A stretch of 64,000 bases of DNA from Gemmatimonadota bacterium (GTDB taxonomy: Bacteria > Gemmatimonadota > Gemmatimonadetes > Gemmatimonadales > Gemmatimonadaceae). The stretch's first letter is position 1. Each line of letters starts with the position of its first letter. A program made the position numbers and the translations under genes. Under the pieces are notes generated by a model, which was not told the origin of the DNA, did not search any database, and worked only from the letters and a program-made list of their open reading frames with translations. Below, one piece after another: positions 1-64,000 of the stretch. The DNA lies in assembly GCA_028287305.1 (NCBI GenBank), contig JAQBPX010000011.1, positions 186,001-250,000 on the forward strand, written 5' to 3'.

Positions 1-1
1 A

Positions 2-418
2 CTGTTTCGTGGTGCTCGCTGGGGAGTGCCGGCATCAATCTCTCTCCAGGTCTCGCAGCTGGCGTCGTTCAGTGTCGCCTCTCACTTTCGCTACGTCGCC
101 CTTGCGGGTCCGCTCGTGCGAGTGATTGTCGCGACCACCGGGGTTCGATTCGAGGTGGGCGGAGGCGGCGCATTCATCGCGGTGCCGGGGGGAATGGATG
201 GCACGCTGGGAGCTGTCGGCGTGGTAGTGCAGGCAGGCTTCGGGTTTTTCCCTGCCAGCCTCGCGGAGTCAGGGTTCACGATGGGCGTGAATCTTGTCGC
301 GGCCTATTTTCTGTGGCGCCTGGCCGAATTTGTTGGCGAGCCCACGCCGGTCGTCAGCCAGGATTCCGCCGCGCCGAATGCCGAGAGCGGCGATGGTCTT
401 TCCTCAGCGAGTTCGTAG
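2..418 (+). CDS. Possible membrane protein, 5' end outside window
   Basis: The frame is open from the first bases of the window, so the true start probably lies upstream; the first internal candidate is a GTG at 26. The visible part alternates hydrophobic stretches (around FRYVALAGPLVRVIVA and MGVNLVAAYFLWRLAEF) with glycine-rich loops and ends in a polar Ser/Ala tail, which would suit a small integral membrane protein. No family is recognised. It ends one base before the next start (420), which fits a packed gene string. It could be a chance open frame, because GC-rich DNA gives many. Confidence 0.35.
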   Translation: MFRGARWGVPASISLQVSQLASFSVASHFRYVALAGPLVRVIVATTGVRFEVGGGGAFIAVPGGMDGTLGAVGVVVQAGFGFFPASLAESGFTMGVNLVAAYFLWRLAEFVGEPTPVVSQDSAAPNAESGDGLSSASS

Positions 419-419
419 A

Positions 420-1064
420 ATGACTTGGACACGCCTCGGACGGGTTGGTGCCATTCTGTGCGGTGTCACCCTGAGCCCCAGTCAGCATGCGGCTCCGCGG
501 CTGTTGAGCTTCCTGCAGGTCGGTCGCTCTCGCATCGGATTCGCGAATGACACTCTTCGCGATGGCGGTGCGAGCGTGGTCGTCACGCAGAATACAATAA
601 GCGACACGCGACAGTTGCTCGGAGCGTCTCGCCCCGTGACCACCGGCGATGCCTCGACATTCCTGCGCTCTGTCTGCTACTTCGCGACCGGCAATTCGCA
701 TATGGTTCTCGTCCTCGAGTCCGAGGAGATGGGGAACGGGACCTGGCTGACAGGCTTTTCACTCCTGCCGGCCGGTCGGCGCCCGGGGCGCGAGCGACAC
801 TGCGGAAGGTTGCGAGTCTCCTCCGACAGTATCTCAACGAGCTCCGGACTTCGACTCGGCCTGACGCGTGCCCAACTGGAGGCGCGCCTGGGAATGAAGG
901 GACGCGATAGCGCAAATGTCGTCGTCTACGAGCGAGCGGTGGACAAGCCCTTTCGCCGTCCGGATGGCGCAAGCGAGACGTACACCGAGAGCTCGTGGCT
1001 TTACGTCCACTTTCGTCGCGGCAAGGTAGCGGGGTTTCTCGGTGGGCGCATCGATGCGTCCTGA
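420..1064 (+). CDS. Hypothetical exported protein
   Basis: A 214-aa protein of unknown function. The ATG at 420 is chosen because it directly precedes a basic then hydrophobic leader (MTWTRLGRVGAILCGVTLS) that looks like a signal peptide; starting further upstream would add an Arg/Pro-rich stretch typical of out-of-frame reading. The body is beta-rich, and near residue 140 it carries an LGLTRAQLEARLG segment, a pattern often seen in small periplasmic proteins with a paired-helix 'GxTxxxVxxxLG' motif. It overlaps the following gene by 11 bases, so the two are probably co-transcribed. No enzymatic motif is seen. Confidence 0.55.
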   Translation: MTWTRLGRVGAILCGVTLSPSQHAAPRLLSFLQVGRSRIGFANDTLRDGGASVVVTQNTISDTRQLLGASRPVTTGDASTFLRSVCYFATGNSHMVLVLESEEMGNGTWLTGFSLLPAGRRPGRERHCGRLRVSSDSISTSSGLRLGLTRAQLEARLGMKGRDSANVVVYERAVDKPFRRPDGASETYTESSWLYVHFRRGKVAGFLGGRIDAS

Positions 1065-1503
1065 AGGCATCGTGAGCCGTGCCCTGTGCCGTCGGACGGT
1101 CACGACCGCCTGCGTCCTGCTAGTTATCGCGCCGCTGTCCTGCTTCCCATTCGGCGGGGACGAGCATTCATTGGAGGAGCCCTACTATCTTGCAGCGACC
1201 GACGTCGGGACCCAGATGACCCTGTATCGCCGGGTCGGCAAGGACGGTGGAATCGGCCGCGTGGAGCCCACTGTTTTCGCGGCGGGGTGGGACAAGCATC
1301 ACGTCATCGTCCAGCGACATCCGGGTGGCGATCGATCACGGACCGAGTTCTACATCATCGACCGGTCGAAGGACGCACCAAACTGCGGGCCGGAGGCGAG
1401 CGTCATTGGTCCATTCACCGCGGCAGAGTTTAGCGAGGCGCGGCGCCGTGCGGGCGTGGATTCGACGCTCGCGTTCACGCTCGTGTTGAAGAGCCTACGT
1501 TGA
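1054..1503 (+). CDS. Hypothetical exported protein, possibly DUF3997-like
   Basis: A 149-aa protein with an N-terminal hydrophobic segment (CVLLVIAPLSC) that may be a signal peptide or a weak lipobox ending at Cys30. The mature part contains YYLAATDVGTQMTLYRRVG, VFAAGWDKHHVIVQRHP and FYIIDR. These resemble the DUF3997 pattern of small lipoproteins whose function is unknown; this assignment is from memory and tentative. The start at 1054 overlaps the end of the preceding gene; a GTG at 1072 in the same frame is an alternative. It probably forms a two-gene unit with the upstream exported protein. Confidence 0.55.
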   Translation: MRPEGIVSRALCRRTVTTACVLLVIAPLSCFPFGGDEHSLEEPYYLAATDVGTQMTLYRRVGKDGGIGRVEPTVFAAGWDKHHVIVQRHPGGDRSRTEFYIIDRSKDAPNCGPEASVIGPFTAAEFSEARRRAGVDSTLAFTLVLKSLR

Positions 1504-1715
1504 GTACGCGAAGAAGCGAGCGTCGATTATTGGGCCGTTTGATCTCAACGCCAGTGTTCCCCGGCCTGAAGGTGCCAGCGGGAACTGTACCCGCATGAGC
1601 TGGCACCTCGAGGTGATGGGAATGTGGCCCACCCGAGTCATCCGTCGCCGACCGCCTCACCAGAAGTAGAGAAGCAGCGCGTTCGGTGACCAGGCCAACC
1701 ATTTTTCTCTACAAC

Positions 1716-2237
1716 ATGCCCGAGATCTTCCGATATTTCTGGTTCCTCTGCGCCGCTGTGATGACGGTGAACATCATCATCTGGCGAATTCGACTCGCTG
1801 GCGCGATCGAGCGCGACATGATTGCCCGTGAGGAGGCCGACCGCTTCACGCGACTTGGCGCGCTATGGCTTGTTGGGAGCTCGTGCGCCTTCGGGCTAAT
1901 CGGGCTTGCCGCGGGTTGGTCATCCCCGTTCTGCGCAGGATTTCTCTCGTTCGACTCTGTGCCGCAGGCGGTGACCGCGATCCTCATGATCGCCCTTTGG
2001 TCATGCAGCCTCTGGTGGGTGTGGCGCGGAAAGGGCGCTGAGTTCCTGGCGCGCGTAGGCCCCATGCTGAACGCGCGGCAATCGTCCAGTGCGCTCTCGC
2101 CCCGAATGGTTCGCCTGGGCGTTACGGCGGTCGTCCTTGCTTCCGCGGCGGGATCGGCCATTTCCTGGCGGGTTGTTCCTGCGGACCCAGCCATGACTTG
2201 TCCGAAAGCCGACGCCCGAGAGCGAAGCTTGCCTTGA
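1716..2237 (+). CDS. Hypothetical four-helix membrane protein
   Basis: A 173-aa protein with four hydrophobic segments: roughly residues 4-24 (FRYFWFLCAAVMTVNIII), 48-69 (LGALWLVGSSCAFGLIGLAAGW), 85-105 (AVTAILMIALWSCSLWWVW) and 137-158 (LGVTAVVLASAAGSAISW). A short charged helix (AIERDMIAREEADRF) follows the first. No family is recognised. The ATG at 1716 is preferred over one 30 bases upstream because it begins directly before the first membrane helix. The roughly 210 bases before it hold no gene that I can support. Confidence 0.5.
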   Translation: MPEIFRYFWFLCAAVMTVNIIIWRIRLAGAIERDMIAREEADRFTRLGALWLVGSSCAFGLIGLAAGWSSPFCAGFLSFDSVPQAVTAILMIALWSCSLWWVWRGKGAEFLARVGPMLNARQSSSALSPRMVRLGVTAVVLASAAGSAISWRVVPADPAMTCPKADARERSLP

Positions 2238-2279
2238 AGTACTTCTCCATCGCTCGCCCAACGGATCCCTGAGGACACG

Positions 2280-2528
2280 ATGGTTGCTCACGAAGCGGAG
2301 TTCCGTCAGCATCTCGCAGGACTTGCGTCAACCGATCGTTACGTGCGCTTCCTTCGTGACATCTCTGACGCAGCGCGTCGGCCGATAACTCCCCAATCGC
2401 TGCGTACGGAGGCGGATATCGAATCCTTCACCGAGTCGCTATCGCAGAAATATTCCGAGAAGTCGATCGCGAACTACAGGTCGGTCATGCGTCGGTACGT
2501 TGACATGGTGGGCAAGCGGCGGCTCTGA
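2280..2528 (+). CDS. Small stand-alone SAM-like (integrase core-binding-type) protein
   Basis: An 82-aa all-helical protein preceded by a good ribosome site (GAGG about 8 bases before the ATG). The pattern DRYVRFLRDISDAARRP, then DIESFTESL and KYSEKSIANYRSVMRRYVDMV, resembles the N-terminal core-binding (SAM-like) domain of tyrosine recombinases, in which a helical bundle ends in a 'YRSALRRY'-like helix. No catalytic domain (RxxRY) follows; the frame stops at 2528 and another unrelated gene begins. It may be a free-standing DNA-binding domain or the remnant of an integrase or restriction gene. Confidence 0.5.
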   Translation: MVAHEAEFRQHLAGLASTDRYVRFLRDISDAARRPITPQSLRTEADIESFTESLSQKYSEKSIANYRSVMRRYVDMVGKRRL

Positions 2529-2539
2529 ACCCGGGACCC

Positions 2540-3220
2540 ATGGTACCGATGCAATACACCACCGTGTTCGATGTCGGCCATGATGGATTCACGGCCTGGA
2601 CGGGAACAGCCCTCGGTTTTGGGTTCGTCATCTTCGGTGCTGCAAGGCTGATCTATCTCTGGAAGAAGGTCCCCGGCGCACCGTTTCAACGGATGTTCAT
2701 GGTGGCGTGGACGGGATTCGCGGTGTTCTGGACGATCAGCGTCTTCTCGTCCACTCGCTCAGAGTTCACCCGGCTCAGGAATGCTCTCGCGACGCATAGC
2801 TGCGTCATCGTCGAGGATTCAGTCACCAGGTTTCTACCCGCCCCTCCCGAAGGGCATGCCGACGAATCCTTCGATGAGCCATCTCGGTTACCAGGGCCAT
2901 ACGTCGGTCACTGCTCGCCCCGCCGTAACTCTCATCGCAACCTGGGAAGCGTTCGCTCGATTCCGTTCTGGCGCATCACCAGCGCGGTCGCCTGCCCGTC
3001 TTTGCCAAGGGTAAATGTCAGTGTGGTCGCTCCCGAGCCGACGCCGAACGTCGCAGCGGAAATATGTTCCAGCGGCGCCACCGCCCCACCGGGCAGCTCG
3101 ACGAGAAGCTCCTCGCCCTTGAACGTGATCCGGAGGATCCGCCCAGGCGCGAGCTCGTACTCGCCGACCAGGCCGGCAGGCGCGGGTGGTGGGACCACGG
3201 GGGACGCGCCGGGCCAATAG
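2540..3220 (+). pseudogene. Truncated two-helix membrane protein gene
   Basis: The first about 112 codons (to about 2877) look genuine. There is a polar N-terminus, a helix around GTALGFGFVIFGAARLIYLW, a second helix (FMVAWTGFAVFWTISVF), then ALATHSCVIVEDSVTRFLP and GHADESF. That last pattern recalls a widespread uncharacterised family with a 'y.vVEG.V..F.P.p..GH..E.F' motif, normally followed by a conserved F.YSD..GFN tail. Here that tail is absent in all three frames. The frame instead runs antisense through the 3' end of the serine hydrolase gene until 3220. I therefore read it as a truncated gene. The family likeness is from memory. Confidence 0.45.
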
Positions 3221-4410
3221 GCAGTGAACGGCGCGGCTGCGAAGTGACACGGTGCCGCCCCCTCTCGGCTCGGTAACGGTGCCTGAGAAGGAGACGTGCC
3301 GGGAGCAACCTTCTCACACCGGGCGCCCACTACGGCGCGCACGAGCGTCTCGAACTGCGGCAGGGTGACGCTCCCTGCCAATGTCGGCGGGCCGCTTTCA
3401 CGCGACACAACCTTGTGCGCGATCACCATGTCCAGCTTCGGGATCACCCAGATGTATTGGCCTCCAGCTCCCTCAGCAGCGTAACTGCCATGGAATGCGT
3501 CGGTCGTGTCCGGGCGCACACGTGTCCACCAGAGAAATCCGTAACCCTGTCCAAAGGCCAACGCCTGCCGGCGGAGCCCCGGCGGGTTGATCTCCATCGG
3601 TGGGGTTACCGTGCGTGTGCTGCGGCGGACCCAGGATTCCGGAATGACCTGCTGCCCCTGCCACCTTCCATTGCGCAGCATCAGGTGCCCCAGGCGAGCC
3701 ATGTCACGCGTCGAAAGAATGAAGTGATACGCCAGGTGAACGGATTTCGTCGTGTCGCCATTCCTCGCGTGCGCCGAGCGGTAGAAGTCCTGCATCCCGA
3801 TGGGGCGTGCGATGTCGCTCTCGAAGGCGTCATAGATGCTGCGGCCCGTCTTCCGCTCGAAGATCGTCCCGAGGGCGTTGAAGTCCCAGTTGCTGTACAG
3901 GTTGTACGTGCCTGGCTTCTGCGAGCCGCGCGGAGGCGCCTGGCTCAGCATGTCGCCCGGGTTGGATGCCGCGTGATACACGCCGGAGCGAGCACCCAGA
4001 AGATTCTCGACCGTCGCGGTCTTCTCGAGGGGAGAGAGCCCACCGATGTCGTCGATGCCGATCTCGCCCAGGGTCTCGTCAAGTCGGATCGTACCGCTCT
4101 CCACGTACCGGCCGTAGAGCATCGAGAGGATGCTCTTTCGGGCAGAGGCGATAAAGCTGGTGTCGGTGAGGTTGCCGTACTCGAGCAGCGAGCGCCCCCC
4201 AACGGTCACGAGCAGCGCGGTGGTCCGCATGCCGCGCGCGATCTTCAACGCGCTGTCCAACCCGGTGCGCGAGTACCCCACGGCGGTGGGATCAGCAATG
4301 CGAGGCCAATCACGTCCCCTTTCGACCTCGCCGACCGATGGCGAGATACCCTGGGACATGGGAGTGCACGCGGTCCACAGGAGCGCGGCGAGCAGCAAGG
4401 ACTTTTTCAT
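2932..4410 (-). CDS. Serine hydrolase, class C beta-lactamase / DD-peptidase fold
   Basis: A 492-aa exported serine hydrolase. The N-terminus (MKKSLLLAALLWTAC) is a lipoprotein signal with Cys15. The nucleophile motif S-x-x-K is at residues 89-92 (SARK), the second motif Y-x-N at 172-174 (YSN), and GAGGQYIWVIP stands where the third (HxG/KTG) motif is expected. The last roughly 80 residues form a separate beta-rich domain (VGEYELAPGRILRITF...), as seen in esterase-like members with a DUF3471-type tail. It probably acts in the periplasm on peptides or esters; the substrate cannot be told. A 23-bp palindrome matching the one before the GntR gene lies just upstream, so it may belong to that regulon. 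Confidence 0.85.
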   Translation of the reverse strand: MKKSLLLAALLWTACTPMSQGISPSVGEVERGRDWPRIADPTAVGYSRTGLDSALKIARGMRTTALLVTVGGRSLLEYGNLTDTSFIASARKSILSMLYGRYVESGTIRLDETLGEIGIDDIGGLSPLEKTATVENLLGARSGVYHAASNPGDMLSQAPPRGSQKPGTYNLYSNWDFNALGTIFERKTGRSIYDAFESDIARPIGMQDFYRSAHARNGDTTKSVHLAYHFILSTRDMARLGHLMLRNGRWQGQQVIPESWVRRSTRTVTPPMEINPPGLRRQALAFGQGYGFLWWTRVRPDTTDAFHGSYAAEGAGGQYIWVIPKLDMVIAHKVVSRESGPPTLAGSVTLPQFETLVRAVVGARCEKVAPGTSPSQAPLPSREGAAPCHFAAAPFTAYWPGASPVVPPPAPAGLVGEYELAPGRILRITFKGEELLVELPGGAVAPLEHISAATFGVGSGATTLTFTLGKDGQATALVMRQNGIERTLPRLR

Positions 4411-4430
4411 CGAAGACGACGGTGTCTGGA

Positions 4431-4453
4431 GTGTTGTAGTGTATGTACAACAC
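4431..4453. promoter_or_regulatory. Palindromic operator upstream of serine hydrolase gene
   Basis: GTGTTGTA and TACAACAC form an 8-bp perfect inverted repeat in a 23-bp site, ending 21 bases before the serine hydrolase start. Size and arms match the site at 6787-6809 in front of the GntR regulator gene (GTGTTG.AGT left arm, CAACAC right end). Inference: both are bound by the YtrA-like regulator encoded at 6352-6777. Confidence 0.65.
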
Positions 4454-4496
4454 TACCACACATCTCTCGCCGCCGCAATTGTCCCGGCTGCGCGCC

Positions 4497-5444
4497 TCAG
4501 CCGCCTCGACGCTCGCGATGCCCGTGAATGGCGGCAGAGAGGGCGAGCAGTCCGGCACTGTTCCAGAGCAGGGCGGCGGTGCGCCAGTCCGCCATGCGCG
4601 GCGCAGCGGACCATACATTGACCCGCGCTCCTGAGGTCAGGATCGCGGTGCTGTCCAGCGACGCGGTCCGCGCGGTGAGCAGGGCGTCGAGACCGCGGGG
4701 CCCGGAGACGAGCGACCGAAGCAGTTGCAGCGGAACTCGGGATACCCATCCTGCCGCCGGCAGTGTACCTGCGGCGTCACCGACCACGGCAATGAGTCCG
4801 ACCGACAACATGCCGGCTGCGATCCAGCGGAAGGGGTGACGGGTGCCTAGCGTCAATGCGCTGCCGAGCAGGTAGGTGGCGGTCGCGGCCACGAACGGAA
4901 CCGCCCAGATCTGGGGGCCCGGTGCCCAGCGAACGCTCTGCAATGCGGCCGGATCGAGCGGCCCCAGGGCCGACACTCCTCCGGTGAGCACGTGCAGCGT
5001 CTCCACGGGGAGCACGGACGATCCCGACATCAATACGAGTGTCAGTACCCACAATGCGAACAGCCCGACCCCTGCCATGAGCCACATCCATCCCGTGAAG
5101 ACACGCACGAGCGCATGACGTCCCCGGTTCACCGGGAGCACCCAGAGAAAATCCAGGTCAGTTCGTGTATCCCTTCCCCAAATGATGAAGGGAAGGAGCG
5201 CACCCATCAGCCCCGGCAGCATGGGAGGCTCGGCATGGAGATACACGCTGGTTCCGACTCCTACCCCTTGCAGCACCGCCACACCGAGGGCAACGAGGGC
5301 CGTGACCAGGGCACCGATGATGGCTGGCCGTAACCCCAGCCCGGTTACGCGGAGGTGCTCCAGGGCCACGTCGCGTAGTCGGGGCAACCGTGCTCCTGCG
5401 GTTGGCCCTCGTGCGTCGATCCGAAGGATGGGAGCGCTCGTCAC
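4497..5444 (-). CDS. ABC transporter membrane subunit
   Basis: A 315-aa polytopic protein with about six hydrophobic segments, such as PAIIGALVTALVALGVAVLQG, WMWLMAGVGLFALWVLTLVL, IWAVPFVAATATYLLGSALTL and IAAGMLSVGLIAVVGDAAG. The GTG start at 5444 overlaps the stop of the upstream ATPase gene as GTGA, so the two are translationally coupled; longer upstream starts would read through the ATPase gene in another frame. The order regulator, ATPase, permease is typical of YtrA-controlled ABC operons that respond to envelope stress or peptide antibiotics. Here the substrate is unknown. Confidence 0.75.
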   Translation of the reverse strand: MTSAPILRIDARGPTAGARLPRLRDVALEHLRVTGLGLRPAIIGALVTALVALGVAVLQGVGVGTSVYLHAEPPMLPGLMGALLPFIIWGRDTRTDLDFLWVLPVNRGRHALVRVFTGWMWLMAGVGLFALWVLTLVLMSGSSVLPVETLHVLTGGVSALGPLDPAALQSVRWAPGPQIWAVPFVAATATYLLGSALTLGTRHPFRWIAAGMLSVGLIAVVGDAAGTLPAAGWVSRVPLQLLRSLVSGPRGLDALLTARTASLDSTAILTSGARVNVWSAAPRMADWRTAALLWNSAGLLALSAAIHGHRERRGG

Positions 5445-6355
5445 GAGGGATCCCCAGGGAGGTAAGCAAGCGCTGCCTCTTCGAGTGTCAGCGCACTCAC
5501 CTGTCGTACGCGAGCACCCGTGACGCCCAGGCGCCGAATGACTTCCCGCTCTTCGCCCACGAGCGTGCATCGCGCGAGACGGCCTGCGCTCGACCGGGAC
5601 CGCCTGCTCACCTGAAGCTCCGCGGGAATTTCCCATCCGTCAGGCACTTCCATCTGGTAGCTCCGGACGGTGCGCTGTAGCTCGTCTCGGGGCGCCTGCG
5701 CCACGAGGCGTCCCTCGCGAAGAATGCCGACGTATCCGGCCAGGCTCTCGATCTCGTGAATGTGATGCGTCGAGATCAGCACGGTGGTGGGCGCGTCTGC
5801 CAGGTGCTCTGCCAGGAGCGCGAGCGCCCGCCGCCGGATCACGGGGTCGAGGCCATCTGTGGGTTCGTCGAGAAGAAGCAGGGCTGGACGATGCGCCAGG
5901 GCCAGCACCAGCTGGAGCCGCCGAGTCTCACCCTTCGACAGCTCGCCGATCCGCTTTCCCGTGGGGATCTCGAGGCTACGGACGAGATGTGCTGCGTACG
6001 CGTCATCCCACGCCGGATAGAACGTGGCGACATGCTGGAGGAGACGCCCGCATGTCATCGACCGATGTGGCGCGTCCTGGCGCTCCGGAACGTACCCCAC
6101 CTGCGCTCGCACCATCGGGCCGTCGCGTCGCGTGTCGCGCCCGAAGACCTCCGCGCGTCCGGAGTCGGGGCGCTCGAGGTTCATCAGCATTCGGAACAAC
6201 GTGCTCTTGCCCGCGCCGTTCACGCCGAGGAGGACGTACACCTCTCCCTCAGGCACGCGCAGGTCCACGCGATCGAGAGCCGGCTCGCGACCGTACCGCT
6301 TGCAGAGCGCGTGAGTGGCAATCGCGTGATCGTCAGGCGGATCCGTGCCGATCAC
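5441..6355 (-). CDS. ABC transporter ATPase subunit
   Basis: A 304-aa ATP-binding cassette protein. The Walker A motif is GVNGAGKST (near residue 44), and the signature region is unusual (LSKGETRRLQLVLAL, where LSGGQ is usual). Walker B is ALLLLDEPTDGLDP and the switch histidine is in LISTHH. The last roughly 80 residues form a C-terminal extension, as in export-type ATPases of the CcmA/YtrB group. It pairs with the permease encoded immediately downstream and is translated from a GTG that overlaps the GntR stop codon. Function: energises export, or transfers signal, across the membrane; substrate unknown. Confidence 0.85.
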   Translation of the reverse strand: MIGTDPPDDHAIATHALCKRYGREPALDRVDLRVPEGEVYVLLGVNGAGKSTLFRMLMNLERPDSGRAEVFGRDTRRDGPMVRAQVGYVPERQDAPHRSMTCGRLLQHVATFYPAWDDAYAAHLVRSLEIPTGKRIGELSKGETRRLQLVLALAHRPALLLLDEPTDGLDPVIRRRALALLAEHLADAPTTVLISTHHIHEIESLAGYVGILREGRLVAQAPRDELQRTVRSYQMEVPDGWEIPAELQVSRRSRSSAGRLARCTLVGEEREVIRRLGVTGARVRQVSALTLEEAALAYLPGDPS

Positions 6356-6777
6356 GCGGCGCCTTCCTCCTCAGCCGATCGCACTCGTCCGGTCCCGGCA
6401 GAGCCACGTCCCTCTCTTGCGACTTTCCGGATCATCGCGACCAGCTCCTCCACTCCGAGCCCGTTTCGGCCTGCGTCGGTGAGCGCGCGTTCCGCCACTC
6501 CGCGGACCAGGGCGCGCCGCTGGCGACGTTCCGGATGGATGGTGGGGGCGACGAAGGTGCCCTGTCCCCGACGCACGCAGATGACCCCCTCGCCCTCGAG
6601 CTCCCGATACGCTTGTGACACCGTGCGCGGGTTCACCACGAGTTCTGCCGCGAGTTCGCGAACGGAGGGCAGCGGTTCTCCCGCCCGCAGCGTGCCGACA
6701 AGGAGCGCACGCCGCACCTGATCCACGATCTGGAGGTAGAGCGGCCTGTCGTCGCGTGGATCCAGGGTCACAAGCAT
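6352..6777 (-). CDS. GntR-family (YtrA subgroup) transcriptional regulator
   Basis: A 141-aa regulator. The N-terminal winged helix begins DDRPLYLQIVDQVRRALLVGTL and contains LPSVRELAAELVVNPRTVSQAYRELE, a textbook GntR helix-turn-helix, followed by GQGTFV. The C-terminal part is short (about 60 aa), as in the YtrA subgroup, too small for a metabolite-binding FadR or HutC domain. The ATG at 6777 is chosen since the GntR domain starts right there. It heads the ABC operon (GTGA overlap with the ATPase) and has a perfect palindrome 9 bases upstream of its start, which predicts autorepression. Confidence 0.88.
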   Translation of the reverse strand: MLVTLDPRDDRPLYLQIVDQVRRALLVGTLRAGEPLPSVRELAAELVVNPRTVSQAYRELEGEGVICVRRGQGTFVAPTIHPERRQRRALVRGVAERALTDAGRNGLGVEELVAMIRKVAREGRGSAGTGRVRSAEEEGAA

Positions 6778-6786
6778 GATCGCTCT

Positions 6787-6809
6787 GTGTTGCAGTAGGA
6801 CTGCAACAC
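6787..6809. promoter_or_regulatory. Perfect palindrome, predicted GntR/YtrA operator
   Basis: Ten-base perfect arms GTGTTGCAGT and ACTGCAACAC separated by AGG, directly upstream of the GntR start at 6777. YtrA-type regulators bind such inverted repeats over their own promoters (family knowledge). A second copy of the same length lies at 4431-4453 before the serine hydrolase gene. Confidence 0.75.
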
Positions 6810-6825
6810 TAATTCTGCCCGCAGG

Positions 6826-7020
6826 GCGGCGCAAGCGGCGGTGCTCGGGTTCGCCGACGCGGCCGACGCGGCGGTACTCGCGCCCGGAGACCGCCTGGTG
6901 GTGGACAACTCCAACCTCCTCGCCTCGCAGACGTATCACCCACATCAGGTGCCGGGACGTAACTTCTCCGCCAGGGACCAGTTCTGCGGACCCGATGGCG
7001 ATCTTCCCGGAACGACCTCC
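6826..7020 (+). pseudogene. Possible gene remnant
   Basis: This gap between the GntR gene and the DoxX gene (6810-7195) has no intact gene. One frame from about 6826 reads as a plausible protein fragment: a PGDRLVVDNSNLLASQTYH segment followed by PHQVPG and RDQF. This recalls an uncharacterised family with a 'GD...NSN.LA.QTYHRHQVP' pattern (from memory). No start codon, upstream domain or proper C-terminus is present, so I read it as a remnant. The rest of the gap shows nothing I can name. Confidence 0.35.
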
Positions 7021-7195
7021 GGTGGTGTGCGACGTCGTGATCGGGACATCAGGAACGGGACTCGAAACCGCGACCCCGGCATCATGAGTGCCGTGCTCGC
7101 ATGTCGATTTCCCGCCCCCTGCTTCGACGTACTGGCATAGCCCTCGCTCCCCTCTCCTGGAGCGAACACGCCACCTCTGCCGGTCGAGCCCCATC

Positions 7196-7627
7196 ATGTC
7201 GCTCCAAACGTCCCTCCAGCGTCACCCGCGCCGAACCAACATCTCCCTCTGGACCGCCCAGGCCATCCTCGCGGCCCTCTTCATTTTTGCCGGCTCCATG
7301 AAGTTCATCATGCCGCTGGCCGAGATGCAGAAGGGGGTCGCCCTCCCCGGCCCGCTCCTCTACTTCATCGGCGCCTGCGAAGTCCTCGGCGGACTCGGCC
7401 TCCTGCTCCCGGGCCTGACGAAGATCGCCACGTTCCTCACTCCGCTCGCCGCGGCGGGCCTGGCCATCATCATGGTCGGCGCCGTGGTCATCACGCTGAT
7501 GTCGATGCCCGCGAACATGGCAATCCTGCCATTCGTCACCGGCATCATCGCCTGCGTCGTTTGCTGGGCGCGTTCGCGAGTGCTGCCTCTCGGCTCGCGG
7601 GCGCTCCCGACTCCAGCCCTCCCCTAA
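7196..7627 (+). CDS. DoxX-family membrane protein
   Basis: A 143-aa membrane protein with four helices. The opening TNISLWTAQAILAALFIFAGSMKF matches the DoxX/DoxX-like pattern (W..Q..LA..F...G..K). Then come LLYFIGACEVLGGLGLLLPGL, LTPLAAAGLAIIMVGAVV and ILPFVTGIIACVVCWAR. Family members are small quinone-linked or stress-related membrane proteins of unclear biochemistry. The ATG at 7196 is preferred over an in-frame one at 7088, because the intervening codons look non-coding. It is followed 59 bases later by the M28 peptidase gene. Confidence 0.75.
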   Translation: MSLQTSLQRHPRRTNISLWTAQAILAALFIFAGSMKFIMPLAEMQKGVALPGPLLYFIGACEVLGGLGLLLPGLTKIATFLTPLAAAGLAIIMVGAVVITLMSMPANMAILPFVTGIIACVVCWARSRVLPLGSRALPTPALP

Positions 7628-7686
7628 GCGATACCCTCGCACCACCTTTGGGGCGACGCAGTTCCTTCCTCGCTCGCCCCAATTCA

Positions 7687-9783
7687 ATGACCAGGCTCCG
7701 CCTCGGGACCCTCGCGACCTTCGCCATCGTCGCCCTCGCGCTCCCGCCGTTCCACGCCGCCGTCGCCCAGGAACGCGAAGACCGCACCCTGCTCACCCAC
7801 GAGCAGATGACCGCGATCATCAACGAGGTCTCCGGCGAGCGCGCCATGCACCACCTCATGGAGCTCGTCCCCTACCAGCGCGTGCGCGCGCCCGAGGAAT
7901 ACAATGGGCCCTACCGCGAGAGTCGCGTCATCGCCGACTTCGCGCGGCAGTACGGCTTCAGCAACGTGACCATCGAGACGTACGGCGACCCCAAGGCCAC
8001 CACGCCGCAGCCCACGCAGGGCGAGCTGTGGATGACCACGCCGCGCAGCGTGAAGCTGTTCGACATCCAGGACCTCGCGCTCGCGCTCGCGAGTACCAAC
8101 GCGAATGGCGACATCAGCGGCGAGCTCGTCGACGTCGGCGCCGGCCGCGCCTCGGACCTCGAGGGCAAGGATCTCAAGGGCAAGTTCGCGCTCACGTCGG
8201 GCTCCACAGGCCAGGTCTACAATCGCGCGGTCGCCGCGGGCGCACTCGGCGTGCTCGGCATCAGCTCGATCGGCTACCAGCGCGCCGTCGACTTCCCCAA
8301 CCAGGTGCTCTGGTCCACGGTGAACGCGCAACCGGGCACGGTCGCGTGGTCCGTCACGCCCGAGGTCCAGCACAACCTGCAGGCGCTCGTGTTGCGCGGC
8401 GAGAAGATCACGATCCGCTCGATCACGAAGAGCGTGCTCGTGCCCAACAAGCAGGAGTACGTGCACGCCGAGATCCCCGGCGACGGAAGCACCACGCAGC
8501 AGGTCGGCATCAGCGGGCACCTCTACGAGGGCTTCATCAAGCAGGGCGCCAACGACGACAACTCCGGCTGCGCGCTCATCCTCGAGATCGGGCGCGCCTA
8601 CCTCAAGCTGATCGCCGAGGGAAAGCTCCCGCGCCCGAAGCGCACGATCAACTTCCAGTTCGTCCCCGAGATCGCCGGCACCAACGCCTACCTCGCCGCG
8701 CATCCCGACAAGGAGAAGGCGATCATTGGAACCCTCAACTTCGACATGGAAGGGCTGCGCGTCTCGCAGAGCCGCAGCTTCTGGGTGCTGCAGCGGACGC
8801 CCGACACCTTCCCGAGCTACCTGAACGACATCGCGCAGAGCACCATGGAGTACGTCGCCGACGTCAGCCGAGAGCGCGTGCGCTTCCGTCGCTCGCTGTC
8901 GGGCTACGCGCCCACGCAGCCGGTCGAGAGCCCGCGCGGCAGCAAGGACGCGTTCTATATCAAGGTCGACAAGCACTACGGTTCCAGCGACCACGTGACG
9001 TACATGCAGCACGGCATCCCTGCCGTCATGTTCATCACCTGGCCGGACATGTGGTATCACTCGTCGGAGGACACGCCCGACAAGCAGGATCCCACGCAGT
9101 ACAAGCGCGCCGCCGCGGTGGGACTCGGCTCACTCGCCGCACTTTCCATCGGTACCGATGAAATGGCCGCGCGCATCGTGAACGACAACCTCGGTCGCGG
9201 GCTCTCCCGCATGGGCGAGTCGCACATCAAGGCACTCGGCTACATGGCCGACGCGACGGACAACGTAGCGCTCCTCACCGGCTACCTCGAGGCGAAGAAC
9301 GCGATTCGTCACCAGGCCGAGGTCGAGAAGGCCGTCGTGCGCACCGCGAGCGTGCTCTGGACCGACACGACCGCGGGACGCAAGCGCACCAGCGCCTTCC
9401 AGCCGCTGATCGACCAGCGCGCTGCGTCGCTCTTGAATGAAGTGAAGGCGGCGTACCAGCTGCAGGCGATGCAGCGCGGTGCGCCTGCGGTGGAACCAAC
9501 GGTGAGTGCCGCCGAGAAGGAGGCAGCGTCGCTAGTGGTGGAAGTCGTCCCGCGCGTGGCGGGTGCGCCGGCGGCGCCGCGACCCGCTTCAACCACGCCG
9601 GCTCCGCCACTCCCCGATGAGTACTCGGCCGAGCTGTCACTGCTGCAGGCGAAGGGGATGACCGTGCTGCAGATTCGCGACTTCCTGTCGGGCGAGTTCA
9701 CGCCGCTGTCGCTGCAGGAGCTGATGGCGGTGCTGAGGTATCGTGAGGCGCAAGGGACGATCAGGCTGGTGGCGAGGCGTTAG
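7687..9783 (+). CDS. Secreted M28-family zinc peptidase with PA domain
   Basis: A 698-aa exported aminopeptidase-like enzyme. A signal peptide (MTRLRLGTLATFAIVALALPP...AVAQ) precedes a region with the GKFALTSGSTGQVYNRAVAAGALGVLG pattern of an inserted PA domain (about 165-210). The M28 di-zinc ligands are visible: H278 (SGHLYEG), Asp in GANDDNSG (about 291), E328 (PEIAG), D353 (NFDMEG) and H458 (YHSSEDTPD). The C-terminal roughly 200 residues are helical with an Ala/Pro-rich linker. It probably trims peptides outside the cytoplasm. The start is chosen because the signal peptide begins there. Confidence 0.85.
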   Translation: MTRLRLGTLATFAIVALALPPFHAAVAQEREDRTLLTHEQMTAIINEVSGERAMHHLMELVPYQRVRAPEEYNGPYRESRVIADFARQYGFSNVTIETYGDPKATTPQPTQGELWMTTPRSVKLFDIQDLALALASTNANGDISGELVDVGAGRASDLEGKDLKGKFALTSGSTGQVYNRAVAAGALGVLGISSIGYQRAVDFPNQVLWSTVNAQPGTVAWSVTPEVQHNLQALVLRGEKITIRSITKSVLVPNKQEYVHAEIPGDGSTTQQVGISGHLYEGFIKQGANDDNSGCALILEIGRAYLKLIAEGKLPRPKRTINFQFVPEIAGTNAYLAAHPDKEKAIIGTLNFDMEGLRVSQSRSFWVLQRTPDTFPSYLNDIAQSTMEYVADVSRERVRFRRSLSGYAPTQPVESPRGSKDAFYIKVDKHYGSSDHVTYMQHGIPAVMFITWPDMWYHSSEDTPDKQDPTQYKRAAAVGLGSLAALSIGTDEMAARIVNDNLGRGLSRMGESHIKALGYMADATDNVALLTGYLEAKNAIRHQAEVEKAVVRTASVLWTDTTAGRKRTSAFQPLIDQRAASLLNEVKAAYQLQAMQRGAPAVEPTVSAAEKEAASLVVEVVPRVAGAPAAPRPASTTPAPPLPDEYSAELSLLQAKGMTVLQIRDFLSGEFTPLSLQELMAVLRYREAQGTIRLVARR

Positions 9784-9803
9784 GGTTTCGCGCGTCTTCA
9801 AGT

Positions 9804-9998
9804 TCAGGGCATTGGTACTTCCAGGTCCTTGCAGATCTTGCGGGCCAGGAAGTCCTTGATCTCGCGATGACGCGGGATGGTCGAGACCTTTCGCGTTCCT
9901 GAGTGCACGAAAATCGAATGGCTGGCGCCTTCTCGGAGAAGACGACAGCCATTGTTTTCGAGGTGGCGTATGAGGTCGATCCGCTTCACGACGTCCAA
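9804..9998 (-). CDS. hicA: HicA-type toxin (mRNA interferase)
   Basis: A 64-aa double-stranded-RNA-binding-fold protein. The motif LENNGCRLLREGASHSIFVH matches HicA (G....r..GSH..f), with the catalytic histidine in GASHSIF and the conserved IPRHREIKDFLARKI helix. HicA cleaves mRNA when freed from HicB. It follows hicB on the same strand with a 13-base overlap. This is the reverse of the common hicA-hicB order but is known in many genomes. The pair sits between the M28 peptidase and a DinB-like gene. Confidence 0.85.
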   Translation of the reverse strand: MDVVKRIDLIRHLENNGCRLLREGASHSIFVHSGTRKVSTIPRHREIKDFLARKICKDLEVPMP

Positions 9999-10228
9999 GC
10001 CGACATCCGTTCACGAATCACGGTGATACCCGCGAGATCTTCCTCTGCGAGCGCTCGATTCGCCTCGAGGACCAGCTCAACGGCTTCACGAAGGTTCGCC
10101 CGCGCTTCTTCGAGCGTCTCGCCTTGCGTGTTCGCGCCGGGAAGCTCCTCTACGAACGCCACGTATCCCCCTTCAGGGGCCTCGCAAAATACGGCGGTCA
10201 GCTCGAGCGCCATCGGTTTGGCTGCCAT
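9986..10228 (-). CDS. hicB: HicB-type antitoxin
   Basis: An 80-aa protein with the HicB partial RNase-H-like fold: LTAVFCEAPEGGYVAFVEELPGANTQGETLEEARANLREAVELVLE. It has no C-terminal helix-turn-helix or ribbon-helix-helix DNA-binding domain, so autoregulation, if any, must use another route. It is the first gene of the pair, and the overlap with hicA links their translation. It neutralises HicA by binding over the active site (family knowledge). Confidence 0.85.
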   Translation of the reverse strand: MAAKPMALELTAVFCEAPEGGYVAFVEELPGANTQGETLEEARANLREAVELVLEANRALAEEDLAGITVIRERMSAWTS

Positions 10229-10291
10229 GCGGAAAAGCTAGCGAGATGAGAAGCGAATGTCGAATGCGCTACGCGCTACGCTGATTACCTC

Positions 10292-10870
10292 CTATCTGCC
10301 TGCCCGCCCCCACGCCGACGGCGGCACCATGCCCATCAGCCGCATGTAGCCGGCAATCTGGCTGTAGTGCTCCGCAAGGTCGGTGATCAGCAGCATGAGA
10401 TAACGTGCGCGCAACACGGTCTGCGGACCATTCGGCGTATCGACGGTGAACTCGTCAGCCAGTTGTGCGTCCGTCAGTCGTTCCACCGCAGCCCGGCAGA
10501 ACTGCAGCGATGCGCGCACTCGCGCGATCAGGGTGTCCTTGGGCCAGCGTGCCCTGATCGTATCGGCCAGCGAGTCCTTCGCCGACGGGACGTCTGCCTG
10601 GCCGCCGATGGTCGAGCAAAGTTGATAGTTCGCGCGCTCGAGGTGCTGCGCGATGAACCCGACGCTCTGCTGCGGCGGGGTGGGCCGGAAGCCGTACCGC
10701 GTCTCGGGAATGGAGTCGAACGCCTGCAGCAGCCATCCTCCGTACGGCTGGCCGTACGAGAGGAAGGTGCGGGCGACCGCATTCGGCTCCGCCGAGCGGG
10801 TGTGCTTCGGGAGCTGCGCGAGGAGCGCGGCCGGCAGGCAGAGAAGCGCAATCAGCGCGACGCGTCGCAT
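10292..10870 (-). CDS. Exported DinB-like four-helix protein
   Basis: A 192-aa protein starting with a signal peptide (MRRVALIALLCLPAALLAQ). The rest is a four-helix bundle of DinB/YfiT type: GWLLQAFDSIPETRYGFRPTPPQQSVGFIAQHLERANYQLC, then a C-terminal helix with DLAEHYSQIAGYMRLMGMVPPS. The histidines in AQHLER and AEHYSQ fit two of the metal ligands of the family. DinB-like proteins include metal-dependent thiol transferases, though many have no known activity; an exported one is less usual. Its start overlaps the end of the upstream lipoprotein gene by 19 bases. Confidence 0.7.
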   Translation of the reverse strand: MRRVALIALLCLPAALLAQLPKHTRSAEPNAVARTFLSYGQPYGGWLLQAFDSIPETRYGFRPTPPQQSVGFIAQHLERANYQLCSTIGGQADVPSAKDSLADTIRARWPKDTLIARVRASLQFCRAAVERLTDAQLADEFTVDTPNGPQTVLRARYLMLLITDLAEHYSQIAGYMRLMGMVPPSAWGRAGR

Positions 10871-11556
10871 ATCGGGGAGGTTTGGGGAACGCTGCGGGGC
10901 GTGGGCGTACCCGAGCTGTCGCGCGCGGTTCCGTTGACGAGTGCGCGCACCACCGACGGCGCATCCGTCGGGACATGCCCGCTCATCCACGTTGCAAGGC
11001 GTCGTTCCATACCATCAGAATCACTAGCTGCGAGCGCGATCTCGCGTCCGTCGCTCGAGAGCAGCCACGTCCAGTCGTACGACCCGCCCTCATTCGGCCA
11101 GTAGCGATGCTGATCCACCAGAAGGCAGCCGGACAGCGGCCCAGTGGGAACGATCTCGAGGCTGTTCGCAGGCGCAACGAACCGCTCACGCCCGCTGGCC
11201 AGGTCGACTGCGTGCACGGCAGCCGACGTCACCCATGCCGTGCTGAGGAAATACAGTCGATGTCCGTCGGGCGAGAACCGAGGCGAGGAGATCGACGCGA
11301 TCGCGCGCTCCACGCTGTCCGATGCTCGCCCGCTCACGAGCAGCCGAGCGTTCGACCCGTCAGCGCTTGCGATCCAGAGCTCGGTGGCCTCCTGCTCCTC
11401 GAGCGAAGTCTGCACGAGGCGCCGAGGCGTCGCCTGCACGAACGCGACGCGTCCGTCAGCCGCGCGGGCGAGGCCGGTGTCTGGAAGCGAAATCCGCTCG
11501 GCACTTCGGCAAGACACAAGGCCAACGATGAGGACCAGCGCGAAGCCTCGGCTCAT
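10852..11556 (-). CDS. Lipoprotein with TolB-like PD40 repeats
   Basis: A 234-aa lipoprotein; MSRGFALVLIVGLVSC is a clear signal with lipobox Cys16. The mature part carries beta-propeller style repeats: ELWIASADGSNARLL, ISSPRFSPDGHRLYFLS and WLLSSDGREIALAA (the PD40/WD40-like pattern 'sPDG..i.f.s'). It has too few blades for a full propeller. It is probably a periplasmic protein of unknown role, co-transcribed with the DinB-like gene that overlaps its 3' end. Confidence 0.65.
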   Translation of the reverse strand: MSRGFALVLIVGLVSCRSAERISLPDTGLARAADGRVAFVQATPRRLVQTSLEEQEATELWIASADGSNARLLVSGRASDSVERAIASISSPRFSPDGHRLYFLSTAWVTSAAVHAVDLASGRERFVAPANSLEIVPTGPLSGCLLVDQHRYWPNEGGSYDWTWLLSSDGREIALAASDSDGMERRLATWMSGHVPTDAPSVVRALVNGTARDSSGTPTPRSVPQTSPICDASR

Positions 11557-11629
11557 GACTGAAAGGTGCCTTGAGCGCAGGTGGAATCAAGATTCTGTAT
11601 CTTCGTGCACTCCCTCCGCTCCGGAAACA

Positions 11630-12160
11630 ATGCCCCGCTACATCGCCTTCATGCGCGCCCTCAACGTCGGCGGGCGCGTGATCAAGATGGACGAGCTCCG
11701 CGCCATGTTCGAGTCGCTGAAGCTCGCCGACGTCGAGTCGTTCATCGCCAGCGGCAACATCATCTTCACCACGAAGGCCTCCAACGAGAAGGCGCTCGAG
11801 GCGAAGATCGAGAAGCACCTCGAGGCGGAGCTCGGCTACCGCTCCGAGGTCTTCCTCCGGACGCCGGCCGAGCTCCAGGCCATCGTAGACGGACAGCCCT
11901 TCCCCGACGCCGACCAGTTCACGCTCCACGTGATGTTCCTCGGCGCCGCACCCTCCGCCGACCAGAAAAAGGCGCTGAAGGCGCTCGAGACGCCCTCGGA
12001 CGAGTTCCGTGTCATCGGACGCGAGGCGTACTGGCTCTGCCGGGTACGATTCAACGAGACCAAGGTCTCGCCGGCCAAGCTGGCAAAGGCCCTGGGGCCA
12101 TCCACGGCCAGGAACATCACCACGGTGCGGAAGCTGGCCGCCAAGTACCCCCAGGGCTGA
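11630..12160 (+). CDS. DUF1697 protein
   Basis: A 176-aa cytoplasmic protein. It opens MPRYIAFMRALNVGGRVIKMDELRAMFE and continues with VESFIASGNIIFTTK, exactly the pattern of DUF1697 (YIALLRGINVGG..; V.TYIQSGNVVF). The C-terminal part has RNITTVRKLA (usual T.RNW.T). Length matches the family, whose function is unknown. The ATG at 11630 begins the conserved motif; extending upstream would run into sequence that is antisense to the lipoprotein gene. Confidence 0.85.
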   Translation: MPRYIAFMRALNVGGRVIKMDELRAMFESLKLADVESFIASGNIIFTTKASNEKALEAKIEKHLEAELGYRSEVFLRTPAELQAIVDGQPFPDADQFTLHVMFLGAAPSADQKKALKALETPSDEFRVIGREAYWLCRVRFNETKVSPAKLAKALGPSTARNITTVRKLAAKYPQG

Positions 12161-12197
12161 CGGACGCGACGGCACGAGTGTCGCATTAGAACAGGGC

Positions 12198-13955
12198 ATG
12201 AGCGACAAGAAGGAAGCGGCGCCCGACCTGCAGGCCCTCCAGGACACGTACGACATCCAGGGCGAGCTCAGCGGCCGGGAGGACATGCGCACCTTTCTGG
12301 GGCGGATGAAGAATCCGGACTCCAAGCGGCGCGACGACCAGCGCGACGTGTTGATCGCCATCGCCCGCCCCCCCGCGAACGACGAGGGGAACGCGATGTC
12401 GCACCTCGCCGCCGACACCAAGCTCCTGGCCACGCACCAGCATCGTCGCCTGCTCCCGATCCTCGAAGGGCGCTGGACCGGAAACGACGAGTTCGCGATC
12501 GTCACGCAGCGCGCGCCCTGGCCGTCGCTCTCGCAGAAGCTCGCCACCGGCGAGCACTTCACCACCCCGCGCATCGCCGCGATCCTCCGCGAGGTGAATG
12601 GGCTGCTCGAGTGGGCGCGCGAGCAGAACATCGTGCACCGCAAGGTCACGCCCGACACGATCTACCTGGAGCCGCGCACCGACCGCGTGCTCATCTCCTT
12701 CGCGCTCTCGGCGCTCCCGCGCTTCCAGCGAAGCGAAGCTGCCGTCGACGCGCGCACCATCGCGCAGCTCACGTGGGCGATGCTCACGCGCAACGCGAAG
12801 CCGGGCGACGACGCGGAGAAGCAGCTCGCCGAGCTGCGCACCGACCTCCCCGAGCGCCTACATGCGGACACCGCGCGCCTCCTCAAGCTCGAGGACGGCG
12901 CCGAGGAGCCCGACGTCCGCAGCTACCTAGCTCTCGTGGGCATGGCGGATCCGCTCGCCGCCGGTGAGTCCGAGGCAGCCCGCATCCGCGCCGAGGTGCT
13001 CGAGGAGCAGCGAGTGGAGCGCGAGAAGCTCGCGAACGAGCGCGCCGCGTTCGAGCGCGAGATCGCACTCGAGCGCGAGAAGTTCGCCGCCGAGAAGGCA
13101 GAGCTAGAGCGACGCATTGCCGAGGAGCGCGCCGACCTCCAGAAGGCGGTCGCTGCCGAGCGCACCACGCTCGCGCAGCACCGCGACGAAGTCGATCGCA
13201 GCGTCGCCGAGCAGCGCGCGCAACTCGAGGCGGCAGCGCTCAAGGATCGCGAGGAGCTCGAGGCGCTGAAGGAAGAGGTGCGTCGCGCTGGTGCGGCCGA
13301 AATCGAGAAGAAGCGCCAGGCGGCGCTCGACGAATTGCTCGAGGCGCAGCCCGAGTTCGACGAGAGTCCACTCGGCGCCCCGCTGTACGTGCCGAGCGCG
13401 CTGGACCTGCCCACGGTGGAACTGCCGCCGGAGCTGGAGGAGACGCCGATTCTTCCCGCGCCCGCGCCGCTGCCGGAGCTCGAGCAGGACATTCCTCGGA
13501 CGCGTGAAGAAGAAGTCGTGAGGGGCGATGGGCAGCCCGACAAGGGGCGCCCGAAGTGGTTGATCCCCGCAGCGGCTGCGGCGGTGATCGCCATCGCGGC
13601 GACGACCGCGGTTGGATTGTCGAGCAAGCGCAGCGCTGCGCCTGTCGCGCAGCAGACGGTGGCGGTCGCGCCGGCTGCAAGCCATATCGTGCCGCCCGCG
13701 CGGATCGTTCTCGACTCCTCTGGTGGCACGCTCGGCCAGGCGTGGGGCGCCGACAGCGTGACGCGAATCAAGGCGCGCCCACTCGGCGCACCCGCGCCGG
13801 TGAAGAAGAAGCGCGTGGTGGTGGACAGCCTGGCGCCGCGCGACTCGCTGGCGCCCCGGCCGGCTCCCAGGCCGGCGCAGAAGGCGGACAGCATCTTCAG
13901 GATTGACAGCGTGAGGAAGACGGGGTCTGATACGACCCATGCCCGAACTCCCTGA
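12198..13955 (+). CDS. Membrane-anchored pseudokinase with coiled coil
   Basis: A 585-aa protein. Residues about 17-245 follow a Ser/Thr-kinase-like layout, but each catalytic element is lost. The glycine loop is absent, the VAIK lysine is missing (LIAIARP, 52-58), HRD reads HRK (148 onward: VHRKVTPDTIYL) and DFG reads SFA (168 region). Residues about 260-390 are a long Glu/Arg/Ala coiled coil (EREKLANERAAFEREIALE...). A Pro/Glu-rich stretch, one membrane helix (about 453-475, WLIPAAAAAVIAIAATTAVGL) and a basic, proline-rich tail follow. It likely acts as a scaffold or nucleotide-independent sensor. It overlaps the glycosylase gene by 17 bases. Confidence 0.75.
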   Translation: MSDKKEAAPDLQALQDTYDIQGELSGREDMRTFLGRMKNPDSKRRDDQRDVLIAIARPPANDEGNAMSHLAADTKLLATHQHRRLLPILEGRWTGNDEFAIVTQRAPWPSLSQKLATGEHFTTPRIAAILREVNGLLEWAREQNIVHRKVTPDTIYLEPRTDRVLISFALSALPRFQRSEAAVDARTIAQLTWAMLTRNAKPGDDAEKQLAELRTDLPERLHADTARLLKLEDGAEEPDVRSYLALVGMADPLAAGESEAARIRAEVLEEQRVEREKLANERAAFEREIALEREKFAAEKAELERRIAEERADLQKAVAAERTTLAQHRDEVDRSVAEQRAQLEAAALKDREELEALKEEVRRAGAAEIEKKRQAALDELLEAQPEFDESPLGAPLYVPSALDLPTVELPPELEETPILPAPAPLPELEQDIPRTREEEVVRGDGQPDKGRPKWLIPAAAAAVIAIAATTAVGLSSKRSAAPVAQQTVAVAPAASHIVPPARIVLDSSGGTLGQAWGADSVTRIKARPLGAPAPVKKKRVVVDSLAPRDSLAPRPAPRPAQKADSIFRIDSVRKTGSDTTHARTP

Positions 13956-14826
13956 CGTCACGCTCTACGTGGAAGCGCTCGACGCGCGCGTTGTCGGGCA
14001 ACCATTGCTGGAATGCGTGATCCTCAGCCCGTTCGTGCTTCGCTCGTTCGACCCGCCACTCTCAAGCGTGGCGGGTCGTATCGTTCGCGGGGTGCAGCGC
14101 ATGGGCAAGCGCATCGTGCTCGAGCTGGACGACGAGCACTTCATCGTGATCCACCTGATGATCGCGGGTCGACTGCGCTGGACGCCTGCGACGTCACGCA
14201 AGAGGGCGCCGACGAAGTTCACGCTCGCGGAGCTTCGCTTCCCGAATGGAACGGTGGTGTTCACCGAGGCGGGGTCGCAGCGGCGTGCATCCATTCACCT
14301 GGTGAATGGCCGCGAGAACCTGGCGCCCTTCGAGCGTGGCGGACTCGAGGTGCTGGACGCGAGCGAGGCGGAATTCGCGGAGCGGCTCAGGAGCGAGAAC
14401 CACACAATGAAGCGCGCGCTCACCGACCCGAGGCTGTTCAGCGGGATCGGCAACACGTACTCAGACGAGATCCTGCATCGCGCGAGGCTGTCGCCGATGA
14501 AGCTCACGTCGCGGCTCTCGGAGGACGAGGTCACTCGGCTGTTCCCAGCGACGGTCGCGACGCTGGTGGACTGGACGACGCGGCTTCGCGAAGAGCTGCA
14601 GGGAGAGTTTCCGGACAAGGTCACCGCGTTCCACGAAGGGATGGCGGTGCATGGGCGCTACAACCAGCCGTGCCCCGACTGCGGAGCTCCCGTGCAACGG
14701 ATCCGCTACAAGTCGAACGAGACCAACTACTGCGCGCGGTGCCAGACGGAGGGCCGCCTGCTGGCGGATCGGGGCTTGTCGCGGTTGTTGAAAGAGGATT
14801 GGCCGAGATCGCTGGACGAGCTCTAG
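13939..14826 (+). CDS. Fpg/Nei-family DNA glycosylase
   Basis: A 295-aa base-excision repair enzyme. After Met1 removal the N-terminus is PELPDV, giving the catalytic proline and Glu3; MGKRIVLEL carries the conserved lysine of the N-terminal domain. The H2TH region is around TDPRLFSGIGNTYSDEILHRARLSP. A C-terminal zinc finger has four cysteines (CPDCGAP ... NYCARCQTEGR). PELPDV instead of PELPEV and the TEAGSQRRASIHLV insert differ from standard MutM, so the 8-oxoguanine versus oxidised pyrimidine preference cannot be set. The gene overlaps the pseudokinase gene. Confidence 0.85.
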   Translation: MPELPDVTLYVEALDARVVGQPLLECVILSPFVLRSFDPPLSSVAGRIVRGVQRMGKRIVLELDDEHFIVIHLMIAGRLRWTPATSRKRAPTKFTLAELRFPNGTVVFTEAGSQRRASIHLVNGRENLAPFERGGLEVLDASEAEFAERLRSENHTMKRALTDPRLFSGIGNTYSDEILHRARLSPMKLTSRLSEDEVTRLFPATVATLVDWTTRLREELQGEFPDKVTAFHEGMAVHGRYNQPCPDCGAPVQRIRYKSNETNYCARCQTEGRLLADRGLSRLLKEDWPRSLDEL

Positions 14827-14832
14827 GCTTCG

Positions 14833-15005
14833 GTCACTGATGGCTTCTGGCTTCTGGCGCGGGCTGCAGTCTTCGGGCTTCAGTAACTACGGCGTCGGAA
14901 ACTGCCACGCAGCAGCCGCCGTGCCTGTAGCCCGAAGCCGTTCTTACTGTAGCCTGACGACCGTAGCCCGCGCCGGAAGCCCGAGGCCATTCTTTACTGT
15001 AGCCC
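14833..15005. repeat. Long imperfect intergenic palindrome R1
   Basis: Nearly the whole gap (14827-15064) folds on itself. The left arm 14833-14898 pairs with the right arm about 14931-15000; for example CTTCTGGCGCGGGCT on the left against AGCCCGCGCCGGAAG on the right, with mismatches. The word GGGC.T.AGTAA...CGGC occurs at 14875-14894 (plus) and 14937-14954 (minus), with a variant at 14985-15005 (minus). The same word recurs in R3 at 23304-23513. Confidence 0.7.
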
Positions 15006-15064
15006 GCGCTATCACGAGCGAACCATCCTGACCCGAATGGGTACTAAGGATGGGAGGGAATTCC

Positions 15065-15823
15065 ATGACTTCATTGAATGCCTGGGCCCGCAACGCGGGC
15101 CTCATCGCTCTCTTCGCCGCCGCGTCCGCCTCGCCAGCGCTCGCTCTCCAGGACCGCGCCCCCGACGACGGGCCTCGCGCCGTGGTCGAGCTCACCGAGG
15201 CCGACGTCGCTGCGTCCAACAAGAAGCTCGAGATGGCCTATGGCGCGCTCGTCGCCATGTGGAAGGATCGCTTCGACAAGCTCGGCACCCGCTTCGACGC
15301 GCCCGCCATCCTCGCCTATCGCGGCAACATCCGCACGAGCTGCGGCATCATGAGCCCCAGCAACGCCGCGTACTGCCCAACTCGCAACGCGATCTACTTC
15401 GACGAAGTGTTCGTCGCCGAGCAGGGGCGCATGGCCGCGCAGGCCCTCGGCACGGACGGCGACATGGCCGCGGTCGGCATCATCGCCCACGAGATGGGGC
15501 ACGCCGTGGCAGCCCAGCTCGGCCTCGACTCGCGAATCCCCTACGAGAATGAAGCGACCGCCGACTGCCTCGCCGGCGCGTTCGCCAACCAGAGCGAGAA
15601 GGACAAGTCGCTCGAGGCTGGCGACCTCGACGAGGCGTTCTTCGGAATGGCATCGGCTGGCGACCCAGCTCCGCCGACCACCGGTGATGGTCGCGTCGAC
15701 CGAATGATCGCCCGCCGTGCCGCCTACCTCGGCCACGGCACGCGGGAGCAGCGACTGTCGAACTTCAAGCTCGGCCTCAACGGCGGTGCCGGCGCCTGCC
15801 TGCCGGTGTTCCGGAGCTCGTAG
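15065..15823 (+). CDS. Exported neutral zinc metallopeptidase (YpfJ-like)
   Basis: A 252-aa protein. A signal peptide (LNAWARNAGLIALFAAASASPALA) is followed by a gluzincin/YpfJ-type catalytic region with HEMGH at about residue 142 and a downstream ENEATADCLAGAF segment, in which the Glu/Asp would supply the third zinc ligand. CGIMSPSNAAYCPTRNAIYFDE just before it matches the family's 'G.a..FYCp.d..iYlD' region. It is probably a periplasmic peptidase with unknown substrate. A perfect hairpin follows the stop codon by ten bases. Confidence 0.75.
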   Translation: MTSLNAWARNAGLIALFAAASASPALALQDRAPDDGPRAVVELTEADVAASNKKLEMAYGALVAMWKDRFDKLGTRFDAPAILAYRGNIRTSCGIMSPSNAAYCPTRNAIYFDEVFVAEQGRMAAQALGTDGDMAAVGIIAHEMGHAVAAQLGLDSRIPYENEATADCLAGAFANQSEKDKSLEAGDLDEAFFGMASAGDPAPPTTGDGRVDRMIARRAAYLGHGTREQRLSNFKLGLNGGAGACLPVFRSS

Positions 15824-15833
15824 CGGTCGCGAG

Positions 15834-15855
15834 CCGCCCGCCTTGAGGCGGGCGG
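15834..15855 (+). terminator. Hairpin after the YpfJ-like peptidase gene
   Basis: A perfect 9-bp stem (CCGCCCGCC / GGCGGGCGG) with a TTGA tetraloop begins ten bases after the stop codon. There is no T-run behind it, so it may stall or protect transcripts rather than terminate on its own. Confidence 0.4.
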
Positions 15856-15864
15856 TCCCGGGCG

Positions 15865-15872
15865 TAGCTTGA
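15865..15872 (+). promoter_or_regulatory. TAGCTTGA box, possible promoter element
   Basis: TAGCTTGA stands 33 bases before the M13 peptidase start. The identical octamer lies 36 bases before the metalloprotease gene at 31578. It resembles the TAnnTTTG -7 element of Bacteroidetes sigma factor; this reading is speculative. Confidence 0.25.
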
Positions 15873-15905
15873 GGGGGACGTCACTTCCTCCCGAGACACG
15901 CCCCC

Positions 15906-17963
15906 ATGATGAATCGACTGACCCGAATGCTCGCCGCCAGCGCGGCACTGCTCGTCGCCAGCGGCACCATCGCCGCCGCCCAGAAGGTGAACACGATCAG
16001 CCGCGCGAACATGGATACGACCTGCGCCGCGTGCGCAGACTTCTATTCGTACGCGAACGGCACCTGGATCAAGAGCGCGAAGGTGCCCGCGTCGCAGACC
16101 TCGCTGAGCAGCCTCGGCATGCTCGGCGACAAGAACCGCGACCAGGTGCACATCCTCCTCTCCGAGGATTCCGCTGCATACGCGAAGGGCACGGCCAAGG
16201 CCGGCTCCGAGCAGTGGAAGATCGGCGCGTACTACGCCAGCTGCATGGACACCACCGCCATCGACGCGATGGGCACCAAGCCGCTGCAGCCGGCCCTCGA
16301 CCTGATCGCCTCGATCAACACGCCGGCCGACCTCATCGCCGCATTCAGCAGCTCCGAGCGTCGCGGCAGCTTCGCGCCATTCCGCTTCGGGCCGAGTGGC
16401 GATCCCAAGAACAGCAACGACATCATCCTCGGCGCAGGCCAGGGCGGCCTCTCGATGCCGGAGCGCGAGTACTACTTCCGCACCGATGCGCGCTCAGTGG
16501 ACTATCGGACCCAGTTCAGCGCCCACGTCGCACGCACGCTGGTGCTCGGCGGCGAGAGCGAGATGGACGCTAAGGCCGACGCCGACCGCATCATGGCGCT
16601 CGAGATGAAGCTTGCGACGATCACGGTGCCGCGCGCACAGCTGCGCGACCCGAATGCCAGCTACCACAAGATGACGCTGGCCGAGTTCAACGCGATGACC
16701 CCGCACGTCAACTGGGACACGTACCTCTCGCGCATCGCGCCGCCCACGGTGAAGGGGCTGAACACGGTGAACGTGAGCACGCCCAGCTACTTCGTGGCGC
16801 TCGACACGCTGCTCACCACGATCCCGATCAGCGACTGGAAGGCGTACCTGCGCTGGAAGGCGATCAACGGGATGTCCGGCACCATGGGCAATGCATTCGC
16901 GAACGAGAGCTTCAAGTGGAGCCAGTACACGAGCGGCGTGCAGGAAGCCGCGCCGCGCTGGCAGCGCTGCTACACCGCGACGGGCGGCGCACTGGGCTGG
17001 GCAGTGGGACATCAGTACGTCGAGCGCTACTTCACGCCGGAAGCGCGTGCGCGCGCCGCGGTGATGGTGGACAACCTGGTGAGCGCGCTGCGCGATCGCA
17101 TCCAGCAGCTCGACTGGATGAGCGCCCCGACCAAGGTGGAGGCGACGACCAAGCTCGACGCCTTCCTGCGCAAGGTCGCGTACCCTGACACGTGGCGCGA
17201 CTACTCGGTGCTCACGGTGGTGCCGGGCAACTACGCCGAGAACGTGGCGAACACGGGCACCTACAACCGCGACCGCACCTGGGCGCGCGTCGGCAAGCCG
17301 GTGGACCGTACCGAGTGGAGCATGACGCCGCCCACCGTGAACGCGAGCTACAGCCCGAGCCTCAACCAGATCCAGTTCCCGATCGGCATCCTCCAGACGC
17401 CGTTCTTCGATCCCGACGCCGATGACGCGACCAACTACGGCGCGCTCGGCGCCGTGATCGGCCACGAGATGAGCCACGGCTTCGACGACCAGGGCCGGCA
17501 GTTCGACGCCAAGGGCAACCTGCGCGACTGGTGGACGCCCGAGGACGCCGCCAAGTACAAGGCGCAGGCCCAGCTGATCATCGACCAGTTCAGCGGCTAC
17601 ACCGTGCTGGACACGATGACGCACGTGAACGGCGCGAACACCATCGGCGAGAACATCGGCGACTTCGGTGGGCTCACCGTGGCGTACGCGGCCATGCAGA
17701 AGGCGCTCGCGAAGAGCGGCAAGCACAACAAGATCGACGGCTTCACGCCTGAGCAGCGCTTCTTCCTCAGCTGGGCGCAGACCTGGCGCGAAGTGCGCCG
17801 CCCCGAGGCCGCGCGCACGCAGGTGAACACCGACGTGCACTCGCCGAGCAAGTGGCGCGTGAACGGGCCGCTGTCGAACATGCCCGAGTTCGCGAAGGCG
17901 TTCGGCTGCAAGGCGAACGACAAGATGGTTCGCCCCGACGCCCTGCGCCCAAGGATCTGGTGA
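15906..17963 (+). CDS. M13-family (neprilysin-like) zinc endopeptidase
   Basis: A 685-aa exported enzyme with signal peptide (LTRMLAASAALLVASGTIAAAQ). The N-terminal M13 region begins CAACADFYSYANGTWIKSAKVPASQ (family 'DFY.YaNG.W'). The catalytic motif is HEMSH near residue 520 followed by GFDDQGRQFDAKGNLRDWW; ENIGDFGGL supplies the third zinc ligand. The C-terminal RVNGPLSNMPEFAKAFGCK and a terminal Trp are also typical. It cleaves peptides in the periplasm or outside. The first ATG of the ATGATG pair is taken. The phosphatase gene starts inside its stop codon (GTGA). Confidence 0.92.
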   Translation: MMNRLTRMLAASAALLVASGTIAAAQKVNTISRANMDTTCAACADFYSYANGTWIKSAKVPASQTSLSSLGMLGDKNRDQVHILLSEDSAAYAKGTAKAGSEQWKIGAYYASCMDTTAIDAMGTKPLQPALDLIASINTPADLIAAFSSSERRGSFAPFRFGPSGDPKNSNDIILGAGQGGLSMPEREYYFRTDARSVDYRTQFSAHVARTLVLGGESEMDAKADADRIMALEMKLATITVPRAQLRDPNASYHKMTLAEFNAMTPHVNWDTYLSRIAPPTVKGLNTVNVSTPSYFVALDTLLTTIPISDWKAYLRWKAINGMSGTMGNAFANESFKWSQYTSGVQEAAPRWQRCYTATGGALGWAVGHQYVERYFTPEARARAAVMVDNLVSALRDRIQQLDWMSAPTKVEATTKLDAFLRKVAYPDTWRDYSVLTVVPGNYAENVANTGTYNRDRTWARVGKPVDRTEWSMTPPTVNASYSPSLNQIQFPIGILQTPFFDPDADDATNYGALGAVIGHEMSHGFDDQGRQFDAKGNLRDWWTPEDAAKYKAQAQLIIDQFSGYTVLDTMTHVNGANTIGENIGDFGGLTVAYAAMQKALAKSGKHNKIDGFTPEQRFFLSWAQTWREVRRPEAARTQVNTDVHSPSKWRVNGPLSNMPEFAKAFGCKANDKMVRPDALRPRIW

Positions 17964-18625
17964 CGAACGCAACGCGACTGTACCTCGTCCGTCACGGGGC
18001 TACCCAGCGCACGGCGGAGGATCGCTTCTCCGGCGCGAACGGGGTGGACCTGTCGGACGAGGGACGGTGGCAGGCTGCGCAGCTCGGCCAGCGATTGCAG
18101 AAGGAAGGGATCAGGGCCGTGTACTGCAGCCCGTACTCGCGCACGGTGGAGACCGCACGGATCATAGCCGATCCGTGCGGCCTTTCCGTTGTGCCCCGGC
18201 CGGGGCTGGAAGAGATCTCGCACGGGCACTGGGAAGGGATGACGCGAGCCGACGTCGAGGCGCAGTTCGGAGAGGAGTACTCGTCGTGGGAGGAGGATCC
18301 GTTCACCTTTGCGCCGTCGGGTGGCGAGTCGGGGGTCCAGGTGCTTGCGCGCGCGCTGCCGGTGCTTCGAAGCATCGTGACGGCGCACCCGGGTGAGCAC
18401 GTGCTGGTCGTATCGCACAAGGCGACGATCCGGTTGCTGATCTCATCGCTGCTGGGATTCGATGCGCGCGGCTATCGTGACCGGCTCGACATGGCGCCCG
18501 CGTCGCTCTCGGTGATCGACTTCGTGGACCCGGTGAAGGCGCGGCTGATGCTGTTCAATGACACGTCGCACTACTCGGCGCAGCCGCGGGCAACTGGGAA
18601 AAACCTTTCCGCATGGACCGCTTGA
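17960..18625 (+). CDS. Histidine phosphatase (phosphoglycerate mutase-like) family protein
   Basis: A 221-aa cytoplasmic enzyme. The RHG motif is in LYLVRHGATQRTAEDRFSG, with the second arginine in VYCSPYSRTVETA, the acid in GLEEISHGHWEG and the second histidine in VLVVSHKATIRLL. Such enzymes dephosphorylate sugar or cofactor phosphates (for example alpha-ribazole or fructose phosphates). The GTG at 17960 overlaps the M13 gene stop as GTGA and begins the domain exactly, so it is preferred to upstream starts. Confidence 0.88.
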   Translation: MTNATRLYLVRHGATQRTAEDRFSGANGVDLSDEGRWQAAQLGQRLQKEGIRAVYCSPYSRTVETARIIADPCGLSVVPRPGLEEISHGHWEGMTRADVEAQFGEEYSSWEEDPFTFAPSGGESGVQVLARALPVLRSIVTAHPGEHVLVVSHKATIRLLISSLLGFDARGYRDRLDMAPASLSVIDFVDPVKARLMLFNDTSHYSAQPRATGKNLSAWTA

Positions 18626-18632
18626 AACTGCA

Positions 18633-18875
18633 ACGGCGGCTGGGGTACGACGGCTGAGGGCTGAGGGCACCTGCGCCAACTGCCACATCGGTAGAACGGC
18701 GGCCCTGAACGGCGGTTGACGGCGCGACACGGCGGCTGGGATAGGGCGACTCGTGCGCCTTTTCCCAGCCGCCCTTTTTCGCCCTTGTCACGCTGCTCCC
18801 AGCCGCATTGCAGGCCGTAGTGGCAGCTGGCCGCAGTTCCACTTCAGCCCCCAGCCGCCGTATCCCAGCCGCCGT
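18633..18875. repeat. Long imperfect intergenic palindrome R2
   Basis: The gap between the phosphatase and the ABC-F gene is one imperfect inverted repeat. ACGGCGGCTGGGGTACG at 18633 pairs with the right end (CGTATCCCAGCCGCCGT, ending 18875), and matching continues inward past CTGCC/GGCAG blocks toward a centre near 18750. Several GGCGGCTGGGA copies occur inside, so alternative hairpins are possible. The right end lies 12 bases before the ABC-F start codon, where it could act as a leader. Confidence 0.65.
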
Positions 18876-18887
18876 TTATTTTGAACC

Positions 18888-20786
18888 ATGTCCCTACTGA
18901 GCCTCCAGTCCGTCTCGATTGCCTTCGGCGGCCCAAAAGTGCTGGACAACGCCTCCTTCGGCATCGAGAAGGGCGAGCGCGTCTGCCTGCTCGGCCGCAA
19001 CGGGGCCGGCAAGAGCACCATCATGAAGCTGCTCGATGGCACGATGCGCCCCGACAGCGGTGACGTCGTGCTCCAGGGTGGCGTGACGGTCGCTCGGCTC
19101 GAGCAGGAGATCCCGCAGGGCGTGGACGGCTCCATCTACGACGTGGCGGCCGAGGGGCTGGGGCCGGCGGGGCAGCTGATCGCGCGCTATCACCACGTGA
19201 GCGTGGCGGTCGCCACCGATCACAGCGACGCGAACCTGAGGGAGATGGACCGCCTGCACCACGCGCTCGACGCGGCCAACGCGTGGCAGCTGCAGACTCG
19301 CGTGGAGACCGTGCTGCAGCACCTCGGGCTCGATCCCGAAGCGGCGTTCGCCGCCGCGAGTGGAGGACGCAAGCGCCAGACGCTCCTCGCGCGCGCGCTG
19401 ATCCGCCAGCCGGACGTGCTGCTGCTCGACGAGCCCACGAATCACCTGGACGTCGAAGCCATCGAGTGGATGGAGCAGTACCTGATCGACGGCGGCATCA
19501 CGCTGCTCTTCGTCACCCACGATCGCGCATTCCTGCGTCGCGTGGCAACGCGCATCATCGAGCTGGATCGCGGTAAGCTCGTAGCGTGGGAGGGCGACTA
19601 CGAGACGTACCTCCGCCGCAAGGAGATCGCGCTCGACTCCGAAGAGAAGGAGTGGGCGGAGTTCGACAAGAAGCTCGCGAAGGAAGAGGTCTGGATTCGC
19701 ACCGGCATTCGCGCGCGTCGCACGCGAAACGAGGGCCGCGTGCGGGCGCTCGAGGCGCTGCGCGTGGAGCGCGGCCAGCGGCGCGATCGCACCGGCACCG
19801 TGAACATGCAGGCGCAAGAGGCGTCGCGGTCGGGCAAGATCGTCTTCGAGGCAAAGGGCGTGACGTTCCGGCGTGGCGAGCGCGCGATCATTCGCGACCT
19901 CACCACCACCATCGCGCGCAGCGACCGCGTGGGGCTCATCGGTCCGAACGGCAGCGGCAAGACCACGCTGCTGCGACTGCTGCTCGGCGAGCTCGAGCCG
20001 GATGCGGGGAGCGTGCGTCGCGGCTCCAACGTGGACGTCATGTACTTCGACCAGCTGCGCGAGCAGCTGGACCCGGAGCGGAGCGTGTTCGAGAGCATCG
20101 CCGACGGCGCTGACTTCATCGAGATCCAGGGGCAGCGCAAGCACGTCACGGGGTACCTGCAGGACTTCCTCTTCCCGCCCGATCGCGCGCGCACGCCGGT
20201 GAAGGCGCTCTCGGGTGGGGAACGCAACCGCCTGCTGCTCGCGCGACTGTTCACGCGCGCATTCAACGTGCTGGTGCTCGACGAGCCCACGAACGACCTC
20301 GACATCGAGACGCTCGACCTGCTGGAGGAGCTGCTGCTGGAGTTCGCGGGGACGCTGATCGTCGTCAGCCACGATCGCGCATTCCTCGACAACGTGGTGA
20401 CGAGCACCCTGGTGCTCGAGGGCGGCGGCCGCGTGGGCGAGTATGCGGGCGGCTACACCGACTGGGTGCGCCAGCGCGACGCGGCCATCGCGCGCGCGAC
20501 ACCCGCGCCCGCGCAAAAGCGCGCTCCCGAGCCGGCGGTGCGTGGAAAGGGCGAGAAGAAGCGAAAGTTGTCGTTCAGGGAGCAGACCGAGCTCGCCGGC
20601 CTTCCGGACGCCATCGATGCGAAGGAGCGCGAGAAGGAGGCAATCTTCACGCGCCTCGCCGATCCGGCGGTGCTGCGCGACGGGCTGGCCGCGGCGCAGG
20701 CACATTCCGAGCTCCTGGCGGTCGAAACCGACATCCAGCGGCTCGTCACACGGTGGGAAGAGCTCGAGACGCTGGCGGCACGGTAG
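18888..20786 (+). CDS. uup: ABC-F protein, Uup-like
   Basis: A 632-aa soluble protein with two ATP cassettes and no membrane segment. Cassette 1 has GRNGAGKST and LLLDEPTNHLD, cassette 2 has GPNGSGKTT, LSGGERNRLLLAR and VLDEPTNDLD. The inter-domain linker is the usual charged helix pair. The C-terminal about 100 residues (SFREQTELAGLPDAIDAKE...) form the coiled coil that marks Uup among ABC-F proteins. These act on ribosomes or on branched DNA (family knowledge). One oddity: the first signature region reads SGGRKRQTLLAR. A large palindrome in its 5' leader may affect expression. Confidence 0.9.
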   Translation: MSLLSLQSVSIAFGGPKVLDNASFGIEKGERVCLLGRNGAGKSTIMKLLDGTMRPDSGDVVLQGGVTVARLEQEIPQGVDGSIYDVAAEGLGPAGQLIARYHHVSVAVATDHSDANLREMDRLHHALDAANAWQLQTRVETVLQHLGLDPEAAFAAASGGRKRQTLLARALIRQPDVLLLDEPTNHLDVEAIEWMEQYLIDGGITLLFVTHDRAFLRRVATRIIELDRGKLVAWEGDYETYLRRKEIALDSEEKEWAEFDKKLAKEEVWIRTGIRARRTRNEGRVRALEALRVERGQRRDRTGTVNMQAQEASRSGKIVFEAKGVTFRRGERAIIRDLTTTIARSDRVGLIGPNGSGKTTLLRLLLGELEPDAGSVRRGSNVDVMYFDQLREQLDPERSVFESIADGADFIEIQGQRKHVTGYLQDFLFPPDRARTPVKALSGGERNRLLLARLFTRAFNVLVLDEPTNDLDIETLDLLEELLLEFAGTLIVVSHDRAFLDNVVTSTLVLEGGGRVGEYAGGYTDWVRQRDAAIARATPAPAQKRAPEPAVRGKGEKKRKLSFREQTELAGLPDAIDAKEREKEAIFTRLADPAVLRDGLAAAQAHSELLAVETDIQRLVTRWEELETLAAR

Positions 20787-20869
20787 TAGCCCCTACGTCA
20801 GGTGACGTATCGGTCGCAGGGCGCCCGAGGGCGATACTCAGTCATTCACCTACCAGCAGGAGTCTCCTG

Positions 20870-21343
20870 ATGCTTCGTTCGCTCCGGATGTCCCTCGTCA
20901 TGCTCGTCGCCGTTGCCATCCCTGCGCTTTCCCAGGCAGTCGCCCCGGGCGACAGGGTTCGCGTCACCTCGCTCGGCAAGACGGGCATCTACGAGGCGGT
21001 GAAGATGACCACCGACAGCCTCTCGCTGCGCGAGGACGAGCACAGCACCACGTTCACGATCCCGATCGCGAACGTCTCGAGCCTGGACGTGAGTCGCGGG
21101 AGGAGCTCGAAGGCCGGTGCGTTCTTCCGGGGTGCCGGTGTGGGCTTCCTGGTCGGCGCCGTGGTTGGGGGAGTCGGCGGCCAATCCTCGGGAGACGACA
21201 AGCCCGGCCAGTTCATGGCGCAGACCGCAAGCGAGAAGGCCCTGGAGCTTGGGGTGGTGCTCGGGATCGTAGGCGGCGCCATCGGCGGCGTGATCAACCT
21301 GTTCCGCCAGCACGAGACGTGGCAGCCTGTACCGTTGCGGTAA
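20870..21343 (+). CDS. Hypothetical exported protein with glycine-zipper-like segments
   Basis: A 157-aa protein with a signal peptide (MLRSLRMSLVMLVAVAIPALSQ). A small beta domain follows (GDRVRVTSLGKTGIYEAVKMTTDSLSLRE ... IANVSSLDVSRG), resembling an exported SH3-like barrel. It then carries two hydrophobic, glycine-rich segments (FFRGAGVGFLVGAVVGGVGG and LGVVLGIVGGAIGGVINLF) of the kind seen in glycine-zipper proteins. Probably envelope-associated; function unknown. An AGGAG ribosome site lies about ten bases before the ATG. Confidence 0.6.
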   Translation: MLRSLRMSLVMLVAVAIPALSQAVAPGDRVRVTSLGKTGIYEAVKMTTDSLSLREDEHSTTFTIPIANVSSLDVSRGRSSKAGAFFRGAGVGFLVGAVVGGVGGQSSGDDKPGQFMAQTASEKALELGVVLGIVGGAIGGVINLFRQHETWQPVPLR

Positions 21344-21371
21344 TGGAGGCAGGGCGCACATAGTTGTGCCC

Positions 21372-21896
21372 ATGGAATCCACTGCCCTCTTGATCATCCT
21401 GCGACTGATCCACGTCGTCGCGGGCGCGTGCTGGGTCGGCGCGGTGTACGTCGTGGCTCGCAAGGTCTTTCCCGCCGTGCTCGCGTCCGGCCCGGCTGGC
21501 GGCGTGGTGATGGGACAGCTCGCGGGCGTGCGCAAGCTGCCGATGTTCTTCATCCACCTGATGGCGGCCACGATCCTCTCGGGGATCCTGCTCTACATCC
21601 GGAACGGCATGCTGAGCAACGGCGAGTGGTATCGCTCGATGCCGGCGCGCATCTACGGATTGGGCGCCGCGTTCGCGATCGTCACCGCCATTCTCGGCGT
21701 GACCATCAACTCGCCCACCGCCAGGAAGATAGGCGCGCTGGCGGGGACCATCGCCGCGTCGGGCGGGCCGCCGAGCGCCGACCAGCAGGCGGAGCTGGCG
21801 CGGCTGAATGCGAAGCTGCAGAAGGCGCTGAATGTCGGCGCGCTACTGCTGGTCCTCGCCGCCGCGTCCATGTCCGTCGCTCGCTACATGCCGTAG
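21372..21896 (+). CDS. DUF2269-like four-helix membrane protein
   Basis: A 174-aa membrane protein. It opens LIILRLIHVVAGACWVGAVYVVARKVFPAV, the pattern of DUF2269/CopD-like proteins (lk..Hv..a..w.Ga). Histidine-containing helices follow (LPMFFIHLMAATILSGILLYI), as does a final helix (ALNVGALLLVLAAASMSVARYM). Histidines in helices 1 and 2 could bind heme, but this is inference. An in-frame GTG at 21366 is an alternative start six bases earlier. Confidence 0.6.
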   Translation: MESTALLIILRLIHVVAGACWVGAVYVVARKVFPAVLASGPAGGVVMGQLAGVRKLPMFFIHLMAATILSGILLYIRNGMLSNGEWYRSMPARIYGLGAAFAIVTAILGVTINSPTARKIGALAGTIAASGGPPSADQQAELARLNAKLQKALNVGALLLVLAAASMSVARYMP

Positions 21897-21978
21897 GAGG
21901 CACCCGCCGGAACTTCCGGGGAATTCATGCGTCATATAGGGGAATGCGGGCTCATCCCTTCCCTTGTCCGGAGCTCCT

Positions 21979-22182
21979 GTGCAGCTGTCCGTGATCGCGC
22001 TCAACGTGGGCTACGCCGTGATCGGCGTGATCCTGATGTTCCTGTCGTATCGCGTCATCGACCGGCTGACGCCTGAAGTCGACTTCCCGGCCGAATTGCA
22101 GAAGGGCAACGTGGCGGTGGGCATGGTGGTCGCCGCGATCTTCATCTCGATCGCCCTGATCATCGGCAAGGCACTCGGCTGA
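21979..22182 (+). CDS. Short DUF350-type membrane protein
   Basis: A 67-aa protein of two helices: LNVGYAVIGVILMFLSYRVIDRLTP and GNVAVGMVVAAIFISIALIIG. The linking PEVDFPAELQKGNVAVGMVVAA matches DUF350 ('F...l...N.A.a....g'). DUF350 proteins usually carry two such hairpins; this is a half-size form that would have to dimerise. GTG at 21979 is taken; TTG at 21964 is possible. The stop is two bases before the lytic transglycosylase start, which suggests co-transcription. Confidence 0.65.
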   Translation: MQLSVIALNVGYAVIGVILMFLSYRVIDRLTPEVDFPAELQKGNVAVGMVVAAIFISIALIIGKALG

Positions 22183-22184
22183 CC

Positions 22185-22823
22185 ATGCGCCGGATGTGGG
22201 TCGTCGCATTGCTGTCGACGTGTGCGCTCGTTGCACCCGCTCACGCCCAGAAGGCGCGCGTGAAGCGGGCGATCGCCGCGCTCGATGAGGCCGCCGAGCA
22301 GCGCCAGGTCCGCAAGAACACCGACAAGTACGACCCGATCTTCCGGAAGTACACCAAGCGGTACTTCGGGGTCGGGAGCGACTGGCGGATGTTCAAGGCC
22401 CAGGGAATGGCGGAGAGCGACCTCGACCCGCGCGCGAAGAGCCGCGTGGGCGCGCGCGGCATCATGCAGCTGATGCCGAGCACCTATGGGCTGATTCGCA
22501 GCGCGCTGCCGCAGTTCGGCGCGATCGAGAACCCCGAGTGGAACATCGCGGCGGGAATCCTGCATGACCGCGACCTCTGGACGCTCTGGCGACAGAAGCA
22601 GGTACCGGACTCGGCCCTCTGGCCGTTCGTGTTCGCCGGGTACAACGCGGGTGAGGGCACGATCATGCGCGCACGACGCAAGGCCTCCGACCAGCGGCTC
22701 GACGACCGGACGTGGCCGAGCATCGAGCGCATTGCGCCGAGCGTGGAGCGGTGGCGCTACATCGAGACGCTCGGCTACGTGCGCAAGATCGAGGCGAATC
22801 GCAAGGCGATGCCCCCGCAGTGA
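22185..22823 (+). CDS. Exported lytic transglycosylase (SLT fold)
   Basis: A 212-aa enzyme with signal peptide (MRRMWVVALLSTCALVAPAHAQ). The SLT domain has the catalytic Glu in KAQGMAESDLDPRAKSRVG followed by GARGIMQLMPSTYG, then NPEWNIAAGILHDRDLW and FAGYNAGEG, all standard for soluble lytic transglycosylases that cut peptidoglycan glycan strands. It ends within the start of the DUF488 gene (GTGA overlap). Confidence 0.88.
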   Translation: MRRMWVVALLSTCALVAPAHAQKARVKRAIAALDEAAEQRQVRKNTDKYDPIFRKYTKRYFGVGSDWRMFKAQGMAESDLDPRAKSRVGARGIMQLMPSTYGLIRSALPQFGAIENPEWNIAAGILHDRDLWTLWRQKQVPDSALWPFVFAGYNAGEGTIMRARRKASDQRLDDRTWPSIERIAPSVERWRYIETLGYVRKIEANRKAMPPQ

Positions 22824-23293
22824 GCGCCGTGCCCGTCACGCTCTACACGATCGGGTACGAGGGCACCACGGTCCCGGCGTTCCTCTCCACGCTCACGGAT
22901 GCGGGGATCGAGTTGCTGGTGGACGTGCGTGCCGTCGCGAGCTCACGCCGACCGGGATTCGCGAAGACCGCACTCACGGCGAACGTGGCGACGATCGGCG
23001 TGGGCTACATCCACCTGCGCGGGCTTGGCACCCCGGCGGATGGCCGAGCCGCCGCGCGACGCGGGCGACACGAGGAGATGCACCGCATCTTCGCGGAGCA
23101 CATGCAGACGCTGGCGGCGCAGGAGGATCTCGAGGAGTTGCTCGAGCTGCTGGGCTCCGGAAAGCGCGTGTGCATCCTGTGCTTCGAGGCGGAGCCCCGC
23201 GAGTGTCACCGGACGCTGGTGGCGGAGGCGGTTCGGGCTCGGATGGCGGTGAGCGTGGTGGACCTCCGACCGCAGCTGACTGCGGCTGATTGA
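22820..23293 (+). CDS. DUF488 protein
   Basis: A 157-aa protein starting at GTG (VSAVPVTLYTIGYEGTTVPAFLSTL). It has the DUF488 marks: YTIGYEG, ELLVDVRAVASSRRPGFAK, a LRGLGTPADGR loop and a C-terminal VCILCFEAEPRECHRTLVAE with Cys and His that look like an active site. The family is widespread with unknown function. The start overlaps the lytic transglycosylase stop. Confidence 0.85.
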   Translation: MSAVPVTLYTIGYEGTTVPAFLSTLTDAGIELLVDVRAVASSRRPGFAKTALTANVATIGVGYIHLRGLGTPADGRAAARRGRHEEMHRIFAEHMQTLAAQEDLEELLELLGSGKRVCILCFEAEPRECHRTLVAEAVRARMAVSVVDLRPQLTAAD

Positions 23294-23303
23294 GGGCGGC
23301 TCG

Positions 23304-23513
23304 GGGCCTGGGTAAGAACGGCGTGAGGCGTGTGGCTGGGGCGTGGGTCTTCGGGCGTGAGTAAATGCGGCGTGTGGCTGCGGGCTTGAACTGCTAGGCA
23401 TGAGTCACTGCCCAGCAGCCCTGCAGTTCAAGCCTGTGGCCCCACGCCGTCGTTACTCAGGCCAGAAGACACCCGCCCCAGCCACACGCCACAAGCCAGC
23501 TGTTACTCACGCC
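23304..23513. repeat. Long imperfect intergenic palindrome R3
   Basis: The gap 23294-23561 is mostly a self-complementary block. GCGTGTGGCTGGGGCG near 23328 pairs with CGCCCCAGCCACACGC near 23475, and GGCTTGAACTGC near 23383 pairs with GCAGTTCAAGCC near 23422. The word GGGC.T.AGTAA...CGGCG occurs four times (23304 plus, 23353 plus, 23445-23463 minus, 23497-23513 minus), in mirror positions. R1 carries the same word. Confidence 0.7.
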
Positions 23514-23528
23514 CAACGGCGCAACGAA

Positions 23529-23559
23529 ACGGCAGATCCCTCGCTGCGCTCAGGATGAC
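23529..23559 (-). repeat. 31-bp dispersed repeat, copy 1
   Basis: On the minus strand it reads GTCATCCTGAGCGCAGC and ends ATCTGCCGT. Other copies are at 45250-45280 (plus), 45740-45770 (minus) and 62154-62184 (plus). It lies between palindrome R3 and the stop of the HEAT-repeat gene, in the 3' region of that transcript. Confidence 0.8.
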
Positions 23560-23561
23560 TA

Positions 23562-24926
23562 CTAAGGAATGGGCCGTGGCCGGGGCCACGGCCACGGCCA
23601 CGGATTCATGGCCTCGCTCCCCGCGAGCCCGCGCACGGCTGCTTCGCGCACCCTCGGGTCTGCGTTCGTGAGCAGTTCCGACAGCGTCTCCTCATTGCGC
23701 CCTCCCGAGCGAATGAGCGCGCGAATGAGGGCTCGCCGAACCTGGGCGCTCTTCTCGTCGTGCAGCGCCGTCTTGATGCGGCCGAGCGCCGACGAGTCGC
23801 CCACCTGGCCGAGTGCCCACGCCGCCTTGAGGCGAACGTCGTCGCTGTCATCGGTGAGCGCGCGCACGAGCCCTTCCGGGGCGCGACTGCCATCGCCTCG
23901 CAGCTGCCCGATCGCCCACGCGGCGGTGCCGCGAACGCGCGACGACTTGTCGCTGCCGATGATCCGCCCCAGCGGCTCCACTGCCGCGCGGTCATTCGAC
24001 TCGGCCAGCGCCCACACGCTCGTCTCGCGCACCGCGTCGTCTGCGTCATGCTGCGCGACGTTGATGAGCGTGGCCGACGCGACCTTCGACTCGAGGTTGC
24101 CGAGCGCCCACGCGGTCATCTCGCGGACGCGAGCGTCGCTGTCGCGCGCGAGCACCGTGGCGAGTGCCTCGGCGGCCGAGCGTGCCTCCATCTCGCCGAG
24201 CGCCCATGCGGCGGCGCGGCGCACGGAGGGCGCGTCGTCGTTCTGCAGTACGCGAATGAGTGCGCCGGTGGTACTGCTCGAGTCGAGGCGGCCCACGGCC
24301 AGCACGCTGACTTCGCGCACCTTCACGTCGGAGTCGCGAAAGAGCGCCACGAGCGGTGTGAGTGCACGCCCGTCCTCGATGCGCCCGAGTGCCCAGGCGG
24401 AGTTCGCGCGCACGCTGGAGGCGGCGTCGTGCAGCGCATTGACCAGTGGGTCAACAGCCGACCTCGGCTGGGTGAGCCCGAGGCCGAACGCGGCGATCTC
24501 GCGCACCTGCGCGTCCTTCGACGCGAGCCGTTCCATGAGCGGCGCCGCGACGGTGGCGGACTTCTGCCCGCCGATCAGTCGGATGGAAAGCTCGCGGACG
24601 CAGGCGTCGTCACTTGCGAGCCCATCGAACAGCTTCGCGACGTCGGCGTCGCTGTACTGTGCGTCCTCCAGCGCGCGACGATGCGCGACCTGCTGCGACG
24701 CGAGCGGCGTGTAGGGCGCCTCGTTCCAGTCGCCCCAGCCGTTGCCGCGCACCGCCTGGCCGGCGAGCGCACAGATCACTGGCGGCGCGCCGTGCGCCGC
24801 GGTGAGCAATGCCGACACGTCGAGCGGCGCGACCGGCGCTGCTTCCACTGCATGCTCGTGCCGGGCGCGCGCGCCGCCGAACGACACCGCGACCGCCGCG
24901 ACCACCACACCGAATACGCGAATCAT
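23562..24926 (-). CDS. Exported HEAT-repeat protein
   Basis: A 454-aa protein. The ATG at 24926 begins a signal-like stretch (MIRVFGVVVAAVAVSFGGA). From about residue 105 to the end there are around ten HEAT units of about 31 residues, each with a D..VR..A.WALG core (for example VRANSAWALGRIEDG, VREMTAWALGNLESK). It ends in NPWPWPWPRPRPIP, nearly the same tail as the BlaR1-like protein encoded 107 bases upstream. Its HEAT units closely resemble those on that sensor, so one may have arisen from the other. Likely a periplasmic protein-interaction partner of the sensor; third gene of the operon. Confidence 0.8.
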   Translation of the reverse strand: MIRVFGVVVAAVAVSFGGARARHEHAVEAAPVAPLDVSALLTAAHGAPPVICALAGQAVRGNGWGDWNEAPYTPLASQQVAHRRALEDAQYSDADVAKLFDGLASDDACVRELSIRLIGGQKSATVAAPLMERLASKDAQVREIAAFGLGLTQPRSAVDPLVNALHDAASSVRANSAWALGRIEDGRALTPLVALFRDSDVKVREVSVLAVGRLDSSSTTGALIRVLQNDDAPSVRRAAAWALGEMEARSAAEALATVLARDSDARVREMTAWALGNLESKVASATLINVAQHDADDAVRETSVWALAESNDRAAVEPLGRIIGSDKSSRVRGTAAWAIGQLRGDGSRAPEGLVRALTDDSDDVRLKAAWALGQVGDSSALGRIKTALHDEKSAQVRRALIRALIRSGGRNEETLSELLTNADPRVREAAVRGLAGSEAMNPWPWPWPRPRPIP

Positions 24927-25033
24927 CTTCGATACTCCTCTCGAGTTGCCCACGGGATCACCGACAGGCGAAGGTTGAAAAATCAGCACCAAGGGGCAAA
25001 AGAATGGGCGCACCCCTGCGCCCAGTCCCTCGC

Positions 25034-27112
25034 CTACGGAAAGGGTCGCGGCTCCGGCCAGGGCCAGGGCCACGGTCCAGTCGCATGACCGCCCGCCAGC
25101 GCGCGCACCGCCATCGACTTGATGGCCGGGTCGTTCGAGTCGAGCAGTCCCTTGATCGCGTCCACCGACTTCTCCCCGAGCGCGGCGAGCGCGCGAATGT
25201 AGGAGAGCTGCAGGTCCCTGTCCTGCTCGCGCTTCAGCGCCGCCTCGAGGGCCGGCACTGCGCTCGCATCTTCCACGGTGTAGAGCACCCACGCGGCCAG
25301 CCGGCGAAGCCGCGGATCCTTGTCCTCGAGCATCGCGATCACCTGCTTCGGCGCCTGCTTCGGCTCCACGCTGCCGATCGCCCACGTGGCGCGCATGCGC
25401 ACCTCCGGACTCGGGTCGTCGAGTGCGCCGACGAGGGCGTCGACCCCCGCGCGATCGCCGATGCTGCCGAGCGCCCATGCGGAGAGCGCGCGCACGCGAA
25501 TGTTCGCGTCGCCCTTGAGCGCGAATGCGAGCGCATCGAGCGCGGCCGGCGACTCGTCGCCGCTCCCGAGCGCCCATGCCGCCATCTCACGAACGCGATC
25601 ATCCGCATCCTTGCGCAGCGCGGTCGCAAGCGCCTCGGCGGCCACGGGCGCGTCGGCGTACTCCTCGAGTCCCCACGCGGCGATGCGACGCAGCGTCGCG
25701 CTCGTGTCGGTGCGGAGGATCTTCGCGAGCAGGACCGGCCGGTCGTCCTTCGCGCCCTTGCCGCCCTTGGGCCCCTTGTCGCCCTTGTCGCCGTTCAACA
25801 GGTCGTCGATCACCTTCTGCAGGCGCGGGTTCTCGGCAACCTTCTCGGAGATGCGCTCGTTGGTGTACTCCTGCGAGTGCAGCTGGACCTGCGTGTTCAC
25901 CTTCACCTGGGCCTTCGACTCGAAGTCGGTCGACAGGGGCGCGTCGAGCGAGGGCGACGTGGGGCGCGGCTCGGCCTTCGGCTTCGGCGCTGGCGATGCC
26001 TCCGGCAGCTGTGCGACGGGTGCAGACTCGTTCACCGACGCCGCACTTGCGACGCGCGGCGCGGGCGCAGCGGCGCCGACCACGAGCGCGATGCACGCGA
26101 GCGTCGCGATGAGCGCCGCAGACTGGCGACGGCTCGGCGCCGTGCGCCGCAGTTCGGGATCCAGGATGGCGAGCATGCGTCCCTCGAATTCCTTGCGACG
26201 CGCCATGGCGAGCGCGACCAGCGGCGTTGCGTCGCGCCGAACCGAGGTCACGATGTCGAGCAGGTGCTCGGCGTAGTCCGCGGCACGCGTGCCGCACGAG
26301 AGTGCGAGGTCGTCGCAGGCACGCTCGCTCTCGTTGCGAAGCTGCCGGGCGGCGGTCCAGACGAGCGGATGGAACCAGTAGACGGCGCACGCAAGGCGGC
26401 CGAGCGTGTGGCCGACCAGGTCGCGGCGACGCACGTGCGCGAGCTCGTGCAGCAGCACCGCATGACGGCGATCGAGCGACCAGTTGTCGCACTCCGCGGG
26501 GAACACGATGGTCGGCGTGACCAGTCCGCACGCGAAGGGCATGCGCGCTTCCTCGCTGCGGAGGAGGCGCGGCGGCTCGTCGAGTCCGAGACGGTCGGAG
26601 ACCTCGAACAACGGCGCGGTCCAGTCGGCGGTGTCGAGTGGCGTGGCCTGTCGCACGAGGCGGCGAACGGTGAGTCCCGCCCATGCCAGCGTGAGGAGGA
26701 TCAGCGCGAGCACCGCGCCCCACGCGATCAGTGCGAGCTTCACGAGACCTGCACTGGCGACGACGCGCATCGCGCGCTGGAGCATGCCCGGCGCGGGAGC
26801 GGCTGGCGACTGCGACACAGCCGACTGCGACGCGACCGCAATGCCAACGTCGCTTGCGCTCGGCGAGCCGAGATCGGGCGATGTGCGGTGCACCTTCGGA
26901 ACGGCGGCTGCGGGTTGCGCTGCCGGCAGGATCCGGAGGGGGATCGGCGCCCATGCGGTAAGCGCGGGCACGAGCAGCAGCGTGACCAGCGTGACGAGCC
27001 ACACCAGGTGGCGGGCGCCGGCTGAGGTGCGCTGCATGGCCAGCGTGATGCCGAGTGCGGCGACGAGGATGATCGTCGCCTTGATGAGCAGGATGAGCAG
27101 CGAGGGGATCAT
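25034..27112 (-). CDS. BlaR1/MecR1-type M56 metalloprotease sensor fused to HEAT repeats
   Basis: A 692-aa membrane protein. The N-terminal part has helices at about 3-25, 38-60 and 124-146. The cytoplasmic M56 protease domain has HELAHVRRRD and the downstream RNESERACDDLAL segment. A last helix (AALIATLACIALVVGAAAPA) leads outside. The usual penicillin-binding sensor domain is replaced by a Pro/Lys-rich linker, a collagen-like GDKGDKGPKGGKG run and about seven HEAT repeats, ending GPWPWPWPEPRPFP. By family analogy, ligand binding outside triggers cleavage of the BlaI-like repressor; here the signal is unknown and may be a protein. The start overlaps the repressor stop (ATGA). Confidence 0.9.
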   Translation of the reverse strand: MIPSLLILLIKATIILVAALGITLAMQRTSAGARHLVWLVTLVTLLLVPALTAWAPIPLRILPAAQPAAAVPKVHRTSPDLGSPSASDVGIAVASQSAVSQSPAAPAPGMLQRAMRVVASAGLVKLALIAWGAVLALILLTLAWAGLTVRRLVRQATPLDTADWTAPLFEVSDRLGLDEPPRLLRSEEARMPFACGLVTPTIVFPAECDNWSLDRRHAVLLHELAHVRRRDLVGHTLGRLACAVYWFHPLVWTAARQLRNESERACDDLALSCGTRAADYAEHLLDIVTSVRRDATPLVALAMARRKEFEGRMLAILDPELRRTAPSRRQSAALIATLACIALVVGAAAPAPRVASAASVNESAPVAQLPEASPAPKPKAEPRPTSPSLDAPLSTDFESKAQVKVNTQVQLHSQEYTNERISEKVAENPRLQKVIDDLLNGDKGDKGPKGGKGAKDDRPVLLAKILRTDTSATLRRIAAWGLEEYADAPVAAEALATALRKDADDRVREMAAWALGSGDESPAALDALAFALKGDANIRVRALSAWALGSIGDRAGVDALVGALDDPSPEVRMRATWAIGSVEPKQAPKQVIAMLEDKDPRLRRLAAWVLYTVEDASAVPALEAALKREQDRDLQLSYIRALAALGEKSVDAIKGLLDSNDPAIKSMAVRALAGGHATGPWPWPWPEPRPFP

Positions 27113-27510
27113 CGGGCCTTTCCCTCTGCCTGGCGCGACTTGCGGATCGTCTCGCGGAGGCGGTTCACGTCGGCGTCGCTCATGTCCACGTCGGTCATGC
27201 GGAGGAGCGCGGTGACGGCCTGCTCGGGGGAGCCGGCGAAGTAGGTGCGGACCACGTGGGCGAGGACGTCGTCGCGGGCGGCGTCGGTTTCCTGCGAGGG
27301 GTAGTAGATGTAGCGGGGTCCGTCCTCGCGGTACTTCACGAGCTTCTTGTCGCCGAGGATGCGGAGGACCGAGCGGACCGCGGAGTACGTGGGAGGGTCG
27401 GGGAGCTCGGCCATGATCTCGGCCACGGTGCCGCCGCCGCAGCGATGGAGGATGTCCATGACCTGTCGTTCGCGTCGGGAGAGGGCGGGTGCGTCGGCTT
27501 GGTCGGTCAT
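27109..27510 (-). CDS. BlaI/MecI-family repressor
   Basis: A 133-aa winged-helix repressor: LSRRERQVMDILHRCGGGTVAEIMAELPDPPTYSAVRSVLRILGDKKLVKYREDGPRYIY is the classic BlaI core, followed by a C-terminal dimerisation helix pair. It is cleaved by its partner M56 protease in known systems. The ATG at 27510 is chosen because the domain starts there; a longer frame upstream crosses the operator. It is first in the operon repressor, M56-HEAT, HEAT. Confidence 0.88.
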   Translation of the reverse strand: MTDQADAPALSRRERQVMDILHRCGGGTVAEIMAELPDPPTYSAVRSVLRILGDKKLVKYREDGPRYIYYPSQETDAARDDVLAHVVRTYFAGSPEQAVTALLRMTDVDMSDADVNRLRETIRKSRQAEGKAR

Positions 27511-27529
27511 GGATTGGGCTGGCTGGAGA

Positions 27530-27563
27530 CTGTGCTGAAAAATCAACTGTGCTGATATTTCAA
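27530..27563 (-). promoter_or_regulatory. 17-bp tandem repeat, candidate BlaI-type operator
   Basis: Two abutting 17-bp copies, on the plus strand CTGTGCTGAAAAATCAA then CTGTGCTGATATTTCAA, 20 bases upstream of the repressor start in otherwise AT-poor DNA. A further mirror piece (CAACAG) follows. Placement and AT-richness suit promoter plus operator of the autorepressed operon. Confidence 0.5.
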
Positions 27564-27601
27564 CAGTGGGGCTCATTTGTCAAGTAAGGATCTTCGCGAC
27601 A

Positions 27602-27773
27602 GGGCCCCGGTTCCTCGGAACAGGCCGCGGACTGAAGAGCGGAAACCAGCGCGGATACCGCTACAAATTGGGAACGGTACACCGGCTATTGTCCGGTGTG
27701 CCGTTCCCAAAGTTGTCGTATCCGCTGAAGTCCGCCCCGATGGTCCGCGGCTGGTTCCGAGGAAACCGGCCCC
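27602..27773. repeat. Long imperfect intergenic palindrome R4
   Basis: A cruciform of about 172 bp. The inner stem 27668-27685 pairs with 27693-27710 (18 bp, one mismatch; arm TTGGGAACGGTACACCGG) around a 7-base loop. The middle stem has GCGGATAC / GTATCCGC. The outer stem pairs CCGGTTCCTCGGAAC (27607 on) with GTTCCGAGGAAACCGG (ending 27769). It lies between the stop of the lipoprotein gene at 27787 and the promoter of the repressor operon, so it may end transcription of the former. Confidence 0.75.
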
Positions 27774-27786
27774 GGTGCGACGGACC

Positions 27787-28404
27787 CTAGTAAAACTGCC
27801 TCAACTCCACCCGCGAATTGTTGAGGTACACTCCATAGAACCGCACGTTGTCCCCGTTCCGCAGCGACTGGAAGCGGTTCTGGTCGGCGCGCGTCGGGTT
27901 GTAGGGCATGCTCACGGTCACCAGCGTCCCGTTGCCCATGTCAATCGTGAAGTACCCGTTCTGCGTGTTCACCTGCCGGACGGTGCCGGTCAGCGACTGC
28001 ACGTTGCCGTTGCTCGTGCCGTTGTTGGTGCCGTTCGAGCCGTTCACCGGCTGGACGACCTGCACCGAATCCGTGTAGTAGTTGCCGTTGCCCGCGTCCT
28101 GGATGCGCGCCGTCACCTGGTCGCCGCGCTCGAGACTCGTGACCGGGTAGTTCTGGTTCTGGTAGACCACGCGCGTGTTCGCGTCGTAACCCACCGACAC
28201 GTTCTGCCCGTTCGACTGGTTGATCGAGATCACCTGCGAGCGCGTGTCCACCACCTGGATGGTGCCCGAGAGCTGCTGTCCACCGCCGCCGCCGAGCACG
28301 CTTCCGAGGATGCTGCCCAGCCCGCCGGCGCTCTGGCAAGCCGCCAGCGCCACGAGCGTTCCCATGACGGCCGCGCGACGCGCAGCGTTCCTGATCGAGT
28401 TCAT
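27787..28404 (-). CDS. Lipoprotein with two OB-like repeats
   Basis: A 205-aa lipoprotein; the signal ends in LVALAAC (Cys23). The mature part repeats a small beta-barrel pattern twice: [21 protein letters not shown]...[32 protein letters not shown] and [23 protein letters not shown]...NVRFYGVYL. The 'G.V..vd...i.i....v.......v......l..GD.V.v' layout resembles DUF5666-type OB folds. An Asn/Gly/Ser-rich linker ([13 protein letters not shown]) joins them. Function unknown; outer-membrane or periplasmic location is expected. Confidence 0.7.
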
Positions 28405-28510
28405 TAGCGTTCTCCGTGAGGGATTTCACCCTTCGGAAGGGCAATCGCCGCGCCGCCGGAACGATCTGCGCTCCCCGTCAGTATGTAGGGAGACCCCAAC
28501 CCGCCAAATC

Positions 28511-29086
28511 ATGACCTCGCGTGTCGCTGTCCTGCTCGCTTCAATGGCGCTCGTTGCCTGTTCCCGCGGCGATGCGGACGCCCAGTCGCCCGCAGCCGCG
28601 CCTGCGTCCGCGCCCGCCGCGAAGTCATCCGGCCCGGTGCACGCCTATGCGAAGCCGAGCGACGACGAGCTGAAGAAGCGCCTCACGAAGCTCCAGTACG
28701 AGGTCACGCAGCACGAGTACACGGAGAGCCCGTTCCACAACGACTTCTGGGACAACCACGAAGCGGGGATCTACGTGGACGTCGTGAGTGGCGAGCCGCT
28801 GTTCAGCTCACTCGACAAGTTCGAGAGCGGCACGGGCTGGCCGAGCTTCACCAAGCCGCTCGAGAAGGCGAACGTCCGCGAGAAGACCGATACGCAACTC
28901 GGCTTCTCGCGCACGGAAGTCCGCTCGGTGCACGCGAACTCGCACCTGGGCCACGTCTTCGACGACGGCCCCAAGCCGCTCGGCCTCCGCTACTGCATGA
29001 ACTCGGCGGCCATGCGCTTCATCCCGGTAGCGAAGCTCGCGGCTGAGGGATATCCGGAGTACGTGAAGCTGTTCGCGAAGAAGTAG
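28511..29086 (+). CDS. msrB: Lipoprotein-type methionine sulfoxide reductase B
   Basis: A 191-aa protein with a lipoprotein signal ([17 protein letters not shown]) and an Ala/Pro-rich linker, then a full MsrB domain: [54 protein letters not shown] and the catalytic cysteine in [11 protein letters not shown]. It reduces the R form of methionine sulfoxide, here presumably in the periplasm. The zinc CxxC pairs are replaced (VDVVSGEP), as in the zinc-free subgroup, and the position often held by the resolving cysteine (SGCGWPSF) is Thr. Its 3' end overlaps the convergent sugar-nucleotide enzyme gene by 68 bases. Confidence 0.92.
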
Positions 29087-30263
29087 GCTCGTCGGGCGCA
29101 CCGGACTTCCAGTCCACCTCCGGCAGCAGCCTCGCCCCGCCGAGCCGCTCGCGGTGCTCCAGCAGGTCCTGCATCAGGTACCGCACGCCCTGCTCGAGCT
29201 CGATGGTCGGGATGCCGCTCTGCCGCAGCTTGAACGTGCGCGCGGGGCCAGCCTTGCACGGGCGCTCTGCCTCGTGGCGCGGGTCGAGGCCCGTCTCGAG
29301 TTGCACGTGCAGCCCCTGCTCCGCACCGATGCGCTGGATGAGCTGCGCGATCTCGAGCACGCTGATGCGCGTCTCGGTCGCCTGGTTCACCACCTTGTGC
29401 TCGCCCGGCGCGGCCGGCTCCTGCGTCCAGTGCACCAGCGCCGACACGGAATCGTAGAGCGAGATCAACCCCGTGGTCGCCTTGCCTCCCGCATGGACGG
29501 TGAGCGGCGCGCCACAGATCGCCTGCGCCACGAAGCGGTTGAGCACCGACCCGAACACTGGATCGCAGTCGAAGCGCGTCGCGAGCCGCGCGTCCTGCCG
29601 CCAGAGCGCGGTGCGGGTGCCGTACACGATGCTCTGCATCACGTCGGTGGCCGCGAGCCCCCACACGCGGCAGCCCATGGCGATGAAGTTCGAGTCGTTG
29701 ATCTTCGTGATGTGATAGACGTCGTCGGCGGCGCGCGGGAACGGCACGGGAACGCTCGTCGGGAGCCCGTCGAGCACTGCATCCACGTATCCCTCGCCGA
29801 GCGGCACGCCGCACGCCGCGTACTCGCCCATGCTCCCCATCTTCACGAGGTGCGTGTGCGGTGAATGCTCGCGCATGGCGAACAGCACCGCGACGTTGCC
29901 CAGCTCGTTGTTCGCGATGGTCTCCTTCGCGCGGTCCACGTCCATCATGGACCAGGGCGCCGACGGGATCTGCGCGAGGTTCACGATCACGCGCGGCTTG
30001 AGCGCGCGCACCAGGGGCTCGACGCAATCCTCGACGCCGGCCACCACGCCCGCGATGTCGCCCCGCCCGGTGGTTTTCCGCAGCAGCTCGATGCGGTCGT
30101 CGAAGCTCTCGATCGGGATCGCGCTGTCGGAGCCGCAGCAGGCCACGCGCTCGCGCTTCGACAGGTCGTCCACCGCGATGATCGGCTCGTCAACTTCCAG
30201 CGCCAGCCGACAGAGCAGCGACCAGCCGATGTAGCCATCGGCGCCGAGCACGAGGACGCTCAT
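29019..30263 (-). CDS. NAD-dependent epimerase/dehydratase, UDP-sulfoquinovose synthase-like
   Basis: A 414-aa extended short-chain dehydrogenase. The nucleotide motif is GADGYIG (7-13) and the catalytic pair is Y183-x3-K187 (YHITK). Stretches typical of SqdB/Sqd1 are present: [47 protein letters not shown] and [11 protein letters not shown]. SqdB makes UDP-sulfoquinovose from UDP-glucose and sulfite for sulfolipid. No SqdX/SqdD glycosyltransferase is in the window, so the true product could be another sulfo- or deoxy-sugar. The start overlaps the class V aminotransferase stop (ATGA). Confidence 0.75.
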
Positions 30264-31357
30264 GCGGTCGCCCCCTGCTCGCCCTGCTGCTGGTGCATGG
30301 TCTCGGCGATCGCGCGAACTCCCTCGAGCGCATGCGCCTCATCCGTCCACCACGGCAGCCCCAGGCGAATGACCTCCAGGCAGTCTCGGCCGGTCTCGGC
30401 GCACGGCACGTTGCGCTTGATGCACTTCACCGAGATTCCGCGCTCCACCAGGCGACGATACACCGGGTAGACGTCGGTGCCAGGCATCTCGAAGGCGATC
30501 ACGCGACCATTCTCCGCCGAGGAGTGCAGCACGCGCACGCAGTCGCCGAGCTCGCGCTCGAGTTCCGCGATGAACGTCGCGCGCACCTCGCCGCCTGGCG
30601 TCGCATGCACCTGGAACGCGCGCAGCGCGGCCGCGAGTCCTGCGACGCGCGCGAAATCCTGGCCTCCGCGCGGTTCCCACCGGCCGATCGGCAGGTCGCC
30701 GCAGAGCGGCTCGCCGGCCCGGTAGGGTGTGGGCCACTTCGTCGCGAAGTCGCCCTTCAGGTAGAGCAGCCCCGACCCGTGCGGGCCGCCCAGCCACTTG
30801 TGCGCGCTCGAGAGCCACGCGTGGGCGCCGAGTGAGGGCACGTCGACGTCCACCTGTCCCGCGGCCTGCGTTCCGTCCACCACTACGATGGGCGCGTCGA
30901 GCGTGCCGAGCCCCAGCCCCTCGCCGCGCGCCGACACCGCGCGAATCTCGGCGGAGAGGTCGCGATTGGTGTCGTAGGTGAGATGCGAGAGGAAGTACAC
31001 CTGCGCGCGTGTCGCGTGGAGTTCCCCCGGGGGAACAGTGGTCACGCTGAAGCGCGGGTCGGCGGTGAATGCGCCGAGGCCGCCGATGTGCTCACTGTCG
31101 GTGCTCACCACGCTGATGCGCTCTCGACGATCGTGCAGCAGCAGCTGGCCGATGGTGCTCGCCACGCGATCGATGGTGGCGGTGTGGCCATCGGCGAGCG
31201 CCCAGTTTTCGGGAGCGCCTCCGAAGACTTCGGCCGCCACCACGCGAAGGTCGGCCAGCACGCGGCGACACTTCTCGTACGCGCCGGCGGGATGGCCACG
31301 CACGCTCCGGCGGAACGCGGCCACGGCGCGCTCCACGGCGGGGAGCGGGTCCGTCAT
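30260..31357 (-). CDS. Class V aminotransferase-fold PLP enzyme
   Basis: A 365-aa enzyme of the cysteine desulfurase / kynureninase / isopenicillin-N epimerase fold. The PLP lysine is K187 (SSAHKWLGGPHGSG), and the Asp-Gly-x-Gln motif is in VVVDGTQAAGQVDVDV. It is translationally coupled to the SqdB-like gene downstream. A sulfur or amino role in making a modified sugar is an attractive inference, for example releasing sulfite from a cysteine derivative, but nothing in the sequence proves it. The ATG at 31357 is chosen because upstream codons look non-coding. The divergent metalloprotease gene starts 220 bases away. Confidence 0.75.
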   Translation of the reverse strand: MTDPLPAVERAVAAFRRSVRGHPAGAYEKCRRVLADLRVVAAEVFGGAPENWALADGHTATIDRVASTIGQLLLHDRRERISVVSTDSEHIGGLGAFTADPRFSVTTVPPGELHATRAQVYFLSHLTYDTNRDLSAEIRAVSARGEGLGLGTLDAPIVVVDGTQAAGQVDVDVPSLGAHAWLSSAHKWLGGPHGSGLLYLKGDFATKWPTPYRAGEPLCGDLPIGRWEPRGGQDFARVAGLAAALRAFQVHATPGGEVRATFIAELERELGDCVRVLHSSAENGRVIAFEMPGTDVYPVYRRLVERGISVKCIKRNVPCAETGRDCLEVIRLGLPWWTDEAHALEGVRAIAETMHQQQGEQGATA

Positions 31358-31533
31358 GGTGCCGGGGTTGTACGAGATCGGCGCCGGGCCCCTGGCGTCG
31401 ATGGACCGGACCGATGTGAGCCTGCGTGGATGCATCCGGATCCCTTGTGATCCCTTGGTTCGCGGGGCTTGAGTGGCGTAAGGAAAGGGCAAGATGAACG
31501 CCAGTTCCAGCGGCCTCTACGACGCCCGCGTAA

Positions 31534-31541
31534 TAGCTTGA
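31534..31541 (+). promoter_or_regulatory. TAGCTTGA box, possible promoter element
   Basis: The same octamer as at 15865-15872, here 36 bases before the start of the metalloprotease gene at 31578. The match in sequence and distance is seen directly; the promoter role is speculative. The rest of the gap 31358-31533 shows nothing I can name. Confidence 0.25.
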
Positions 31542-31577
31542 AGGAACTGTCATGCCCCTCGTCCCCTCGACCAGCCC

Positions 31578-34100
31578 ATGATTCGCACCCTTGCCGCTCT
31601 CTGCCTTGTCGCATCCGTAGCCGCCGCACAGGACCCGGCGCCGGCGCCCACCCAGCAGCCGGCCACGCCGGCGCCCGGAGGCGCTCCGCCCGTGCAACAG
31701 GTACCGGCGGGCGGCGTGCCGCGGCGGCCGCGGCCGTACTCGCAGGTGATCCCCGATCGCGCGAAGAGCGAGCACGGTGCGATCTCGGTGCACAAGGTGG
31801 ATGAGCGCTGGTTCTTCGAGGTGCCCGACTCGCTGCTCAACCGCGACATCCTGCTGGTGAGCCGCCTCGCGGCCGTTCCCGTGGGCGTCACGGGGCTGAT
31901 CTTCGCGGGCACGTCGGTGGAGGAGCGCGTGATCCGGCTGCAGAAGGTGGGCGACCGCGTGCTGCTGCGAAGCATCTCCTACGCGAGCGTGGCCGACGAT
32001 TCGCTGCCGATCGCGATCTCGGTGGCGAACAACAACTATGCGCCGATCATCGCGAGCTTCCCGGTCGCCGCCTACAACCGCGACACCACCGGCTCCGTCA
32101 TCGACGTCACCGACTTCTTCGCGGGCGACACGCCGGCGCTCAGCGGGCTGGACGCGAACCAGCGACGGACCTTCCAGGTGCGCCGCCTCGACCCCGCGCG
32201 CAGCTACGTGAGCAGCATGCGGAGCTTCCCGACGAACGTCGAGGTACGCCACGTCCAGACGTTCGACGCGACCGGCGCGCCGAGCGATGCGAGCGCCAAC
32301 ACCATCTCGCTGGAGATGCGGCAGTCGCTGCTGATCCTGCCGAAGGTCCCGATGCGCGCGCGCTTCGCAGACGCCCGCGTGGGCTACTTCAACGTGGACC
32401 GCATCAACTACGGGCTGGACCAGCAGAAGGCGGCGCAGGAGAGCTTCATCATCCGCTGGCGCCTGGAGCCGAAGGACCCGGCAGCGTACGCGCGCGGCGA
32501 ACTGGTGGAGCCGGTGAAGCCCATCACGTACTACATCGATCCCGCGACGCCGACCAAGTGGCGCCGTTACGTGAAGGAGGGCGTGGAGAGCTGGCAGAAG
32601 GTGTTCGAGAAGGCGGGCTTCAAGCGCGCGATCATTGCACTCGAGCCACCCACGAAGGCCCAGGATCCGAACTGGGACCCGGACGATGCGCGCTATTCAG
32701 TGGTGCGCTGGGCGGCAAGCCTCACGCGCAACGCGGAGGGGCCGAGCACCGTGGACCCGCGCTCGGGCGAGATCGTGAACAGCGAGATCAACTGGTGGCA
32801 CAACCACATGCGCTCGTACCGCAACCGCCTGATGATCGAGACGGGCGCGGCGAATCCCGAGGCGCGCTCGCTCGACATTCCCGAGGACCTGATGGGCGAG
32901 ACCATGCGCCAGGTGATCGCGCACGAGATCGGCCACGCGCTCGGCCTCTACCACAACATGCTCGCGTCGAATGCGATCCCGGTGGACAGCCTGCGCAGCC
33001 CGAGCTTCACGAGCAAGTACGGCGTGTCGCTCACGATCATGGACTACGCGCGGCAGAACTACGTGGCGCAGCCGGGCGACAAGCTGCAGCCGAAGGACTT
33101 CATTCGCCGCGTGGGACCGTACGACGACTTCGCGATCAACTGGGGGTACCGCGTGCTGCCCAATGCAGCCACGCCCGAGGCCGAGAAGGTCACGCTCAAC
33201 AGCTGGATCACGAAGCAGACGGGCCCGTTTCCCTATCGGTGGCTGAGCGAGAGCTACCGCGCGATCGACCCGCGCAACCAGACCGAGGACATGGGTGACG
33301 ACGCGGTGAAGGCCACCACCTACGCGCTGCAGAACATGCGCAAGATGGTGCCGCAGCTCGTGAGCTGGACCACGAAGTCCGGTGAGGACTACACGGACCT
33401 CGCCGAGCTCTATGGCGAGACGCTGGGCTCGTGGTCCACGTACATGGGACACGTCACGAGCTGGGTGGGCGGCGTGAACATCGACGTCAAGTCCGCCGAC
33501 CAGGCGGGCGCGGTGTTCCACGTGGTGCCGAAGGCGAAGCAGAAGGAGGCGCTCGCGTTCCTGAGCGCGAACGCCTTCGAGACGCCGGGCTGGCTGGCGC
33601 CGGAGGCGATCCTCTCGCGCACCGGCGAGCCGGCGGCGCCGCTGGCCACGCGGCAGGTGGGTGTGCTGACGTCGCTGCTCGACACGCGCCGCCTCGACCG
33701 GCTCTCGCAGTCGGAGGCGATGTCGCCCTCCACGGCGTATCCGCTGGCGGAATTCATGGGCGACCTCCGACAGGACGTGTTCACGCGCAACGTGAGCGAC
33801 CCGTCACGACGGATGCTGCAGCGCGCGTATGTGGAGCGCCTGAACGCGATCCTCAATCCGCCGGCCGCGGCACCGGCTGCTCCCGGCGCGGGCGGTGGCG
33901 GTGGACAGGGTGGCCCACCGCTCCCCTTCCTCGGCGCGCCGAACGTGTCGCGCAGCGACATCCCGGCGCTTGCGCGCATGCAGCTGCGCACCGTGCGCGA
34001 GGAAGCGCGTGCCAACGCGGCCGCGAGCACCGGGCTGGCGAAGGCGCACTGGATGGACATCGCGGACCGGGTCACTGAGGTGCTGGATCCGAGGCGATAG
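31578..34100 (+). CDS. Exported zinc metalloprotease, DUF5117/DUF5118 type
   Basis: An 840-aa protein. A signal peptide (MIRTLAALCLVASVAAAQ) and a Pro-rich linker precede a DUF5118/DUF5117-type region (HKVDERWFFEVPDSLLNRDILLVSRLAA...). The metzincin motif HEIGHALGLYHN starts at H449 and is followed by the Met-turn SLTIMDYARQNYV. The long C-terminal domain includes a Gly-rich linker (PGAGGGGGQGGPP). Such proteins are common in Bacteroidota and Gemmatimonadota, and the substrate is unknown. Its last 48 bases (from 34053) are copied in the tandem duplication downstream. Confidence 0.88.
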   Translation: MIRTLAALCLVASVAAAQDPAPAPTQQPATPAPGGAPPVQQVPAGGVPRRPRPYSQVIPDRAKSEHGAISVHKVDERWFFEVPDSLLNRDILLVSRLAAVPVGVTGLIFAGTSVEERVIRLQKVGDRVLLRSISYASVADDSLPIAISVANNNYAPIIASFPVAAYNRDTTGSVIDVTDFFAGDTPALSGLDANQRRTFQVRRLDPARSYVSSMRSFPTNVEVRHVQTFDATGAPSDASANTISLEMRQSLLILPKVPMRARFADARVGYFNVDRINYGLDQQKAAQESFIIRWRLEPKDPAAYARGELVEPVKPITYYIDPATPTKWRRYVKEGVESWQKVFEKAGFKRAIIALEPPTKAQDPNWDPDDARYSVVRWAASLTRNAEGPSTVDPRSGEIVNSEINWWHNHMRSYRNRLMIETGAANPEARSLDIPEDLMGETMRQVIAHEIGHALGLYHNMLASNAIPVDSLRSPSFTSKYGVSLTIMDYARQNYVAQPGDKLQPKDFIRRVGPYDDFAINWGYRVLPNAATPEAEKVTLNSWITKQTGPFPYRWLSESYRAIDPRNQTEDMGDDAVKATTYALQNMRKMVPQLVSWTTKSGEDYTDLAELYGETLGSWSTYMGHVTSWVGGVNIDVKSADQAGAVFHVVPKAKQKEALAFLSANAFETPGWLAPEAILSRTGEPAAPLATRQVGVLTSLLDTRRLDRLSQSEAMSPSTAYPLAEFMGDLRQDVFTRNVSDPSRRMLQRAYVERLNAILNPPAAAPAAPGAGGGGGQGGPPLPFLGAPNVSRSDIPALARMQLRTVREEARANAAASTGLAKAHWMDIADRVTEVLDPRR

Positions 34101-34149
34101 TCCGTCGCGCCGAGCCAACAGGACTCGCTAGGACAAGGGCAGAAAACGA

Positions 34150-34217
34150 CTGGACCACTTCGGATTGCTCCGTTGTGGTCCAGTAGCTTTCCGAAGTGGT
34201 CCTGTTCAGGTCTTTTT
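34150..34217. terminator. Alternative hairpins, convergent terminator (copy 1)
   Basis: CTGGACCAC (34150-34158) pairs with GTGGTCCAG (34175-34183). Alternatively GGACCACTTCGGA (34152-34164) pairs perfectly with TCCGAAGTGGTCC (34190-34202). A short CCTG/CAGG stem followed by TCTTTTT (to 34217) gives an intrinsic-terminator look. Confidence 0.55.
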
Positions 34218-34416
34218 GTTTGCCCGGCGCGCCAGACCCTAGTTCGAGATCACCCGAAACACCAGCGTCCCCGACGAGTCCACCAGCGCCACGGTGCGAC
34301 GCTCACCACCGGGGATGTCATGGACATCGCGGACCGGGTGACCGAGGTGCTGGATCCGAGACGATAGTCCGTCGCGCCGAGCCAACAGGACTCGCTAGGA
34401 CAAGGGCAGAAAACGA

Positions 34417-34484
34417 CTGGACCACTTCGGATTGCTCCGTTGTGGTCCAGTAGCTTTCCGAAGTGGTCCTGTTCAGGCCTTTTT
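34417..34484. terminator. Alternative hairpins, convergent terminator (copy 2)
   Basis: The same set of hairpins 267 bases downstream, in the second copy of the duplication. This copy lies next to the DUF4397 gene end. Confidence 0.55.
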
Positions 34485-34505
34485 GTTTGCCCGGCGCGCC
34501 GGACC

Positions 34506-35165
34506 CTAGTTCGAGATCACCCGAAACACCAGCGTCCCCGACGAATCCACCAGCGCCACGGTGCGACGCTCACCACCGGGGATGTCCAGGATGCCGGTGG
34601 TCGCGAGCTTTGCCGTGGGCGCCTTGGGGGTGCTGACCCACACTTCCCACTTGCCGGAATCGGCCTGGATGTAGGGCGTCACGAGCCCGAACTCGAAGGG
34701 GATCGACACCTGGACGGCCGAGGTCACGCCGGGCTGCGTGCGCCATCCCTGTACGCCGATCGCACTCGGCGCCAGGTGCAACACGCGAAGCTTGCTCCGC
34801 CCCGGCAGCACGGTGGATCCGGTGTCGACCAGCACCGAGGCGCTGAGGGTGGTGGCCTGGCTGGTAGCGACGGCGGTCACCACGCCGCCGCCGTCGGCTT
34901 GCAGGGTGAACGTCGCGTTGGACGCACCGCCCGCATTCTGCAGGCGCAGCTCGTGGCTGCCGCTCGTGATCTCGATCGGCGCGGAGACCTTCGACGCTGC
35001 GAGGCCCGTGAGCAGCTCCTTGCCATCCACCACCACGTTCAGCGCAACGGAGGACGCGTTCACCACGCGAAGCGAGGCGGGGCCGTGGTTCACTTCAGTG
35101 GAGCTCGAGCAGGCGCCGAGCGTGGCGGCGACGGCGAGCAGCAGCGCGATGCGAGGGGTGGGCAT
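34506..35165 (-). CDS. DUF4397 lipoprotein
   Basis: A 219-aa lipoprotein; MPTPRIALLLAVAATLGAC gives Cys19. The body has the DUF4397 layout: ASLRVVNASSVALNVVVDGKELLTGLAASKVSAPIEITSGSHELRL for the first beta domain, then SKLRVLHLAPSAIGVQGW... and a final GGERRTVALVDSS. These proteins are exported and of unknown role. The ATG at 35165 is used because the signal begins there; an in-frame ATG nine codons upstream adds a polar stretch. The last 27 codons are duplicated in the adjoining 267-bp repeat. Confidence 0.8.
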   Translation of the reverse strand: MPTPRIALLLAVAATLGACSSSTEVNHGPASLRVVNASSVALNVVVDGKELLTGLAASKVSAPIEITSGSHELRLQNAGGASNATFTLQADGGGVVTAVATSQATTLSASVLVDTGSTVLPGRSKLRVLHLAPSAIGVQGWRTQPGVTSAVQVSIPFEFGLVTPYIQADSGKWEVWVSTPKAPTAKLATTGILDIPGGERRTVALVDSSGTLVFRVISN

Positions 35166-35235
35166 GGGTCCAACATATACCGGTTGATTCATCGCGTCGA
35201 TGGCGCCCCGCCCCGGCGTGGAGATAACTTGCGCC

Positions 35236-37137
35236 ATGACAACGCTGCGCAGCCTCGAGGCGCTCGCCGGCCTCTCCGCCGGCACCAGCGCATCCGACAC
35301 GCCCGAGGCCCGTCGCGCGCGGCTCGACAACGCGCAGGCCACCATCGCGTCGGCAGTCGCCGCCGACATCGGTGAGGTGGCCGGCACCAATCCCACCCTC
35401 GCGCGCAGCGCGACGCACAGCGACGACTCCGCGTTTCGCGATGGTGCCTCTGCGTACGTGTTCGGCTTCCGCTTCGCCGACGAGCCATCCTTCGCGCTCA
35501 CCGCCACCTGCCTGGTGGACCAGCGCGCCGTGATGCTCCGACCGGTGGGAACGCCCGCCTCGCCGCAGCTCGCCGCGTTCCTCCGTCGCGTGGAAGCGGC
35601 CTCCATGGCCGGCGAGTCATCGCTCGAGCAGGTCGACGCCACCCCTCACGTGCCGCTGCCCGAGGTCGCGAGGCGCTTCCGCTATCGCAAGCTCGCCGTT
35701 GCCGCACTCGTGATCCTCGCCGCGGCAATCGGCTACTGGCAGTACCAGTCGCGCCAGCGCTCGCCCTTCAAGTTCGGCGAGCTGCGCGCGGGCATGCCCT
35801 TCAGCGACATCCAGGACGCGCAGGATCGCGGCGAGCCGCTGCACATCGGCTGCACGCCGGTCTCCTCCGACTTCCGCATCTGCGACGCGGAGGCGAACGG
35901 GCCATACGGGCACATCACCACCGCGGTGCGCGACGGGCACGTGATCGCCGTGCAGATGCTGCTCTACGACAGCACCCCCGACGTGCGCACCCTCGCGTAC
36001 CGCACCACGAACGAGTGGGACGACGTCGTCAACGGCTACAACAACCACACCGCCGGCGCCCGCGACACGATCCGTTACCGCACGCACAACGATCGCTGGT
36101 CGGCCGAGATGCTCATGCGCGACACGGCCTTCACGCCGATGCTCGTGACCCTGCGCGACGAGAAGAAGGTCGCGCAGGTCGCGAGGCGTCGCGTCGCCAG
36201 CCTGCTGGTGCTCGCGCGACACGGCCTCGCCGATCCCGCCGACCTGGCCGAGACGGAGCGCCACACGCCCGGCACGCTGCTCGCCGGCGCCGACACGCTC
36301 AGCTACGAGGGGCGCCGACTGGCGCTCGCCTCCTCCGCGCTTCCCCGTTGCGCGCCAGAGCCCGTGCTGTTCATGGAAGTGGGCGAGACGGTGCGACGGG
36401 AGCTGCGCCCGGAGGAGCAGCTGCTCCTCGAGCGCTCGATTCCCCTCGTCTATCCCGGGCATCGCCTCTTCCTCGGCACCATGGCCTACCTGGTGGACTC
36501 GGCTGGCGCGGGCGAGGAGATCCACATCTCGCCGATCACGCGCCTCACCGGCACCGATGCCTTCGCCTACGCGATCAGCTTCAAGGGGCGCGCGGCCGCG
36601 GTCGGGCAGCGCGCGCGCCGCGCGCACGGCTTCGGGCTCTGTCGCGCGCCGGCCGAGATCGTGCTCGCGCACTTCGACTCGGCTGCCAGCGCCGTAACCC
36701 ACGTCGAGCACGCGACGCTGGAGCACGAGTCGCTGGCGAGCGACGTGACGCACATCTCGTACGTGGCCGAGGATGATCCCGATTCGCCGCTTCGCATCTG
36801 GTATTCGGCGCTCTACGGCAACGAGGACTGGTACGGGGACGTGAGCTGGATCAGCAACATGCGCCCGCAGGACCTGCGCGTGCTCAACCAGGTGCCTCTC
36901 GCGCTGAAGAAGGTCAATCGCGGCATGAACCACCTGCCGGGCGCGATCGTCGGCGACCCGCGAGAGGTCGAGGCACGGCTGGTGTTCATGGACGAGCTGG
37001 GCTCGGGCGTCTCGATGGCAGGCCGTCGCGCGCGCGCCATCAACAGCACGCCGCGCGGCACGCGCTACGGCTTCATCGTGATGCCGTCGCTCGTGAATGG
37101 CCTGCCGAGCGGATGGACCTTGCTCGCGATGTTCTGA
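35236..37137 (+). CDS. Large uncharacterised protein with one membrane helix
   Basis: A 633-aa protein I do not recognise. Residues about 1-145 look cytoplasmic and acidic. A helix at about 155-173 (KLAVAALVILAAAIGYW) follows a basic FRYRK, which predicts an N-in, C-out protein. The external part contains FKFGELRAGMPFSDIQDAQDRG, a 'G.M....v' repeat like that of SmpA-type periplasmic proteins, with CTPVSSDFRICDAEA nearby supplying a possible disulfide. Its stop codon shares a base with the start of the next gene (TGATG), so the two are coupled. The region 35166-35235 is the divergent promoter area with the DUF4397 gene. Confidence 0.7.
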   Translation: MTTLRSLEALAGLSAGTSASDTPEARRARLDNAQATIASAVAADIGEVAGTNPTLARSATHSDDSAFRDGASAYVFGFRFADEPSFALTATCLVDQRAVMLRPVGTPASPQLAAFLRRVEAASMAGESSLEQVDATPHVPLPEVARRFRYRKLAVAALVILAAAIGYWQYQSRQRSPFKFGELRAGMPFSDIQDAQDRGEPLHIGCTPVSSDFRICDAEANGPYGHITTAVRDGHVIAVQMLLYDSTPDVRTLAYRTTNEWDDVVNGYNNHTAGARDTIRYRTHNDRWSAEMLMRDTAFTPMLVTLRDEKKVAQVARRRVASLLVLARHGLADPADLAETERHTPGTLLAGADTLSYEGRRLALASSALPRCAPEPVLFMEVGETVRRELRPEEQLLLERSIPLVYPGHRLFLGTMAYLVDSAGAGEEIHISPITRLTGTDAFAYAISFKGRAAAVGQRARRAHGFGLCRAPAEIVLAHFDSAASAVTHVEHATLEHESLASDVTHISYVAEDDPDSPLRIWYSALYGNEDWYGDVSWISNMRPQDLRVLNQVPLALKKVNRGMNHLPGAIVGDPREVEARLVFMDELGSGVSMAGRRARAINSTPRGTRYGFIVMPSLVNGLPSGWTLLAMF

Positions 37138-38363
37138 TGGCCAGTCGGCGCGTGGTGGTAATCGGCGCCGGCGCGGCGGGCACCATGGCCGCCATCTTCG
37201 CGGCGAAGTCCGGTGCGCAGGTCACGCTCATCGAGCGCACGAAGGACGGAGGCCGCAAGATCCTGATCAGCGGCGGCGGGCGGTGCAACGTGCTCCCGCT
37301 CTCGGTGGACGAGTCGCGCTTCGTCACCGACTCGAGCCCCAACGTGCTGCGCAAGATCCTCCGCTCGTGGCCACTCGACGAGCAGGTTGCGTTCTTCGAG
37401 GGCGATCTCGGCATCCCGCTGGCCGAGGAGCGCGAGTCGCTCAAGCGCTTCCCGGCGTCGCACAAGGCGCGCGACGTGCGCGACGGCTTGCTCACCCACG
37501 CCGCGCAGCAGGGCGTCACGCTGCGCATGGAGTGCAGCGTCACCGGATTCGCGGCGCACGAGGGCGGATGGCGCGTATCCATCGCGGGACAGCCAGACGT
37601 CACCTGTGACGCGCTGGTCGTCGCGACCGGCGGACTCTCGGTGCCGAACACCGGGAGCGACGGAACGGGCCTGCGCGCGCTCGCCGCCCTCGGCCACGCA
37701 ATCCATCCGCTCTACGCGGCGCTCACGCCGCTCACGTCGAACTCCCCCGCGTTCAACGCGCTGAGCGGGATCAGCTTCCCCGTCACGCTCACCGCGAAGG
37801 ACGGGGCACGCAGCTCGAGCTGGACCGGCGGCTTCCTCTTCACGCACCATGGCTACAGCGGCCCGTCGGTGCTCAACGTCTCGCACGTGGTGGTGCGGTC
37901 GCGACTCGAGGGGGACGCCTCGGCGCGCGTCACGGTGAGGTGGACACCCCTCGGGGACAGGGAGTGGGAGGAGGCGCTCAAGCCGCAGGGCGCGCGAACG
38001 GTGACCGGCGCACTGCGCGCCGAGCTGCCGGACCGCCTGGCCGATGCGCTCATTGCGCTGGCCAGGGTAGACCCACAGCGCGTGCTGTCCGAGCTGCGGC
38101 GTGACGAGCGGCTGCGGCTGGTCGAGGTGCTCGTGCGCGGCGAACTTCCCTGGAACGGCGACGAGGGCTACAAGAAGGCCGAGGTCACGGGCGGCGGGGT
38201 GAGCCTGGCCGAGGTCGACGCGCGCACCATGGAAAGCCGGCTGCACCCGGGGCTGTACCTCTGCGGCGAGGTCCTCGATGCATTCGGGCCGATTGGAGGC
38301 TACAATTTTCTCTGGGCGTGGGCCACCGGTCGCGCCGCGGGGCGCGGCGCGGCCGCGACCTGA
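37137..38363 (+). CDS. BaiN/HI0933-family flavoprotein
   Basis: A 408-aa FAD enzyme. The dinucleotide motif VVVIGAGAAGTMAAIFAA opens the protein. RKILISGGGRCNV is the signature of the HI0933/BaiN group, and a second flavin motif LVVATGGLSVPNTGSDGTG is near residue 165. The C-terminus LYLCGEVLDAFGPIGGYNFLWAWATGRAAG is also typical. Members reduce double bonds or act on tRNA and steroid substrates, so the substrate is unclear. The ATG overlaps the preceding stop. Confidence 0.88.
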   Translation: MASRRVVVIGAGAAGTMAAIFAAKSGAQVTLIERTKDGGRKILISGGGRCNVLPLSVDESRFVTDSSPNVLRKILRSWPLDEQVAFFEGDLGIPLAEERESLKRFPASHKARDVRDGLLTHAAQQGVTLRMECSVTGFAAHEGGWRVSIAGQPDVTCDALVVATGGLSVPNTGSDGTGLRALAALGHAIHPLYAALTPLTSNSPAFNALSGISFPVTLTAKDGARSSSWTGGFLFTHHGYSGPSVLNVSHVVVRSRLEGDASARVTVRWTPLGDREWEEALKPQGARTVTGALRAELPDRLADALIALARVDPQRVLSELRRDERLRLVEVLVRGELPWNGDEGYKKAEVTGGGVSLAEVDARTMESRLHPGLYLCGEVLDAFGPIGGYNFLWAWATGRAAGRGAAAT

Positions 38364-38393
38364 GCACGTTCACTCTCGCGATACGGGCACTGC

Positions 38394-38765
38394 ATGCGCG
38401 GCGATGAAGGCGTCTGGCCATACGAGGGCAAGGGTGATCCCATGCTGCCCCGCGCGATGTATCGCAGGCGCGTGGCCGCGCACGGGATGCTCGCGATCGC
38501 CGTGCTCGCCCTCTCGCTCGGCGGCGGCATCATCGGCTTTCACGCCACCGAGCGGATGACGTGGCTCGATGCCTACCTCCAGGCGGCGATGCTGCTCGGC
38601 GGGATGGGGCCCACGTCCACGCCAGTGACGGTGATCGGCAAGGTGTTCGCCGGCTTCTACGCGATGTTCGCCGGGCTCGTGTTCATCGTGGTGGCCGGCA
38701 TCGTGCTGGGGCCTCCCGCGCACCGCCTGATGCATAGATTCCACATCGACGATGACCAGGGCTGA
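38394..38765 (+). CDS. Two-helix pore-loop (potassium-channel-like) membrane protein
   Basis: A 123-aa protein with helices at about 28-48 (AAHGMLAIAVLALSLGGGIIGF) and 83-106 (VFAGFYAMFAGLVFIVVAGIVL). Between them lies a loop, WLDAYLQAAMLLGGMGPTSTPVTVIGKVF, placed and shaped like the pore loop of two-helix K+ channels, but with GGMGP in place of TVGYG. The C-terminal PPAHRLMHRFHIDDD is cytoplasmic. Channel activity is uncertain. It ends one base before the xanthine dehydrogenase ATG at 38767. A later ATG at 38442 is possible. Confidence 0.65.
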   Translation: MRGDEGVWPYEGKGDPMLPRAMYRRRVAAHGMLAIAVLALSLGGGIIGFHATERMTWLDAYLQAAMLLGGMGPTSTPVTVIGKVFAGFYAMFAGLVFIVVAGIVLGPPAHRLMHRFHIDDDQG

Positions 38766-38766
38766 G

Positions 38767-40853
<2,087 letters not shown>

Positions 40854-40869
<16 letters not shown>

Positions 40870-41294
40870 ACGGCGTGGCGACGGACGTCGCCGCGCACCC
40901 CATGAAGCGGCTCCTCGACGTGCTGCGCGAGGAGTGCGGCCTCACCGGCACCAAGGAAGGATGCGGCGAGGGCGAGTGCGGCGCCTGCACCGTGCTCGTG
41001 GACGGCGTGACCGTCTGCTCGTGCATCGTGCCCTTCGGACAGGCGCAGGACGCCGACGTCGTCACCATCGAGGGCCTGGGCAATGCGCACGGGCTGCAGC
41101 AGGCGTTCATGGACGAGGTGGGCGCACAGTGCGGCATCTGCACGCCGGGAATGGTGGTCGCGGCCAGCGTGCTGAACGAGGATCCCTCGCTCGAGGAGAT
41201 TCGCGTGGGTCTCGCAGGCAACCTCTGTCGCTGCACGGGCTACGCGGCCATCTATCGCGCGATCCTCTCGTCGGCGCGGGCGGGCAAGGCATGA
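40854..41294 (+). CDS. Xanthine dehydrogenase [2Fe-2S] subunit
   Basis: A 146-aa iron-sulfur subunit. The plant-ferredoxin-type cluster is bound by CGEGECGACTVLVDGVTVCSC, and the second cluster, in the helical domain, by QCGICTPGM and LCRCTGY. It passes electrons from the molybdenum centre to FAD. The GTG at 40854 gives a 16-base overlap with the preceding gene and begins the domain (RFTLNGVATDV). The stop overlaps the next ATG. Confidence 0.93.
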
Positions 41295-42106
41295 AGACCG
41301 CGCTCTCCACGCTCGAGATGCGCCGGGCGACATCGGTGGCCGAGGCGCTCGAGATCCTGCGCGATGAGCCGCGGATGCCGATCGCGGGCGCCACCGACGT
41401 GTACGTCGGCCTCAACTTCGGGACGCTGCCGGAGCTGCGATACCTGGACATCTGGGCGCTGGACGAGCTTCGCACGATCACCGTGAACGAGGACGTGCTG
41501 GTGCTCGGCGCGCTCGCGACCTACACGATGATGGTGGCCAGTGCGCTCGTGCAGGAACGGCTGCCCATGATGATCGAGGCGGCGCGACAGGTGGGTGGCC
41601 CGCAGATCCAGAACCGCGGAACGATCGGCGGGAACATCGCTAACGGCTCACCGGCGGGCGACTCGCTGCCGGTGCTCGCGGCGTGTGACGCCGTGGTCGT
41701 GCTGCAGAGTGCGGGCGCCGAGCGGCGGGTCAAGTTCACCGAGTTCTACACGGGCTATCGCAAGACCGTGATGCGGCGCGACGAGCTGGTCGTCGCCGTG
41801 GAAGTGCCTCGCGTGAGTGGGAGGCAGTGGTTCCGGAAGGTCGGCACGCGGGCCGCGCAGGCCATCAGCAAGGTGGTGGTGGCCGGAGTGCGTGGAGAGG
41901 GCGCTCGCATTGCCGTGGGCAGCATCGCCCCAACGGTGATTCGGTTGACCGCCACCGAGCGCGCGCTGGCGACTGGCTCGCTGGACGAGGCGATGGTCGC
42001 GCTGCGCGGCGAGGTGAATCCGATCGACGACATCCGTTCGACCGCCGACTATCGCAAGCGCGTGACGGAGAACCTGGTCCGCCGCTTCTGGACCGAGACC
42101 GCCTGA
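41291..42106 (+). CDS. Xanthine dehydrogenase FAD-binding subunit
   Basis: A 271-aa subunit of the CO-dehydrogenase-flavoprotein type. FAD contacts are in IAGATDVYVGLN and NRGTIGGNIANGSPAGDSLPVL, and RKVGTRAAQAISKVVVA lies in the C-terminal domain. It completes the heterotrimer encoded in the order Mo, Fe-S, FAD. The start overlaps the [2Fe-2S] subunit stop as ATGA. Confidence 0.92.
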   Translation: MKTALSTLEMRRATSVAEALEILRDEPRMPIAGATDVYVGLNFGTLPELRYLDIWALDELRTITVNEDVLVLGALATYTMMVASALVQERLPMMIEAARQVGGPQIQNRGTIGGNIANGSPAGDSLPVLAACDAVVVLQSAGAERRVKFTEFYTGYRKTVMRRDELVVAVEVPRVSGRQWFRKVGTRAAQAISKVVVAGVRGEGARIAVGSIAPTVIRLTATERALATGSLDEAMVALRGEVNPIDDIRSTADYRKRVTENLVRRFWTETA

Positions 42107-42110
42107 CCGC

Positions 42111-43424
42111 ATGCCGCGCGTGATCCGCTCGACGCGCGTGCTGCTGCCGGATGGACTGCGCGCGGCGTCGCTGCACCTTGCCGATGGCATCATCGCGCGC
42201 GTGGCGGCGTGGGATGATCTCGGCGGCGCGCCCGCCGAGGCAGTGCATGACGCCGGCGATCACGTGGTGATGGCTGGCATCGTGGACACGCACGTGCACG
42301 TCAACGAGCCGGGGCGCACCGAGTGGGAGGGCTTCGCAACCGCGACGCGTGCCGCGCGCGCCGGCGGCGTGACGACGCTGCTCGACATGCCGCTGAACTC
42401 GATTCCTGCCACGACGTCGCTGGCTGGTCTCGAGGCGAAGCAGGCGGCCGCAGCTGGACAATGCGTGGTGAATGTCGGCTTCCTGGGCGGCGTGATCCCC
42501 GGCAACGTGCACGAGCTGGAGCCGCTCGCGAACGCCGGCGTCTTCGCCTTCAAGGCGTTCATGGTGCCAAGCGGTGTGGACGAGTTCCCGGGGTGCACGG
42601 AGGCCGACCTGCGCGCAGCATTTCCCACGCTCGCGCGCCTCGGGAAGCCGCTGATGGCGCACGCCGAGGATCCGTCTCGCATCCTGCCGCCGAGCGGGAA
42701 TGGGGACTACGCGACGTATCTCGCGTCGCGACCTGTCGCGGCCGAGGTGGCGGCGATCGAGATGCTGGTGAGGCTGGTGGAGTGGATGCCGCTGCACGTG
42801 CACGTGGTGCACGTGTCGAGTGCGGAGGGGGCGGACGTCATTCGCCGGGCAAAGGCGGCTGGGCTGCCGATCACTGCGGAAACCTGCCCGCACTACCTGA
42901 CGTGGAGCAGCGAGGACATCCCGGCAGGCGCCACCGAGTACAAGTGCGCGCCGCCGCTGCGGGAGGCGCGCCATCGCGAGGCGCTGTGGGACGCACTGAT
43001 GGACGGCACGCTCGACATGATCGTGTCCGACCATTCACCCTGTCCGCCGGCCATGAAGGCGAGCGAGGGGGACTTCTTCGCGGCGTGGGGAGGCATCGCG
43101 TCGCTCCAGCTTGGGCTGCCAGCCGTGTGGACCGGCGCGAGCGCTCGCGGGGCGAGCGTGCACCACCTGTCGCGATGGATGTGCGAGGCGCCGGCACGGC
43201 TCGCCGGATTGTCGTCGCGCAAGGGAAGCATCGCGCCCGGGCTCGATGCCGATTTCGTGGCCTGGAACCCCGAGGAGGAGCAGGTGGTTCACGCCGCGCG
43301 CCTCGAGCACCGGCACAAGCTCACTCCCTATGCCGGGCGGCGCTTGCGCGGCGTGGTCAGTGCCTCCTACATAGGGGGAAGCGACGACCCCCAGACCCTG
43401 CCATGGCTGACTTCACCGACCTGA
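42111..43424 (+). CDS. allB: Allantoinase
   Basis: A 437-aa cyclic amidohydrolase. Metal ligands are seen in GIVDTHVHVNEPGRTEWEGF, the bridging lysine in FAFKAFMVPSG, then MAHAED, HVVHVSSAEG and DMIVSDHSPCPP. Context (xanthine dehydrogenase before, allantoicase after) points to allantoin hydrolysis to allantoate rather than dihydropyrimidine hydrolysis. Four bases separate it from the FAD subunit gene, and its end overlaps the allantoicase start by 22 bases. Confidence 0.92.
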   Translation: MPRVIRSTRVLLPDGLRAASLHLADGIIARVAAWDDLGGAPAEAVHDAGDHVVMAGIVDTHVHVNEPGRTEWEGFATATRAARAGGVTTLLDMPLNSIPATTSLAGLEAKQAAAAGQCVVNVGFLGGVIPGNVHELEPLANAGVFAFKAFMVPSGVDEFPGCTEADLRAAFPTLARLGKPLMAHAEDPSRILPPSGNGDYATYLASRPVAAEVAAIEMLVRLVEWMPLHVHVVHVSSAEGADVIRRAKAAGLPITAETCPHYLTWSSEDIPAGATEYKCAPPLREARHREALWDALMDGTLDMIVSDHSPCPPAMKASEGDFFAAWGGIASLQLGLPAVWTGASARGASVHHLSRWMCEAPARLAGLSSRKGSIAPGLDADFVAWNPEEEQVVHAARLEHRHKLTPYAGRRLRGVVSASYIGGSDDPQTLPWLTSPT

Positions 43425-44389
43425 TCGACCTGGCCGCCGAGCGACTCGGCGGCGCCGTGCTCAGTGCGAACGACGAGTTCTTCGCGCCCAAGGAGGCGCT
43501 GCTCAAGGCGAGCAAGCCCGAATGGAAGGAGGGGCTGTACACCGAGCGCGGAAAGTGGATGGACGGCTGGGAGACCCGCCGTCGCCGGGAGCCCGGCGAG
43601 GACTGGGCCGTCATCCGGCTCGGCGCTCCCGGCGTGGTGAAGGGCGTGGTGATCGACACCGCGTTCTTCACCGGCAACTTCCCGGAATCCGCCGTGGTCG
43701 AGGCCTGCGAGGTGGAGGGCAATCCGCCGGTGCAGTCGTTCAGCGACGGCACCATCGCGTGGACCGAGATTCTCGGGCGCACGAAGCTGAAGGGTGACTC
43801 GAAGAATCACTTCGCCATCAAGCACGCGGGTCGCGTCACGCACCTGCGGCTCACCATCCATCCGGATGGTGGTGTCGCGCGGCTGCGCGTGCATGGGGTG
43901 GTGAAGGCGAACGAGGAGGTGCTGCCGCCGGGCGAGCTGGTGGACCTCGCGGCGATGGAGAGCGGCGGGTGGGTGGTGGAATGCAGCGACATGCACTACG
44001 GGCATCGCCAGAACCTCATCCTTCCCGGACGCTCGACGCACATGGGCGATGGGTGGGAGACGAGGCGGCGCCGTGGTGAGGGGCACGAGTGGACCATCGT
44101 GCAGCTCGCCGCGCCGGGCGAGATCGAGCGCGTGGAGGTCGACACCGACCACTATCGCGGGAATGCGCCCGGGAGCGCGAGCGTGGAGTGCTGCGACGTG
44201 ACCGGGAGCTTCGACGCGTCCCGGGCGAAGTGGCAGACTCTCGTGGCGCAGCAACCGATCCAGCCGCATACGCGGCACCGGTTCGCGCACGAGGTGGAAC
44301 GGCAGGTTGCGACGCACGTGAGGCTGAACATCTTCCCTGATGGAGGCGTCGCCCGTCTCAGGGTGATCGGGCGCATTCCCGGACCGTGA
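43403..44389 (+). CDS. alc: Allantoicase
   Basis: A 328-aa protein made of two allantoicase jelly-roll repeats. Repeat 1 has WKEGLYTERGKWMDGWETRRRR and VIDTAFFTGNFPESAVVEAC. Repeat 2 has HMGDGWETRRRR and VEVDTDHYRGNAPGSASVECC. Each ends in a PDGGVARLRVxG strand. It hydrolyses allantoate to ureidoglycolate and urea. The length is normal for the family. Confidence 0.95.
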   Translation: MADFTDLIDLAAERLGGAVLSANDEFFAPKEALLKASKPEWKEGLYTERGKWMDGWETRRRREPGEDWAVIRLGAPGVVKGVVIDTAFFTGNFPESAVVEACEVEGNPPVQSFSDGTIAWTEILGRTKLKGDSKNHFAIKHAGRVTHLRLTIHPDGGVARLRVHGVVKANEEVLPPGELVDLAAMESGGWVVECSDMHYGHRQNLILPGRSTHMGDGWETRRRRGEGHEWTIVQLAAPGEIERVEVDTDHYRGNAPGSASVECCDVTGSFDASRAKWQTLVAQQPIQPHTRHRFAHEVERQVATHVRLNIFPDGGVARLRVIGRIPGP

Positions 44390-44901
44390 CGACCATGACC
44401 GAGCTGGATACGATGCCTGACGAGCAGGCGGCCGAGCTGTTCCGGTCGTGCTGCGGAAGCACCGCGTGGGTGAACGGGATGCTGTCGCACCGCCCCTTCG
44501 GCACGCGCGACGTGATGCTCAACAGCGCCGAGGACGTGTTCATCACGCTCACGCCGGACGACTGGGCGGAAGCGTTCGCGCACCACCCGCGGCTGGGCGA
44601 CGCGAAGGTGGATGCGCCAGCCACCGAGCAATCGAGGGAATGGTCCGCGGTCGAGCAGGGCGCGGTGCAGGCGAGCAGCGACGAGGAGCGCGAGGCGCTG
44701 GCCGAGGCGAACCGGAAGTACGAGGAGCGCTACGGCCGCGTGTGCATCATCTGCGCGAATGGGCGGAGCGCGGGGGCGATCCTCGCGATCACGCACGCGC
44801 GCATGAGCAACACGCCGATGATCGAGCTGCGCGTGAGCGCCGGCGAGCAGCGGAAGATCACTCGGCTGCGCCTGGAGAAGCTGGTGCCGGAGCCCTCGTG
44901 A
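44386..44901 (+). CDS. uraD: OHCU decarboxylase
   Basis: A 171-aa helical enzyme. MPDEQAAELFRSCCGSTAWV opens it, the catalytic His lies in FAHHPRLGD (family 'HPrIG'), and EERYGRVCIICANGRSAGAIL matches the 'f.ekfGf.Fvi...g.s...il' region. It decarboxylates 2-oxo-4-hydroxy-4-carboxy-5-ureidoimidazoline to S-allantoin. The GTG at 44386 overlaps the allantoicase stop, and ATG at 44395 is an alternative. Its end overlaps the HIU hydrolase start. Confidence 0.93.
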   Translation: MTTMTELDTMPDEQAAELFRSCCGSTAWVNGMLSHRPFGTRDVMLNSAEDVFITLTPDDWAEAFAHHPRLGDAKVDAPATEQSREWSAVEQGAVQASSDEEREALAEANRKYEERYGRVCIICANGRSAGAILAITHARMSNTPMIELRVSAGEQRKITRLRLEKLVPEPS

Positions 44902-45221
44902 GCTCACTCAGCACGCACGTGCTCGACGTGTCGGTGGGCCGGCCGGCGGTGGGAGTGGCGGTCTCGTTGCTGCAGGAGGGGCGGCTGCTTGGCGGGGGTA
45001 CTACCGACGCGGATGGGAGGCTGAAGGGATTTGTCGCGGGCAGCTTGCTTGCGGCGGGGACTTATTCGCTGCGGTTCGATACTGGTTCGTATTTCGGTGG
45101 CCTGGGACGGGAGTGTTTTTATCCCGAGGTCGTGGTGACGTTTTCTGTCGGGGCTGAGGGGCACTATCATGTGCCGTTGTTGCTGGCGGCGTACGGGTAC
45201 TCCACATACCGGGGAAGCTGA
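44898..45221 (+). CDS. uraH: 5-hydroxyisourate hydrolase
   Basis: A 107-aa transthyretin-like enzyme: SLSTHVLDVSVGRPAVGVAVSL at the start, TDADGR in the middle, FYPEVVVTF, GHYHVPLLLAAYGYSTYRGS at the end. The C-terminal Y-R-G-S is the hallmark of true HIU hydrolases. It hydrolyses the urate oxidase product to OHCU. The start GTG overlaps the uraD stop. It is the last gene of the plus-strand purine operon. Confidence 0.95.
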   Translation: MSSLSTHVLDVSVGRPAVGVAVSLLQEGRLLGGGTTDADGRLKGFVAGSLLAAGTYSLRFDTGSYFGGLGRECFYPEVVVTFSVGAEGHYHVPLLLAAYGYSTYRGS

Positions 45222-45226
45222 CTGCT

Positions 45227-45242
45227 GTCGTCCTGAGCGCAG
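45227..45242 (+). repeat. Partial copy of the 31-bp dispersed repeat
   Basis: GTCGTCCTGAGCGCAG, the first 16 bases of the repeat, stands six bases after the uraH stop and 23 bases before a full copy at 45250. Confidence 0.8.
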
Positions 45243-45249
45243 TTCCGCT

Positions 45250-45280
45250 GTCGTCCTGAGCGCAGCGAGGGACCTGCCGT
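45250..45280 (+). repeat. 31-bp dispersed repeat, copy 2
   Basis: GTCGTCCTGAGCGCAGC start, ACCTGCCGT end; left terminus of palindrome R5. Confidence 0.85.
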
Positions 45281-45739
45281 TGTAGTTGCGGTACGCGGGC
45301 GCCCTGCCGGGCGCCCGCTTTGTCATTGGGTTCATGGTTTTCTGGAACTCGGTCGGACCACCGCTGTTGCCAGTTGACGATGGTCGCCCTCTTCACGGCG
45401 ATACCGCAGGCCGGCTTGCCTGTCGCCTGACGCCAGAAGCTCCAGCACTGACAACGAAGCGGCGGCCTCCGGCCGCCTGCCTCGTCATGAGTTGGTGGTC
45501 GACATGTGAACCGCCAACCGATGACGAGGCGCGCAGCGCTTCCTTGTCAGTGCTCGAGCGTCGGCCGTCGGTCGTTGGGCAAGTGGAGTCGCGGTATCGG
45601 CGTGCATTGCCTGACCTCGAACGTTCAACTACGAACCAGTGACAAAGGCGGGCGCCCGCAGGCGCCCGCCTACCTCATCCTGTTCATGCCACAGACCACG
45701 GACCACAGGCCTGCAGTACCGGTACAGAGGCCAACTACA

Positions 45740-45770
45740 ACGGCAGATCCTTCGCTGCGCTCAGGATGAC
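45740..45770 (-). repeat. 31-bp dispersed repeat, copy 3
   Basis: Inverted copy (minus strand GTCATCCTGAGCGCAGC, ending ATCTGCCGT), right terminus of palindrome R5, five bases from the stop of the PuuD gene. Confidence 0.85.
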
Positions 45771-45774
45771 AACT

Positions 45775-47004
45775 CTACGGCGCCGTCTTCCCCCCCTGCT
45801 CGATCCACCTGCCAATCAACAGCCGTTCCCGCTCGGTCATGTTCGTCTTGTTCACGAGCGGCATCGTTCGCGTCACCACCGCCCGCTCCCGGATCCGCCC
45901 CAGGTGCGACGCGATCTGCTCCGGCGTGTCGAACATCACGCCCGCCGGCGCCGCGCCGAATGACAGGTCGCTCGGCGTCATCGAGTGACACGCCGCGCAG
46001 CGACGGTCGATCACGCGCCGCGCCTCGGCGAATGTCACCACCGCCGGCAGCCCCTCCTCACCCGGCGCGCCAACCGCAGCACCCACGACACGCGCCGGCA
46101 GCGTCATCAACACATACAGCGCCACCGTCGCCGCCACGAGCACCGCACCGAGTACCACCCTCCAGGCCGCGAAGCTGAATCGCGTGTTCAGCACGTGCCG
46201 CACCGCCGCGCCCGCGATCACCAGCACCAGCAGCGACGCCCATGGCGCGCGGCCCGCATAGAGCGACGGGAAGTGCCCGCTCACCATCAACACGATCACC
46301 GGGAAGGTGAAGTAGTTGTTGTGGATGCTCACGCGCTTCGCGCGTGCCGAAATGACCGGGTCCGCCGACCCCGATGAATTCACCGACTTCACGAGCTCGC
46401 GCTGCGACGGCACGATCGTCATGGCGACGTTGCCCGCCATGATGCTCGCGAGCATCGCGCCGATGTGCAGGAACGCCGCGCGCCCGTTCAGCATGCGCGT
46501 GGCGACGATCACCATCGCAACGAACCCGAGCCCCAGCAGCACCTCGGCCACCCTCGGCGCCCGCGGCGCGATCGCGCGCTGCACCAGCTCGTACACCGCC
46601 ACGCCGCCGAACACGATGAACATGCCCAGCGCCACCGCCTGCCCATGCGTCAGCCGCGCGACGCCGCTGTCTTCCATCGCCGCCCGTCCGCCGACCCAGT
46701 ACACCGCGACGAGCAGCATCGCGCCGCTCAACCATGTGGTGTACGCCTGCCACTTGAACCAGTGCAGCGGGCTCGGGAGCCCGCGTCCGCCGAGTGCGGT
46801 CTTCTCCACGTGATAGAAGGCGCCGCTGTGCAGCAGCCACGTGGTGCCGATCGTGCCCGTCGTATCGCCCGGCGCGGGCTTCACCAGCGTGCGGTCCATC
46901 CAGTTGAACAGCATCGAGTTCCCGACCCACATGATCGCGGCGATCACGTGGATCCACCGCGCCACCAGGTCGATGAGCTCGAACCCGCGCGGGCCGATGC
47001 CCAT
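45775..47004 (-). CDS. puuD: PuuD-type membrane urate oxidase with cytochrome c domain
   Basis: A 409-aa membrane protein. It opens with FELIDLVARWIHVIAAIMWVGNSMLFNWMD and has about eight helices with conserved histidines, including LLHSGAFYHVEK, FLHIGAMLASIMAGNVAM and SIHNNYFTFPVIVLM, all typical of the PuuD urate hydroxylase family. A C-terminal cytochrome c domain has CAACH (RCAACHS) and a later Met (TRTMPLVN). It would oxidise urate to 5-hydroxyisourate and pass electrons to the respiratory chain. It is last in the minus-strand purine operon; its ATG shares a base with the upstream stop. Confidence 0.9.
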   Translation of the reverse strand: MGIGPRGFELIDLVARWIHVIAAIMWVGNSMLFNWMDRTLVKPAPGDTTGTIGTTWLLHSGAFYHVEKTALGGRGLPSPLHWFKWQAYTTWLSGAMLLVAVYWVGGRAAMEDSGVARLTHGQAVALGMFIVFGGVAVYELVQRAIAPRAPRVAEVLLGLGFVAMVIVATRMLNGRAAFLHIGAMLASIMAGNVAMTIVPSQRELVKSVNSSGSADPVISARAKRVSIHNNYFTFPVIVLMVSGHFPSLYAGRAPWASLLVLVIAGAAVRHVLNTRFSFAAWRVVLGAVLVAATVALYVLMTLPARVVGAAVGAPGEEGLPAVVTFAEARRVIDRRCAACHSMTPSDLSFGAAPAGVMFDTPEQIASHLGRIRERAVVTRTMPLVNKTNMTERERLLIGRWIEQGGKTAP

Positions 47005-48263
47005 CACCCGCCCGTCCGCTTCATGATCTTCAGGAACGAGCGCCCCGCGAAGTCCCCGGGAGTGAGGCCCGTGAGCGCGAGCGCTTCCGCCTCCGTCACC
47101 GCGCCGCTGTTGATGCCGCGCAGGAAGAAGTTGAGCAGCCCCTGCCCCGTGGCGGCGTCGTCGAAGACGTTGCCCACCAGGGTGGCCTGCGCCGCCTTGT
47201 CCACGAAGTTCTTCAGCCGCTGCCCCGCCGCATCGATCCCCTCGAGGAAGAACGAGTAGAGCGCGGCGTAGCGCGTCACCAGCTGCGCGGGATGCAGGTC
47301 CCACCCCTGGTAGAAGCCTCCCACGAGCGAGTGGCGCACGTCGTCGAAGTGCATCTTCCAGGCTTCGTGCACCGAGGCGCGGTCGCCCACGGGAAGCACC
47401 GCCGTCGAACCATCCGACAGCCACACGCCCGTCGCCGCCAGCGACAGCTGCATCACGTGCTTGGCGAAGTCGTTCGCCGGGTGACGCATGCGCTGGTGCG
47501 CCGCCGTGATGTTGAGGCTCGCCGTGAAGTCGTACGTCCCGAAGTGCGCGGCCGTCATGCGGCCCTCCGCGATCTCCACCAGGCGCGGCAGCAGCGAGCG
47601 CCCGCTGTCATCGAGGATGATGCTCGGCGTCTCGACCATCACCTCGAACTTGAGCGAACCCTCGGCCAGTCCGAGCTTTCCCTCGAGCCGCGCGAGCTGC
47701 TCCACCGTGTAGCTCACCTGCTCCGCGATCGTGACCTTGGGGATGGTCACCACGAAGCGATCCGGGAGCGCACCCGCCTTCTTCACGAGCGTCGTGATCA
47801 CCAGCTCGAGGGTGCGCGTGGCCCGCGCGCGCAGTTCCTCGTTGAAGGTCTTGATGCGGATGCCGATGAAGGGCGAGAGCGTGCCGTCAGCCATGCCCTT
47901 CGCCAGCGCCTCGCCGACGACTACCGACTGCGCGTCCTCCTCCGCATCGGGACGATTGCCGTAGCCGTCCTCGAAGTCCACGCGGAAGTCCTCGACGGCC
48001 TCGCGCTCCAGCTTCTCCTTCACGCGCGCATGGATCAGCGCGAGCGACGCATGCTCGGCGATGCCGCAGGCCTGGCCCAGCTCCGCGGGCGTGGCCGCGA
48101 ACTTCTCCATCGCGCTGCGCGCCACTGCGCCGATCTTGCGCGTGGTGTCGCTGGAGAACAGCTGCGCGCCGCCATACACCGTATGTACGGGCTGGCGGCC
48201 GAGCGGGTCGCCGGGATGCCGGCGCGCGAACTCGAGGTTCGCCTTCCGCAGTGCATCATCCAT
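47004..48263 (-). CDS. Aldolase/citrate-lyase-fold protein (DUF6986-like)
   Basis: A 419-aa TIM-barrel protein of the HpcH/HpaI-citrate lyase beta superfamily. Metal-ligand candidates are the acid in LKFEVMVETPSII and the Asp in AHFGTYDFTASL; VDFEDGYGNRP and IGIRIKTFNEE match the phosphate and substrate arginine/acid regions. It sits between the guanine deaminase-like and PuuD genes with overlapping ends, so a purine role is implied. It may act on glyoxylate or ureidoglycolate, because no classic ureidoglycolate lyase is in the island; that is inference. Confidence 0.75.
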   Translation of the reverse strand: MDDALRKANLEFARRHPGDPLGRQPVHTVYGGAQLFSSDTTRKIGAVARSAMEKFAATPAELGQACGIAEHASLALIHARVKEKLEREAVEDFRVDFEDGYGNRPDAEEDAQSVVVGEALAKGMADGTLSPFIGIRIKTFNEELRARATRTLELVITTLVKKAGALPDRFVVTIPKVTIAEQVSYTVEQLARLEGKLGLAEGSLKFEVMVETPSIILDDSGRSLLPRLVEIAEGRMTAAHFGTYDFTASLNITAAHQRMRHPANDFAKHVMQLSLAATGVWLSDGSTAVLPVGDRASVHEAWKMHFDDVRHSLVGGFYQGWDLHPAQLVTRYAALYSFFLEGIDAAGQRLKNFVDKAAQATLVGNVFDDAATGQGLLNFFLRGINSGAVTEAEALALTGLTPGDFAGRSFLKIMKRTGG

Positions 48264-48834
48264 TGTAGATCTTTCCGCTCATCGTTCGGTACAGTTCGAG
48301 CACTGCGCGGGCCTCGGGGCGCAAGACGTCGCGCACGATCTCGATGCCGCGATCCTCGAGGTACTTGTAGGACTCGGGGAACACCGGCCCCTCCTCGAAG
48401 TTCAGGCGACTCGCATCCTCGCGTCCCGCGCCATACACCACGCGCTTGACCCCGCTCCAGAGGGTGCCGCCCAGGCACATGGCGCACGGCTCGCAGCTCG
48501 TGAACAGCTCGTGCGGCGGCAACGACGGCATGTTCAGGCTGAACGAGCCCACCACCTGCTGCGCCATCATGAACGCCACCATCTCGCCGTGCAGGGTGCA
48601 GTTGTTCAGGCGCACCACGCTGTTCATGCCGACCGACACCAGCCTGCCGGAGTCGCGCTCGAAGATGGCCGCGCCAAAGGGGCCTCCCGTTCCGCGCTCG
48701 ACGTTGGCGCGCGACACGGAGATGGCCAGGCGCATCTTTTCCTCGTCCGTGGCGTACGCCCGGTTGAAGTCGACGAGCTCCGCGACCCAGGGAGGGTACT
48801 GTACGCTGACGATGGGGTTTGTTCGATGGGACAT
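48256..48834 (-). CDS. guaD: CDA-fold nucleobase deaminase, probably guanine deaminase
   Basis: A 192-aa zinc deaminase. The ligands are in TLHGEMVAFMMAQ (His and catalytic Glu) and SCEPCAMCLGGTLWSGVKRVVYG (two Cys). The NRAYATDEEKMRLAISVSRANVERGTGGPFGAAI opening fits GuaD of the Bacillus type rather than tRNA adenosine deaminase. Converting guanine to xanthine would feed the xanthine dehydrogenase across the island. It heads the minus-strand purine operon and overlaps the aldolase-like gene by 8 bases. Confidence 0.78.
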   Translation of the reverse strand: MSHRTNPIVSVQYPPWVAELVDFNRAYATDEEKMRLAISVSRANVERGTGGPFGAAIFERDSGRLVSVGMNSVVRLNNCTLHGEMVAFMMAQQVVGSFSLNMPSLPPHELFTSCEPCAMCLGGTLWSGVKRVVYGAGREDASRLNFEEGPVFPESYKYLEDRGIEIVRDVLRPEARAVLELYRTMSGKIYNG

Positions 48835-48930
48835 AGCTCACAAAGGTGCATCATTGTGGCGCCCCCGACAACTCGAGCTCGCCGTCACCGAAAGCTGAGC
48901 CCGGCGCGGAATTCGCATTGCTATGGGGCA

Positions 48931-49407
48931 GTGCCTCCTCCCCTGCAGTCCGGCGACAGCCTGCTCGCCTTCCGGATCGACGACGTCCATTTCGGCCTGC
49001 CCAGCAAATACGTGGTGGAGGTCGTGCGCGCGGTCGCCGTTCGGCCACTTCCGGGCGCACCCTTCGTTGTCCACGGCATGATCGATTATCGCGGCACGGT
49101 GGTCCCCGTGTACGACGTGGCGCGGCGGTTCAGGGGTGCGGATCATCCCGTGCGGCTGTCCGACATCATGATCGTGGTGCAGGCCGGACCGCGGCTGGCC
49201 GCGCTCCTGGTCCACGCCGTCGACGCGCTCGTCACCGCCGAGTCGGCCATGTCGGCGCCCCCGGTCCCGCTGCCCCCTGAATCGCCGGTCGCCGGCGTCG
49301 TCACCACGGAAGGGGGAATGCTGCTCATCCAGGACCTCGGGCGCTTCCTCTCCGACGCTGAGACGTGGTCCCTCGATCGCGCCATGCGACAGGCGAGCGC
49401 GCGATGA
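48931..49407 (+). CDS. cheW: CheW-like coupling protein (WspB position)
   Basis: A 158-aa CheW domain: LLAFRIDDVHFGLPSKYVVEVVRAVAVRPLPGAPFVVHGMIDYRGTVVPVYDVARRF is the standard adaptor core. It links receptors to the CheA-type kinase. The GTG at 48931 is used, because the ATG at 48923 is out of frame and upstream codons are antisense to nothing useful. It is the first gene of a seven-gene chemosensory operon, divergent from the guanine deaminase gene (96 bases between them). Confidence 0.88.
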   Translation: MPPPLQSGDSLLAFRIDDVHFGLPSKYVVEVVRAVAVRPLPGAPFVVHGMIDYRGTVVPVYDVARRFRGADHPVRLSDIMIVVQAGPRLAALLVHAVDALVTAESAMSAPPVPLPPESPVAGVVTTEGGMLLIQDLGRFLSDAETWSLDRAMRQASAR

Positions 49408-49417
49408 TGACGGCGCC

Positions 49418-50803
49418 ATGATCACCAGCGGCTCGGCGCTCGGGGCGCTGGCATTCCCGCTCGTGGCGGACACGCTGCGCCAGCGCAGCGGCCTCACCTT
49501 CGGGCCGGGTCGCCGCGCGGCGGTGGAGACTGCGCTCGGGCGCGTGATGCAGCGCAACGGACTGCGCGATCCCGCGTCGCTCGTGTCGCTTCTCGCCAGC
49601 GACGGCGACGTCTTTGACGAGGTCATGGCCGTCGTGACCGTGGGCGAGACGTACTTCTTCCGCGAGCCCGCTCAACTCGAATGGCTGCGGACCACTGCAA
49701 TCCCTGCGCTGCTGGCGGGATCGCCCGCGCGTCCCCTCCGCCTGTGGAGCGCCGCATGCGCCACGGGCGAGGAGGCGTACTCCCTCGCCATCACCTGCCT
49801 CGAGGCCGGTGTCCAGCCAGTGGTCCTCGGCACCGACGTCTCGCGCGGGCGGCTCACGGTCGCGGCACGCGGGCGATACCGCGAGTGGTCCATGCGCGGC
49901 GTGCCCCCAGCCACGATCGACCGCTACTTCCGGCGCGTGGACGGGGAGTTCTGCCTGCATCGGAACATCCGCGCGCTCGCGCGCTTCGCGTCGCTCAACC
50001 TCGTGTCGGATCGCTATCCCGATCCCGCGAGGCAACTGGCCGGCTTCGACGTCATCTTCTGCCGCAACGTCCTGATCTACTTCGACGCACCCGCCATCGC
50101 CTCGGTGGCCTCGCGCCTGCTCGCGTCGCTGTCGCCTGACGGATGGCTGCTGCTCGGGGCGTCCGACCCACCGCTCGCGCACCTCGTGGAGTGCGAGGCC
50201 GTGCAGACGTCCGCGGGAGTGGCCTATCGCCGGCCTCGCGAGGGACGCGCCGTCGCGCCGCCGCTCGCCATCGTTGCGCCATGGGTGCCGCCCACGCCCG
50301 CCGTCGTCGACGTCGAGCCCGTGCGCGACATGCCCGCGCCCGTTGCGGAGGTCGTCGTCGCGCCGCGAGCACCGGTCGCCCACCCGGAGAACCGCGAGGC
50401 GATGACCCTCGCCGTTCGCGCACTCGCCAACGCGGGCCAGCTGGAGGAAGCCGACCGCCTCAGCACCCGCGCGCTCGAGCTGCACCCGGACGCCGCCGAG
50501 CTGCACTACCTGCGCTCGCTGCTCCTCCTGCAGGCGGGTCACTCGCAGGCCGCGCTCGCTGCCGCACGCAGTGCGACCTATCTCGACCGCACGCTCGTGG
50601 CCGCACAGCTCGTGCTCGCCGATGCGCTGATGCGACAGCAGGACGTCGACGCCGCGCGCCGCGTCCTCTCCGCCGCGGAAGCGCAGCTGCGCGACGCGCC
50701 CGCATCGGTGCGCATCGCGCCGGGCGATGACGATTCCGTCGAGCGCATGCTCGCCCATGTGCGCGCGCGACGGCAGATCCTCGATCGCACGGTGGCATCA
50801 TGA
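49418..50803 (+). CDS. cheR: CheR methyltransferase with C-terminal TPR-like region (WspC-like)
   Basis: A 461-aa protein. The helical N-domain leads to GETYFFREPAQLEWL and the SAM-binding WSAACATGEEAYSLAI, with GTDVSRGRLTVAARGRYREWSMRG and FDVIFCRNVLIYFD. All are CheR marks; it methylates receptor glutamates. A Pro/Val-rich linker (about 290-325) is followed by TPR-like helices (AVRALANAGQLEEADRLSTRALELHPDAAELHYL), as in WspC. Confidence 0.9.
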   Translation: MITSGSALGALAFPLVADTLRQRSGLTFGPGRRAAVETALGRVMQRNGLRDPASLVSLLASDGDVFDEVMAVVTVGETYFFREPAQLEWLRTTAIPALLAGSPARPLRLWSAACATGEEAYSLAITCLEAGVQPVVLGTDVSRGRLTVAARGRYREWSMRGVPPATIDRYFRRVDGEFCLHRNIRALARFASLNLVSDRYPDPARQLAGFDVIFCRNVLIYFDAPAIASVASRLLASLSPDGWLLLGASDPPLAHLVECEAVQTSAGVAYRRPREGRAVAPPLAIVAPWVPPTPAVVDVEPVRDMPAPVAEVVVAPRAPVAHPENREAMTLAVRALANAGQLEEADRLSTRALELHPDAAELHYLRSLLLLQAGHSQAALAAARSATYLDRTLVAAQLVLADALMRQQDVDAARRVLSAAEAQLRDAPASVRIAPGDDDSVERMLAHVRARRQILDRTVAS

Positions 50804-51354
50804 GCATGCCCGCTGACGAACCGACTCGCGAGCGCCAGGTCCTCGAGGAGCGCGCGCGCCGGCTCGCGCGCCCGATCGAGGACACTGTCGACCATGCAGG
50901 CAGCGTGGACGCCGTGACCTTCAACCTGGCGCGGGAGCGCTGGACGATTGACGCTCGCTATGTGTTCGCCGTGTTCCGCCTCGCGGCGCTCGTGCGGGTG
51001 CCGGGCGTGCGCGCACCGGTGATCGGCGTCACGCGCTGGCGCGGTGACGTGCTCACGCTGCTCGACGTTCGCTCCCTGGTGGGCGCGGTGTCCACCGGGC
51101 TCGACGACCTCGCGGTGGTCATCGTGATCGGCATCGACCAGCCGGAGTTCGGCGTGCTCGCCGACAGCCTGGGCGACACCATCCGCCTCTCCGATGCCGA
51201 CGTCCTGCCACTCACGTCGCCGCGCGGAGACGCCGACGCCGCGGTCATTCGCGGCGTCACGCAGTCCGCGCACCTCATCCTCGACCCCGTTGCGCTCGTC
51301 AGGCGACAGGTCGGCGCTCGCCGCACCGCTTCTCCAGCCACGATACGCACATGA
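50800..51354 (+). CDS. cheW: Second CheW-like protein (WspD position)
   Basis: A 184-aa adaptor. A charged N-terminal helix ([16 protein letters not shown]) precedes a CheW domain with [41 protein letters not shown]. It overlaps CheR by ATGA. Wsp systems have two CheW proteins with this longer one following CheR. Confidence 0.85.
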
Positions 51355-52820
51355 ACTGGACAATCAGCCGCCGGATCGGCCTCGGCTTCTCGCTCGTACT
51401 GGCACTGCTCACCCTCGTCGCACTGCTCGGCTGGTATTCGCTGCGACAGACCTCGGCCAGCTATGAGTCGGCACTCGCGGACCGCCGCATCTCCCTCGTT
51501 CCGGTGATCCGGGCCGAGTCGGAGCTGCGCGCCGCCAACGTCGAGTACCTCCGCTTCCTGCTGGAGCCGAGTGCGCAATACCGGAAGTCGCGCGACAGCC
51601 TGCTGGACGTGGATGCCCTGCTCGTGGGACGGCTGAAGGACTCGGCCTCCACCGCCGAGGCACGCCAGACCTGGGACCAGGCGCTCAAGCTCCTGGGCGA
51701 CTGGCGCCAGGGTTCCGATTCGTCCATGGCGCTGCGGATGCGCGGCGACCTTGTCGGTGCGAACGCCATCCGCACCGGCAGCGCCGCCCCCACGCGCGAG
51801 CAGCTGGAGGCCATCTACCGCGGCGAGGTCGGTCGAGCCACCGAGCGGTCCGACAAGGTCGCGCAAGCGGGCAGCGACATGGCCGCATCCACCAGCCGCA
51901 TGGTGCTCTTCGGCGCACTCATCGCGCTCGTCGTCGGAATCGTCTCGGCAATACTCCTCAACCGTGCGATCGCCCGGCCGCTGCAGGAGACCAGCTCGGT
52001 GATCGCGAGCGGCTCTGCCGAGATCCTGTCGGCCACCACCGAGCAGGCAGCGAGCGCAAACCAGACCATGGCAGCGGTCACCGAGACGGTGGCCACGGTG
52101 GACGAGGTGACGCAGACCGCCGAGCAGGCGGCGCAACGCGCGCGCGCCGTGTCGGAATCGGCCCAGCGCGCGGCCGAGCTCGGACGGACCGGCCGCCGTG
52201 CGATCGAGGATTCCGTGGAGGGCATGAAGCAGCTCCGCACGCAGGTGGAGTCGATCGGCGGGAGCATCCTCTCGCTGGCGGAGCAGGCGCAATCCATCGG
52301 GGACATCATCGCCGCAGTGACCGACATCGCCGAGCAGACCAACCTGCTGGCGCTGAACGCGGCGGTGGAGGCCGCGCGTGCCGGCGAGCAGGGGCGCGGC
52401 TTTGCGGTGGTCGCGGCGGAGATCAAGAACCTCGCGGAGCAATCCAAGAAGTCCACCGTGCAGGTGCGCACGATCCTCGGCGACATCCAGCGCGCCACGA
52501 GTGCCGCGGTGATGTCCACCGAGCAGGGAACCAAGCAGGTGGTCGCGGCGGGCCGCCAGATCAGCGAGGCGGGTGAGACCATCCGCGGCCTGGCCGACGC
52601 GGTGCAGGAGTCCTCGCAGGTGGCCGCGCAGATCGCGGCGTCGGCGGGCCAGCAGGCGCTCGGCATGGAGCAGATCCGCCATGCCGTCGCGAGCATCCAG
52701 GACGCCACGCAGCAGAACCTCAGCGCGTCGCGCCAGTCGGAGCAGGCTGCGCAGGACCTCACGCAACTCGGCACGCGCCTGGTGGACCTCGTGGGCGGCA
52801 ACCAGGCGCGCCGCCGGTGA
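51351..52820 (+). CDS. Methyl-accepting chemotaxis protein lacking HAMP (WspA position)
   Basis: A 489-aa receptor. TM1 ([20 protein letters not shown]) is followed by a four-helix-bundle-like sensor of about 150 residues and TM2 ([20 protein letters not shown], about 184-203). The signalling tip is intact ([46 protein letters not shown]). After TM2 only [10 protein letters not shown] remains of a HAMP linker before the coiled coil, so a full HAMP domain appears absent. The start overlaps the CheW stop as ATGA. Confidence 0.9.
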
Positions 52821-55006
52821 ACAGGGAGCGCCTGTTCGCGCGGCTGCGGGCTACCTTCGTCGAGGAGCTGGACGAACAGCTTCGCGCCGCGGATGGGCAC
52901 CTGCTCGCCCTCGAACGGGCGCCGGCCGATGCAGGAGAGCTTCGCGCGCTCTTCCGCGTGATGCACACGCTCAAGGGCGCGGCGCGCGCCGCCGCGGTGC
53001 CGGATGCCGAGGCAGCCTGCCACGCGGCAGAGGCGCTGCTCGCCACTGTGCGGGATGCGTCGCGCCCGCTCGCGCCCGCCGAAGTTGCATCGTTGTTCGC
53101 CACGGCCGACGTGCTGCGCGCCCTGCAGCAGTCCATGGCGGGTGAGCTGGGAGTAGGCGATGCGGTCGAGGCGCCTGCGGCCGCCGCGGCGGCGGTGGTG
53201 CCCGACAGCCTGGAGCTCGCGACGCCCCAGCCGGCGCGGGCGCAGGAGTCGGTGCGCGTCGCATCCGATCGGCTCGACTCGCTCCTCACCGCCACCAATC
53301 GCCTGATCATCAGCGCGGGACGGGGCGCCACCGATGCCGAGGAGGCGGAGGCGTTGTTCACGCTGTTGCGCACCGCGCGCGCGCAGTGGGCACAACTGTA
53401 TCGCACAGTTCGCAGCCAGCGGGGAGAGGACGCGCAGTCGGGCGCGCTCACGCGGCAGTTCGCCAAGCTCGACGAAGGGATGCGGGAGCTGGCCGGGCGC
53501 AGCTCGCGCCTGGCCGATGCAACTGCCGGCACGGCGCGCGAGCTCGACGTGGTGGCGCTCGAGCTGTCGTCGGGAGTGCGCGGCCTGCGACAGCGCCCCT
53601 TCGAATCCGCGCTGGATGGTCTCGCGCGCATGGTGCGCGACATCGCGGCGGGGAGCGGCAAGCAGGTGCGCCTCGAGACGAGCGGCGCGCAGCTCGAGGC
53701 GGACCGCGGGGTGCTCGAGCCGCTTCGCGAAGCGGTGTTGCACCTCGTCCGAAACGCGGTGGATCACGGCATCGAGCAGCCGGAGGCGCGGCGCGCGCTC
53801 GGCAAGCCCGAGGAGGGCGTCGTTCATGTCGAGGCGGCGGTCGGTGCGGGGCGCATGATCGTCGTGGTGCGCGATGATGGGCGCGGCATCGACGTGGCGG
53901 CGGTGCGCCGCGCACTCGAGCGACGCGGTGAGACGGTGGACGGCGACGACCGCGCCGTGGTGACGCGGCTTCTCGAGGGTGGCATCTCCACGCGACAGGC
54001 CGCGACGGACATCTCGGGACGCGGCGTTGGCCTGGATGCGGCGCGCGAGGCGGTGCAGCGGGTGGGCGGCGACCTTCGCTTCGACTGGACCGCGGGGCGC
54101 GGTACCACCTTCACGATCGACGTGCCGGTCACCATGGCCACGCTGCGCGCCGTGCTCATGCGCGTGGGCACCTCGATCGTGGCGTGCCCCACGGCGTTCG
54201 TGGTGCGGATGCTTCGCGTGCCCCTCGCCGACCTGGTGGTCAGCGAGGGGCGGCCGGCGATCGCGACCGCTGCGGGGCCCGTATTGCTGGCGAGCCTCTC
54301 GAGCGTGCTCGGCCTGCCCGCGTCGCCGGAAGGCGATGGCATGACCACGGCCGTGATTCTCGATGATGCGACGGGGCGCCGCATCGCCATTCGCGTGGAT
54401 GCGCTGCTGGACGAGAGCGACGTGGTGGTGCGCCCGATTCGCGCGCAGGGTGAGCAGCCGGCGCGGCACATCAGCGGCGCGGCGCTGCTGCCCAATGGCG
54501 AGATCGCGCTGGTGCTGAACGTGGGCGCCGTGATCACCGATGCGGCGGGTCGCGCCGACGTGTCCACCTCCGCCGCCGTGGCGCGCTCCGCGGGCGCGGT
54601 GCGCAGGCGCGTGATCGTCGCCGACGATTCGATAACAACGCGCACGCTGGAACAGAGCGTGCTCGAGGCGGCGGGCTACGAGGTGATGACGGGCTTCGAT
54701 GGGGCCGAGGGGTGGCGCCTGCTGCAGGAGTTCGGCGCCGACATCGTGGTGGCCGACGTCGAGATGCCGCGCATGACCGGACTCGAGTTCTGCCGCGCCA
54801 TTCGATCGTCCCCGCGCTTCGCGAACCTGCCCGTGATACTCATCACGGGGCTCGAGTCGCCGGAGGACCGGATGCGCGGGCTGGAAGCGGGTGCGGATGC
54901 ATACCTGGGCAAGTCGAGCTTCGAGCAGGCGGCGCTCGTGGACGTGGTGCGGGACCTCCTGGGGAGTCATGGCAGAGAAACAGCGGATTCGCGTCCTGGT
55001 CGTTGA
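52817..55006 (+). CDS. cheA: CheA-type hybrid histidine kinase with receiver (WspE-like)
   Basis: A 729-aa kinase. The HPt histidine is H50 ([14 protein letters not shown]). A dimerisation helix pair, the ATPase domain ([39 protein letters not shown]) and a CheW-like regulatory domain ([25 protein letters not shown]) follow. It ends with a receiver ([12 protein letters not shown], phospho-Asp in [13 protein letters not shown], Lys in AYLGKSSF). It starts at GTG, overlapping the receptor stop. Kinase output would feed CheB, its own receiver and the REC-kinase encoded downstream. Confidence 0.93.
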
Positions 55007-56033
55007 GGATTCCACCACGGCGCGACAGCTCCTGGTGGAGCTGCTGCGCAGTGATGGAGGCTTCGACGTGGTGGGGGAAGCAGTGGATGGCCTCCAGGCG
55101 GTGGAGGCAGCCCGCCGGCTGCTCCCCGACCTCATCACCATGGACGTGAACCTCCCGGGGCTCGACGGCCTGGAGGCCACGCGACAGATCATGCGCGCCG
55201 CACCCACGAGCATCGTGATCGTGTCGAGCGCCATGTCGCCCTCCGACGTGGACGCCGCGCTCACCGCGACGCGCGCCGGTGCGCTGATGGTGGTGCCCAA
55301 GCCCACCAACCCGATGTCGCCCGACTTCCCTCGTGAGAGTTCGGAATTCCTCGCGATGGCGCGCGCCATGGCTGCCGTGCGAGTGGTCAGGCGCTGGAGC
55401 GGCGTTCGTGCAGCGGGGCCCGATGCCGTTGCGCCGGCGCGCGCGGGCGGCGCGATCGTTGCGCCACGCCTGCTGGCGATCGGTACCTCCACCGGGGGAC
55501 CGGCGGCGCTGCATCGCGTGCTCTCCGACCTCCCCGCTGACTTTCCGCTCCCCATCGCGATCGTGCAGCACATGGCGCACGGCTTCATGCCGGGGCTCGC
55601 CAACTGGCTGGCGAACAACTGCGGACGGAAGGTGGTGGTCGGGGTCGCGGGCGAGGTCGTCGAGCCAGGCGTGGCGTATCTCGGGCCCGACGATCATCAC
55701 TTCAGCGTGTCCGCGTCGGGTCGCATCACGCTGGCTGGCGGCGTGCCGCTGAACGGCTTCCGGCCCGCGGTGGACCACCTGTTCAAGGCGAGTGCCGAGG
55801 CCTTCAACGGCGCCGTGCTCGCCGCGATACTCACGGGCATGGGCGAGGACGGCGTGCAGGGACTGCGCACGCTGAAGCAGCTTGGCGGATACGTGATCGG
55901 GCAGGACGAATCCACCTCCGTGGTGTTCGGCATGGCGCGCGCCGCCTCGATCGAGCGCCTGACCGACGAGCTGCTTCCGCTCGACTCCATCGGCCGGCGA
56001 CTGCACGCGCTGGCAACCAGGGCGCAGCCGTGA
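54969..56033 (+). CDS. cheB: CheB methylesterase (WspF-like)
   Basis: A 354-aa two-domain protein: a receiver with the phospho-acceptor in LITMDVNLPGLDG, and a methylesterase domain with the serine in IGTSTGGPAALH, histidine in VQHMAHGFMPGLA and aspartate in LTGMGEDGVQGL. It removes receptor methyl groups when phosphorylated. The ATG at 54969 overlaps the CheA 3' end by 38 bases. Confidence 0.93.
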   Translation: MAEKQRIRVLVVEDSTTARQLLVELLRSDGGFDVVGEAVDGLQAVEAARRLLPDLITMDVNLPGLDGLEATRQIMRAAPTSIVIVSSAMSPSDVDAALTATRAGALMVVPKPTNPMSPDFPRESSEFLAMARAMAAVRVVRRWSGVRAAGPDAVAPARAGGAIVAPRLLAIGTSTGGPAALHRVLSDLPADFPLPIAIVQHMAHGFMPGLANWLANNCGRKVVVGVAGEVVEPGVAYLGPDDHHFSVSASGRITLAGGVPLNGFRPAVDHLFKASAEAFNGAVLAAILTGMGEDGVQGLRTLKQLGGYVIGQDESTSVVFGMARAASIERLTDELLPLDSIGRRLHALATRAQP

Positions 56034-57292
56034 CGGGGCAGCGCATCCTGGTGGTGGAGGACAGCCCCACGCAGGCGGCTGCGCTCCTTGCGCTGCTCGA
56101 GGACGCGGGGTACGTCGCGCAGTCAGCGCGCTCGGCCGAGGCGGCCATCGCGCTGGTGCGGACGCAAACGGTGGATCTCGTGATCAGCGATGTCGTCATG
56201 CCGGGCATGAGCGGTTACGAGCTCTGTCGCCTGTTCAAGGACGACCCGCGGCTCTGCGACATCCCCTTCGTGCTGCTCACGAGCCTGGCGGAGCCGCGGG
56301 ACGTGATGCGCGGGATGTCGAGCGGCGCCGACAACTATGCCACCAAGCCCTATGATGGAGACCGGCTGCTCGCGCGCATCGCGCGGGTGTTCGAGACCCA
56401 CGCCGCGCGACGCAACCGGCCCCGCACCGGCACGGTCGACATCAACTTCCTGGGGACGCACTTCCAGATCACCTCCGAGAAGGAGCAGATCCTCGACATC
56501 CTCGTATCGAGCTTCGAGGACCTCGTGCGCGCGAACGAGGAGTCACGCGCCGCTCGCAAGGAGGCCGAGGACGCACGCGCCCGGGCGGAGGAAGCCAATC
56601 GGTCGAAGAGCGACTTCCTGGCGATGATGAGCCACGACCTCCGCACCCCGCTCAACGCCATCGGCGGATATGCCGACCTGCTGAGCATGGGAGTGCGCGG
56701 CCCCACCACCGAGCTGCAGCTGGTGGATCTCGAGCGTATCAGGCACAACCAGCGACACCTGCTCGCGCTCGTGAACGACGTGCTCAACTTCGCGCGCATC
56801 GAGCGCGGCGAGCTGTCGCTGAACCTCAGCCGGGTGATGCTGCATCGGATCCTGCGTCCGCTCGGCGCAGTCGTGACTCCGCAGCTCGAGAAGCGGGACG
56901 TCCGCTACGAGTTCGTCCCGTGCGACACCGACATCTTCGTCATGGCGGACTTCGAGCGGCTCGAACAGGTGGTGATCAACCTGCTGGGCAACGCGGCCAA
57001 GTTCACGATGGAGGGTGGCGCCATCACGCTGGGCTGCGGTGCCGAGGGCCAGTTCGGGGTGATCACCGTGCGCGACACGGGCATCGGCATCGCCCCTGAA
57101 ATGCTCGCGTCGATCTTCGAGCCGTTCAAGCAGGTGAATGCCTCGAGCGCAGGCGGCCGCGAGGGCGTGGGCCTCGGACTGGCGATCAGCCGCGAGCTGG
57201 CGCGCCGGATGGGCGGGGACATCACCGTGACCAGCGCGCTGGGAGTGGGGTCGACGTTCACCTTCTCGCTGCCGCTTGCCGCTCCCGCGTGA
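56030..57292 (+). CDS. Receiver-histidine kinase hybrid, output of the chemosensory operon
   Basis: A 420-aa protein with an N-terminal receiver (phospho-Asp D54 in LVISDVVMPGMSG, Lys in YATKPYD). A coiled linker (about 155-192) leads to a histidine kinase core with H202 (MMSHDLRTPLNAIGGYADLL), N box LINLLGNAAKF, and DTGIGIAPEM and GVGLGLAISRELARRMGG. It has no membrane segment. GTG start at 56030 overlaps the CheB stop. In Wsp systems this position holds the WspR diguanylate cyclase; here the output would go on to another, unseen response regulator. Confidence 0.9.
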   Translation: MTGQRILVVEDSPTQAAALLALLEDAGYVAQSARSAEAAIALVRTQTVDLVISDVVMPGMSGYELCRLFKDDPRLCDIPFVLLTSLAEPRDVMRGMSSGADNYATKPYDGDRLLARIARVFETHAARRNRPRTGTVDINFLGTHFQITSEKEQILDILVSSFEDLVRANEESRAARKEAEDARARAEEANRSKSDFLAMMSHDLRTPLNAIGGYADLLSMGVRGPTTELQLVDLERIRHNQRHLLALVNDVLNFARIERGELSLNLSRVMLHRILRPLGAVVTPQLEKRDVRYEFVPCDTDIFVMADFERLEQVVINLLGNAAKFTMEGGAITLGCGAEGQFGVITVRDTGIGIAPEMLASIFEPFKQVNASSAGGREGVGLGLAISRELARRMGGDITVTSALGVGSTFTFSLPLAAPA

Positions 57293-57316
57293 CCTCGCGA
57301 CCCTCTCGCGCATCCT

Positions 57317-57772
57317 ATGGGCATGACCACCAACATCGACCCGTTCATGGATGCCGCCGTCGACGAGGCACGCGCCGGCCTGGCCGAGGGAGGCATTCCC
57401 ATCGGCTCGGTGCTCGTGATCGACGGCAGGATCGTGGGGCGCGGCCATAATCGCCGTGTCCAGAAGGGCAGCTCCGTGCTCCACGCCGAGATGGACGCGC
57501 TCGAGAATGCCGGGCGCCTCAGCGCCGCCGACTACCGCCGCGCCACGCTCTACACCACGCTCTCCCCCTGCGACATGTGCAGCGGCGCCGCGCTGCTCTA
57601 CGGCATCCCGCGCATCGTGATCGGCGAGAGCCGCACCTTTCACGGCCCCGAGAACTACCTCCGCCAGCGAGGCGTGCGACTCGAGCTGATGGACGACGCG
57701 CGCTGCATCGCGCTCATGGAAGACTTCATTCGCGATCATCCCGGCCTCTGGAAGGAAGACATTGGCAGCTAG
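57317..57772 (+). CDS. Cytosine deaminase of the fungal FCY1 type
   Basis: A 151-aa CDA-fold zinc enzyme. H57-A-E59 (LHAEMDALENAGRL) and C85/C88 (TLSPCDMCSGAALLYGIPRIVIGE) hold zinc and the proton shuttle. The stretches GRGHNRRVQKGSS, LYTTLSPCDMC and the C-terminal WKEDIGS follow yeast cytosine deaminase closely and differ from bacterial CodA, an amidohydrolase. It makes uracil and ammonia from cytosine, supplying the uracil pathway encoded downstream. A second ATG lies two codons in. Confidence 0.88.
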   Translation: MGMTTNIDPFMDAAVDEARAGLAEGGIPIGSVLVIDGRIVGRGHNRRVQKGSSVLHAEMDALENAGRLSAADYRRATLYTTLSPCDMCSGAALLYGIPRIVIGESRTFHGPENYLRQRGVRLELMDDARCIALMEDFIRDHPGLWKEDIGS

Positions 57773-58187
57773 CGCCAGCGTCGTGCTGCGGATCGTGATC
57801 GAGCGCCCGCCGGCCGGTGCCACCTGGAGGCTGCAGTCCGGCAAGGCCGACCTGGTCGCGCCCGTTACCGCGACCGCGAAAAAGCTGGTGTTCGAGTTCC
57901 CCATCCAGGTGAGCGAAAGTGGCCCGGTGGTCTTTCGCGGACCGTTCGCACAGGGTCCGCCGGCCGGGCGCTTCATTTACGTCACCTCGCGCGGCAGGTC
58001 CACGGAGGCCGGCGCGCCCTGGGGACGCCGCGCCAAGGTTCACCTTGCGAGCATCACGCGTGAAATGGTGGACTCGGGAGCGACCCTCGAGGCCCGCTTC
58101 GAGGGCACGGACCGGAAGGGCGGCCCCGCCTGTGCGACCGTGCCGCTGCTCGGTGGCGGCTGGACGGTCGCTCGCCCTACACGCTGA
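57762..58187 (+). CDS. DUF5990 protein
   Basis: A 141-aa protein starting at TTG inside the end of the cytosine deaminase gene. VVLRIVIERPPAGATWRLQSGK, LVFEFPIQVSESGPVVFRGPFAQGPPAGRFIYV and WGRRAKVHLASIT match the DUF5990 pattern ('i.v..pp.gv.falq.G', 'dF.GpfvqGpp..RFvYi'). Function unknown. Its end overlaps the convergent histidine kinase gene by 11 bases. Confidence 0.75.
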   Translation: MAASASVVLRIVIERPPAGATWRLQSGKADLVAPVTATAKKLVFEFPIQVSESGPVVFRGPFAQGPPAGRFIYVTSRGRSTEAGAPWGRRAKVHLASITREMVDSGATLEARFEGTDRKGGPACATVPLLGGGWTVARPTR

Positions 58188-59430
58188 GCGGCGGCCCCAC
58201 TTCCGGGCGCCGCGTTCCCGCGGCTGCGGCATCCTCATCGCGCCGCGACGGCAGCGAGAAGCAGAACACCGAGCCGCCGTCCTCCGGGAATTCCGCCCAC
58301 GCGCGGCCTCCGAGCGATTCCACCGTGTCCTTCACGATGCTCAGGCCGAGCCCCGTTCCCTCCACGCCCGTGACCGTGCCGGTGTGCGCGCGGAAGAACT
58401 GCTCGAAGAGCTGGTTGCGCGAGCCGCTGGGCACGCCGAGGCCGTTGTCCGTCACGGTCACGAGGAGCTCGCCTGGGCGCTCGGCGGTGCTCACCGTGAG
58501 CGAGCCGGAGATGCGCACCCAGCGCTCGGCCTTCGCCGCGTCCGCATACTTGATCGCGTTCGATACGTAGTTGCTCAACGCGAGCTCCACCGCGGCGGCG
58601 TCCACCTCCACCGACGGGAGCGACTCGTCGAGCTCCACGCGCACGTTGCCCAGCTTGGCCGCGTCGCGCAGCTGTCGCGTGATCTCCTGCGCGGCCTGTG
58701 GCAGCAGCACGTTGCGCTGCTGCCTGGCGTCGCCATCCAGGCTCGAGAGGGCTACGAGATTCTCGAGCACGCGCTGCAGCGCCTCGCCGTTCTGCCCGAT
58801 GATGCGCACGAACTTCGCCGACTGGTCGGGCTTGAGCCAATCCTCGCCCAGGAGCTGCGAGGCGCCGCGAATGGCGCCGATGCGGTTCTTCAGCTCGTGC
58901 GACACCATGCGATTGAACCGCCGCAGCCGCTCCTCGCGAGCGCGCACCTGCTCGCTCGCGATGCGCAGGAAGTGCATCATGGTCGTCTGCCGGATCTTCT
59001 CCGTTGCCTCGGACACGCGCTCCCAGCAGTAGGCGACGTTCGCGGCGACCAGCTGTTCCTCCGGCACGTTGCCCAGCGCATCGCGCATCACGGTGAACAG
59101 TATCCCCGTGAGGAGCTCGTGCTCCTTGAAGATCTCGTATGCGTCGAATCCCTGCGCATGGCGCAGCGCGCCCAGCTCCATGGCCTTGGCGGCCACAGCG
59201 TCGCTCGCGTCCGTGGTACCGGGCGCCTGCTCCAGGTAGTCGGCGATGCCCTCCACCAGCAGCGGCACGTGATCGAGCAGCGCATCCGTGGGGAAGATGC
59301 TGTTCGCCTCGACCGTCACCCGGGCGACGATCCGGTCGAGCCAGCGATGCACGATGTCCGTGCGCGCATCCCGGAGGATCGCCGCGAGGGTCGCGGCAAG
59401 CGCATTGGGGGCCGGCGAGTCAGTGGACAT
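58177..59430 (-). CDS. Sensor histidine kinase with RsbRD-like N-terminal domain
   Basis: A 417-aa cytoplasmic kinase. Residues about 10-150 are all helical (HRWLDRIVARV..., LGALRHAQGFDAYEIFKEHELL), resembling the globin-like RsbRD N-terminal sensor. H178 is in VSHELKNRIGAI, with N box LSNYVSNAIKYAD, VTDNGLGVP and GTGLGLSIVKDTVESLGG. There is no receiver and no partner regulator next to it. It is divergent from the semialdehyde dehydrogenase gene (80 bases between them). Confidence 0.88.
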   Translation of the reverse strand: MSTDSPAPNALAATLAAILRDARTDIVHRWLDRIVARVTVEANSIFPTDALLDHVPLLVEGIADYLEQAPGTTDASDAVAAKAMELGALRHAQGFDAYEIFKEHELLTGILFTVMRDALGNVPEEQLVAANVAYCWERVSEATEKIRQTTMMHFLRIASEQVRAREERLRRFNRMVSHELKNRIGAIRGASQLLGEDWLKPDQSAKFVRIIGQNGEALQRVLENLVALSSLDGDARQQRNVLLPQAAQEITRQLRDAAKLGNVRVELDESLPSVEVDAAAVELALSNYVSNAIKYADAAKAERWVRISGSLTVSTAERPGELLVTVTDNGLGVPSGSRNQLFEQFFRAHTGTVTGVEGTGLGLSIVKDTVESLGGRAWAEFPEDGGSVFCFSLPSRRDEDAAAAGTRRPEVGPPLSV

Positions 59431-59510
59431 GCAGGAAAGCTATCCCGGGGAGGCGGGCCCATCCGAACCCCGGTTCTTGCCACCCCCTCGACCCTGCCAC
59501 ATAATCCCGT

Positions 59511-60965
59511 ATGAAATACGCCGAAGTCCAGAACTACCTCGGCGACGCCTTCGTGTCGCCGAAACGCCCGCTGCTCGACGTCTACAATCCCTCGAGCGGG
59601 GACATCATTTCCCGCGTCCCCCTCTCCGGGGCCGCCGAGGTGGATGCCGCGGTCCAGATCGCGAAGGTCGCCCTGGTGCCGTGGTCGGCCACGCCGATCA
59701 AGGAACGCGTCCAGGTCTTCTATAGATACAAGACGCTCCTCGAGCAGCACATCGACGAGCTCACCGCCCTGATCACGGAAGAAAACGGCAAGATCGCGAG
59801 CGAGGCGCGGGCCGAAGTCCTCAAGTCGGCCGAGCTCACCGAGTTCGCCTGCTCGCTGCCGCAGATCGCCGCGGGCGAGATCCTCGAAGTCTCGCGCGGG
59901 GTGGAGTGTCGCGTGGAGCGTTATCCCGTGGGAGTCGTCGCGGCGATCACGCCGTTCAACTTCCCGAACATGGTGCCCAACTGGTCCATCCCGAACGCGC
60001 TCGCGCTCGGGAACACCATGATCCTCAAGCCGAGCGAGATGGTGCCGCTGTCGGCGCGCCGCATTGCCGAGCTGCTGAAGGAAGCGGGGCTGCCTCCGGG
60101 CGTGCTGCAGATCGTGAACGGGGGACAGGAGGCGGTGGAGGCACTCTGCGACCATCCCGACATCGCCGCCATTTCATTCGTCGGCAGTACAAAGGTCGCG
60201 CAGATCGTCTACCGCCGCGCCACGCAGAGCCTCAAGCGCTGCCTGGCGCTCGGCGGCGCCAAGAACCACCTGATCGTGATGCCCGACGCCAACACCGAGA
60301 TGACGTCGTCGAACGTCGTGGCCTCGATGAGTGGCTGCGCGGGACAACGCTGCATGGCCGCGAGCGTGATGGTCGGCGTGGGCAACACCGACCACATCAT
60401 CAAGCGCATGGTGGAGCACGCGAAGGCGATGGTGCCCGGCACGGACATCGGGCCGGTGATCAGCGCCGCCGCGCGCGAGCGCATCACCCGCTACATCGAC
60501 GAGGCCGAGAAGGCCGGCGCCAAGGTCCTGGTGGACGGCCGCAACATGAAGGTCCCGGGCAAGGAAGGCGGCTATTACCTGGGGCCCACGATCATCGATC
60601 GCGTGACGCCGGACATGAAGATCGCGCAGGAGGAAGTGTTCGGGCCCGTGATCGTGATCGTGCGCGCGAAGGACGTGGACGAAGCGCTGCGCATCGAGAA
60701 CGCATCCCCCTACGGCAACGCGGCCAGCGTCTTCACCGAGAGCGGTGGCGTCGCCCGTTACGTGATGGAGCACGCGAGCGCCGGGATGGTGGGCGTAAAC
60801 GTCGGCGTGCCGGTGCCGCGAGAGCCGTTCTCGTTCGGCGGCTGGAACGACTCGAAGTTCGGCGTGGGTGACATTACGGGAAGAGGGTCCATCGAGTTCT
60901 GGACGCAGGCGAAGAAGATGACGACGAAGTGGAATTCGGAAGCGGGAACCAACTGGATGAGCTGA
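59511..60965 (+). CDS. mmsA: CoA-acylating methylmalonate/malonate semialdehyde dehydrogenase
   Basis: A 484-aa aldehyde dehydrogenase. The nucleophile lies in SGCAGQRCMAASVMVG, and FNFPNMVPNWSIPNALALGNTMILKPSE and ISFVGSTKVAQIVYRRA are typical of MmsA rather than of NAD-only aldehyde dehydrogenases. With the aminotransferase and pyrimidine genes alongside, the likely job is oxidising malonate semialdehyde (from beta-alanine) to acetyl-CoA and CO2. It is the first gene of the pyrimidine operon. Confidence 0.92.
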   Translation: MKYAEVQNYLGDAFVSPKRPLLDVYNPSSGDIISRVPLSGAAEVDAAVQIAKVALVPWSATPIKERVQVFYRYKTLLEQHIDELTALITEENGKIASEARAEVLKSAELTEFACSLPQIAAGEILEVSRGVECRVERYPVGVVAAITPFNFPNMVPNWSIPNALALGNTMILKPSEMVPLSARRIAELLKEAGLPPGVLQIVNGGQEAVEALCDHPDIAAISFVGSTKVAQIVYRRATQSLKRCLALGGAKNHLIVMPDANTEMTSSNVVASMSGCAGQRCMAASVMVGVGNTDHIIKRMVEHAKAMVPGTDIGPVISAAARERITRYIDEAEKAGAKVLVDGRNMKVPGKEGGYYLGPTIIDRVTPDMKIAQEEVFGPVIVIVRAKDVDEALRIENASPYGNAASVFTESGGVARYVMEHASAGMVGVNVGVPVPREPFSFGGWNDSKFGVGDITGRGSIEFWTQAKKMTTKWNSEAGTNWMS

Positions 60966-60975
60966 GGATCACACA

Positions 60976-62115
60976 ATGGCAAACAAGTCGATCACCTTCA
61001 CGGGCCTGAAGTTCGAGAACCCCTTCCTCCTCTCCTCGGCCCCGCCGACCGAGAGCGAGAACAACATCATGCGCGCGTTCAACGCGGGATGGGGGGGTGT
61101 CGTCACGAAGACGATCGGCCTTCACCCCGTGACGAACGTCATCGGCGCGAAGGCGAAGTTCCTCCGAACCTCGGCCGAGGACGCGAGCGTCTCGATGAAG
61201 AAGCGCCCGGGCGCGGCGCTGCACTCGAGCTGGAACTGGGAGCTCATCTCCGACAAGCCGCTCGACTGGTGGACGCCGCGCATCCGTCGCATCAAGGAGG
61301 CGCATCCCACCAAGATGCTGATCGCGAGCATCATGGCCGGCAGCGGCAACGACAAGGAGCTGCGCAACTGGCAGATGCTGGCGGAGGCGGTGCAGGAGGC
61401 CGGCGCCGACGGCATAGAGTGCAACTTCAGTTGCCCGCACATGGACCGGAAGGACATGGGCAGCAACATCGGCAAGGACGAAGGACTCTGCAGCGTGGTG
61501 ACGGAGGCGGTGAAGGAAGTCGCGAAGATCCCGGTGTGGACCAAGCTCACGCCGGCGACGCGCGACATGGTGGTGGAAGCGGCCGCCTGCTTCCGCGGCG
61601 GCGCGGACGCGATGGTGTCGTCGAACACCTTCCCGAGCCTTCCGATGATCGATCCGGAGACGCTCGAGTTCGAGATCAACGTGGACGGCCTGGTGTCGAG
61701 CGGCGGGCTCGGCGGGCCGGCGATCCTGCCGATGTCGCTGGCGAACATGGCGAAGATGACGCAGGCATTCCCGGATCGCGCCTTCAGCGGCATCGGCGGC
61801 GTGAGCGACTTCTCGCAGGCGCTCTCGTACTTCCTGCTCGGCTGCGGCACGGTGCAGGTGTGCACCTCGGCCATGCTGGACGCGGCTGTCGGCCCGAACG
61901 TGATCAAGCGGCTGAACGACGGGCTCGATGCGTTCCTCGACAGGCATGCCGACAAGTGGAGCTCGATCGAGGACTTCCGGGGGCTGCGTCGCGATCGTGT
62001 CGTGCTGCAGTCGCAGATCCGGAGGCCGGAGGGCGATGCGTACCAGGGTGGGTACGAGCCGGTTGAGGGCTATGCGGCACCGGATGCGCATGACTCGCAA
62101 CTGCAACAGCTTTAA
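60976..62115 (+). CDS. preA: PreA-type dihydropyrimidine dehydrogenase subunit, no ferredoxin tail
   Basis: A 379-aa FMN enzyme of the dihydroorotate dehydrogenase fold. FENPFLLSSAPPTESENNIMRAFNAGWGGVVTKTIG opens it; NFSCPHMDRKDMGSNIGKD carries the catalytic cysteine, followed by VWTKLTPATRDMV, and GIGGVSDFSQALSYFLLGCGTVQVCTSAM binds FMN phosphate. It reduces uracil and thymine to the dihydro forms. E. coli PreA ends in a two-[4Fe-4S] domain; here the last roughly 60 residues have no cysteine motif, so electrons must enter another way. No PreT gene is visible before the window ends. Confidence 0.9.
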   Translation: MANKSITFTGLKFENPFLLSSAPPTESENNIMRAFNAGWGGVVTKTIGLHPVTNVIGAKAKFLRTSAEDASVSMKKRPGAALHSSWNWELISDKPLDWWTPRIRRIKEAHPTKMLIASIMAGSGNDKELRNWQMLAEAVQEAGADGIECNFSCPHMDRKDMGSNIGKDEGLCSVVTEAVKEVAKIPVWTKLTPATRDMVVEAAACFRGGADAMVSSNTFPSLPMIDPETLEFEINVDGLVSSGGLGGPAILPMSLANMAKMTQAFPDRAFSGIGGVSDFSQALSYFLLGCGTVQVCTSAMLDAAVGPNVIKRLNDGLDAFLDRHADKWSSIEDFRGLRRDRVVLQSQIRRPEGDAYQGGYEPVEGYAAPDAHDSQLQQL

Positions 62116-62124
62116 CACCTTCAG

Positions 62125-62220
62125 CCGCGGACGACCGCGGACGACCACACGTAGTCGTCCTGAGCGCAGCAAGGGACCTGCCGTTTGCAGTTGTCCGTGG
62201 TAGTCCGCGGTAGTCCGCGG
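62125..62220. repeat. Intergenic palindrome R6 enclosing a 31-bp repeat
   Basis: CCGCGGACGACCGCGGACGA at 62125 pairs imperfectly with the right side ending GGTAGTCCGCGG at 62220 (tandem GTCCGCGGTA units). The loop holds a full copy of the 31-bp repeat. It lies ten bases after the preA stop and may end or protect that transcript; 43 bases remain before the aminotransferase ATG. Confidence 0.7.
62154..62184 (+). repeat. 31-bp dispersed repeat, copy 4
   Basis: GTCGTCCTGAGCGCAGC start, ACCTGCCGT end, inside the loop of palindrome R6. Confidence 0.85.
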
Positions 62221-62263
62221 CAAGATGTTTTTGTTTTTTTTCCTGAACGCCAGGGATGTTTCC

Positions 62264-63625
62264 ATGACCGCCACAGCCCAGAAGCTCCAGCTCCCAGCTT
62301 CCTCGCACGTGCCAAAGCCCTACACGGGACCGGGGCGCGATGAGCTGGTCGCCATGCGGAAGCAGTTCACGAACCCGGCGATCTTCCATCTCTACAAGGA
62401 GCCGCTGCTGATCGTCGAGGGGCACATGCAGTACCTCTACGACGACACGGGCGCGCGCTACCTCGACCTGTTCGCGGGGATCGTGACGGTCTCGGTGGGG
62501 CACTGCCATCCAGCGGTCACGAAGGCGGTGGTGGACCAGGCGCAGCTGCTGCAGCACTCGACCACCATCTACCTCAACCCGAACTTCCCGCTGCTGGCGA
62601 AGAAGCTCGCGAGCAAGATGCCGAAGGGGCTCGACGTCACGTACTTCGTGAACACGGGCAGCGAGGCGAACGACCTTGCCATCCAGATGGCCCGGCTCTA
62701 CACCGGCAATCGCGACGTCATCGCGCTGCGCAACGCGTACCACGGTGGCAGCCCGACGGGCCAGGGCCTCACGTCGCACAGCACATGGAAGTATCCAGTG
62801 GGCGGCGACGGCTTCGTCCATCACGTGGTGAATCCCGACCCGTATCGGAGCCCGTTCAGCGGCTCGCCCGAGGAGATCGCGCGGCAGAGCGCGGCGGAGA
62901 TTCGCGAGACCATTCGCTACTCGACGAGTGGCAAGGTGGCCGCGTTCATCGCCGAGCCGATCAACGGAGTGGGAGGAGCAACTGCCGGCGCGAAGAATTA
63001 CCTGGCCGAGGCGTACGCGGTGGTTCGCGAGGCAGGTGGGCTGTGCGTCGCCGATGAAGTGCAGACTGGATTCGGTCGCACCGGCGAGAACTACTGGGGC
63101 TTCCAGAATTATGGCGTGACGCCGGACTTCGTCACGATGGCGAAGGGCTTCGGCAACGGCATCCCGCTCGCGGCGGTCACGACGCGAATGGAGATCGCGA
63201 AGGTGCTCGCGCAGAAGACGCACTTCAACACCTTCGGCGGCAACCCGATCGCCATGGCCGCGGGGCTCGCGGTGATCGACGTCATCGACGCCGAGGGCAT
63301 CCAGGAGAACGCGAAGGTGCTCGGCGCGCGCTTCCGGAAGGGACTCGAGAAGCTCGCGGCCACGCACGAGATCATCGGCGACGTGCGCGGCATGGGCCTC
63401 ATGATCGGCGTGGAGCTCGTGCGCGATCGCGGCAGCAAGGAGCCGGCAAAGAGCGAGACGCTCGACATCCTCGAGTGCTGCCGAGAGAACTCGGTCCTGA
63501 TCGGCAAGGGTGGCCTCGACGGCAACACCCTCCGCATCAAGCCCCCGATGTGCATCACCGCCGACGACGTGGACTATGCGCTGGACGTCCTCGACATCGC
63601 CTTCACCCGCGTACGCCAGTCATGA
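62264..63625 (+). CDS. Class III aminotransferase, probably beta-alanine/AGXT2-like
   Basis: A 453-aa PLP enzyme. GSEANDLAIQMARLYTGNRDVIALRNAYHGGS, the PLP aspartate in LCVADEVQTGFGRTGENYW, and the lysine in FVTMAKGFGNGIPL are class III marks closest to alanine-glyoxylate transaminase 2 and beta-alanine transaminases. In this operon it should convert beta-alanine (from uracil) to malonate semialdehyde for MmsA. An upstream in-frame ATG (62225) would add a Phe-rich stretch, so 62264 is taken. The stop overlaps the next ATG (ATGA). Confidence 0.85.
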   Translation: MTATAQKLQLPASSHVPKPYTGPGRDELVAMRKQFTNPAIFHLYKEPLLIVEGHMQYLYDDTGARYLDLFAGIVTVSVGHCHPAVTKAVVDQAQLLQHSTTIYLNPNFPLLAKKLASKMPKGLDVTYFVNTGSEANDLAIQMARLYTGNRDVIALRNAYHGGSPTGQGLTSHSTWKYPVGGDGFVHHVVNPDPYRSPFSGSPEEIARQSAAEIRETIRYSTSGKVAAFIAEPINGVGGATAGAKNYLAEAYAVVREAGGLCVADEVQTGFGRTGENYWGFQNYGVTPDFVTMAKGFGNGIPLAAVTTRMEIAKVLAQKTHFNTFGGNPIAMAAGLAVIDVIDAEGIQENAKVLGARFRKGLEKLAATHEIIGDVRGMGLMIGVELVRDRGSKEPAKSETLDILECCRENSVLIGKGGLDGNTLRIKPPMCITADDVDYALDVLDIAFTRVRQS

Positions 63626-64000
63626 CACAGTTCGATACGGTGGTCAGGGGCGGCAACGTCGTCACCCCATCCGGCTCCTACGTCGGCGACATCGGCATCA
63701 AGGGTGAGCGCATCGCCGCACTCGGCGACAACCTCGACACCGCGGGCGCCAAGGTCATCGACGCCTCGGGGCATCACGTGATTCCCGGGGTGCTCGACGT
63801 CCACGTGCACCTCGAGCTTCCCTTCTGCGGCACCGTGTCGGCCGACGACTACATCTCGGGGACGCGAGCCGCCGCGCGCGGTGGCGTGACCACGGTGATC
63901 GACTTCGCCATCCCGAGCGCCGACGGCACCCTCGCCGAAGCCGCCGACACGTGGATGAGGAAGGCCGAGGGCAAGTCGCTCATCGACTACACCTTCCACA
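63622..64000 (+). CDS. hydA: Dihydropyrimidinase, 3' end outside window
   Basis: The first 126 codons of a cyclic amidohydrolase: FDTVVRGGNVVTPSGSYVGDIGIKGERIAALG, then VIPGVLDVHVHLELPFCGTVSADDYISGTRAAARGGVTTVIDF, with the paired metal histidines in HVHLELPF. That motif, and the position after preA and the aminotransferase, favour dihydropyrimidinase (ring opening of dihydrouracil to N-carbamoyl-beta-alanine). The beta-ureidopropionase expected next would lie beyond the window. Confidence 0.88.
   Translation, partial: MTQFDTVVRGGNVVTPSGSYVGDIGIKGERIAALGDNLDTAGAKVIDASGHHVIPGVLDVHVHLELPFCGTVSADDYISGTRAAARGGVTTVIDFAIPSADGTLAEAADTWMRKAEGKSLIDYTFH

Follow-up and report, generated by a model that had tools for sequence, protein, structure and literature searches.

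What does a BlaR1-type receptor sense when the domain that binds beta-lactams has been replaced by HEAT repeats? The question is raised by a gene on the reverse strand (25034-27112) of a 64,000-nucleotide stretch of a Gemmatimonadota genome, hereafter the window, which codes for a 692-aa putative sensor (P0001). Its N-terminal half matches Peptidase_M56 (PF05569) at residues 11-315 (E=2.8e-35; 122 bits, above the curated cut-off of 31), and the zinc-binding/catalytic motif HELAH (residues 222-226; 26435-26449, reverse strand) belongs to a complete HEXXH...E signature, with H222, E223, H226 and E263 invariant in an alignment of 18 sequences (A1). Compared with solved structures, residues 1-350 match only Staphylococcus aureus BlaR1 (PDB 8exs and 8exp), weakly (E=0.004). 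In this alignment HELAH faces HEYAH (201-205) of BlaR1, and E263, D267 and D231 correspond to E242, D246 and D210; the sensor residues matched to BlaR1 catalytic residues, whose roles are taken from PMC9834060, are invariant across the 18 sequences. Four hydrophobic segments (5-23, 36-54, 126-144 and 331-349) are predicted to span the membrane, and the AlphaFold model has four long hydrophobic helices within residues 1-350. The preliminary description of this gene, made from the sequence alone, stated that the protease keeps HELAH and its helices, and the Pfam match, the invariant motif, the BlaR1 alignment and the hydrophobic segments bear this out. As the BlaR1 structure is Nout/Cout (PMC9834060), the four predicted segments and the homology of the protease half support an extracytoplasmic location for the C-terminal part, and by the same homology the protease would face the cytoplasm.

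Pfam detected neither a transpeptidase nor a beta-lactamase domain anywhere in the 692 residues, and the sensor scored 85 bits with the NCBIfam model blaR1_generic (cut-off 400) and 26 bits with the MecR1 model (cut-off 1200). Because the defining penicillin-binding domain is absent, the protein is, on sequence grounds, a member of the M56 peptidase family that nevertheless falls outside the BlaR1/MecR1 beta-lactam sensors. Its C-terminus contains four stretches of HEAT_2 (E=1e-37; 128.7 bits for a cut-off of 27.7), and residues 458-673 (25094-25741, reverse strand) are modelled by AlphaFold as a solenoid, for the most part at pLDDT of about 90-97; Foldseek matches it to designed alphaRep HEAT proteins with E-values down to 9.5e-09. 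Domain match and fold thus agree that this is a HEAT repeat protein. The replacement of the beta-lactam-binding domain by HEAT repeats, already proposed in the preliminary description together with structure prediction as a way to check it, is therefore confirmed. With the full sensor model, the best 50 Foldseek matches were solely helical-repeat folds, so that the relation to BlaR1 rests on sequence.

Protease and solenoid are joined by an unconserved linker (residues 350-457; 25742-26065, reverse strand), predicted to be disordered over about residues 347-457 (pLDDT mostly below 50). It is the least conserved part of the sensor, its aligned stretch ranging from 78 to 194 residues among 29 orthologues. 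The sole Gly-X-Y run of the protein, GDKGDKGPKGGKGAK (residues 441-455; 25748-25792, reverse strand), amounts to about four to five triplets; a comparable run occurs in one of the 28 other orthologues (L083), and two more, L080 and L093, reach three triplets apiece. No long conserved Gly-X-Y array was found in the sensor. A collagen-like ectodomain was consequently rejected, given the single short run and a linker that varies in sequence and length, and the collagen-like linker announced earlier reduces to about four triplets in a disordered stretch that is not conserved in the 29 orthologues.

The sensor gene is part of a trio conserved in the same order (blaI, M56-HEAT, secreted HEAT gene) in about 29 genomes. 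In the GTDB family of our organism the sensor occurs in about 29 of 148 genomes, with the HEAT gene adjoining in nearly all of them; the closest relatives with named database records are metagenome-assembled genomes of Gemmatimonadetes/Gemmatimonadaceae. The blaI-type repressor gene (27109-27510, reverse strand), whose stop codon is overlapped by the start codon of the sensor, codes for a product with a Penicillinase_R domain (PF03965; E=3.9e-23). Its reading frame opens at 27576 and its start is likely the MTDQ at 27510; this shorter version is to be preferred because the operators described below lie inside the longer frame, just upstream of MTDQ. The next gene downstream of the sensor, on the same strand (23562-24926), codes for a 454-aa HEAT-repeat protein (P0003) with a signal-peptide-like N-terminus and two cysteines, C52 and C109, invariant in a 16-row alignment (A2). 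Aligned with the sensor ectodomain over 234 columns, it is 43% identical, and we take it for a paralogue of that domain, C-terminal tail included. The trio, with the same tail and operator, extends to two other families of the order (G165, G178, G203, G346 and G347, some of these loci being incomplete). Remote M56-HEAT proteins that lack the tail also adjoin a small HEAT gene (G033, G041, G056 and, on contig C2, G015). G015 has in addition an orphan secreted HEAT gene (L094, 7281-8678) with the tail and without an adjoining M56 sensor, and no operator site was found in its 7.5 Mb genome; the secreted protein can therefore exist without the switch.

The tail, the secreted partner gene and the operators were all absent from the preliminary description. 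The tail follows the pattern PWPWPWPxPRPxP and is common to both HEAT proteins, reaching the stop codon or stopping about a residue short of it: PWPWPWPEPRPFP in the sensor (25037-25075, reverse strand) and PWPWPWPRPRPIP in the secreted protein (23565-23603, reverse strand), with GPWPWPWPEPRPFP and NPWPWPWPRPRPIP as examples of such alternating-proline endings. Its alternate prolines are invariant in both alignments (18 rows in A1, 16 in A2), and nearly all of the 29 sensor orthologues carry it. The centre of sensor tails often contains Glu, Asp or Gln, as in PWPWPWPEPRPFP, and some of these tails have a single Trp (WPQPRPRPRPYP). Within its own genome the PWPWPWP DNA pattern occurs at two HEAT genes only, those of the sensor and its secreted partner. 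Across the phylum, each examined HEAT reading frame with the pattern is a sensor or a secreted HEAT protein, the other matches being frames devoid of HEAT repeats; the idea that such tails are simply common in these genomes was rejected, all phylum-wide matches in HEAT frames lying in the module or in the orphan secreted copy. A remote M56-HEAT protein of G041 (L096, 6091-8922) ends in FPDPRPRPRPRPRPRPRPNGW, another alternating-proline tail.

The trio is marked by a candidate BlaI-type operator, the dyad TGNTGA-N4-TCANCA, a pattern first derived from the module loci themselves. In the window it occurs three times on the reverse strand, for 0 matches in 100 shuffles: O1 (TGTTGAAATATCAGCA, 27550-27565) and O2 (AGTTGATTTTTCAGCA, 27533-27548), 17 bp apart upstream of blaI, and O3 (TGCTGATTTTTCAACC, 24973-24988), immediately before the secreted HEAT gene. 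The operator was found upstream of blaI in 25 of the 25 loci with enough sequence, in tandem in 21 of them, and it precedes the secreted HEAT gene at each of 29 loci. Penicillinase_R match and tandem dyads upstream of blaI together give this sensor the repressor partner and operators typical of BlaR1/MecR1. The whole 4.37 Mb genome holds five sites at no more than one mismatch (a reversed-pattern control gave 0): O1 to O3 and a tandem pair, on contig C16, before one gene coding for a CBM9_1-DUF5916 protein. By comparison, 24 module-free genomes of the same family have about 1.2 sites each, and none of them has a tandem pair.

This distant candidate target (L112, 8535-11102) matches DUF5916 with 215.6 bits and CBM9_1 with 38.4 bits; PF06452 and PF19313 are both above cut-off in it, as in eight further such targets in relatives. 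We counted by hand 54 non-module operator loci across 27 module-bearing genomes, ours included, and nine of them precede CBM9-DUF5916 genes (in our genome, G012, G124, G029, G050 twice, G118, G013 and G110); a tenth operator-linked gene, in G054, is truncated. A binomial estimate for the nine links gives p of about 5e-10, a rough value under generous assumptions (4000 genes, two neighbours per site). Independently of the operator, DUF5916 genes adjoin the module in G021, G029, G030, G054, G104 and G165. The linked genes fall on different branches of the family tree without forming a single clade; a single orthologous target gene was rejected on this ground, and the link therefore recurs across paralogues. 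Many module-bearing genomes have neither an operator-marked nor an adjacent DUF5916 gene, so the link may be partial. A search of 5.39 million papers found none mentioning DUF5916. Its AlphaFold model, obtained from six sequences, has a mean pLDDT of 36; the signal peptide, the predicted strands and the conserved aromatic residues near the C-terminus suggest that DUF5916 may be an outer-membrane barrel.

The remaining operator sites of the relatives precede genes of other kinds, and some may be chance matches or belong to other BlaI paralogues. An operator-like dyad is found before four MacB/FtsX-type permease genes (L119 in G019, L131 and L133 in G013, L138 in G063) and directly before two genes for PF00144 serine hydrolases of the beta-lactamase superfamily (L115 in G040 and L128 in G118, one genome each); others precede an M16 peptidase gene, an amidohydrolase gene and further genes. 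Our genome also has a second operon, on contig C23 (L249, 2091-7676), in which blaI, M56 and CBM9-DUF5916 genes overlap. It shares BlaI, M56 and CBM9-DUF5916 with the proposed circuit, here united in one operon, but lacks a secreted HEAT partner, and its M56 protein (881 aa) has a different ectodomain, made of SDGDKR-type repeats without any Pfam match.

HEAT solenoids are protein-binding scaffolds, and with the C-terminal part probably outside the membrane the protease may, we propose, be under the control of a protein or envelope partner. In our preferred reading, to which we give a probability of about 0.68, BlaI and M56 make up a one-component proteolytic switch that commands the operator-marked genes, and the protein is its sensor, a HEAT solenoid having taken the place of the beta-lactam-binding domain. 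A flexible linker would hold the solenoid on the outer side of the inner membrane. In the resting state, BlaI bound to the TGNTGA-N4-TCANCA operators would repress blaI-M56-HEAT, the secreted HEAT gene and the distant CBM9-DUF5916 gene. Gain or loss of a protein or envelope partner by the ectodomain would activate the inner-membrane protease, which would inactivate BlaI, as in BlaR1, and so derepress the sensor, the secreted HEAT protein and DUF5916. The secreted protein, bearing the same Trp-Pro-Arg tail, might then compete for the partner of the sensor or join it, as feedback or as a co-receptor, whereas DUF5916 proteins would remodel the envelope. More tentatively, and at somewhat less than even odds, the whole may represent a new extracytoplasmic surveillance pathway of the order, in which M56-HEAT and BlaI control a soluble copy of the ectodomain and CBM9-DUF5916 proteins, the tail being a new periplasmic docking signal.

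Several other explanations deserve consideration. BlaI/M56 partners are classically linked to the cell wall, and one study (PMC3305447) reports that a peptidoglycan fragment participates in the induction of the BlaI system of Bacillus licheniformis; the sensor could thus follow beta-lactam or muropeptide stress indirectly, its ectodomain binding a PBP-like or muropeptide-binding partner. The two relatives whose operator loci precede PF00144 hydrolases would agree with this, but each of these links is confined to a single genome, the conserved targets are the HEAT and DUF5916 genes, and Pfam finds no PBP-like domain in the sensor, so that we regard such a role as improbable. The same observations bear on the earlier proposal that the input is not a beta-lactam. 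The absence of a PBP-like domain speaks for it, and so does a predicted regulon made up of secreted HEAT and CBM9-DUF5916 proteins, the latter presumably of the envelope, instead of a classical beta-lactamase; the two PF00144 loci among the 54 give a wall-related input some residual probability. The companion proposal, that a protein or envelope assembly may be sensed, fits the solenoid and this predicted regulon.

A closed loop without external ligand, in which the HEAT repeats are a scaffold, ectodomain and secreted protein oligomerise and the sensor gauges the amount of the latter, would account for the paralogy of the two proteins (43% identity over 234 columns), their common tail and the operator that precedes the secreted gene at each of 29 loci. 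By itself it does not account for the DUF5916 targets and it leaves the orphan gene of G015 unexplained; we consider it rather unlikely. The tail could also be read as an anchor interacting with membrane or LPS, through which both proteins report physical damage to the outer membrane. Membrane-active peptides rich in Trp, Pro and Arg have a similar composition, and alternating prolines with Trp and Arg at or beside the C-terminus would suit such a function; the central Glu, Asp or Gln of many sensor tails (PWPWPWPEPRPFP) and the tails with one Trp (WPQPRPRPRPYP) weaken a reading as lipid insertion, and we hold this to be a poor prospect. That tail and repeats are functionless compositional drift is very hard to believe, even if a GC-rich genome tends towards codons for Pro, Ala and Arg: both proteins retain the tail in different genera and families, in contrast to the unconserved linker nearby, and the pattern of the tail marks two genes only in our genome and, elsewhere, no HEAT protein outside the module.

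The proteolytic switch that we favour can be placed among known systems. With BlaR1/MecR1-BlaI/MecI of S. aureus and B. licheniformis (PDB 8exp-8ext; PMC9834060) it shares an M56 gluzincin with HEXXH...ExxxD, four transmembrane segments (here predicted), a C-terminal domain that is probably outside, an overlapping or adjacent BlaI-family repressor gene and dyad operators upstream of it. Unlike BlaR1/MecR1, the sensor has no SxxK penicillin-binding domain and bears instead a disordered linker, a HEAT solenoid and a Trp-Pro tail; its operator is TGNTGA-N4-TCANCA, and its predicted targets are the secreted HEAT and DUF5916 genes. The operator of the BlaR1/MecR1 systems is a TACA/TGTA dyad. By analogy, the proposed switch also resembles DegS/RseP sigma-E and RseA-type envelope stress sensing, where transcription is released by a protease of the inner membrane whose sensing domain, outside the cytoplasm, responds to proteins, but it has neither PDZ domain nor anti-sigma factor and is not of the same family; DegS and BlaR1 are treated side by side in PMC7593790. 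The ectodomain fold is that of HEAT_2/PBS-lyase-type HEAT proteins and designed alphaReps, which are soluble binders, none of them fused to M56 among the matches listed. Our literature search found no paper combining BlaR1 and HEAT repeats and none describing this circuit, and a BlaI/M56 circuit with a HEAT ectodomain suggests an undescribed kind of envelope sensing. The BlaR1 signalling chassis might then serve generally as an envelope receptor whose ectodomains can be exchanged, beyond antibiotic resistance. The circuit supplies a concrete operator and a predicted regulon, gives a first lead to the function of DUF5916 and, with its conserved Trp-Pro tail, a handle for the biochemical capture of partners. 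In Acidobacteria, Planctomycetes and other groups, M56 proteins (L161-L217) have many different C-terminal ectodomains, by eye TonB-C-like, ankyrin-like, TPR-like and coiled-coil, which gives the impression of an M56 chassis in wide reuse. Elsewhere in the window, the reading frame at 29019-30263 (reverse strand) codes for what we take to be an NAD(P)-dependent sugar-nucleotide epimerase-like protein resembling SqdB/SQD1 sulfolipid synthases.
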